A stretch of DNA of 32,180 nucleotides from a virus, in IMG/VR virus record IMGVR_UViG_3300025543_000120, positions 1 to 32,180 of that record. One strand, written 5' to 3'. Positions 1 to 32,180 of this stretch are shown piece after piece. A program made the position numbers and the translations under genes. How positions within the stretch are numbered: position 1 is the first letter of the stretch; every line of letters starts with the position of its first letter. The notes below the pieces were generated by a model, which saw only the letters and a list, made by a program, of their open reading frames with translations, did not search any database and was not told the origin of the DNA.

Positions 1-389
1 ATGTTTTTAGTATCTGTTGGATTAGCTATTATATTTATCCAAACACAATCCTCTAAACATTTAATTAACCTTTTAGTTCCTTTTAAAGAGTGAGACCAAC
101 ATGGAGCAATATGTTCTACAGTTTCGTTGTCAGCTTCCACTATAACTTTTCCAGACAATAAAAACCAAAAATGATTGGTATGGTGTATGGCACTTATGAC
201 TATACTACCTGCCTTCATTTTCATCTGACGCATATATAATCCATCAGAAAAATTGTTTGTTATTGGAAACTCTTCATTATTAACTAGATTTTTACCATCA
301 CCAAATGTATTTTCATTATTGCTTTCAATAATTACATTTTGTAATACCTCTAGTTTCTTTATAAAATTAACTGATAACTCATTATTCAT
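1..389 (-). CDS. Cupin-like protein, C-terminus beyond window edge
   Basis: The ATG is at 389-387; the frame stays open to the left edge (about 129 residues visible), so the gene is partial. The central part (about residues 60-85) has the cupin motif 1 layout: a Gly, then an HHTNH cluster about eight residues on, then LLSGKVIVEA, which is the His-rich metal-site strand followed by the turn Gly. A second strand follows with TVEHIAPCWSHSLKG. The family is a small beta-barrel that often binds a metal; phage copies have no single known role. It could be virion-associated or a sugar-modifying enzyme, and I cannot choose. A TATCTTTG -7 box lies 7 bases upstream of the ATG, so it probably has its own promoter. 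Confidence 0.6.
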   Translation of the reverse strand, partial: MNNELSVNFIKKLEVLQNVIIESNNENTFGDGKNLVNNEEFPITNNFSDGLYMRQMKMKAGSIVISAIHHTNHFWFLLSGKVIVEADNETVEHIAPCWSHSLKGTKRLIKCLEDCVWINIIANPTDTKN

Positions 390-395
390 TTACAT

Positions 396-403
396 CAAAG
401 ATA
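396..403 (-). promoter_or_regulatory. Bacteroidetes-type -7 box (TATCTTTG)
   Basis: The minus strand reads TTAGTATCTTTGAT just upstream of the cupin ATG at 389. It matches TAnnTTTG and shares the longer core TTAGTATCTTTGAT with the site at 27766-27773. No clear -33 TTTG is seen. Confidence 0.55.
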
Positions 404-409
404 CTAATT

Positions 410-1237
410 TTAAGGAAATGATTTCATTACTTCCGACTCAACCGCAAACAACTCAATTGCACTTGTGTTATTATTGGTTAATGTAAATACTGCATAGTGA
501 CCTAGTATACCATGAGACTCAGCAGTACCATTCTTAATAAAGAAATAATATACAGGTGAAATTGGAGGTAAGTTTCCAATAGGAATACCTAACGGGTCAT
601 TTGGTGGATTAGTTATAGTGGTATCTACTACTAAATAGTTGTCTCCATTTTGAATGTCTTCAACTCGATTTGTCACCTCGCCAATTAGCGTTACTGAAGC
701 ACCAATCTTTGTGTATATTAAATCTCCAATACTTAAGATAGTTCCTATATTTACAAATGGTGTTGTACTAAAATTAATTTGAACGGCTGCAGGATTAGTA
801 ACATCAACACTCACGTTGCTACCAATGCCATTAGCTGACCTTAAAGGGTACTGTGCAGAACTAGCAGGGTTAGAGTTTGCAGCTCTAAGATAACCAAAAT
901 AACCACCTTCTTTTATAATATAATCATCCGCACCAATAAAGTTACCCAACTGTTGATCACTATTAACTCTTGTGTCCCAAGAATCATCTGACTCTAAAGC
1001 TAAGGTTTTAAATATTTTATTTGTTAAAGGCTCATCATTAAATACAGATGTCATTATAGACGCATAGTCTGCACCATAATAGTTGTTTCTCGTTTCATTA
1101 GTATTATGCCTATAAAGTTCGCCTTCTTTAAAAGTATAAAAATAATTGTTCATACCTATCATCCAATCAGGATAGTAAGTATAAAAAGATGGAAAACCTT
1201 TTACTCCATCATCATATGTTAACGTATAATTTTCCAT
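410..1237 (-). CDS. Phage virion/appendage protein (275 aa)
   Basis: I recognise this only as a phage structural-type protein. Near the N-terminus (about residues 13-55) the stretch with GFPSFYTYYPDWM, GMNNYFYTF and LYRHNTN is a phrase I know from large neck or tail proteins of flavobacterial and crAss-like phages, where it often forms part of the C-terminal portion of the muzzle or stabilisation protein. Here it stands alone as a separate gene, 8 nt after the 478-aa appendage gene. The rest is beta-rich (NPAAVQINFSTTPFV, VNIGTILSIGDLIYTKIG) with no signal peptide or membrane segment. It is likely a virion component at the neck or tail. The exact role is unknown. Confidence 0.55.
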   Translation of the reverse strand: MENYTLTYDDGVKGFPSFYTYYPDWMIGMNNYFYTFKEGELYRHNTNETRNNYYGADYASIMTSVFNDEPLTNKIFKTLALESDDSWDTRVNSDQQLGNFIGADDYIIKEGGYFGYLRAANSNPASSAQYPLRSANGIGSNVSVDVTNPAAVQINFSTTPFVNIGTILSIGDLIYTKIGASVTLIGEVTNRVEDIQNGDNYLVVDTTITNPPNDPLGIPIGNLPPISPVYYFFIKNGTAESHGILGHYAVFTLTNNNTSAIELFAVESEVMKSFP

Positions 1238-1245
1238 ATTACTTA

Positions 1246-2682
1246 TTATATAGGGTTACAATATTCAAGGTATATAATTTGACCATTACCATCTATTTGT
1301 AAAACAACATCTCCTATTTCTTTTTTAGAAAAAGTACCATTACCTACATAAGCATTAGTTAACTGTACATTAGTAAAAAGAAAATCACCAACTAAAAACT
1401 CGTCATCTTGAGCATATACTGTAATAGGGAAATTTTCGATAGCACACGCATCTACTACTGTACCCGTATCGTTTGATATTTGATAAGGTGAAGGTACAAA
1501 TGGACACGTTGAAACAGATAAAATTTGACCATTACTATCTATTTCTAAAATAGTACCTCCATCTTTATTTAATTTATAATAACCACCATCACCTACAAAA
1601 GCAGTAGTTAACTGTTCATTAGTAAAAATAAAATCATTAAGTAAAAACTCGTCATCTTGAGCATATACTTGATTAGGATAAGTTGTGAGATCACACGCAT
1701 CTACTACTGTAACTGCAGAGTCAGTTAAAAAATAACGTGAAGGTACAAATGCACACGTTGAAATAGAAACTATTACTCCATTTGAGTCAACAGTAATTAT
1801 TTTTTTTGCAGAAGCAAGGTTAATGGTATAATCACCTGCAGGAACTAAACTTGCTCCTGAACTATCTTGTGTAAAAAATTCATGTATAGCAGGATTACCT
1901 AAAGTTCCTCCAAGGTTTGGCACATTATAATAAGTATTTGGAAACAATGTTGTATTACAATCACCTCCAATATTTGATGTTAATACACCACTAAGTTCAA
2001 TAGGACAATTAAGATTTAAATCCCAAGCAGTACCACTACATGGACCAAAAACTTCTAATAATATTGTGGTATCTGAAATACTTAATACAGGAACAACTAA
2101 TGTGCAATACCCTGGTCCTGTTGCAGTAAGTTGAACATCTCCACTTGTTCCCGTAACAACACCATCTGTAGCATTAGGTATGATTGGAAAATCAGCTATT
2201 GCTATGTCATAAATAAATATATCTTGATTTGTATAACCACCACCATCTAATGTATTACCTATATTACAATCAAAACCTGCATTTCCAAGAAAAGTAAAGT
2301 TTGAAGAATTATTAGACTTTAAAGAACCATATGTAATACTTGTTACCTTGTTATATACAACAGAGTCATATATAGCTCTTAAACCATCAGCTACAGTTTG
2401 TGGGTTAAAATAAACTATTAAAGCACCTATTGCTCCTCCTGTAGAAAAAGATAATTTATAAATACCTGAATTTCCTCCTGCATCTATATTCTCATCACAC
2501 CCTGCTAAACAACTATCGCATATCTGAGGAGGTAATAAAGAACAAGATTTTTGTTCTCTAGAAATTTCACCATCAGAATACCATCCATCAGTAGCACAGA
2601 TTGTTAAGTCAGAATCTGTAAAGATTTTAGTAGCTGATGCTAAAGTTGGTCCGTTTAAATAATAATTTCCTGATGTAGCCAT
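1246..2682 (-). CDS. Repetitive phage appendage protein (478 aa)
   Basis: Likely a tail or neck appendage; no named family is recognised with certainty. The N-terminal part (residues 1-60) has YYLNGPTLASATKIFTDSDL and a Cys-rich patch (CDSCLAGC), a layout familiar from marine Bacteroidetes phage structural proteins. The C-terminal half is a triplicated module of about 80 residues at roughly 226-312, 313-395 and 396-475. Modules 2 and 3 are close copies (VVDAC, YAQDDEFL, LQLT-type strand, IDSNGQI, STCPFVPSPY); module 1 is diverged. Each copy ends in a Cys, so the modules may be cross-linked or metal-bound, which is inference. It follows a 51-aa gene by 1 nt and belongs to the same operon as the 1567-aa protein. 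Confidence 0.6.
   Translation of the reverse strand: MATSGNYYLNGPTLASATKIFTDSDLTICATDGWYSDGEISREQKSCSLLPPQICDSCLAGCDENIDAGGNSGIYKLSFSTGGAIGALIVYFNPQTVADGLRAIYDSVVYNKVTSITYGSLKSNNSSNFTFLGNAGFDCNIGNTLDGGGYTNQDIFIYDIAIADFPIIPNATDGVVTGTSGDVQLTATGPGYCTLVVPVLSISDTTILLEVFGPCSGTAWDLNLNCPIELSGVLTSNIGGDCNTTLFPNTYYNVPNLGGTLGNPAIHEFFTQDSSGASLVPAGDYTINLASAKKIITVDSNGVIVSISTCAFVPSRYFLTDSAVTVVDACDLTTYPNQVYAQDDEFLLNDFIFTNEQLTTAFVGDGGYYKLNKDGGTILEIDSNGQILSVSTCPFVPSPYQISNDTGTVVDACAIENFPITVYAQDDEFLVGDFLFTNVQLTNAYVGNGTFSKKEIGDVVLQIDGNGQIIYLEYCNPI
1258..1746 (-). repeat. Tandem repeat of about 245 bp within appendage gene
   Basis: Two successive DNA copies at about 1498-1746 and 1258-1497 encode modules 2 and 3 of the 478-aa protein. 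Stretches such as the run encoding YAQDDEFL are nearly base-identical (around 1396 and 1648), pointing to a recent duplication. Confidence 0.7.
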
Positions 2683-2683
2683 G

Positions 2684-2839
2684 TTAATTTTTTACACTAA
2701 AATTTAATAAAGTGAATATAAATTTATTTTTACTAATGCTATAAGAATATCTAATAAAAGTTATTTTACCTAATCTAAATAAAATTTCAATTATATCCCA
2801 TTTTTTAGCATTTGATTTCCAATTGTTTATATATTTCAT
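2684..2839 (-). CDS. Small basic phage protein (51 aa)
   Basis: The 169-bp gap between the 1567-aa and 478-aa genes is filled almost exactly by an ATG frame. It starts 12 nt after the upstream stop and ends 1 nt before the next ATG. The product is Lys/Ile/Phe-rich (MKYINNWKSNAKKW, then IEILFRLGKITFIR) with aromatic residues, possibly membrane- or DNA-associated. No family is recognised. The tight fit between two real genes is the main support. Confidence 0.55.
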   Translation of the reverse strand: MKYINNWKSNAKKWDIIEILFRLGKITFIRYSYSISKNKFIFTLLNFSVKN

Positions 2840-2851
2840 AATTATTTATTT

Positions 2852-5800
2852 TTATTCGCAACCACAACAAGAGTCTAAATTATCAATATCCGAATAACAT
2901 AACTCAGCAAGTACAGGTTCTCTATAATCATATATTAAATACAAGTAATCACCATCCGAACCTGAAGGCATAGTAAATTGTGATAAATATGTAGATGGTG
3001 AATTAGAGTCATCAACCACTAATGTTGTAGACGCATTTATTAAATTCTGAATAGCAACATTTGTATTAGCATATAACGTACTGCTTCTTAAAAATCTAAA
3101 GTTCATTGGTGGATTAGAAAATACAAAGTCATCTGTAGGTGCGATTTTTTCGGATATTATCGAAACATTTGCTCCATCTGCAGGAATAACACCTGCTCCT
3201 TGAAATCCTAATACAGAACTATATTGAGAAACAATAGGAGAAAACGTAAGTGATTTTAATTCCACCTGGCTTTGATGTAAAGGAGAAACAAAACCTCCAT
3301 CAATCCACCTATAATTGTTATGTATAAACTGACCTGCATCTACATTATCAGATACACATACTTGAATTATCTCTATTTGATTAGCGTTAGGACACGAAAC
3401 ATCTACTTCTAAATCTGCGATTACTGTCCCTGAGTTTGCAAGAAATGTTATTTCTACAGTATCTGTTAAAACAGAATTTTTGTCAAACGCAAAAGTATTA
3501 GAACCTTGAACCACAGAATTAAATGAACCAATTCCATTATATAAAATTTCTATAGTAAGAGGATTTGCCTCAATAAAATTATTTTCAACACTTATAGTTA
3601 CCTCACCAACTAAATCTCCAACATTAAAACATAAAGATTTAAGGTTAGGAAGATTGTCGCTATTATTAAATTGAAAAGTTTGGTCTACACCACAATCAAC
3701 ACATTTAATTTCGCTAGGTAAAGATTCATTGTTTCCTGAAAAAACATATTCATCCATGTATGGGTCATACCCTCCAAGTTTTTGAGTGTTTGGGGATTCT
3801 ATAAATCTATCTCTAAACCAAGAACGCATACCTGCTTCTGAAATTACAGTTAACTGCTCATTAGAATAAGCACTACCTTTTAGTTGAATTAAAACTCCAC
3901 GTTTTTGATCAGAAAAATATTTATCATATCCGTATACTGCAAAGCTTTCAGGATTAAAACTTATTCCAAACTCTTCTAGTCTAGCTATTTGCGTTCCTAA
4001 TACTTCAGGAACAGACGTTATAGAACCTCCTACTGCAGAGTCAGATAATAAATTTTTACCTGCCAAAACATAAGATATTTTGTCTTCTTGTAAAACCAAC
4101 ACATCAGTACTTCTTGCAAATAATTTTTGTATTGGTCCAAACGATTCTTCAGTTCTTTTAAAGTTTATTAAACCTAAATTAAACTCATTTAGTTTATTGA
4201 CATTACTTTCATCATTGTATATACCACTATAAGTAATATCAGCAAAACGATTAGCCTGCCTATAATCTTCTGCAGAAGTAGTCGTTACTCTGTTTCCTAA
4301 TAGTAGTGGTCTTCCAACTAAAGAATCTCTAATTTTATAACTTTCAACTCCGTTACCAAAAGAAAAACAATTAAAAAATGATGTGTCTATAATTGCAGGT
4401 TGAGTTAATGTTTGAGACTGTATATTCCCTAAATGAACATTTTCTACAGACGTAGAGCTTATTATTACATTTGAAGGATTACTAGGTGGTGTAGATGCCG
4501 AAACAACCATTGAACCACAATCTCCATTTACGTTTTGTATAGATTCATCTGGGTCAAGAACTATCTGTTCTTGAATACCTTGTAAAGTATACTCAAAAGC
4601 AATTGGGTTTGGCTCTGCTGCATTAACACTTAAGTTAAATAAACATCCTTCTTTTACAATATCAAAATTTTCCGACCCTTCAAACCATACATCAGGTTGA
4701 GCATCAACAGGTTCAGTTTCAAAAACAATTGTGCTTTCTGCCCTAAAAATTTCAAAAGTAACTATAACAGTTGACCTTCTTTTTTTATTTCTTCCACAAG
4801 CTCGAGTCCCTGAAACAATAAAACGAATTTCTTGAGTAGAAGGGTCTTTAAACCATTTGTAAAAATTAGTACATAGTTCTGGTGTAATACCATAATTATT
4901 AGAAGGTGAAGTAGCAAGAGTTGATATGTATTCGTTTTCTACATCACATCCTGTGCCACCTACTTCTTGTGTTCCTGTATTTAAAATATTCTGAACATTA
5001 TCTCCATTCCACCAATCAATAATATCATCATAATCCTGAGATGCAGTTAATGTACTTTCTAGATTATATCTTCTACGCTCACATCTATTGTCTCCTTTTT
5101 CAGGACCTCTTCTGCTAAATTCAAAATTTATATTAATTCTACTCCCTGCAGGAATATCTAAATTAGTAAAATTATTAGGAGAAGTTTCTTCACCAAAACC
5201 TTTATACGCTAATACAGGGTAATTATCATGTCCCTTTGCAGTATCTGATTGTCTCCCTGGCAATATAAAAGGGTTATCCCCAAGAGCAACAGAAAAATCC
5301 TGAGCCTTTATTTTCATATAAGTTCCTGCAGGAATAACAATATCTTCCCCTTCAGAATTTTGAGGAGCAGGGTCTAGAAAGTCTGCCTCTTTAGCTTCTT
5401 TATCTAATACTGTTGCGTATGCACATCTAAGCAAAGGACCTAGAGTATCTAGCTTTACAATATATCTATCACCTGATTCTACTTTTCTTTGATTTTCACC
5501 TTCTAATAAAAAATATGTTTCATTTGTAGTAGGGTCTGTAAAAAATATATTTGTATAAATAGTCTCATACGTGTCTTGACTAGGTTTTATAGCAAACTTA
5601 TATTTTGTTGCCCAATACGGAGGTCTTTGCTGAGTAGGAATAGAAACTCGCATATAATTTTTTAATTCAGAAAAACCACATGGTACGTGTTCACTATTAT
5701 TAGTGCTAACTAAAGCAGTAGAAGACCTATTAAATTCATCCATATAAATAATACCTATCTCATAGTCTCGATTACTATGTAAACTTTTAGTATCACTTAT

Positions 5801-7555
5801 TGTTTGGAAACTAACTTCAGCAAAATTCCAATTAAAGTATTCATAAGAACTTTGAGTTGGAGTAATAACATCATCAACTCGTCGCATAGCAACAATTTGA
5901 AAACCTATGCTTGATGAGCCAGGAGATGTAATAATCTCAATAGGCTGATTAGCAGCAGATATTCCACTTTCATATTTTGTCCAACTCGTTGGTTGAGAGG
6001 AATCTAAAATATTGGGTGTGTTACAATTAACTAAATCAGTAAACGTATTTCCTTGACATGATGTTTCTTCAAGAGGGTCTGAATCGTAAACAGGTTTTAT
6101 GTTTGATGTTGTTCCAACTTTATCTTGAAAGTCAGCACTTATTGCTAATTCATAAACACTATTAAAGTCTTGAGGTAACAAGTAACTCCATACAACTGTA
6201 GTTTGAGTAGTTGTTTCTGTGGGATTAGTAGCACCTGAAAAAGAACTGTGAACAAAACTTGCATCAATACCTATAAGTGCTCCTGCAACTAAATCAAAAC
6301 CATCTAAGTTAATTAAAAGTTGAGCATCAACAATATCTACTATAGAACCAAAAGAATAACTTCCTTCGTCTGTGGTATCTTCTACTGACTCAAATCCTAT
6401 TTCTTCAGAGATTAGTTCAGTTTGAAACTCTAGTCTTACAGGTGAATTATCAACATCTACAAGATTGTAGTTTTCAATATAGTTACCATACATAATTCTA
6501 TTGCCCATTAATGTTTGAGTTTTAGCTAATAATGGAACATTATCGTAAAGTCTTAATAATTCAGCCTCTGGAAGTATAGTAAATATTTTACTGTTTCTAA
6601 ATGTAAAAGTATAATCTGTATTGTCAGCAAGACCTAAATCTGATTTTTTTAATTTTTCTATAACTTTAATTACAGTACCACTACTATCTTTAAATAATAA
6701 ATCTATTGCAGTAACTAAAGGACCACCTGAGTTATATGTTATGATAGCAGTATTAAATCTGTTTGTTACTCCTTCATTAAGGTACGACTCTGAACTAAAT
6801 TCAAAAGGATTTGTGTTAAATGCTGCATCTGAAAATTGTGAAGTAGCTGAATACTGGTCATCTTGATACTCGTACCTATAAGCAAAAGAAATAAATCTTT
6901 CTTCTAAATAATTTTCATCACCCCCACTTGTTGTAGTTAGTTGAATAGATGGAGAACTATATGGTGGTTTTTTTATAACTAATAATGACTCTTCTAATAA
7001 ACCTGCATTGCTATTACCATCAACTAATGGTGTGCCACTTGGATTAGAGTAATTACGATTTATGTTTATAAATCTTGGTGCATTATAATAATCTGTCCAA
7101 AATAATAATCCATCAATAAAATTTACTCCTGTAATAAGATATTTTTCATTAAAATTTAATACAGTTTCAGTAGGCAAAAGACCTCCCTTAGAAACACTTA
7201 TAACATGATATATTAAAGTTTGAGTGACTGTATTAAAAGAAACAATTAAATCTAACTTTCCCGTTGGACTTATAATTCCAAAAGTTGAGTCATGAATAAA
7301 CCAATATATTGTTTCATTTGCTCCATCTTCATAAGCTCCAATACATTTTGCATTGTTACTTAAAGATTCACCTTTATAAGAAATAGAGGTTAACTTTGTA
7401 TTCCCTTTAGAGTTTTCTACTGCTCCTATTTCAGTAGATTCTGAAGACCCCAACCTAACATTTACTGCGTCAATATATTGTCCGTTTGGAACTAATCGTT
7501 CATCAACGGACTTATTCATTTTACCTGCTATAAAGTTTCTTTGAAATGTAGCCAT
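2852..7555 (-). CDS. Large neck/tail stabilisation (muzzle-like) protein, 1567 aa
   Basis: This is the largest protein of the head-neck block. The N-terminus (MATFQRNFIAGKMNKSVDER, then NGQYIDAVNVRLGSSES, then GAVENSKGNTKL) is the hallmark start of the P22 gp10-like tail stabilisation or muzzle proteins of crAss-like and flavobacterial podoviruses. Those proteins sit below the connector rings and close the portal channel. The rest is long, beta-rich and without membrane segments. A C-terminal stretch is Cys-bearing (DNLDSCCGCE). It follows the two ring-like genes directly (2-nt gap), the same order as in those phages. The family assignment comes from memory of the N-terminal signature. A structural virion role is close to certain; the muzzle label is inference. 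Confidence 0.75.
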   Translation of the reverse strand: MATFQRNFIAGKMNKSVDERLVPNGQYIDAVNVRLGSSESTEIGAVENSKGNTKLTSISYKGESLSNNAKCIGAYEDGANETIYWFIHDSTFGIISPTGKLDLIVSFNTVTQTLIYHVISVSKGGLLPTETVLNFNEKYLITGVNFIDGLLFWTDYYNAPRFININRNYSNPSGTPLVDGNSNAGLLEESLLVIKKPPYSSPSIQLTTTSGGDENYLEERFISFAYRYEYQDDQYSATSQFSDAAFNTNPFEFSSESYLNEGVTNRFNTAIITYNSGGPLVTAIDLLFKDSSGTVIKVIEKLKKSDLGLADNTDYTFTFRNSKIFTILPEAELLRLYDNVPLLAKTQTLMGNRIMYGNYIENYNLVDVDNSPVRLEFQTELISEEIGFESVEDTTDEGSYSFGSIVDIVDAQLLINLDGFDLVAGALIGIDASFVHSSFSGATNPTETTTQTTVVWSYLLPQDFNSVYELAISADFQDKVGTTSNIKPVYDSDPLEETSCQGNTFTDLVNCNTPNILDSSQPTSWTKYESGISAANQPIEIITSPGSSSIGFQIVAMRRVDDVITPTQSSYEYFNWNFAEVSFQTISDTKSLHSNRDYEIGIIYMDEFNRSSTALVSTNNSEHVPCGFSELKNYMRVSIPTQQRPPYWATKYKFAIKPSQDTYETIYTNIFFTDPTTNETYFLLEGENQRKVESGDRYIVKLDTLGPLLRCAYATVLDKEAKEADFLDPAPQNSEGEDIVIPAGTYMKIKAQDFSVALGDNPFILPGRQSDTAKGHDNYPVLAYKGFGEETSPNNFTNLDIPAGSRININFEFSRRGPEKGDNRCERRRYNLESTLTASQDYDDIIDWWNGDNVQNILNTGTQEVGGTGCDVENEYISTLATSPSNNYGITPELCTNFYKWFKDPSTQEIRFIVSGTRACGRNKKRRSTVIVTFEIFRAESTIVFETEPVDAQPDVWFEGSENFDIVKEGCLFNLSVNAAEPNPIAFEYTLQGIQEQIVLDPDESIQNVNGDCGSMVVSASTPPSNPSNVIISSTSVENVHLGNIQSQTLTQPAIIDTSFFNCFSFGNGVESYKIRDSLVGRPLLLGNRVTTTSAEDYRQANRFADITYSGIYNDESNVNKLNEFNLGLINFKRTEESFGPIQKLFARSTDVLVLQEDKISYVLAGKNLLSDSAVGGSITSVPEVLGTQIARLEEFGISFNPESFAVYGYDKYFSDQKRGVLIQLKGSAYSNEQLTVISEAGMRSWFRDRFIESPNTQKLGGYDPYMDEYVFSGNNESLPSEIKCVDCGVDQTFQFNNSDNLPNLKSLCFNVGDLVGEVTISVENNFIEANPLTIEILYNGIGSFNSVVQGSNTFAFDKNSVLTDTVEITFLANSGTVIADLEVDVSCPNANQIEIIQVCVSDNVDAGQFIHNNYRWIDGGFVSPLHQSQVELKSLTFSPIVSQYSSVLGFQGAGVIPADGANVSIISEKIAPTDDFVFSNPPMNFRFLRSSTLYANTNVAIQNLINASTTLVVDDSNSPSTYLSQFTMPSGSDGDYLYLIYDYREPVLAELCYSDIDNLDSCCGCE

Positions 7556-7556
7556 A

Positions 7557-8480
7557 TTACTTTATCCACTTATCTTTACCTCTCAGATTCATTAATAATC
7601 TTCCTGGATGTATATTGCTTAATCTTATTTTTGCGTTTCTTAGAAGTGCTGATTTAGCTTTTCTAGCTCTATTTACAACATACTCTTGAACACCTAACTT
7701 AGAATTTAATATTTGATAACTAATGTATGCATACACATAATCTTCAAATAACTTATTTACAGTTACTTGACTATCATCACCATTCTCCATACCATCAGAT
7801 ATGTATTCTAAAATACAACTATTATTTGCCATAGTAGAATCAAAGTTTATCACACCTGCTTTTTTATCAATCCTAAATGTAGGATTAGAATTTGCAGTTT
7901 CTGTGTTAAGACCATATCGTGCTCCTATTTCAAAATTAAAATACCAAAGTCCTTCATACTCATAACCCAATAACCCATTGTATGGGCTTAAAGTGTTTAA
8001 ATATATACTAGGTTTTTGACCTGTAATTCTATCAAAATCCAAAGGTGAGTATTCAGGTTGTAAAGCCTTACCATCTTGGTCAAATAATATTCTAGAATCA
8101 TTAGCTTGCAAGTAAGCCTTAGAAGAATTAACTTGAATGTTTTCTACCACTGGTCTTATAACACCATCTTGATAGTAAGATATTCTAACCCAATTTACAT
8201 AATCAGAAGGAAATATAAACCTAAGTTCTTCTGATAAAGTAAGTTGTAAAACTTTCACCTCTTTAAAAGCATCGTAGTTTAACTCTTGTATTGCTCTTTT
8301 AGCATGAAATAATATCTTATATCTTTCTTCATTGTTTACCAATGAGTGATTTCCTGCATACATTAACTGATAGTTTACAACTATATCTTTTAATGAAACA
8401 TATTGGTATGACCCCCAATTAGCATTTTCAGGAGTATCACCTCCGTTTTCATAATATTCGTATTGGCTAATATATGACAT
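7557..8480 (-). CDS. Connector/ring-like neck protein (307 aa)
   Basis: Likely a head-to-tail adaptor. The middle (about residues 60-110) reads KRAIQELNYDAFKEVKVLQL, then LSEELRFIFPSDYVNWVRIS, a signature I associate with ring proteins of crAss-like and related flavobacterial phages. The C-terminal part (YAYISYQILNSKLGV, then a basic RARKAKSALLRNAK helix) is helical, as expected for a subunit packed on the connector. The ORF lies 2 nt downstream of the 240-aa ring-like gene and 1 nt upstream of the muzzle-like gene, which fits a neck module. The exact ring position is inference. Confidence 0.7.
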   Translation of the reverse strand: MSYISQYEYYENGGDTPENANWGSYQYVSLKDIVVNYQLMYAGNHSLVNNEERYKILFHAKRAIQELNYDAFKEVKVLQLTLSEELRFIFPSDYVNWVRISYYQDGVIRPVVENIQVNSSKAYLQANDSRILFDQDGKALQPEYSPLDFDRITGQKPSIYLNTLSPYNGLLGYEYEGLWYFNFEIGARYGLNTETANSNPTFRIDKKAGVINFDSTMANNSCILEYISDGMENGDDSQVTVNKLFEDYVYAYISYQILNSKLGVQEYVVNRARKAKSALLRNAKIRLSNIHPGRLLMNLRGKDKWIK

Positions 8481-8482
8481 AT

Positions 8483-9205
8483 CTATTTCTCGCTATTAGT
8501 TTCAGCAGCCTCTGTAGCTCCTGCATATTGAACAACCTCTGACTCTCTTATTGAAACTCCTGCGTACTGCAAAATTTTCATTGTTAAGTCTGTGGCATCG
8601 TCTGGAAACAATTCAAAATCTTGGTAGTCTAGCTGCGTTTGGTCAAATACAGGCTCGCTACTTGTGCCTAAATCTACATAAGTCCACTTTGGTGGATTAG
8701 GATAACGTATGTATTGACAGTTTACTGTTGGTAGTGCTACTGCTAAAGGATATACAGTTGCAATATTACCCTGTGTAGTATACGCAGGAAACATTGTGGA
8801 TGGAGCAGTTAAAGGAGAACTATTTAATAGTAAAATTTTACTTTGTTCAATCCTTTCTAATTCTGTACCGCCTATAAATATTTTATTTATTAAATAATAA
8901 TCAGACCCTGTTGTAGAAAGAGATGGTAAAAAAAAGCTATCATTAGAAGTACCATTTTGAGTTAATGGTGATGTTACTGAAAAAAAATCAATAACCTCTA
9001 CATAACCTTTTTTAAGGTCAGCATAACCTGTACCTGATGTTCTTTGATTTTCTTTATTTATCTGATAATTATAAGCATAGAAGTAGTCTTCAAACAAATC
9101 CATTTGAGCTTGTTGAGCATATAAATTAAAATCTTGTGGAGAAATATATCCATAGTTATTTTTATTTAATACCGCTAAAACTGTGTTTCTAATATCGTTT
9201 ATCAT
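8483..9205 (-). CDS. Connector/ring-like neck protein (240 aa)
   Basis: First gene of the neck operon. The N-terminus (IRNTVLAVLNKNNYGYISP, then DFNLYAQQAQMDLFEDYF) is a conserved opening of small connector proteins in flavobacterial podovirus-like phages. The C-terminus is helical (FPDDATDLTMKILQYAGVSI) and then acidic. It lies downstream of a TATATTTG -7 box and a terminator, so it starts a transcription unit that includes the next ring and the 1567-aa protein. The function, linking portal to tail, is inferred from gene order and sequence style. Confidence 0.65.
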   Translation of the reverse strand: MINDIRNTVLAVLNKNNYGYISPQDFNLYAQQAQMDLFEDYFYAYNYQINKENQRTSGTGYADLKKGYVEVIDFFSVTSPLTQNGTSNDSFFLPSLSTTGSDYYLINKIFIGGTELERIEQSKILLLNSSPLTAPSTMFPAYTTQGNIATVYPLAVALPTVNCQYIRYPNPPKWTYVDLGTSSEPVFDQTQLDYQDFELFPDDATDLTMKILQYAGVSIRESEVVQYAGATEAAETNSEK

Positions 9206-9222
9206 TACAACTATTATTTACA

Positions 9223-9230
9223 CAAATATA
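9223..9230 (-). promoter_or_regulatory. -7 box (TATATTTG) for the neck operon
   Basis: The minus strand reads a T-run, then AACTATATTTGTG, ending 17 nt before the ATG at 9205. The T-run is the tail of the terminator at 9234-9266, so terminator and promoter are fused. The same arrangement occurs at 18514-18557. Confidence 0.65.
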
Positions 9231-9233
9231 GTT

Positions 9234-9266
9234 AAAAAAAAAAGAGGACTTATTTCTAAGACCCCT
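9234..9266 (-). terminator. Rho-independent terminator after the 249-aa gene
   Basis: On the minus strand GGGGTCTTA, a GAAA tetraloop and TAAGTCCTC form a 9-position stem (one T-T mismatch, one G-U pair), followed by a long T-run. Confidence 0.8.
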
Positions 9267-9349
9267 TTACCCAGCTATTACACTTAACCTACTAAATAAT
9301 AAAAAGCCGATGAAGACATACATATTATTCACTAAGATAATAAATTAAT

Positions 9350-10099
9350 TTAATTTTCCAATAAATTTTCTAAAAACTTTAAAGCTTCTATTCCATCATC
9401 AGATTGAAAGAATGAAGATAATATATACAAAGGATCTTCGCCAAATGGAATTGTGCAAATCCTTGTTTTATTAGTTGATGTATTATACCAAACCTCTTTG
9501 TTTTTGTTTCTGTATTTTATTAAGCCTTCCTCAAAAAACCTATGAACAGTTGAATTCAGTTTTAATACAGGGTCATTTATTGCATTCATAAATTCAACAG
9601 GTTCTCTTTTAGCATAAACTAAAATATCCCTTTTCATTTCGTCTGTACTAATTCTTGATGGGTCTTTAGAAAATAAAACTCTTGTTAAGGTTTCCAATTG
9701 CAACAACGATAAAGAACGTGCCTCAATCATTGCATCAAGCTCAATATTAATAGTTTCAATAATTTCTTGTGCATCTTTTGCTTTATCAAGTTCTTTAAAC
9801 TTAACTCCATTATGTGGATGAACGTGTAAAAACTTTTGTAAAATCTGATTTGACTTTGGAACTCTTAAGAATCCATCTTCAAAAATAACAGGCTCTATAA
9901 TTGCGTTGCCATCTTGTTCGTCTACAAATGGTGATTTTTGATTTTTAGCATATCGAAGTTCACGATTTGTTTCTGTTTCCTCGTCAAAATGTAGTAATGG
10001 GAAACGTCTAGTGTGTTTTGTTGCAAGCATAAAAGATAAAGGTGCTGCATTCCTTGTTAACTTGTAGACCTTGTCTACTCTTTGTACTGTAGTTTTCAT
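9350..10099 (-). CDS. Phage head-block protein of unknown function (249 aa)
   Basis: I do not recognise a named family, though similar proteins sit beside the capsid gene in other flavobacterial phages. Visible features are an N-terminal stretch with TKHTRRFPLLHFDEETE, a central His-containing segment (KFLHVHPHNGVKFKELDKAK), a helical acidic middle (AQEIIETINIELDAMIEARS) and a C-terminal part with VHRFFEEGLIKYRNKNKEVW, then TRICTIPFGEDP. The latter could be a small winged-helix or strand-rich fold. The gene has an independent unit: the capsid gene's terminator is upstream, and its own is at 9234-9266. The ATG follows an A/T leader (AAATTAAATTAAATT). A capsid-associated or DNA-bound role is possible. 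Confidence 0.6.
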   Translation of the reverse strand: MKTTVQRVDKVYKLTRNAAPLSFMLATKHTRRFPLLHFDEETETNRELRYAKNQKSPFVDEQDGNAIIEPVIFEDGFLRVPKSNQILQKFLHVHPHNGVKFKELDKAKDAQEIIETINIELDAMIEARSLSLLQLETLTRVLFSKDPSRISTDEMKRDILVYAKREPVEFMNAINDPVLKLNSTVHRFFEEGLIKYRNKNKEVWYNTSTNKTRICTIPFGEDPLYILSSFFQSDDGIEALKFLENLLEN

Positions 10100-10123
10100 T
10101 TGATATAATTTAATTTAATTTAT

Positions 10124-10151
10124 AAAAAAGGAGTCTCTTTGAAGAGACTCC
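10124..10151 (-). terminator. Strong rho-independent terminator after the capsid gene
   Basis: A perfect 9-bp stem (GGAGTCTCT / AGAGACTCC) with a 4-nt loop and six T on the minus strand, 21 nt after the capsid stop. Confidence 0.9.
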
Positions 10152-10172
10152 CTTTAGTTTTAATTGGTATTC

Positions 10173-11630
10173 TTAATCTTGGAAGATGAAGAAGTTGTTT
10201 GCACCTAAAGTACATACTGCTCTTTCACTCAAGAAGTTTACTTCCATTGCATCCAAATCAGATGTTTTTGCACCACCTGCTGAACCTGTAATCCACGTTT
10301 TGTAACGTCTGTCTTCAGTTTCTGAAGCTCTATACCTAACATGTAAGAATGGTCTCTTAGCGTTTTTACCAAGAACTTGGTCGTAAACAGTTGTAGAACC
10401 TGCAGGAACTAACAAACCATTAATACTACCTGTACCATTAACACCACCACGCATAGTTGGGTCGTTTAAGTATTTCCAATCAGACTTGTAAAAATCGTAA
10501 CCTCTACGGAATCCTGTAAATCCTAAGTTTAAAGCCATCTCTTCATCATTGTCAAAAAGACCATAAGAAGTTCCACCTGCACCATAAGAATTTTGAGCAG
10601 CTAACATATCGTCAATGTCAAATCCAAAGTCTCTGTTGTTGAAAATTACATTTTCTTCGATAGAACCTTGCTTATCTAAACGAGAGATAATTGCATCAAA
10701 ATCAGCTAATGCATCAGGATTTCCACCAGACCATACATTACCTCTATTTTGTACTACATAAAATACACCTTCAGAACCTTTGTTACCTACTTGGTCAGAA
10801 GTGTTTTGAGTTGCAGCACCAGAACCTGCTTCTGCAGGAACTGCTTCAATCATTGAAGTCTCTAAATAGTCATCGTAACGTAAACGAGTTTCATGCTCAG
10901 ACTTTAAGTACCATAGGTAACCTGAAGCTCCATTTTCAGTTTCTACTGAAACCCATCCGATTTGAGCCATATCAGAACCTGATACTGCATACTTATCTTT
11001 GATGATAATTGGACTGTTTTCAAAAATGAAATCATCAGACTCTAAAGAACCTTGCATTCCGTTTGTTCCTTTTCTAAATTCAGAACCATAAATAAAGATA
11101 CTTGCATCAGCATTTCCTAACCCTGTACCACCTGTATAACCTGCAGCATCATAAAATGCAACAGTAAATTGGTTGTTAGCAAGGTCTACTGCTATAACAA
11201 TAGCTTTAAATTCTCCTGAACCATCGTTGTTTACAACAACTACTGTTTGACCAACTCTAATTGCAATCTGAACTGTTGCACCAGAACCTGGTTGCACAGT
11301 TGAACCTGCAGGATTAAGTGTGTCATTAATTTGAAAAATTGCTTCTCCACCTGCAACTACTGCTGCAGTACCACAATCTACATATTTTGTATGTAATCTT
11401 CCTTGCTCTGCCCATTTAATAAGGTCTGAGTTAGAAGGCATTTCTGCTCCTACCATTCTAATGAATGAAGAAATTGTTCTGTTACCATAACGCTCGAATT
11501 CTTTTTCGTATGTGTCTGGTAAATACTGATTTAAAAAGTTGAAATCTGTAATGTAATTTGATGCCAAAGGTGTTTGATGCGAACTTGGTTGCAAATCAAA
11601 ACCTGGTGCGGCTTGAACTGATCCTGCCAT
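10173..11630 (-). CDS. Major capsid protein (485 aa)
   Basis: Likely the HK97-fold shell protein. Its place fits: it follows an acidic scaffold-like gene, which follows portal and TerL, and it has a strong terminator of its own as expected for the most abundant virion protein. The N-terminal region (YITDFNFLNQYLPDTYEKEF, then ERYGNRTISSFIRMVGAEMP, then IKWAEQGRLHTKY) is a signature I know from capsid proteins of marine Bacteroidetes phages. The middle is a Gly/Val-rich beta region (residues about 95-170). The last part has RPFLHVRYRASETEDRRYKT, and it ends NNFFIFQD. Cleavage of the N-terminus cannot be judged. The HK97 fold itself is inference. Confidence 0.85.
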   Translation of the reverse strand: MAGSVQAAPGFDLQPSSHQTPLASNYITDFNFLNQYLPDTYEKEFERYGNRTISSFIRMVGAEMPSNSDLIKWAEQGRLHTKYVDCGTAAVVAGGEAIFQINDTLNPAGSTVQPGSGATVQIAIRVGQTVVVVNNDGSGEFKAIVIAVDLANNQFTVAFYDAAGYTGGTGLGNADASIFIYGSEFRKGTNGMQGSLESDDFIFENSPIIIKDKYAVSGSDMAQIGWVSVETENGASGYLWYLKSEHETRLRYDDYLETSMIEAVPAEAGSGAATQNTSDQVGNKGSEGVFYVVQNRGNVWSGGNPDALADFDAIISRLDKQGSIEENVIFNNRDFGFDIDDMLAAQNSYGAGGTSYGLFDNDEEMALNLGFTGFRRGYDFYKSDWKYLNDPTMRGGVNGTGSINGLLVPAGSTTVYDQVLGKNAKRPFLHVRYRASETEDRRYKTWITGSAGGAKTSDLDAMEVNFLSERAVCTLGANNFFIFQD

Positions 11631-11654
11631 AATTTTATTGTTTTTTTAAATTAA

Positions 11655-12725
11655 TTATTTTCTTTTAATACTTTTAATCTTAAGACCTCTACCACTATCT
11701 GTGTTTAAAGCCTTAAACTGTGTTCCTCCCTTGGTACTCACTTCAGGTGTTTTGCGTTCTGACATATTTATATTTTTTGTCTTACGCATTACATCCTCTG
11801 TGGCATTAGATTTACCTTGCTCATAAAAGAACTTAGCAAACTTTTCAGGATTCTGTGCAATTGCTACACTTCTATGAAAACCTTTAGAGTCTTTTAAAAA
11901 ACCATCATCATCTAAGTATTTGGTTGCCCAACCACCTGGATTTAATGCACTCTTTTTTAATTCATCTAAACTAGATGGAGAAAATGTTATTGTCTCTTCA
12001 CCCATATTAAATTCAAAACCTTTGAATTCAGGTGTAAATACTTCTAACGTTTTAGAGTCATAAAACTCTTTTTTTCTCGTAGTCTCTTCTTCATAGGACT
12101 TTGCATCTGCAATATACTGCTTATAACCATCCATTTCTTCGTTAGATACATTTGAAGTTTGCGTTCCACTTGACTCAAGTGGTTGCTTGTACTTCTCTTG
12201 CATTCCTTTGAAATAATCTTTGGCTTTAGCAATAGCTTTTTTCTTCTTTAACTTAATTTTTTTTATATCACCCTCATCATCTAAATCTTCATCAAAAGAA
12301 TAGTCCTCCATTAAGGTTTCAATATCCTCTTTATCAAGACCATCTTCAGTAGCGAATAAATAATCTTTAAGTAAAGAATCAGGATTAAGGTCATCAAAGT
12401 TTTTTTGTAACTCTACAAAATCATTAATACCTCTACCTGTATCTTTTTTATATTTAAAGTAAGCAGCGACATCTTCAGGTAATTCTTCCTGAGTTTCTCG
12501 CTGACTCATTAACTCATCAAATGAACTAATGTCTTTATTATATCTTTTTCCAATATATGAAAGAACGTCTTTCTCGTTTAATTCAGCAGGCTCTTCAACT
12601 TTTGGCTCTTCAGCTTTTGGCTCTTCAGCTTTTAAACTTTCTTCATGCTTGTCTAAAAGTTGTTGTTCTACCTCTTGAACCGACTTCTCTTCTCCTAATG
12701 TTACCTCTTTTACTTTGAATTCCAT
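11655..12725 (-). CDS. Scaffolding-like protein (356 aa)
   Basis: Very charged, helical and low in aromatics. The N-terminus carries short acidic Pro repeats (EEPKAEEPKVEEP, residues about 33-46). A Glu/Asp-rich middle follows (EDGLDKEDIETLMEDYSFDE), then a Lys-rich helix (KKIKLKKKKAIAKAKDYF). The tail is basic (TDSGRGLKIKSIKRK), as in scaffolds that touch the capsid through a basic C-terminal end. It sits directly upstream of the capsid gene with a 24-nt gap, the standard place for a scaffold. A TATATTTG -7 box lies 21 nt upstream of the ATG, so scaffold and capsid may be transcribed separately from portal. No protease motif is seen. Confidence 0.75.
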   Translation of the reverse strand: MEFKVKEVTLGEEKSVQEVEQQLLDKHEESLKAEEPKAEEPKVEEPAELNEKDVLSYIGKRYNKDISSFDELMSQRETQEELPEDVAAYFKYKKDTGRGINDFVELQKNFDDLNPDSLLKDYLFATEDGLDKEDIETLMEDYSFDEDLDDEGDIKKIKLKKKKAIAKAKDYFKGMQEKYKQPLESSGTQTSNVSNEEMDGYKQYIADAKSYEEETTRKKEFYDSKTLEVFTPEFKGFEFNMGEETITFSPSSLDELKKSALNPGGWATKYLDDDGFLKDSKGFHRSVAIAQNPEKFAKFFYEQGKSNATEDVMRKTKNINMSERKTPEVSTKGGTQFKALNTDSGRGLKIKSIKRK

Positions 12726-12745
12726 ATGATTAAATTTGATTGTTA

Positions 12746-12753
12746 CAAATATA
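12746..12753 (-). promoter_or_regulatory. -7 box (TATATTTG) for scaffold and capsid
   Basis: The minus strand reads TTTTTTACTTATATTTGTAAC in the 55-bp gap between portal and scaffold. It matches the TATATTTG boxes at 9223, 18514 and 31645. No clear -33 element is seen. Confidence 0.55.
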
Positions 12754-12780
12754 AGTAAAAAATAATATTGTTTTTAAGCC

Positions 12781-15216
12781 CTACCTTGGGTTAAACTCTG
12801 AAAGGTCAAATCCATCAAGACTATCTTCATTAGATTCAAACCTTTGAGGAGGTAAATTATTTTTTCTTTGATTGATTAATCTTGATTGTTCTGTGTTTGC
12901 CTGAGATATTCTATCTGCCTTAGCTCCCTCTCTTTGAGTTTCTCTTTGAGACAATGCTTCAGAATCCATGTCTCGAAGTTGAAGGTTGTAATTAAACTCT
13001 TCCTGCATTAACTTACTTTTTAATACGGCTTCATTATTTTGTTTCTCAATTTCAAACGCTATTTCAGCTTGCTTTAACTGCATTTTACCCTGCACCTCAG
13101 CCTGTTGTTGTTGCATTACAAGTTGCTGACTCATTTCTTGAGACTTAAGAGCTTGTTGAGTCTGCATAGCTTGCTGCTGCATAGCTTGTTGTTGTTGTTG
13201 CTCTTGTAAAGCTTTACGTTTTACTTTAAGTAATTGATTAGCAAGTTTAATATTTCTAATCTCCCTAATATCAATTGCATCCTCTAAGTTTATATCACCT
13301 TTAGATAATGCCATTTGTATGTTAGACTCTAACTGAGCCTTCTGTTCTTCGTCAGGAGCTATTTCAATAAATATTCCAAAGTCATAAATGTATAAGTCTT
13401 TTATGTCATTAAGTATACTAACATTATACTTACCAATAGCATTAGCAAAATCATCTTTAAAATCAGCATATTGTAAAATATCTGCAATTCTATAAGTTAT
13501 GGCTTCAGATAAACTTCTATAAAGATATAAAGAGCCATCAAGTATATGCCTTGTAGCCACATTAGAATTTAATGCTGCTAGTTTTTGTAAGCCAACTAAA
13601 GAATTAGGATCAGGATTAGAAGCATCTCTAGCCTCATTTAAACCTGTTACCTGTCTAATCATTCCTAAGTAATGATTATAGTTAGCAATAAGCATCTGTG
13701 TTTTACTTGCACCTGAGCTTGATTGTAATTCTTTAATAGGAACTTTACCTTGATTATACTCTCCATCCTGCGTATAACTCCTACCAATAACAGAACCTGT
13801 TTGAAAATACATACGTAATGCATCCTCTGGGTTGTATGCTGCTCCTGTTCCTAAATCTATCTCATTTAATCCATCAGCATCTATGTATACACCATCAGGT
13901 ACAACTTTAGCAATAACTTGTTGTAGTTTTAAATGTGTAATTTGAATTAAATCAGCAAATGGTATCATCCTTCTAGTCAAGGATTCAATACTTCCTTTAT
14001 ACATTCTTGGTGCTACTGCTACATAATTTGGTAATGCGTGTTGCTGAGATGACTTAGGTCTTACCATATTTTCAGCAAGCTCCCATTTTAAAATAATACT
14101 TGTTCCCATAACCATGATACCATCGTACCAAACATCTATGGTTTTTTCTATTTTTTCAAATCTACCCTCCTCCATCATTTCGATAGGTGGATTGAATTGG
14201 TCATCTTTTTCAATAATTTTTGACCCTCCATTCTCTAGTATTCTTTTTTTATACACGACCTTTTTTGTGGTCTTATAATTAAAATACATAAGAGTAACTG
14301 TGTCTTTATGAAACAAGTCATTATCTTGAACTTGAGATACATTATAATAATCATACCAAGACTGAGAATATTTAGATATCTCTTCTAAATCCTCATTGGT
14401 TAAAGATTGGTCAATCTTCATACACTCTGTTATTGGTATGGTTTTAATTTCACCCCAATAAAAACAATCTTTAAAATGTGGATCTTCTGTATAACTATAA
14501 ACAATATTAGCAGGGTCAACATACTTTATTTCAACTCCTGCTCCTGGTAAAAAATCATGCTTTGCACAACCTATACCTAAGACTGTTAAATCATAGTCTA
14601 TTCTTTTTCTAGTATCGTTATAATGGTTTTCAGTAAAAATAGTATTAATTGCTGCCTCTTCAGCTATCTCTATAGCAGGCTTATATTTTAGCTGCATATA
14701 TAAATTTAACTCTTCATCAGTTTGAGGAAGGTCATCAGGATTCATAACAAATGGGTCTGCTCCTGTTTCTTTTTGAACAATTTCTAGAATGTCTTTTGCT
14801 GCTGATTGACCTTGTATCATGTCTTGATACTTACTTCTTTTTGATTGAGACATTGCATCTTCTGCGTATGCCTTAACATCAAACATTCTGTCATTCATTC
14901 CATTAACAACAACATCAACAAACTTAGGGATAATAGGAACGGGTGTCCAATCTAAGTTAAGATAACTTAAATCTCCATCAACTGAAAGTTCATTTTTATA
15001 TTTAGCAACAGACTGTTCACCTCTTGCATAAAGACGAAGTCTTTGAAAATCTCTTGATTGATTATAAAATCTACAACTATTTGAGTCTTTTTTAAACCAC
15101 TCATATTGAATAGCCTGACCTATTTGCAGTCCAAATTCATCTGAAGCTTTTTCAGAATCAGAAACAAACTGACTTGGGAAACCAATAGATGAGATATTTA
15201 TCTTTACGTCTTTCAT
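12781..15216 (-). CDS. Portal protein (811 aa)
   Basis: Forms the dodecameric ring at the head vertex through which DNA enters and leaves. Support comes from position directly after TerL (the start abuts the TerL stop), size, and typical portal phrases: KFVDVVVNGMNDRMFDVKAY near residue 100, YDLTVLGIGCAKHDFLPG and VDPANIVYSYTEDPHF (about 210-245), and RQVTGLNEARDASNPD (about 535-550), the stem and wing segments seen in crAss-like portals. The C-terminal about 150 residues are Gln-rich coiled coil (EQQQQQAMQQQAMQTQQ, then repeated Q/M/K/E helix), as in the long barrel of podovirus portals. The coding DNA here has CAA/CAG runs (about 13095-13215). Confidence 0.88.
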   Translation of the reverse strand: MKDVKINISSIGFPSQFVSDSEKASDEFGLQIGQAIQYEWFKKDSNSCRFYNQSRDFQRLRLYARGEQSVAKYKNELSVDGDLSYLNLDWTPVPIIPKFVDVVVNGMNDRMFDVKAYAEDAMSQSKRSKYQDMIQGQSAAKDILEIVQKETGADPFVMNPDDLPQTDEELNLYMQLKYKPAIEIAEEAAINTIFTENHYNDTRKRIDYDLTVLGIGCAKHDFLPGAGVEIKYVDPANIVYSYTEDPHFKDCFYWGEIKTIPITECMKIDQSLTNEDLEEISKYSQSWYDYYNVSQVQDNDLFHKDTVTLMYFNYKTTKKVVYKKRILENGGSKIIEKDDQFNPPIEMMEEGRFEKIEKTIDVWYDGIMVMGTSIILKWELAENMVRPKSSQQHALPNYVAVAPRMYKGSIESLTRRMIPFADLIQITHLKLQQVIAKVVPDGVYIDADGLNEIDLGTGAAYNPEDALRMYFQTGSVIGRSYTQDGEYNQGKVPIKELQSSSGASKTQMLIANYNHYLGMIRQVTGLNEARDASNPDPNSLVGLQKLAALNSNVATRHILDGSLYLYRSLSEAITYRIADILQYADFKDDFANAIGKYNVSILNDIKDLYIYDFGIFIEIAPDEEQKAQLESNIQMALSKGDINLEDAIDIREIRNIKLANQLLKVKRKALQEQQQQQAMQQQAMQTQQALKSQEMSQQLVMQQQQAEVQGKMQLKQAEIAFEIEKQNNEAVLKSKLMQEEFNYNLQLRDMDSEALSQRETQREGAKADRISQANTEQSRLINQRKNNLPPQRFESNEDSLDGFDLSEFNPR

Positions 15217-17382
15217 TTATTTAATTATTTCACTACGATTTCCTTTGTTACTATATCTAGCAAAGTTAACAATAATATTTGATTGTTTTTTTACAGGCTG
15301 ATAAAGGTGTCTTTGACAAGCCATTATAGCTAATCCTGAACTAATAGATGCATCAAATTTAGTTCTATTACTAATATCAAATTTTGCCCAATCTTCTAAA
15401 GTTCTACTAAATGGCATATATCCCATTTCATCAGGACCAATCAAACCTACTTTACTTTCAATGTAAGACTCAATAGCTGCTGCGTGTGCTTGTTTTACCG
15501 CCTCACTTGAGTTAGGTATTCCTCCAAGCTCTTTCTCTGTCTTAGATAGCTTGTTTTTAAGTTTGTCTGGTCTACTAATGCTAAAGCCTCTGTACCCCCT
15601 ATTTTTAAAATGATACAACAACCTCGGCTTATTGTTCTCTACCAATATTGGCATTCCATAAAATACACAAGCCATTAAAACTTCTTCAAAAAATATTTCT
15701 GCAGTTTGAGGTCTGGCAACATACTCTAAAAAAAACTGATTGCTTGGTGCGTCATCCATGTTGAACTTTGTTAATCCATGCAAAGCACCATTAGAAGCAC
15801 CACCTCCAACTGTTCCTGAAATATCGTAACTATCACAACCAAAAGCACCTAAGTGTTCGTTTGAAGGGAAAAAATCTCCTCTATGATTTTTCTTATATCT
15901 GTTTTGTAAATTCTTTTGAGGAATCCATCCCACTAAAAATCTACCTCTAGTATTAGGAGTCCATATAACTTCAGTATCTTTAATTCCATTTTTCCAAGAA
16001 AATGAACCCCTAGTTGTATGATGCTCTTTTATTAAAGAGTCATTGTAATCTATCTGTTGATATATACGAGTAAGATTAAACAAAGACTGTTTACTTTCAT
16101 CTCTAAATGCATGAGACTCTGTTCTAGGAAATTGTCTGTAAAATTCATTTAATGCATCAGCATCATTTTTTAAACTATCAACCTCATTACCCCAATACTC
16201 CACAACATCATCCATTGGCATACCATGCTCATCTATATATCCCTCAAAGTTCCACTCCATTGGAATAAATAAAGAGTACATTCCGCTTTTTGTTTGTCCA
16301 TTGTTACTTCTTTTTTTAGGATCGGAATCGTAGTAAAGTTTTTTAAACTCTTCCCCACCTTTGCTAAGTGCATTAGAAGTTGAACCCATCATACATTTAC
16401 CAATAATTCGCCTACCTAATCGTAAACAAGTCTTAGTAACACGATAGTTATTTTGTATATTGTTTGGCTTAAGCCATTTTCCACTTTCATCGTGTGCTAA
16501 CAATAATAGCTTTTCCCCATCATAAGAGTTGTCATCTGTATTCTTCCAATCAATCGTAGTATCAAGACCCTCCATAACATTGTCATCTAGGTCATACATA
16601 TTTTTTTTTGTAATCTTAGAAGCAGGAACTCTAAATGCTAATTCTGTTTTAGGCTTATCCATACCATCCTGAACAGGCTTAAAAAAGAAAGGATAGTTTC
16701 GTACAATTGGAACAACCTTATCTGTAAACATTTTTTTAGCATCAGACCCAGACTTAGAAAGAATTCCTATACGAGAGTTTTTAGATATCGTTCCTATATT
16801 TGCACACTCTTCGGAAGCCATGTATGAAAAACCTGAACGTCTAATTTTTAGATATATCATTCCAAAAGAACGTGGGTCTGCTTTACAAGCCTCCCAATAG
16901 ATATAAAAAACTCTGTTTGCTTCTCTAAAATCAGGATATCCTACATCAATTTTTGTCCATTGAAGATACATATACTGAGAACCTGTAATGTATGTAGGCT
17001 TATTATTATTTACAAACCAATAACCTTGATCTCTTTTATCAAACTCTTCTTCAATATAATCAACCCATTGTGCCTTAAAAGTATTTGGATGTTCATTCCA
17101 TTGAAATATTGATTGAATTTTATCTAAAACTTTCGGAAGCTCTTTTCTGTTCCATTTGTTTGTGTCTCTTTGAAGAGACTTTGGAGATTTAGGCAATCCT
17201 ATTCTTAATCCGTTAATGTCGTATATTTCTCCAATCTCTCCTGTTTTGGATATAATAACTACATCATATTTTTCATCGTAACCATATTGCCACGACTTAT
17301 TGTTGTTCTTTTTTTTGAGTATACCTTTAGGGATATAATCTTCTAGGACTGTATATAAATTATGAAGACCTTCGTTCTGCAA
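15217..17382 (-). CDS. terL: Terminase large subunit (721 aa)
   Basis: DNA-packaging motor ATPase with nuclease. The ATPase part shows a Walker-A-like segment LKIRRSGFSYMAS (residues about 178-190), which lacks the standard GxxxxGK[ST], and Walker B with catalytic Glu in LLLLAHDESG (about 292-301). A coupling-motif-like GSTSN is near 333-337. The nuclease part has the acidic residues of an RNase H-like fold: GCDSYD (D517, D520), LVENN (E582) and TKFDAS (D677). The RRSGF form is typical of TerLs in flavobacterial and crAss-like phages, so its absence of the usual Lys is a family trait and not decay. The start overlaps the upstream small gene by 23 nt, and the stop touches portal. Confidence 0.92.
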   Translation of the reverse strand: MQNEGLHNLYTVLEDYIPKGILKKKNNNKSWQYGYDEKYDVVIISKTGEIGEIYDINGLRIGLPKSPKSLQRDTNKWNRKELPKVLDKIQSIFQWNEHPNTFKAQWVDYIEEEFDKRDQGYWFVNNNKPTYITGSQYMYLQWTKIDVGYPDFREANRVFYIYWEACKADPRSFGMIYLKIRRSGFSYMASEECANIGTISKNSRIGILSKSGSDAKKMFTDKVVPIVRNYPFFFKPVQDGMDKPKTELAFRVPASKITKKNMYDLDDNVMEGLDTTIDWKNTDDNSYDGEKLLLLAHDESGKWLKPNNIQNNYRVTKTCLRLGRRIIGKCMMGSTSNALSKGGEEFKKLYYDSDPKKRSNNGQTKSGMYSLFIPMEWNFEGYIDEHGMPMDDVVEYWGNEVDSLKNDADALNEFYRQFPRTESHAFRDESKQSLFNLTRIYQQIDYNDSLIKEHHTTRGSFSWKNGIKDTEVIWTPNTRGRFLVGWIPQKNLQNRYKKNHRGDFFPSNEHLGAFGCDSYDISGTVGGGASNGALHGLTKFNMDDAPSNQFFLEYVARPQTAEIFFEEVLMACVFYGMPILVENNKPRLLYHFKNRGYRGFSISRPDKLKNKLSKTEKELGGIPNSSEAVKQAHAAAIESYIESKVGLIGPDEMGYMPFSRTLEDWAKFDISNRTKFDASISSGLAIMACQRHLYQPVKKQSNIIVNFARYSNKGNRSEIIK

Positions 17383-17650
17383 ATCCTTGTTTTGTATCTA
17401 GTTTACTTGGACCTCGTTCCTCGATTTCCATTAAGTTTTTTTCATTCTCTATTCTAGTCAGTATATCAAACGCATCAAATATAGCTAACTTTTTAGTTGC
17501 TGCTGCATTTTTTAATCTATCTGCAGCTAACTCATCTTCATTCTCACCATATTTTATAATATCTTCCTTAGCTACTTTAATTAGTTGCTCTACGGCTTTC
17601 ATCCCTGCCTGAATAATATTCTTTTTTAAAGTTTTTGAGTCTAGTGCCAT
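17360..17650 (-). CDS. Small helical protein before TerL; terminase small subunit candidate (96 aa)
   Basis: All-helical and charged (KNIIQAGMKAVEQLIKVAKE, then DELAADRLKNAAATKKLAIF, then DILTRIENEKNLME). It overlaps the TerL start by 23 nt in another frame, the usual place and coupling for TerS. The size is small for a TerS but possible, since these often have a helix-turn-helix plus an oligomerisation coil. I see no clear helix-turn-helix, so TerS is inference from position. Confidence 0.55.
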   Translation of the reverse strand: MALDSKTLKKNIIQAGMKAVEQLIKVAKEDIIKYGENEDELAADRLKNAAATKKLAIFDAFDILTRIENEKNLMEIEERGPSKLDTKQGFAERRSS

Positions 17651-17702
17651 TAGGATTGTATTTTATTCTTGGTCTTTTTTTTCTTTTAGGTTTGTCATTC
17701 AT
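17577..17702 (-). CDS. Possible overlapping 41-aa basic protein
   Basis: The ATG at 17702 overlaps the stop of the GroES-like gene as ATGA. The frame runs 41 codons through the otherwise empty 48-nt gap and over the start of the 96-aa gene. The product is strongly basic (MNDKPKRKKRPRIKYNPNG at the start, then KNFKKEYYSGRDESRR). The ATGA coupling is in favour; the 74-nt overlap with a better-supported gene is against. Confidence 0.3.
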   Translation of the reverse strand: MNDKPKRKKRPRIKYNPNGTRLKNFKKEYYSGRDESRRATN

Positions 17703-18262
17703 AATTTTATTGTTATTTGATGATCAAACATTCTGTAAAGTTTCTCTCCATCAACCTCAAACTCATATTCACTTTCTGGCTTAAAACAAATTTTATCTCC
17801 TTGATTTACATTTTGAGAGTGTAAGTAGTCATTAGTGTATTTTATTTCACCAACTAATGGTTCTTCATTGGTATTCTTATATAGATAATAATCCTCTGTA
17901 TCTAAAGGCTTAACAAAACAGTATCTACCATGAGTTTTCCAATCTTTACCATTATGATATAAATAAAATTGATCAGGCTCTACAAAAAACAAGTTGTCTT
18001 TAAAAAAACTTCTACCACTTTTTCTTCTTCCATACATATCATTATAGAATTTAAAAACATTGTGGTGTACCAATAACTTATCTCCTACTTTTATAGGACC
18101 ATTGTATACAATTGGTGTGGCTATCACTTCAGCTATCCTATTGGAAGCCATGTGATTCTCTTCAGATGTGCTAGTTATAAAATCTACGTCACCTATTTTT
18201 TTGGTGTTGTTGTATCTTTTATCATCTAAAGGCTTAGTAATGAATAAATATGGTGACCTCAT
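17699..18262 (-). CDS. Tandem GroES-like co-chaperonin protein (187 aa)
   Basis: Reads as two GroES folds in a row. First half: KPLDD (10-14), IAEVIATP (43-50), IKVGDKLLVHHN (57-68), then after a basic insertion the closing strand NLFFVEPDQFYLY (90-102). Second half: FVKPLD (116-121), VGEIKYTND (137-145), GDKICF (155-160) and EVDGEKLYRMFDHQITIKL (169-187). These follow the GroES order KPL, GEVxAVG, VKxGDxVLF and the DGEEYLIMRESDILAI-type end. Similar proteins in flavobacterial phages are sometimes labelled GroES. It lies in the packaging operon, starts with a 1-nt TAATG overlap, and precedes the TerS candidate. It may fold or chaperone head proteins, perhaps with the phage GroEL; that partnership is inference. 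A plain beta-barrel virion protein is the alternative. Confidence 0.6.
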   Translation of the reverse strand: MRSPYLFITKPLDDKRYNNTKKIGDVDFITSTSEENHMASNRIAEVIATPIVYNGPIKVGDKLLVHHNVFKFYNDMYGRRKSGRSFFKDNLFFVEPDQFYLYHNGKDWKTHGRYCFVKPLDTEDYYLYKNTNEEPLVGEIKYTNDYLHSQNVNQGDKICFKPESEYEFEVDGEKLYRMFDHQITIKL

Positions 18263-18492
18263 TAGAAATTAATATTATATTCAACAGATACAGGCATACC
18301 TACAAAATACTTCCAACATACAATTTCTTTGGTATAAGGAGACTCAATCCATATTTGAAAAGAATTTAATTCTTCATCATATTTAATGTGATGTATAATA
18401 TATGAACCTTTTAAAACTTCCTGACCTACAACATAATGCATAGCACCTCCTTTATAATCAGGACCTACTGCTATCTTTCTAATATCATTCAT
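18262..18492 (-). CDS. Conserved-looking small phage protein (76 aa)
   Basis: First gene of the packaging operon, just after the terminator-promoter junction. The sequence starts MNDIRKIAVGPDYKGGAMHY and continues with VGQEVLKGSYIIHHIKYD. It is strand-rich and soluble, with two His and four Trp/Tyr residues in the middle. I know similar openings from other flavobacterial phage genomes, but no function. The stop overlaps the next start as TAATG, so translation is coupled to the GroES-like gene. The ATG has an A/T leader of the AAATTTAATTAAAT kind in place of a Shine-Dalgarno site. Confidence 0.6.
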   Translation of the reverse strand: MNDIRKIAVGPDYKGGAMHYVVGQEVLKGSYIIHHIKYDEELNSFQIWIESPYTKEIVCWKYFVGMPVSVEYNINF

Positions 18493-18513
18493 TTAATTAA
18501 ATTTAATTTATAA

Positions 18514-18521
18514 CAAATATA
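18514..18521 (-). promoter_or_regulatory. -7 box (TATATTTG) for the packaging operon
   Basis: The minus strand reads a T-run, then AACTATATTTGTTATAA, 21 nt before the ATG at 18492. The stretch TTTTTTTAACTATATTTGT is identical to that at 9223, directly after a terminator in both places. Confidence 0.65.
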
Positions 18522-18524
18522 GTT

Positions 18525-18557
18525 AAAAAAAAATACCCCTGAATTAACAGAGGTATT
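18525..18557 (-). terminator. Terminator before the packaging operon
   Basis: On the minus strand AATACCTCT, an 8-nt loop and AGGGGTATT form a 9-bp stem (one U-G pair), followed by a T-run. It ends transcription from the 18656-19579 gene. Its 5' arm can also pair with upstream repeats (see 18581-18638). Confidence 0.75.
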
Positions 18558-18580
18558 CTATACGAAGGGGAGATAAAAAC

Positions 18581-18638
18581 TAAGGTCTCTACGAAAGAAT
18601 ACCTTACACTAAGGTCTCTACGAAAGAATACCTTACAC
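18581..18638 (-). repeat. Two perfect 29-bp tandem repeats, each a hairpin
   Basis: Copies at 18581-18609 and 18610-18638 are identical. Each holds an inverted repeat (TAAGGT/ACCTTA, with TCT/AGA inside). CTCCCC at 18643-18648 and GGGGAG at 18567-18572 could close an outer stem around both. A degraded third copy may lie at about 18552-18566. Confidence 0.85.
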
Positions 18639-18655
18639 TTAAACTCCCCAATATT

Positions 18656-19579
18656 TTAATTTTGCGTAATTACTCTTGAAATAGATGCATTATCACCTAT
18701 CGCTATTTGATACTTAACTATATTATTTGTTCCTGGTGTTCCTTCAGTATCTGTTTGATATACTAAATTCACAGAATCTGACATACCTCCAATTATATAA
18801 GGCTTTTGATGATTTGTATTAGTCCATGATGGATTAACAACACCTATAGCAAACCTCATTAATACCTTGTAAGAAACTCTAACACCTCTTATATTAGAAG
18901 GTGTTAATGAGTTATTATGTATATTAAAAGCTCTAGCTAATGCTAGTGAAGAACCATTAGCACACCTAAGAGATAAGTCACTTGTTGTTACAGGAAAATT
19001 AGTTAATTCTGTTAATGGGTTATTATTGTCTACTAAAAACTGTAATTTATTAAAAGGAACTTCAACATAAGCGGTACTTCTTACTTTAGAAAAATCAGTA
19101 ATTAAATCTTGTGTTCCTGCAAATTTTAAGTCAGAATTAAAATCCCATTCTGTGTCTATTCCCCTGCTATATGTTTGATTACCTGCACCCCAATTAGTTC
19201 CAGGAAAATCTAATTCCATTCTTTCGCCTCTTTGATGACTAGGATGGACAAACGTTTTTCTTTTTAATTTATTGCCATTTATATCACTATAGTATTTATT
19301 TTTAGAAAACCTAAACATAAACAAACGAGGACTTTGATTCATCCACGTTTCATTTGACATATTAGGAACAGAAATACACAACTTTGTTTTAGTTTCTGCA
19401 GTAGAAACAGTACTTTTTAAAGCATACATTTCAGGAGTTGGTATCACTCCTGTGTAAGCTTTTAGTGAGTCAACTGTAATATTTTTAGTTGCATTTTCAG
19501 GAGTAGAATTAGCCTGAGTAATAACTATCTTATCGCTTCCCTGCGGAGTTACTGTAGGGTATGTATTTATTTTTGGCAT
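18656..19579 (-). CDS. Probable virion fibre/spike protein (307 aa)
   Basis: The start is set at the ATG at 19579 (MPKINTYPTVTPQGSDKIVI). A longer frame opens with TTG at 19618, but that TTG lies within the TATCTTTG -7 box, and the ATG has an A-rich leader (AAAAAAATATTT). The N-terminal about 50 residues (GSDKIVITQANS, then TKNITVDSLKAYTG) follow the pattern of the virion-anchor region of fibre proteins in marine phages, where a GSD-type strand is followed by TKNxTVxxL. The remainder is strand-rich with no membrane segment, with motifs such as FPGTNWGAGNQTYSRG and RGVRVSYKVLMRF. It likely sits on the virion surface. It has its own promoter and is terminated at 18525-18557. Confidence 0.6.
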   Translation of the reverse strand: MPKINTYPTVTPQGSDKIVITQANSTPENATKNITVDSLKAYTGVIPTPEMYALKSTVSTAETKTKLCISVPNMSNETWMNQSPRLFMFRFSKNKYYSDINGNKLKRKTFVHPSHQRGERMELDFPGTNWGAGNQTYSRGIDTEWDFNSDLKFAGTQDLITDFSKVRSTAYVEVPFNKLQFLVDNNNPLTELTNFPVTTSDLSLRCANGSSLALARAFNIHNNSLTPSNIRGVRVSYKVLMRFAIGVVNPSWTNTNHQKPYIIGGMSDSVNLVYQTDTEGTPGTNNIVKYQIAIGDNASISRVITQN

Positions 19580-19615
19580 AAATATTTTTTTAAAGAAATA
19601 AGTTAAACATTTAAA

Positions 19616-19623
19616 CAAAGATA
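19616..19623 (-). promoter_or_regulatory. -7 box (TATCTTTG) for the fibre-like gene
   Basis: The minus strand reads AATAGTATCTTTGTTTAAATG between the holin stop and the ATG at 19579. It shares TAGTATCTTTG with 396-403 and 27766-27773. Confidence 0.6.
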
Positions 19624-20031
19624 CTATTTTTTATTTTTAAAAATTGGAGCTAGTTTATCTACGATTTTTTCTCCACTTCTACCTATAACGTAACCTCCAA
19701 TACCTATTTCTAGTAATTCCCAAAACTCTGGTTCTAGAACAGGTGTTATTAAGCTAGTTGATAGTTGTGATATAAATTTTGTATATATAATTATAAAACC
19801 AAATGACAACATAAGAATAGGTCTCCAACTTCTTTGTAACCAATTCCCTTTTGCTTCTGCTAGTATTATTTCAGTTTGCATTTTTTGCAACTCAAGCTCT
19901 TTTTCTTTAAGAACTTTAAATATTTCATTCTTAGCTCTTATCCTTTCCTCATCGCTAGTAAACAACTCGTCAACAACATCTCCGATTTGTTTAAATACTT
20001 TTGTACCAAAAAACTCTAATATTTTTTTCAT
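19624..20031 (-). CDS. Holin of the 3-TM phage holin family (135 aa)
   Basis: Makes holes in the inner membrane to time lysis. The N-terminal half is a charged helix (DVVDELFTSDEERIRAKNE, then KELELQKMQTEIILAEAKGN). After it come WLQRSWRPILMLSFGFIIIY (about 64-83), a hydrophobic segment to about 88, and FWELLEIGIGGYVIGRSGEK (about 103-122). The phrases NWLQRSWRP and GGYVIGRSGEK are the marks of the Bacteroidetes phage 3-TM holin family. It ends in a basic tail (APIFKNKK). It stands 1 nt after the DUF5675 gene, forming a lysis cassette with it. Confidence 0.85.
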   Translation of the reverse strand: MKKILEFFGTKVFKQIGDVVDELFTSDEERIRAKNEIFKVLKEKELELQKMQTEIILAEAKGNWLQRSWRPILMLSFGFIIIYTKFISQLSTSLITPVLEPEFWELLEIGIGGYVIGRSGEKIVDKLAPIFKNKK

Positions 20032-20032
20032 T

Positions 20033-20467
20033 TTAAAGGTAAGAATTAAATATAGTTATTGTTGTTCCCTTATCTTCCATATCTTCTAATGATTCATTAA
20101 ACCTTTTAAGAGCATCTCCGCTACCTAGTGTGTCATAATATCCATCATTATTTAATTCACCAAGATATGTGCCTGGTGCAATGCATCCGTTAATCTGGTC
20201 CCACATATTTGCTACATGAATCTTACATTCTGACCTATTAGGAACATCTTTTAATTCCCATACCATTCCAAACTTAGGAGAAAGCTCATACACTAATGGA
20301 TAAGTTCCTGTTGGTACGTTAGACACATTCCTTTCGTTATTTCTATCACCCCTTTCAATACAAGGACTAATATAGATAGGTTGACGTAATTCATCTAAAA
20401 CAATTAAAGAACCTGTAGATTGATTCTCATCCATCCATACTCTTTGTAAAATAACTTTTTTATTCAT
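20033..20467 (-). CDS. DUF5675 family protein, YkuD-like; lysis-associated (144 aa)
   Basis: The sequence follows the DUF5675 layout: an opening strand LQRVWMDENQSTGSLIVLD, then ISPCIERGDRNN, then VPTGTYPLVYELSPKFGMVW, then KIHVANMWDQINGCIAPG (82-99). The H84 and G94-C95 arrangement recalls the His and Cys of L,D-transpeptidase (YkuD) active sites (HxxxxxxxxGC), which is inference. The gene lies between a 78-aa gene (4-nt ATGA overlap) and the holin, so it may act on peptidoglycan at lysis or on a virion-linked wall step. No other endolysin candidate is seen in the window. Confidence 0.7.
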   Translation of the reverse strand: MNKKVILQRVWMDENQSTGSLIVLDELRQPIYISPCIERGDRNNERNVSNVPTGTYPLVYELSPKFGMVWELKDVPNRSECKIHVANMWDQINGCIAPGTYLGELNNDGYYDTLGSGDALKRFNESLEDMEDKGTTITIFNSYL

Positions 20468-20700
20468 ACTAATAACTCAATTACTTGTTGTGATTTTTCA
20501 AAGTTTAAATCTACATAAATAAAAGTATCTGATATTGCGATTCTTTGAAAACCAATTTCTTGAAGCAAGTATATTAAATGATATCTATCAAAAGGGTCTG
20601 TACAAGATATATTTGCAGATAATTCTTTAATATTTATAACAATAGGTTTGCTAAACTTTTCTCTAACTTCATTAAGCATTTCAATAAAAGTTTCATCCAT
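20464..20700 (-). CDS. Small acidic protein in the lysis cassette (78 aa)
   Basis: No family is recognised. The product is MDETFIEMLNEVREKFSKPI, then VINIKELSANISC, a Tyr/Leu helix (FDRYHLIYLLQEIGFQRIA), and a strand end (FIYVDLNFEKSQQVIELLV). It looks like an alpha/beta soluble fold with no membrane segment. ATGA overlap with the DUF5675 gene suggests coupled translation. The structured T-run element at 20712-20778 sits just upstream of its ATG. Confidence 0.55.
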   Translation of the reverse strand: MDETFIEMLNEVREKFSKPIVINIKELSANISCTDPFDRYHLIYLLQEIGFQRIAISDTFIYVDLNFEKSQQVIELLV

Positions 20701-20711
20701 TATTTTATTAT

Positions 20712-20778
20712 AAAAAAAACAAGCGGAAGTTCAATTGAACTAAATGACTAATTTCAGTTTTATTAAGTTAACCGCTTG
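20712..20778 (-). terminator. Branched terminator-like element between holin-like genes
   Basis: On the minus strand CAAGCGG (after the 59-aa gene) pairs with CCGCTTG, followed by eight T. The enclosed loop contains the perfect inverted repeat AGTTCAATTGAACT. The T-run ends 11 nt before the ATG at 20700, so it would reduce expression of the downstream lysis genes. Confidence 0.65.
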
Positions 20779-20780
20779 AT

Positions 20781-20960
20781 TTACTTTTCTTTATTTTTAT
20801 TTTCTAAATAGTTAATATGAATTCTTTGTGAAGTATATATTATAGAGCCAATTAGTAATACTATCTTAAGCAATGCTTCGATTCCACTAAATGATGCTAC
20901 TAAAGCTACAGAGTTTAATAAATAAATTTTTATATCGGATATGGTCATTTTATTAAACAT
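20781..20960 (-). CDS. Small membrane protein, holin-like (59 aa)
   Basis: The product is MFNKMTISDIKIYLLNSVAL, then VASFSGIEALLKIVLLIGSI, then IYTSQRIHINYLENKNKEK. It contains two hydrophobic stretches (about 13-24 and 29-42) and a charged, mostly basic C-terminus, the layout of a small phage holin or holin partner. The phrase IEALLKIVLLIGSIIYT is one I have seen in small membrane proteins next to Bacteroidetes phage lysis genes. It has a TAACTTTG -7 box upstream (21049-21056), and a terminator-like element follows its stop. Confidence 0.6.
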   Translation of the reverse strand: MFNKMTISDIKIYLLNSVALVASFSGIEALLKIVLLIGSIIYTSQRIHINYLENKNKEK

Positions 20961-21045
20961 CTTTTTTAATGTATTCGTACTTTATTTTAACATCAATCAA
21001 CAAATAGTTATTTTCAAAAAAATAATATGTAACAGTTGATTTCAT
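20953..21045 (-). CDS. Possible 30-aa leader peptide
   Basis: ATG at 21045, 30 codons (MKSTVTYYFFENNYLLIDVK, then a basic end), overlapping the start of the 59-aa membrane protein by 8 nt. It begins only about 4 nt after the -7 box at 21049-21056, so its message would be almost leaderless. It may be non-coding 5' leader. Confidence 0.25.
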   Translation of the reverse strand: MKSTVTYYFFENNYLLIDVKIKYEYIKKDV

Positions 21046-21048
21046 AAA

Positions 21049-21056
21049 CAAAGTTA
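21049..21056 (-). promoter_or_regulatory. -7 box (TAACTTTG) for the lysis genes
   Basis: The minus strand reads TATTAACTTTGTTTATG between the 80-aa gene and the small membrane protein. It matches TAnnTTTG and resembles the site at 29333-29340. No -33 element is visible. Confidence 0.5.
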
Positions 21057-21077
21057 ATAAAATTATTTTTTATCTAA

Positions 21078-21320
21078 TTACGGGTTTCCCGTAATCTCAT
21101 CATCAGGAAAAGGATTTATTCCGTTAGCTATTAAAACCTCTCCCCATTCAATCTCATTATCATAATAATCTATTTCTGTCCAATGAGTTTCCATACATTG
21201 CTCAGGAGTTATAAGACCATAAGCCATTATGTTTTCCCTCGTATTATCCCAACATATAAACCAAATATCATTTGTTGGATAACATATTTTTGTATTTTGT
21301 AAAGATTTTAATTCTGACAT
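21078..21320 (-). CDS. Small acidic protein after the adhesin (80 aa)
   Basis: Acidic and Trp-rich (TNDIWFICWDNTRENIMAYG, then MAYGLITPEQCMETHWTEID), ending EWGEVLIANGINPFPDDEI. Similar short acidic proteins follow tail-fibre genes in other phages and some act as fibre assembly chaperones. That role is inferred from place only. It lies 14 nt after the 72-aa gene. Confidence 0.55.
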   Translation of the reverse strand: MSELKSLQNTKICYPTNDIWFICWDNTRENIMAYGLITPEQCMETHWTEIDYYDNEIEWGEVLIANGINPFPDDEITGNP

Positions 21321-21334
21321 TTTATTATTCTTAT

Positions 21335-21553
21335 TTAGATTTTATATTTTTCTTCTAGTACTACCCATTTTCTATATTTAGCCAATCTTTTAGCTTCTTT
21401 TACCAACTCAAAAGGTTTTCTCCTATGATGAATTGGTATTACATTCATTTCGTATAACGCTAACTCTGTAATAACTTCTCTTTCTTTTTCGTTTAAAACA
21501 TAGCCACAATAAAGATTTAAAAATCTCATATTGTTTATAATTGGTTTTGACAT
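21335..21553 (-). CDS. Small basic protein after the adhesin (72 aa)
   Basis: No family is recognised. Visible are MRFLNLYCGYVLNEKEREVI, TELALYEMNVIPIHHRRKPF and ELVKEAKRLAKYRKWVVLEE, i.e. one acidic and one basic amphipathic helix. It begins 6 nt after the adhesin stop in the same operon. A frame at 21423-21638 across this gene is not supported. Its function is unknown. Confidence 0.5.
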   Translation of the reverse strand: MSKPIINNMRFLNLYCGYVLNEKEREVITELALYEMNVIPIHHRRKPFELVKEAKRLAKYRKWVVLEEKYKI

Positions 21554-21559
21554 TTTGAT

Positions 21560-24500
21560 TTATGGATTTATATCTATTCCGTTTAATTCTGCCGTTGCTA
21601 TTTCTGTGATTTCTGTTTGAGTTAATTCTTTGTTCCAAAACCTAACACAATCTATATTTCCATCAACACTATTTGCAACACCATCAAAATATTTACCAAT
21701 ATAAACAGGGCTTGTGCCATTTTCCATTGCCGTATAATTTCCTCCAGTTGTAGTACCTACCTCAATACCATCAAAATATAATTTAACACCACTTAAGCTA
21801 CTACTAGCATCATAAGTTGCAATAACAGAATACCAAACACCTATGGAGGGTGTTATAACATACCTTCTAAATAAAGAACCACCAGAACTATCATCAAATA
21901 ATCTAAAATCAAAATTACCACTATCATAAGCTATTTGATATTCCCTTATGCCATTTCTTTTTTCTATAATTTGTGGTGCTCCTAATGAATCAAACCTTAT
22001 TAATAAACTAATACTAAATGGAATATCACTTGTTCCATTTCCAAAACTTAATTCGTTAGTGTCTGCAATTTGAACATCACTTGTAGTACCATTAAATACT
22101 CCAGTTTTTCCTACAAGTCCACTTGCATAAGTTAAATCAGTTGCAGTTCCATTATTAGTTCCTACTGTATCTAAAGCATTATCCTCAAATTTATATTCTG
22201 AAATAATATTTTGTAAAGGTATTTGTAGTGGTAATATACTATTTCCTGCGTTTTCTGTGTTATAAATATCTGTTACCTCTGATTGTGTTAATTCTCTGTT
22301 TTTCCAAATATGAAACTCATCAAGTTTACCATCAAACTCACCTTCGGTAGGTATCCAACCTTGTGAACCTATATTTAAGGATGAAGGTGTATCTACCATA
22401 TATAAATAAGATCCTTCATTATTACTTGTTGTCGGTATAGATACGCTATTTATATATGGTTTTATACCACTAAAAACAGAACTACCATCATAAGTTATAG
22501 CTATATGATTCCAATCACCAACAACAGGTAGAAATGAAAATTTTGCAGATATGCTAACATTTTGAAGAGATTGACTATATAAATTCATATATAACTCACC
22601 ATTAACATAGCTAAAAATATATTCAATACCTTCATAAGTTGTTTTAGAAAAAGGCACTACAAGGGCATTTAAACCAGGTACAGTATCAAAGTTTGCCCAA
22701 AAGGAAAAACTAAAAGGTAAATCATTTGCGTTATTTGTAAAACTAAAATCACTACTATCTGCTGCAACTGTATAATCATCTGAACCATCTAATTCAGCAC
22801 AATCAGAAACTTTACCGCCTGTTACACCTGCAGTCGCATTTCCATTTGCAGTTAAAGGATTGTTTCCCGTATAATCTGAAAAATCAGTATCAAAAGAATA
22901 TGATGCTACTAGATTAGTTGTATATGGAACAGGTACTGCTCCACCATCAGTTATTGTCCAACCAGAGTTTATTAAAGAAGTCCTTGCTGCTTCTGCTGCT
23001 CCTCCTGAAGTATATTGTGAATTACCAAAATTAACAGTTCCACTAAAAGTCATTGCACCTTGAGCATCCCAACCTATTAGCAAAGCATCGTAATTGGGAG
23101 TTGATAACGTTATACCAACACCGAAACTTACTAAAGAAGTTACTTGCGTAACAGTCCACCCACTAATATCTTGGTCAAAATTAGTAGCCCCCAAGAACAT
23201 ACTGTTCATACTACTAAATTGGCTAGTATTCCAACCTGTTATATCTTGATTAAAATTAGTAGCAAACCTAAACATGCTAGCTGCTGTAACAGGCGTTGTA
23301 GTATTTAAAGTCCAACTGCTTAATGGTTGATTAAAGGCTGTACATGACCTAAACATATCTGTCATAAATGTAACGTTTGATAAATCCCAATTAGCAACAC
23401 TACTATTGAATACTCCACAGAAGAAGAACATAGCTGTTAAATTAGTTGCACTTGACATATCCCAAGCACTCATGTCTTGATTAAATACGTCACAGTTGTA
23501 AAAGCATCTATAAAAATTAGAAACTCTTGAAACATCCCAGTTACTGAAAGATTGGTTCATTGCTCTGTTGTCAGAAAACGTTGTGTATAAATCATCAACT
23601 AAAGATGTTGTTACCCAACCATTTAAATCTTGATTAAGAACTATACAAAGACTAAACGTAGCATAGAATGATCTAACATTTGAAACATCCCAATTATCCA
23701 TTGGTTGATTATAAGCATAATTATTATAAAATGCATGTTTCATACTGTTAATATTACTAACGTCCCACTCGTTTAAGTTTGTGTTAAAAGATGTGCAATC
23801 CCTAAATATTGCTTGCATACTTAAACAGACTGATAAGTCAGGTGTATCGGTAGCTGATAAGACATCTAAGTTTGTACATCCATAAAATGCATTTAACATA
23901 CTTGTCCAAGCAGTATCCCCCCAACTTTTTATATCTAATAATTTTAATTTATCCCCGACATTGGCAAAAACAATTTTACCACTAGCAGCAGTTACGCTAA
24001 CATCATAGGTTCCTGCAGTTGCGTAAGTATGTGTTTGTGCATTTACAACACTAGTATCTGTGTTCCCATCTCCCCAATCTACATCATAAGTTCCAGTCCA
24101 AGGTATTGTGAATTGATCAGAATTACTAGTACCTACATTATCAGTTTTAACACTTATAGTAAATGGAACAGGTACTGCTCCACCATCTATAATTCCACCC
24201 CATTTAGCTATAAGACTTGTTCTTGCTGCCTCTGCTGCTCCTCCTGGTGTGTATTGTGAATTACCAAAATCTACTGTGCCACTATAACTCATTGCTCCTT
24301 GTGCATCCCAAGCTATTAGCAAAGCATCGTAATTAGGAGTTGATAATGTGACATCTGTCATAAACTGTTGTAAGTTTGTTACTTGGGATATTTGCCAACT
24401 GCTTAAATCCTGGTCAAAAGACGTACAACCTTGAAACATAATAAACATATTAGTAACACCACTAACATTCCAATTTCCTATATCACTATTAAAAATTGTA

Positions 24501-26290
24501 CAACTTTGGAACATACGCTCCATATTTGTAGCACTACTCACATCCCAACTACTTAAATCATTATTCCACGATGATTTATTATATAAAAACCACTTAAAAT
24601 TTGTTACACTACTTACATCCCAACTACTTATATCTCCATTAAAAAGAGGTACATTACTAAACATATAACTCATATCTGTTACATTGCTAGTATTCCAACT
24701 ACTCATATCACCATTAAAATTTGATGCCTCTCTAAACATTGCACCCATAGATGTTATATTACTCACATCCCAATTATTTAAATTAGGAATAGAGACTAAT
24801 GATGAGCAAAATCCAAACATTCCTTGTAAATTCGTAAAAGGACCAACTGGAACATCTGTTGCTGAAACTGTAGTAAGTAAATTATTATAAGCAAATGCAG
24901 ATTGAATAGAGGTTGTACCACCAAAATTTGTATTACCCCATTGTTTAACTTCTATTAACTTTGATTTATCAGGTGACTGTTGTAAAAATAGTGCTGGGAA
25001 AATTCCACTAATTCTTATATCATAGCTTCCTGCACCACTTGGAAAAGTTAATGTAACATCATTGTCAGTTGTTAGACCTGTTAATGTTTGACCATCATAT
25101 TCAATATCATAATTATACCCAATGCCATTTTTAACTTGTAGCGTAAATTGGTCATCATTACTTGCTCCTACATTATCAGTTTTTACTCTAAGAATAAGTG
25201 GAACAGATACTGGTCCACCATCATTAATTCCACCCCATTTTGCTATAAGACTTGTTCTTGCTGCTTCTGCTGCTCCTCCTGATGTGTATTGAGAGCTACC
25301 AAAATCTACTGTTCCTGAGTAAGACATTGCACCTTGTGCATCCCATCCTATTAGCAAAGCATCGTAATTAGAAGTTGATAATCTGACATCTGGCATAAAA
25401 TCAATAAAATTGGCTACTTGAGTAATACCCCAAAGAGATAAATTTTGGTTAAATGCTATATTTTTATAAAACATTTGACGCATATTAGTTACATTACTAA
25501 CATCCCAAGCACTAATGTCTCTATTAAATATAGTATTAATTCCAAAAGTGTTACCTGAAAACATTTGATTCATATCAGTTACACTACTCACATCCCAAGC
25601 ACTAATGTCTCCATCAAATGCTGCAGCATCAGAAAACATACTATTCATATCCTCAACACTACTAACATCCCAAGAATTTAATGACTGATTAAATAATGGT
25701 GCAGCAGCAAACATATTATTCATATCAGTTACACTACTGACAGTCCAAGAATCTAAAGGCTGATTAAACACAGTAGCCTCCGCAAACATATATTCCGTAA
25801 TCTCAACGCTACTGACATCCCAAGAATTTATATTTTGGTTAAATGCTTGAGTATCTTCAAACATACTTGCCATATCAGTTACACTACTAACATCCCAAGA
25901 ACTTATATCTTGATTAAATGCGGTAGCACTCGAAAACATACCTGCCATATTAGTTGCACTAATAGTATTCCAAGTACTTATATTTTGATTAAATGAATTT
26001 GCAGAAGCAAACATATAATCCATATCAGTTACACTACTAACATCCCAAGCACTAATGTCTCCGTTAAAAAATTCTGCTGAGTCAAATGCATCCGACATAA
26101 TAGTAACCTGACTAACATCCCAATCAGGCATCATTCCATAAGGAACTACATCAAATAGTCCTGTAACAGGTTCTTCTGCTAAGGCATCATTTACCGCCTG
26201 CTGAAAAGTTGCGTCTGTTAATGGAACTTTTCCACCACCACCACCTTTAGCACCTGAAGAATAAATTGCGTTTGCTATTGCTATATACAT
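21560..26290 (-). CDS. Giant adhesin: three BspA/DUF285 blocks plus two LamG-like domains (1576 aa)
   Basis: Likely a receptor-binding or surface-decoration protein of the virion. After a phage-type start (MYIAIANAI) and a Gly linker come three blocks of DUF285 repeats. Each repeat is about 24-30 residues, of the form WDVSSVTDM, MF, FNQDISSW. Block 1 is about 56-300, block 2 about 480-645 and block 3 about 800-1060. Each block ends in a cap with NYDALLIGWDAQGAM, then SGGAAEAARTSLI. A PKD-like strand set (WGDG ... HTYATAGTYDV, about 738-765) precedes block 3. Two concanavalin/LamG-like domains follow (about 1127-1345 and 1362-1570). DUF285 (BspA-type) repeats are common on Bacteroidetes and Mycoplasma surface proteins. 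The C-terminal LamG modules could bind glycans. Confidence 0.85.
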   Translation of the reverse strand: MYIAIANAIYSSGAKGGGGGKVPLTDATFQQAVNDALAEEPVTGLFDVVPYGMMPDWDVSQVTIMSDAFDSAEFFNGDISAWDVSSVTDMDYMFASANSFNQNISTWNTISATNMAGMFSSATAFNQDISSWDVSSVTDMASMFEDTQAFNQNINSWDVSSVEITEYMFAEATVFNQPLDSWTVSSVTDMNNMFAAAPLFNQSLNSWDVSSVEDMNSMFSDAAAFDGDISAWDVSSVTDMNQMFSGNTFGINTIFNRDISAWDVSNVTNMRQMFYKNIAFNQNLSLWGITQVANFIDFMPDVRLSTSNYDALLIGWDAQGAMSYSGTVDFGSSQYTSGGAAEAARTSLIAKWGGINDGGPVSVPLILRVKTDNVGASNDDQFTLQVKNGIGYNYDIEYDGQTLTGLTTDNDVTLTFPSGAGSYDIRISGIFPALFLQQSPDKSKLIEVKQWGNTNFGGTTSIQSAFAYNNLLTTVSATDVPVGPFTNLQGMFGFCSSLVSIPNLNNWDVSNITSMGAMFREASNFNGDMSSWNTSNVTDMSYMFSNVPLFNGDISSWDVSSVTNFKWFLYNKSSWNNDLSSWDVSSATNMERMFQSCTIFNSDIGNWNVSGVTNMFIMFQGCTSFDQDLSSWQISQVTNLQQFMTDVTLSTPNYDALLIAWDAQGAMSYSGTVDFGNSQYTPGGAAEAARTSLIAKWGGIIDGGAVPVPFTISVKTDNVGTSNSDQFTIPWTGTYDVDWGDGNTDTSVVNAQTHTYATAGTYDVSVTAASGKIVFANVGDKLKLLDIKSWGDTAWTSMLNAFYGCTNLDVLSATDTPDLSVCLSMQAIFRDCTSFNTNLNEWDVSNINSMKHAFYNNYAYNQPMDNWDVSNVRSFYATFSLCIVLNQDLNGWVTTSLVDDLYTTFSDNRAMNQSFSNWDVSRVSNFYRCFYNCDVFNQDMSAWDMSSATNLTAMFFFCGVFNSSVANWDLSNVTFMTDMFRSCTAFNQPLSSWTLNTTTPVTAASMFRFATNFNQDITGWNTSQFSSMNSMFLGATNFDQDISGWTVTQVTSLVSFGVGITLSTPNYDALLIGWDAQGAMTFSGTVNFGNSQYTSGGAAEAARTSLINSGWTITDGGAVPVPYTTNLVASYSFDTDFSDYTGNNPLTANGNATAGVTGGKVSDCAELDGSDDYTVAADSSDFSFTNNANDLPFSFSFWANFDTVPGLNALVVPFSKTTYEGIEYIFSYVNGELYMNLYSQSLQNVSISAKFSFLPVVGDWNHIAITYDGSSVFSGIKPYINSVSIPTTSNNEGSYLYMVDTPSSLNIGSQGWIPTEGEFDGKLDEFHIWKNRELTQSEVTDIYNTENAGNSILPLQIPLQNIISEYKFEDNALDTVGTNNGTATDLTYASGLVGKTGVFNGTTSDVQIADTNELSFGNGTSDIPFSISLLIRFDSLGAPQIIEKRNGIREYQIAYDSGNFDFRLFDDSSGGSLFRRYVITPSIGVWYSVIATYDASSSLSGVKLYFDGIEVGTTTGGNYTAMENGTSPVYIGKYFDGVANSVDGNIDCVRFWNKELTQTEITEIATAELNGIDINP
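22922..23107 (-). repeat. Adhesin cap repeat, copy 3
   Basis: Encodes the third cap (NYDALLIGWDAQGAM to DGGAVPVP). It is near-identical at DNA level to the copies at 24137-24346 and 25175-25381; the run around GCATCCCA and AGCAAAGCATCGTAATT is shared. Confidence 0.75.
24137..24346 (-). repeat. Adhesin cap repeat, copy 2
   Basis: Encodes the second cap and the start of the following KTDNVGTSN strand. High DNA identity to the other two caps suggests duplication or ongoing exchange. Confidence 0.75.
25175..25381 (-). repeat. Adhesin cap repeat, copy 1
   Basis: Encodes the first cap (NYDALLIGWDAQGAM to VKTDN), matching copies 2 and 3. Confidence 0.75.
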
Positions 26291-26291
26291 T

Positions 26292-26558
26292 CTACCAAAG
26301 AGCTAAAATTCCTGAAGCACTTGTATTGGTTGCAAAAACTTTTACCACATTTACAGGTAAAAATGCTCCATTTGGAAATCCTACAAATACAACATCATCA
26401 CCTCCTGCGGTTAATACTCGTAAATCACCTCCTGTGCCTACATATAAAACACATCCATTATTACCTCTTCCGTTTTCACTAGAAATACTTGGAATATTTA
26501 CAGTATCACTTGGAGTGACTAAAGACGCTCTACTTGCTTGTAATTTTTGATATGCCAT
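26292..26558 (-). CDS. Small phage structural protein (88 aa)
   Basis: The form MAYQKLQASRASLVTPSDTV, then NIPSISSENG, then LYVGTGGDLRVLTAGGDDVV, then FLPVNVVKVFATNTSASGIL is a conserved pattern I know from many marine phage structural proteins, where it precedes a fibre gene. It is a small beta fold, probably a virion base or decoration subunit. It ends 1 nt before the adhesin start, so it is translated with it. The name is by recall of the pattern only. Confidence 0.7.
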   Translation of the reverse strand: MAYQKLQASRASLVTPSDTVNIPSISSENGRGNNGCVLYVGTGGDLRVLTAGGDDVVFVGFPNGAFLPVNVVKVFATNTSASGILALW

Positions 26559-26562
26559 TTTT

Positions 26563-27069
26563 TTATTTTTTAAAAACTTCTTTATTATTTATTTTTTTAA
26601 AACAACAATTAGATATCTCTTTGACTCTACTATCGTTAATAGTATTATAAGGTATATACAATAAAGAATTTATTTTCATTCCTTTTATTACTTTTTTTAA
26701 AAACTTTTCTTTGTTTTTTTTTAATGGAAGATAAGAATATATTACATCAAAATCTTCAAAAAACTTTTCATCTAAATCTTCTATGTTATAAATTAAATAC
26801 TTGTATTCATGCAAATATTTTTCTAAAGATTTATCATATTCAACACCAAAAACATCATACCCTATATTTTTAGCATATTCTAATACATTTCCTGAACCAC
26901 AACCTAAATCTAAAAATTTAAATTTTGGTTTATATATTGCATCTATTACTCTTAGTGATGAAATATTAATAGGAATATTTCCCCAATAATATCCTTCACG
27001 AGAATAATTAAAAGTTTGTTTTAATTCTCTTAATAAAAGACGATAGTTTTTTATTCTTTCTTTATTCAA
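26563..27069 (-). CDS. Class I SAM-dependent methyltransferase (168 aa)
   Basis: Motif I FLDLGCGSGNV (52-62) is the SAM-binding loop. The acidic residue after strand 2 is E77 in FGVEYD, the region NIEDLD (95-100) follows, and motif IV is FDVIYSYLP (107-115). A conserved front helix YYWGNIPINISSLRVIDAI (27-45) is typical of a phage subgroup. The substrate is not known: DNA, virion protein or glycan are possible, and the placement between virion genes favours a virion or modification role. The start is TTG at 27069, inside the last codons of the upstream gene (8-nt overlap). No ATG is available nearby, so translation is probably coupled. Confidence 0.8.
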   Translation of the reverse strand: MNKERIKNYRLLLRELKQTFNYSREGYYWGNIPINISSLRVIDAIYKPKFKFLDLGCGSGNVLEYAKNIGYDVFGVEYDKSLEKYLHEYKYLIYNIEDLDEKFFEDFDVIYSYLPLKKNKEKFLKKVIKGMKINSLLYIPYNTINDSRVKEISNCCFKKINNKEVFKK

Positions 27070-27556
27070 CCCACCTGATACTGAAAAAAAACTGTTCAGA
27101 ATTTAATATTTCCTCACCCTCGTTTTCAATAAGTCCGACATTTGTTGTATTTGCCTTACCACTATAATCTACGTAAGCAAAAAAAAGAGAACCAGACTGC
27201 GCTTGATCTTCGTCCATTGTACTAAAAGTTACTAATAATTTTCTTCTAAAATCACCTTCAACATTTTCTCCTTCAGAATCAAGAAAATCAAATCTCCAAC
27301 TTCCACCCGATCCAGGGAAAGGACCTATTCTTTGAATTGTAATTTCTGCTAAATTTGGGATAGGTAAATTAAAACTCACAACTTCAGCATTTAGTCCACC
27401 AGAACCATCGTCGGTTAACCAAGCTGAATATGTATTAAAATTTTGAACGTCTTCTATTGTATAAGAATCTCTTCTTTTATTAACTGTAGCTGACCCTCTA
27501 TTTTTTGTATCAACAAAAGAAGATACTCCATGAAATTTTGAACCTTGTGGTATCAT
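27062..27556 (-). CDS. Virion protein with conserved N-terminal anchor (164 aa)
   Basis: The first about 35 residues (MIPQGSKFHGVSSFVDTKNR, then GSATVNKRRDSYTIEDV) share a pattern with the 158-aa protein at 28046-28522: IPxGxKFHGVxSFVDTKNxGS, then RDxYTIE. This FHGV-VDT region is widespread at the start of short marine phage tail and fibre proteins and is likely the piece that docks on the virion. The rest differs (PGSGGSWRFDFLDSEGENVE, then KLLVTFSTMDEDQAQSGSLF) and is strand-rich. The ATG follows a long ATTT-type repeat. Confidence 0.65.
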   Translation of the reverse strand: MIPQGSKFHGVSSFVDTKNRGSATVNKRRDSYTIEDVQNFNTYSAWLTDDGSGGLNAEVVSFNLPIPNLAEITIQRIGPFPGSGGSWRFDFLDSEGENVEGDFRRKLLVTFSTMDEDQAQSGSLFFAYVDYSGKANTTNVGLIENEGEEILNSEQFFFSIRWVE

Positions 27557-27749
<193 letters not shown>

Positions 27750-27765
27750 TTAAGTTATATTTTAT

Positions 27766-27773
27766 CAAAGATA
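27766..27773 (-). promoter_or_regulatory. -7 box (TATCTTTG) for the tail-adhesin operon
   Basis: The minus strand reads ATTAGTATCTTTGATAAAAT between the 84-aa and 55-aa genes. It shares TTAGTATCTTTGAT with 396-403. It is the only promoter-like site seen before the long 27749-21078 run. Confidence 0.6.
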
Positions 27774-27789
27774 CTAATATTTTAATTGT

Positions 27790-28044
27790 TTATTTTCTAG
27801 ACTTTGCACCTGAACATTTCCATCTTTTACGAGATAAATTGTTTGGTGTATTTGGGTCACTTTGTTTTTTCCTGCTTAAACCTCTTTTTATGCCCAAACT
27901 TCTAGCACAGTAACTATCACCCTTAGATGTCCCTGGTTTCACTCTTGAACCACCTCCTTTTGCTTTACCTGCCTGTCCGTAACTTACCTTCTTACCGCTT
28001 GCGGTAATTTTTACTTTTGCTTTTCCTTTCCTGGGTGTTGCCAT
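27790..28044 (-). CDS. Small basic Gly-rich phage protein (84 aa)
   Basis: Strongly basic. The middle KAKGGGSRVKPGTSKGDSYC and the end PNTPNNLSRKRWKCSGAKSR are a pattern I recall from many phage genomes, with the invariant GDSYCARS and KRWKC blocks. The two Cys may be a metal pair. It probably binds nucleic acid or sits in the virion. It follows the 158-aa gene by 1 nt. Confidence 0.65.
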   Translation of the reverse strand: MATPRKGKAKVKITASGKKVSYGQAGKAKGGGSRVKPGTSKGDSYCARSLGIKRGLSRKKQSDPNTPNNLSRKRWKCSGAKSRK

Positions 28045-28045
28045 T

Positions 28046-28522
28046 TTATTCTGATTTTGCTTGTATAACTACCCATCTAGTACCATCTGACCAAGCTGAT
28101 ATGCCGTTAAATGGTTTTTGTATATTGTAAAAAGAAGCACCATCTATAGTCTCTCCAAAAGGAGGGGTTACGTGTACTTTATCGTTTGCACCTACAGTAA
28201 CATTATTAACCACTCTAATAACCCTATATGGAATTTCAGTTGCTGAAGGAATGTTTAAAACATATATTCCAGGACCTCCTACCCAATCAATGTCAACCAT
28301 ATTGTAATCAGTATCATAGTCACTACTTCCTGACTCAAAAGCCTGTAAAAAGTAAGGTATTATTCTAGTTATTGAGTTGTTTAATATATACTCATTTACA
28401 AACTTAGATAACTGTTCAATAGTATACACGTCTCTCATAGCATTTGCCTGCTCAGACCCTTTGTTTTTTGTGTCAACAAATGAAGCTACTCCATGAAATT
28501 TTGTTCCCTCTGGTATTGCCAT
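28046..28522 (-). CDS. Virion protein with conserved N-terminal anchor (158 aa)
   Basis: Starts MAIPEGTKFHGVASFVDTKN, the same anchor block as the 164-aa protein at 27062-27556. The rest differs: a helix EQLSKFVNEYILNNSITRII, then SATEIPYRVIRVVNNVTVGA, then DKVHVTPPFGETIDG and ISAWSDGTRWVVIQAKSE. This looks like a strand-rich head for a small fibre or tail-tip protein. It overlaps the upstream 36-aa gene as TAATG. Confidence 0.65.
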   Translation of the reverse strand: MAIPEGTKFHGVASFVDTKNKGSEQANAMRDVYTIEQLSKFVNEYILNNSITRIIPYFLQAFESGSSDYDTDYNMVDIDWVGGPGIYVLNIPSATEIPYRVIRVVNNVTVGANDKVHVTPPFGETIDGASFYNIQKPFNGISAWSDGTRWVVIQAKSE

Positions 28523-28632
28523 TACTTTTTCTTTTTTACAGGTACGCAGTTAGGAACCTTTTTACCGCTCTTCTTCTTCATACCAATCGGTTTATATCCC
28601 TTCCAACAAGTGTTTTTCATTTTATAAGCCAT
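28522..28632 (-). CDS. 36-aa basic phage peptide
   Basis: MAYKMKNTCWKGYKPIGMKK, then KSGKKVPNCVPVKKKK. The form CWKGYxPIG, then KKVPNCVP is a familiar small phage peptide with two Cys. TAATG overlaps on both sides place it in a coupled series. Its role is unknown; nucleic-acid or metal binding is possible. Confidence 0.55.
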   Translation of the reverse strand: MAYKMKNTCWKGYKPIGMKKKSGKKVPNCVPVKKKK

Positions 28633-28763
28633 TACTTTTTATTTTTACCACACTTGGCATAAACACTATTTGTTATTTGACTGTTAGATGGTAAACCAAA
28701 CTTCTCAGGCTTTCCACCCATGCTTTTACTTGCCTGTGTAAAATAAGGTTTTAATTTTTTCAT
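28632..28763 (-). CDS. 43-aa basic phage peptide
   Basis: MKKLKPYFTQASKSMGGKPE, then KFGLPSNSQITNSVYAKCG. The start overlaps the stop of the 92-aa gene as ATGA, and the stop overlaps the next start as TAATG. It is small, basic and soluble, with no recognised family. Confidence 0.5.
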   Translation of the reverse strand: MKKLKPYFTQASKSMGGKPEKFGLPSNSQITNSVYAKCGKNKK

Positions 28764-29038
28764 GATTTTTTCTTTTTTGTATTCTGTCCTTCCCATCTAC
28801 CCATTTTCTCAAACTCAGTTTCCCCATAAGGATTACTATTTGCCGTAGGCTTCTTACCTGCTCTACCCATTTTATAACCTCTTGCATACTGAACGCTATC
28901 TCTTTTTCTAGCAGGTCTTTTTGTATCTGCACCTTCTGATTTATTTCTAGCTTGATTAGCCATTGCAAAATTTTTGTATGTTGGATTGTTTTTTTTACAA
29001 TCCGCTAAAGCCTTACCTGTTAATCCTTTACAACTCAT
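28760..29038 (-). CDS. Small basic protein (92 aa)
   Basis: MSCKGLTGKALADCKKNNPT, then basic stretches (RPARKRDSVQYARGYKMGRA, then WEGQNTKKKKS). Overlaps the upstream and downstream genes as ATGA. There are two N-terminal Cys and a very high Lys/Arg content. A nucleic-acid or virion role is likely. No known family. Confidence 0.55.
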   Translation of the reverse strand: MSCKGLTGKALADCKKNNPTYKNFAMANQARNKSEGADTKRPARKRDSVQYARGYKMGRAGKKPTANSNPYGETEFEKMGRWEGQNTKKKKS

Positions 29039-29313
29039 GATTTATTTCTTTTTGGTGATAGACCCTGAAGTCCTTGAAGTCCTTGTAGACCTACTATTTT
29101 AGTATACTTGTCCGTTACGTTTTTACGTCTTGCTGACTTTGCTTTTTTTCTGTTGGCTGCTATGGTTTTATTTTTGTTAGCCATCGCCTCCGAAGTAAGC
29201 TTTTTATTTTTTAACTTTAAATCAGCTATAGCCTTAGTAGTGCTATTTCTAAAAGCTAAAGTGTCATTGTTTTTCTTTTTAGAAGCGGAAGCTTTTTTTT
29301 CTTCGTCAGTCAT
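29035..29313 (-). CDS. Small basic protein with GLQ repeats (92 aa)
   Basis: Lys-rich (KKKNNDTLAFRNSTTKAIAD, then ANRKKAKSARRKNVTDKY) and ends in GLQGLQGLQGL, a short collagen-like triplet run, then SPKRNKS. First gene of the small-protein operon, behind a TAACTTTG box (29333-29340). Overlaps the next gene as ATGA. No family is recognised; it could bind DNA. Confidence 0.55.
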   Translation of the reverse strand: MTDEEKKASASKKKNNDTLAFRNSTTKAIADLKLKNKKLTSEAMANKNKTIAANRKKAKSARRKNVTDKYTKIVGLQGLQGLQGLSPKRNKS

Positions 29314-29332
29314 AATTTGTATCTTTACAACA

Positions 29333-29340
29333 CAAAGTTA
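29333..29340 (-). promoter_or_regulatory. -7 box (TAACTTTG) in divergent gap
   Basis: The minus strand reads TAGTAACTTTGTGTTG 19 nt before the ATG at 29313. The 41-bp gap also must hold the start signal of the plus-strand gene at 29355 (a TATCTTTA on the plus strand at 29320-29327 is a possible partner). Confidence 0.5.
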
Positions 29341-29354
29341 CTAAATTAAATTTT

Positions 29355-29789
29355 ATGAAATCAGACTACTTAAAATATTGGAGGGTAGTACGTCAGTTTG
29401 TAAAAGTAAAATACGGACTAAGCCAAGCTGACCTAGATATTTTACTATTTTTAAAATCAGAAGAATACTTTTCAAAAGATAAGTTTGATGAATTTGATTC
29501 ACTTATTAGTTGGAACGTACACAGGTTTGATAATCTATTGCGTGATAATTGGATAGAGGTTTTTAGAAAACGTCAAGGAAAATATAAGGGAGTATATACA
29601 CTATCTCATAAAGCAAAAAGAGTCACCACATCAATATATAAAAAGCTAGATGGAGAAGAAATTCCTAGTAGCAACGATGGTAACCCTATGTTTTTGAAAA
29701 ACGTGTCATACACCGACAAGGTGTATCGAAATTTTATAAAAGAAATGAATGCTGCTACAAGACAACAACGACATCAGACTCCGAAATAA
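29355..29789 (+). CDS. Winged-helix-type phage protein, putative regulator (144 aa)
   Basis: The only plus-strand gene. The form MKSDYLKYWRVVRQFVKVKY, then LSQADLDILLFLKSEEYFSK, then DEFDSLISWNVHRFDNLLRD, then WIEVFRKRQGKYKGVYTLSH is a MarR-like winged-helix layout, with the last part giving the wing (RKRQGKYKGVYTLSHKAKR). The same pattern is common in flavobacterial phage genomes. It may control the divergent small-gene operon from the 41-bp gap, which is inference. The end overlaps groES by 35 nt in the opposite direction. Confidence 0.65.
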   Translation: MKSDYLKYWRVVRQFVKVKYGLSQADLDILLFLKSEEYFSKDKFDEFDSLISWNVHRFDNLLRDNWIEVFRKRQGKYKGVYTLSHKAKRVTTSIYKKLDGEEIPSSNDGNPMFLKNVSYTDKVYRNFIKEMNAATRQQRHQTPK

Positions 29790-30012
29790 CACTATGCTGA
29801 GTTCCGCTAATAACCATCTTGTAACCTGCCCTTGAGTCGTAGTAGATATAATCGTTAATTCCAACAACATCTACATCAGTACCTGGCATTATAACCACAC
29901 CCTTCTTGTATCTCAAATCTTTGGTGTCCTCATTTGTTAGAAGGATACCAGACTCCGTACTTATCTCCTCTACAATCTCATTAATAATTATGTATTTCCC
30001 GATTGGTTTCAT
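29755..30012 (-). CDS. groES: Phage co-chaperonin GroES (85 aa)
   Basis: GroES lid for the phage GroEL. It follows the GroES order: KPIGKYIII (2-10), mobile loop ESGILLTNEDT (20-30), KGVVIMPG (37-44), INDYIYYD (52-59) and SVISESDVVVVL (74-85). It is about 12 residues shorter than E. coli GroES, and most of the loss is in the roof region: TDVDVV replaces about 15 residues, much like the open roof of T4 gp31. It begins by ATGA overlap with groEL and comes after it, the reverse of the bacterial groES-groEL order. The 3' end is overlapped by the plus-strand gene. Confidence 0.9.
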   Translation of the reverse strand: MKPIGKYIIINEIVEEISTESGILLTNEDTKDLRYKKGVVIMPGTDVDVVGINDYIYYDSRAGYKMVISGTQHSVISESDVVVVL

Positions 30013-31619
30013 TCTGTCTCGTATGTTCTAGCCATTGTAATAATAGCATTGGTTGATAAAATAGTTACCGCAACCGATACCGCATTCTGCAATGCAGACC
30101 TGGTTACCTTGGTCGGATCAATGACACCCATCTCTATCAGGTCACCATACTCCTTGGTTTTTAGGTTGTATCCAAACGAGAAGCCACCTAAGTAATGTTC
30201 CTTTAAAATTTCATCAGGGTCGAGTCCTGCATTGTTAAGAATTTGTCTGTATGGAGCTTGTAATGCGTTCTCTAAAATTTTTTTGGCTACAACAAGCTCT
30301 AGCTCATTATTGTCACCCTGTGGTCTGTAACCTATTTTTGCTAATGCCATACCTGCTCCTGGAAGGATACCCTCCTCAAGTGCTGAACGTGAGGCACATA
30401 CCGCATCATCAACCCTGTCATACAACTCCTTCTGCTCTAAGTCAGTATTACCACCAACGTATATAACACCTATCCCTCCCGTTAAGGATGCAATCCTCTG
30501 AAGTATAAAGTCCTTGTCCTGACTCTGTTTTGTAATTTTATGTGCATCCCACAACTCTGAAACCCTTGTGTTTACACTAGCATTATCTTCTGCCTCACTT
30601 AGTATCACAGATGAGTCTCTCCCAACTATCACCCTGGAAGCGTGTCCCAAATCTGAAAACTCAATGAGGCTAAGATCATCACCCGTTTTTTCCGAAAAGT
30701 ATGTAGCACCAACCGATAACGCAATGTCCTGCATCAACTCGTGCTGACGATATCCAAAGTTTGGTGGTGGTACTGTACATATCTGAAGTCCCCTCTTCTG
30801 CACATTAGCTGCCAAGGTCGCTATCACATTTGTACTGCATGGCGATATAATCAATAATTTTTTCTTATCTTGTATGATTGGCTTTAATATGTTCTCTATC
30901 TCAAGTATGTTAGAAATGTCCGAGTCACACACAAGTATGTGTACATCGTCAAGTATACACTCATCCTTCTTTTGGTGGTTTATAAACATCGGTGACGAGT
31001 ATCCCTTGTCTATCTTTATCCCCTTCGTGGTCTCGTAAAAAGTTTTTGGTGTAGGCGAGTTCTCTACTGTAACTATACCACTCTTGCCAACCTCATTGTA
31101 ACAGTCCGATATAATCTTGCCAATAAACTTGTCGTTGTTAGCCGATATCGTAGCAACATCCAATAAACGCTTCTTGGTTACCTTCTTGCTTTCCGATTTT
31201 AATTCCTTAACAATCAACTCAGTCTCACTCACAATGTGTCTAAGAACCTCTGTCTTATTTACATTACCTGTAATAAATTTCAACCCCTGCTTGACAAGTG
31301 CTTCTGTCAATACTATCGCAGTAGTAGTCCCATCACCTGCTGAAGCTGCAGTCCTGGCTGATGCCTCCTTCATCATCCTTACCGCCAAGTTGCCAACAGG
31401 GTCTGCCATGTCATAACTCTTAGCAACAGTTACACCATCCTTGGTGACTGTCATTCCATGTAAGTGATGTTGTGATTCGATTATTACAGTCTGACCCATA
31501 GGTCCTAATGTGCTCTTGACCGCACTCGATATCATCTCGATACCATGAAGAAGTTTCTTCTGTGAGTCTTCGCCAATCGTAAGCTCCTTTGGTGAGTAAC
31601 CACCTGGTGATTGATTCAT
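30009..31619 (-). CDS. groEL: Phage chaperonin GroEL (536 aa)
   Basis: Folds proteins in a double-ring cage with GroES and ATP. All key motifs are seen: TLGPMGQ (37-43), KDGVTVA (60-66), GDGTTT (95-100, catalytic Asp near 96), ATISAN (156-161), DRVDDA (401-406, the ATPase Asp at 405) and GILPGAGMAL (417-426, with GAG for the usual GGG). GYSSPMFIN (206-214) and ISNIL (235-239) mark the apical domain. It ends TMARTYETE without the GGM-rich tail of bacterial GroEL, so the cavity floor differs. The base composition is richer in G+C than the structural genes (some 60-base lines near 53%). TATATTTG lies 26 nt upstream. Confidence 0.97.
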   Translation of the reverse strand: MNQSPGGYSPKELTIGEDSQKKLLHGIEMISSAVKSTLGPMGQTVIIESQHHLHGMTVTKDGVTVAKSYDMADPVGNLAVRMMKEASARTAASAGDGTTTAIVLTEALVKQGLKFITGNVNKTEVLRHIVSETELIVKELKSESKKVTKKRLLDVATISANNDKFIGKIISDCYNEVGKSGIVTVENSPTPKTFYETTKGIKIDKGYSSPMFINHQKKDECILDDVHILVCDSDISNILEIENILKPIIQDKKKLLIISPCSTNVIATLAANVQKRGLQICTVPPPNFGYRQHELMQDIALSVGATYFSEKTGDDLSLIEFSDLGHASRVIVGRDSSVILSEAEDNASVNTRVSELWDAHKITKQSQDKDFILQRIASLTGGIGVIYVGGNTDLEQKELYDRVDDAVCASRSALEEGILPGAGMALAKIGYRPQGDNNELELVVAKKILENALQAPYRQILNNAGLDPDEILKEHYLGGFSFGYNLKTKEYGDLIEMGVIDPTKVTRSALQNAVSVAVTILSTNAIITMARTYETE

Positions 31620-31644
31620 TTTAATTTAATTTAATTTCGTTAAG

Positions 31645-31652
31645 CAAATATA
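31645..31652 (-). promoter_or_regulatory. -7 box (TATATTTG) for groEL-groES
   Basis: The minus strand reads TTGTATATTTGCTTAACG, 26 nt before the ATG at 31619. It shares TATATTTG with the head and packaging operons. Confidence 0.6.
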
Positions 31653-31678
31653 CAATAATTATTCTAAAATCATTGCGT

Positions 31679-31875
31679 GTGACAAACGTGACAAAAAAAA
31701 CGCCCCTATCTAATATATAAAAAACTATTATATTTATATTTCTTTCCCCTAACGGGACTAATAAAAATTGTCACAAAAAGCACAGAGCTGATAATCAATA
31801 AGTTAACTCCTTAAAACTGTCACAAAACTGTCACAAAACTGTCACAAAACTAATAAAAACACCCAAAGTTGTCAC
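31679..31875. repeat. Seven TGTCAC/GTGACA sites (iteron- or operator-like)
   Basis: GTGACA at 31679-31684 and 31688-31693. TGTCAC at 31769-31774, 31818-31823, 31829-31834, 31840-31845 and 31870-31875. The middle three are exactly 11 bp apart in an identical context (AAAACTGTCAC). Confidence 0.85.
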
Positions 31876-31884
31876 ATTATTAAC

Positions 31885-31913
31885 AAAAAAAAGAGGCAAC
31901 ATATAGAAACCTC
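31885..31913 (-). terminator. Terminator after the 59-aa gene
   Basis: On the minus strand GAGG pairs with CCTC across a 13-nt loop, followed by eight T, 18 nt after the gene stop. The stem is short, so it is less certain than the others. Confidence 0.5.
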
Positions 31914-31931
31914 CCCTCCCAAAATAGAAAA

Positions 31932-32111
31932 CTATTTTAAAAACTTAACAATCATCGACCTGTTTTCTGCCAATTCAATGCCATCAGCAATGTCCTGTGT
32001 CAAACTTCGTGACTTATTTTGCTTCCTTAACTGGGCAGCATGAGATATCCCACTCATCCCAATTGGGCGGTCATTTATAAGTCTACCTCCCTCCATTTTT
32101 AAATTATTCAT
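31932..32111 (-). CDS. Small phage protein (59 aa)
   Basis: The ATG is at 32111. The product is MNNLKMEGGRLINDRPIGMS, then GISHAAQLRKQNKSRSLTQD, then IADGIELAENRSMIVKFLK. It is helical and basic-acidic mixed. The run GGRLINDRPIGMSGISHAAQ looks like a conserved motif, but I know no function. A terminator follows at 31885-31913. The upstream 69 bp to the window edge holds no complete gene. Confidence 0.55.
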   Translation of the reverse strand: MNNLKMEGGRLINDRPIGMSGISHAAQLRKQNKSRSLTQDIADGIELAENRSMIVKFLK

Positions 32112-32180
32112 AACGCTTGTTTTAATTATTTATACGAAGTTACGAAAAAAAAATTATCAGATATATTGAGGTAATGGGTT

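Follow-up and report, generated by a model that had tools for sequence, protein, structure and literature searches.

A reversed groEL-groES pair and a second gene predicted to encode a tandem Cpn10 protein in a lineage of podoviruses

We studied a 32,180-base stretch of DNA (hereafter, the window) from IMGVR_UViG_3300025543_000120, which is a fragment of an approximately 60-kb podovirus genome with a crAss-type tail (muzzle) domain. The nearest named genome is that of Podoviridae sp. ctfjg026 (MW202828; 60,850 bp, circular), which has the same layout as the window, and related contigs near completeness are 57-65 kb in length. Family searches identified virion structural proteins and a holin among the other genes of the window. 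The podovirus genes around groEL and groES are in agreement with the proposal of a sequence-only reading that the pair is carried by a phage genome. The features considered in this study are as follows.

410-1237, muzzle C-terminal domain
12781-15216, portal
15217-17382, large terminase (TerL), 721 aa
17699-18262, minus strand, second GroES-like gene (dCpn10), 187 aa, two predicted tandem Cpn10 barrels, upstream of TerL (PHROG_13932)
29755-30012, minus strand, groES, single-domain co-chaperonin, 85 aa (PF00166)
30009-31619, minus strand, groEL, group I chaperonin large subunit, 536 aa (PF00118, PHROG_5725)
31644-31652, minus strand, TATATTTGC, Bacteroidota-type -7 promoter element (TAnnTTTG) upstream of groEL, by motif match
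31769-31889, minus strand, TTTTGTGACA repeat cluster in the groEL upstream region, four exact copies, some at 11-nt spacing

The groEL product matched Pfam Cpn60_TCP1 (PF00118) over residues 30-529 (E 3.7e-57; 194.6 bits versus a cut-off of 34.3) and covered model positions 1-488 of 490, which indicates a full-length Cpn60 architecture; the match to the PHROG_5725 groEL family was 2e-133. We compared 13 residues in or related to the ATPase pocket (T30, L31, G32, P33, D52, D87, G88, T89-T91, D398, G415, and D495) with those of E. coli, and the window and 26/26 lineage members agreed with E. coli at every one of them, including the ATP-binding and catalytic set of D52, GDGTTT, D398, and D495. 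The GGM tail at the C-terminus is absent from the phage GroEL. The residues at its inter-ring contacts are variable and by themselves do not point to a single or a double ring. In 26/26 GroELs, Glu occupies the helix-H position aligned to E. coli L234, and V263/V264 are replaced by Ala; because of these replacements, the affinity for clients or lids may differ from that of E. coli GroEL. The dN/dS ratio of groEL against close relatives was about 0.09-0.11 with dS near saturation, and the range for groEL and groES together was about 0.04-0.11 under the same limit. Such strong purifying selection shows that the two reading frames are not due to chance. No further groEL was found in the window.

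The 85-aa GroES matched Pfam Cpn10 (PF00166) with an E value of 4.2e-10 (40 bits versus a cut-off of 21.1). The S-G-x-x-L motif of the mobile loop (S-G-[IL]-[IL]-L; S21, G22, and L25) is invariant in all 36 lineage GroES sequences, and in this lineage the gene with the intact motif is always located near groEL. The roof hairpin is absent throughout the lineage, with 9-10 of its residues lacking in comparison with Thermus and E. coli GroES. The fold predicted by AF2 (pLDDT 91) gave PDB matches that were all Cpn10 proteins (E down to 6.5e-6), including T4 gp31 (1g31_A), and the protein groups with Cpn10s by both fold and sequence. The top single-sequence PDB match was domain 1 of algal Cpn20, in which the roof region is likewise short. 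In MW202828 (19875-20180), groES is annotated from a start further upstream than the one supported here, which gives a 44-nt overlap with groEL; the lineage-conserved start gives a shorter protein.

The groEL stop and the groES start share ATGA, so that the minus strand reads ...gagacagaATGAaaccaatc... with groEL first. The same order was found in 166/166 lineage loci having both genes; 41 of them have the exact 4-base overlap, and the others have a gap, which in a few cases reaches 2 kb. The order with the overlap is common to the Elemovirus isolates, which are Flavobacterium phages, and their IMG/VR relatives. In contrast, groES comes first in all 76 bacterial loci in which both genes were found, and likewise in other phages (phi38:1, immuto, and DAC16). 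The exact ORFs, the Pfam matches, and the 13 identical residues, together with these two sets of loci, thus confirmed the earlier description of a GroEL with conserved ATPase motifs and a GroES on the minus strand, joined by ATGA in an order opposite to that of bacteria. One change on the GroEL tree accounts for the reversed order, with other viral groups sampled to a limited extent. Marine et al. (2017, ISME J) reportedly found that viral GroELs of virioplankton diverge from bacterial ones and that gene order follows GroEL phylogeny, and the reversed viral order is said to have been known since that study. The pair in the window is a further member of an arrangement already on record.

In 35 of 47 representatives, TAnnTTTG was found at positions -45 to -20 of the groEL ORF start (24-41 nt before the start), compared with a background of 2.3%. 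The longest ORF was taken as groEL for these counts, and in most of the remaining representatives the element is located at an equal distance from the next in-frame ATG downstream. G occurs in at most 3 of 46 elements at both H positions, the upstream sequence is AT-rich, and there is no clear -33 element. The promoter of Flavobacterium johnsoniae has been described as a TAHHTTTG -7 element with an AT-rich upstream region and a weak -33 element (PMC6847099), and the groEL upstream region agrees with this description of sigma-ABfr promoters in Bacteroidota. Because of this fit, the element suggests a Bacteroidota host. The element was found in 0/37 cases before groES and in 0/22 before dCpn10; as it precedes groEL and not groES, the two genes are probably transcribed as a single mRNA. 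Scans for sigma-70 promoters and terminators gave results near chance. The TTTTGTGACA repeats, which are kept in part among relatives, are possibly binding sites of a putative regulator.

The second GroES-like gene (17699-18262) was passed over in the sequence-only reading. Residues 14-178 of its 187-aa product matched PHROG_13932, 'co-chaperonin GroES' (3.3e-17). A tandem composition is suggested because the 85-aa groES of related genomes matches just the C-terminal half of PHROG_13932. The C-terminal half of dCpn10 was recognized as Cpn10 by Pfam, weakly in the window and above the cut-off only in phi38:1, and also matched solved GroES structures in profile comparison. The N-terminal half was not recognized as Cpn10 by Pfam and is assigned to Cpn10 by the predicted fold only. 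The best PDB match of the AF2 model (pLDDT 78) was Chlamydomonas Cpn20 (7ekq_R; E 2.5e-5, 199 columns), followed by single Cpn10s, and viral structure models agree with this fold match. The protein is thus predicted to consist of two Cpn10 domains arranged head to tail. Comparison between the two halves gave no match, and only 25 columns matched in the profile comparison between dCpn10 and the small GroES; a recent duplication of groES was not shown by this comparison.

dCpn10 was matched in 38 of 40 related GroEL-carrying records, and the other two are partial contigs with a match for the small groES only. In 105/105 loci, it precedes TerL on the same strand, and its dN/dS ratio of about 0.03-0.04 indicates strong purifying selection. 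Among open-licence papers, neither a search for a tandem Cpn10 in phages nor one for crAss-like GroEL/GroES yielded a description of it.

Several known phages share parts of this gene set. MW202828, which is derived from a metagenome (Manatee Spring), belongs to the same lineage and has the same gene order; its GroEL and tandem GroES-like protein are 57% and 59.5% identical to those of the window, respectively, and the tandem gene is annotated as a hypothetical protein. Elemovirus (vB_FspP_elemo*, for example, NC_055853) resembles the window in the groEL-groES order with the overlap, the genome size of about 60 kb, the tandem GroES-like gene adjoining TerL, and the -7 element before groEL, whereas its GroEL is only 35% identical and its pair and late genes occupy opposite strands. 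Cellulophaga phage phi38:1 (Pervagoviridae) also has GroEL, a small Cpn10, and a tandem Cpn10 adjoining TerL, but its order is the host-like groES-(ORF)-groEL and its genome is 72.5 kb; GroEL of phi38:1 has been reported in infected cells and a free-virion sample (PMC13288928). The tandem gene is annotated as co-chaperonin GroES in both Elemovirus and phi38:1. We dropped crAss001 and Cellulophaga phage phi14:2 (Crassvirales) as close models, as both are without the tandem gene and crAss001 is without GroEL; in phi14:2, a GroEL gene is present and groES was not detected nearby. EL gp146, OBP gp246, and AR9 gp228 are also phage GroEL homologs, the EL protein being only 27.5% identical to the window GroEL, and these chaperonins have been described as acting without a co-chaperonin (PMC9598537).

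We consider that groEL-groES probably encodes a phage-dedicated group I chaperonin with the capsid protein as a likely client, and that the tandem protein most likely serves as a second lid or an assembly chaperone. The ATPase residues conserved in 26/26 members, the purifying selection on all three genes, the -7 element found before groEL only, the mobile loop, the lineage-wide loss of the roof hairpin, the fold matches, and the synteny of dCpn10 with TerL in the window lineage, Elemovirus, and phi38:1 support this view, as do the GroEL genes in the longest contigs found via dCpn10, the reported presence of GroEL in phi38:1 infection, and the Cpn10 core gene of Pervagoviridae. On the assembly of these proteins with each other, their timing, their client, and the part played by the tandem protein, our inference is as follows. 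The products of the pair would be a GroEL ring and its own heptameric lid; both genes would be read, groEL first, into one transcript from a host-type (Bacteroidota sigma-ABfr) promoter dedicated to them. The GroES would clip onto GroEL via the conserved mobile loop. With no roof hairpin, it would leave the closed chamber either open at the top or more spacious, which has been described for T4 gp31. Such a chamber would be well suited to folding a large phage protein, and the major capsid protein (about 54 kDa here) is the likeliest client. The predicted tandem double Cpn10, which is encoded with the terminase, portal, and capsid genes, would most likely be a second lid or an assembly chaperone made late.

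The strongest competing explanation, although we regard it as the less probable one, is that in the tandem Cpn10 the GroES barrel has been reused for a ring-forming protein of morphogenesis or of the virion, and that only the 85-aa GroES serves GroEL. The tandem gene would then occupy the slot in which many tailed phages keep the small terminase, and in three phage lineages it does lie shortly before TerL. A Cpn10 gene is also among the 8 core genes of Pervagoviridae, alongside structural genes (PMC8776804); judging from phi18:3 S0A356 and phi38:1, this core gene would be the tandem gene. No clear GroEL-binding motif of the GGIVL type was found in the dCpn10 loops of the window lineage, where the motif is divergent or absent. 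Against this explanation, candidate motifs are kept in the first domain in Elemovirus (NGLIL) and in the second domain in phi38:1 (NGLRV), as expected of a mobile loop. Moreover, nearly complete genomes with the tandem gene also carry GroEL, as in all of the three longest contigs (>57 kb) found via dCpn10, and neither GroEL nor the tandem gene was found in crAss001 (Crassvirus).

If the tandem protein is a lid, as in the reading that we prefer, a more elaborate scheme can tentatively be imagined, in which two kinds of lid would close one and the same seven-fold GroEL, each on its own or combined in mixed rings. The roofless single-domain GroES would act early and the tandem double Cpn10 late, and the lids would be exchanged between the early phase and capsid assembly. 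We think this scheme possible, though less likely than not; it would amount to a viral parallel, of separate origin, to the Cpn10/Cpn20 lids of chloroplasts. In chloroplasts, a tandem double Cpn10 (Cpn20) and a single-domain Cpn10 occur together with Cpn60 (PMC5780408). Going by the predicted fold of dCpn10, the chloroplast Cpn20/Cpn11 lids and the phage set share the combination of a tandem double and a single Cpn10, and Cpn20 is the best fold match of dCpn10. However, the identity between dCpn10 and Cpn20 is 15% and Cpn20 comes from plant and apicomplexan plastids; the two are almost certainly of independent origin.

It is rather unlikely that the phage proteins pair with host partners, with the phage GroES acting on the host GroEL or the phage GroEL working with a host GroES, or that their main role is to stand in for a host chaperonin which becomes limiting or is switched off in infected cells. 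In favor of this reading, T4 gp31 is a phage lid without the roof hairpin that works with the host GroEL, and single-component phages such as Vibrio phages 207E48.1 and D506 have no annotated GroES gene adjoining GroEL. The window phage shares with T4 a lid without the roof hairpin but, unlike T4, encodes a cognate GroEL. In 166/166 loci, the two genes are neighbors or stay close together, and they share one promoter element, which argues for a matched pair.

Recent capture of groEL-groES from a bacterial host, followed merely by rearrangement, is extremely improbable: the pair does differ in GC3 from the adjoining late genes (0.41 versus 0.14-0.23), but the best bacterial GroEL is only 40% identical (80 loci retrieved from 84,980 species), the GroELs form a single viral clade, the lineage that shares the pair has GroELs with only about 60-67% identity to that of the window, and Flavobacteriaceae groEL genes (GC3 0.12-0.26) match the phage groEL no better. 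We therefore rejected a recent host origin at the sampling used. In the tree, the reversed-order GroELs are separated from the bacterial sequences as one clade with support of 95/91, to be read with caution about long branches; the first tree contained several long branches and was rebuilt without them, and the joining of Elemovirus and the window lineage still unites long branches. The earlier suggestion of a phage lineage of its own, with no recent pickup from a host, is supported by this phylogeny and by the low bacterial identity. Two other statements of the sequence-only reading were not supported. A phage-type base composition of the pair was not borne out, as GC3 is 0.41-0.42 in groEL and groES and 0.14-0.23 in the surrounding late genes, and we dropped composition as a sign of phage ancestry. 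The composition instead looks like that of the early side of the genome, because the early or replication-side genes of MW202828 have GC3 of 0.36-0.52 and its late genes are mostly lower (groEL, 0.41). The view that GroEL is restricted to a few phages is out of date: the GroEL was matched by 252 GenBank phage records, in 230 of which the match covers at least 80% of its length, although a few look like host sequences or fragments, and at least 388 IMG/VR stretches encode GroEL relatives. Several of the GenBank "phage" matches look bacterial, for example, Salmonella contig AFYI01000007 and Acinetobacter phage MD-2021a, in which groS-groL is found among cellular genes.

The viral groEL-groES arrangement is known but little studied. 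Less known is the lineage-wide set of one GroEL and two different lid-type proteins, which also has cultured relatives (Elemovirus and phi38:1). If both lids work, these phages would offer a compact system, amenable to genetics, in which to ask how a seven-fold chaperonin accommodates even-numbered tandem lids, a question shared with chloroplasts, and why a complete folding machine, and not a lid alone, is carried by some phages.

Three other ORFs in the window were observed. A plus-strand ORF (29355-29789) matching PHROG_17028 stands between groEL-groES and the late genes; it is convergent with groES and overlaps its 3' end, and its counterpart in MW202828 is annotated as a repressor. A 96-aa ORF on the minus strand (17360-17650), for which no family match was found, lies between dCpn10 and TerL. 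Because Elemovirus and phi38:1 have no gene at this site and have a longer TerL (876-879 aa versus 721 aa in the window), this ORF may be a split-off N-terminus of TerL or a small terminase. Finally, a 1576-aa protein encoded on the minus strand (21560-26290) contains nine DUF285 repeat stretches together with PKD-like and laminin-G-type domains and, judging from these domains, is probably a receptor-binding or adhesion protein.
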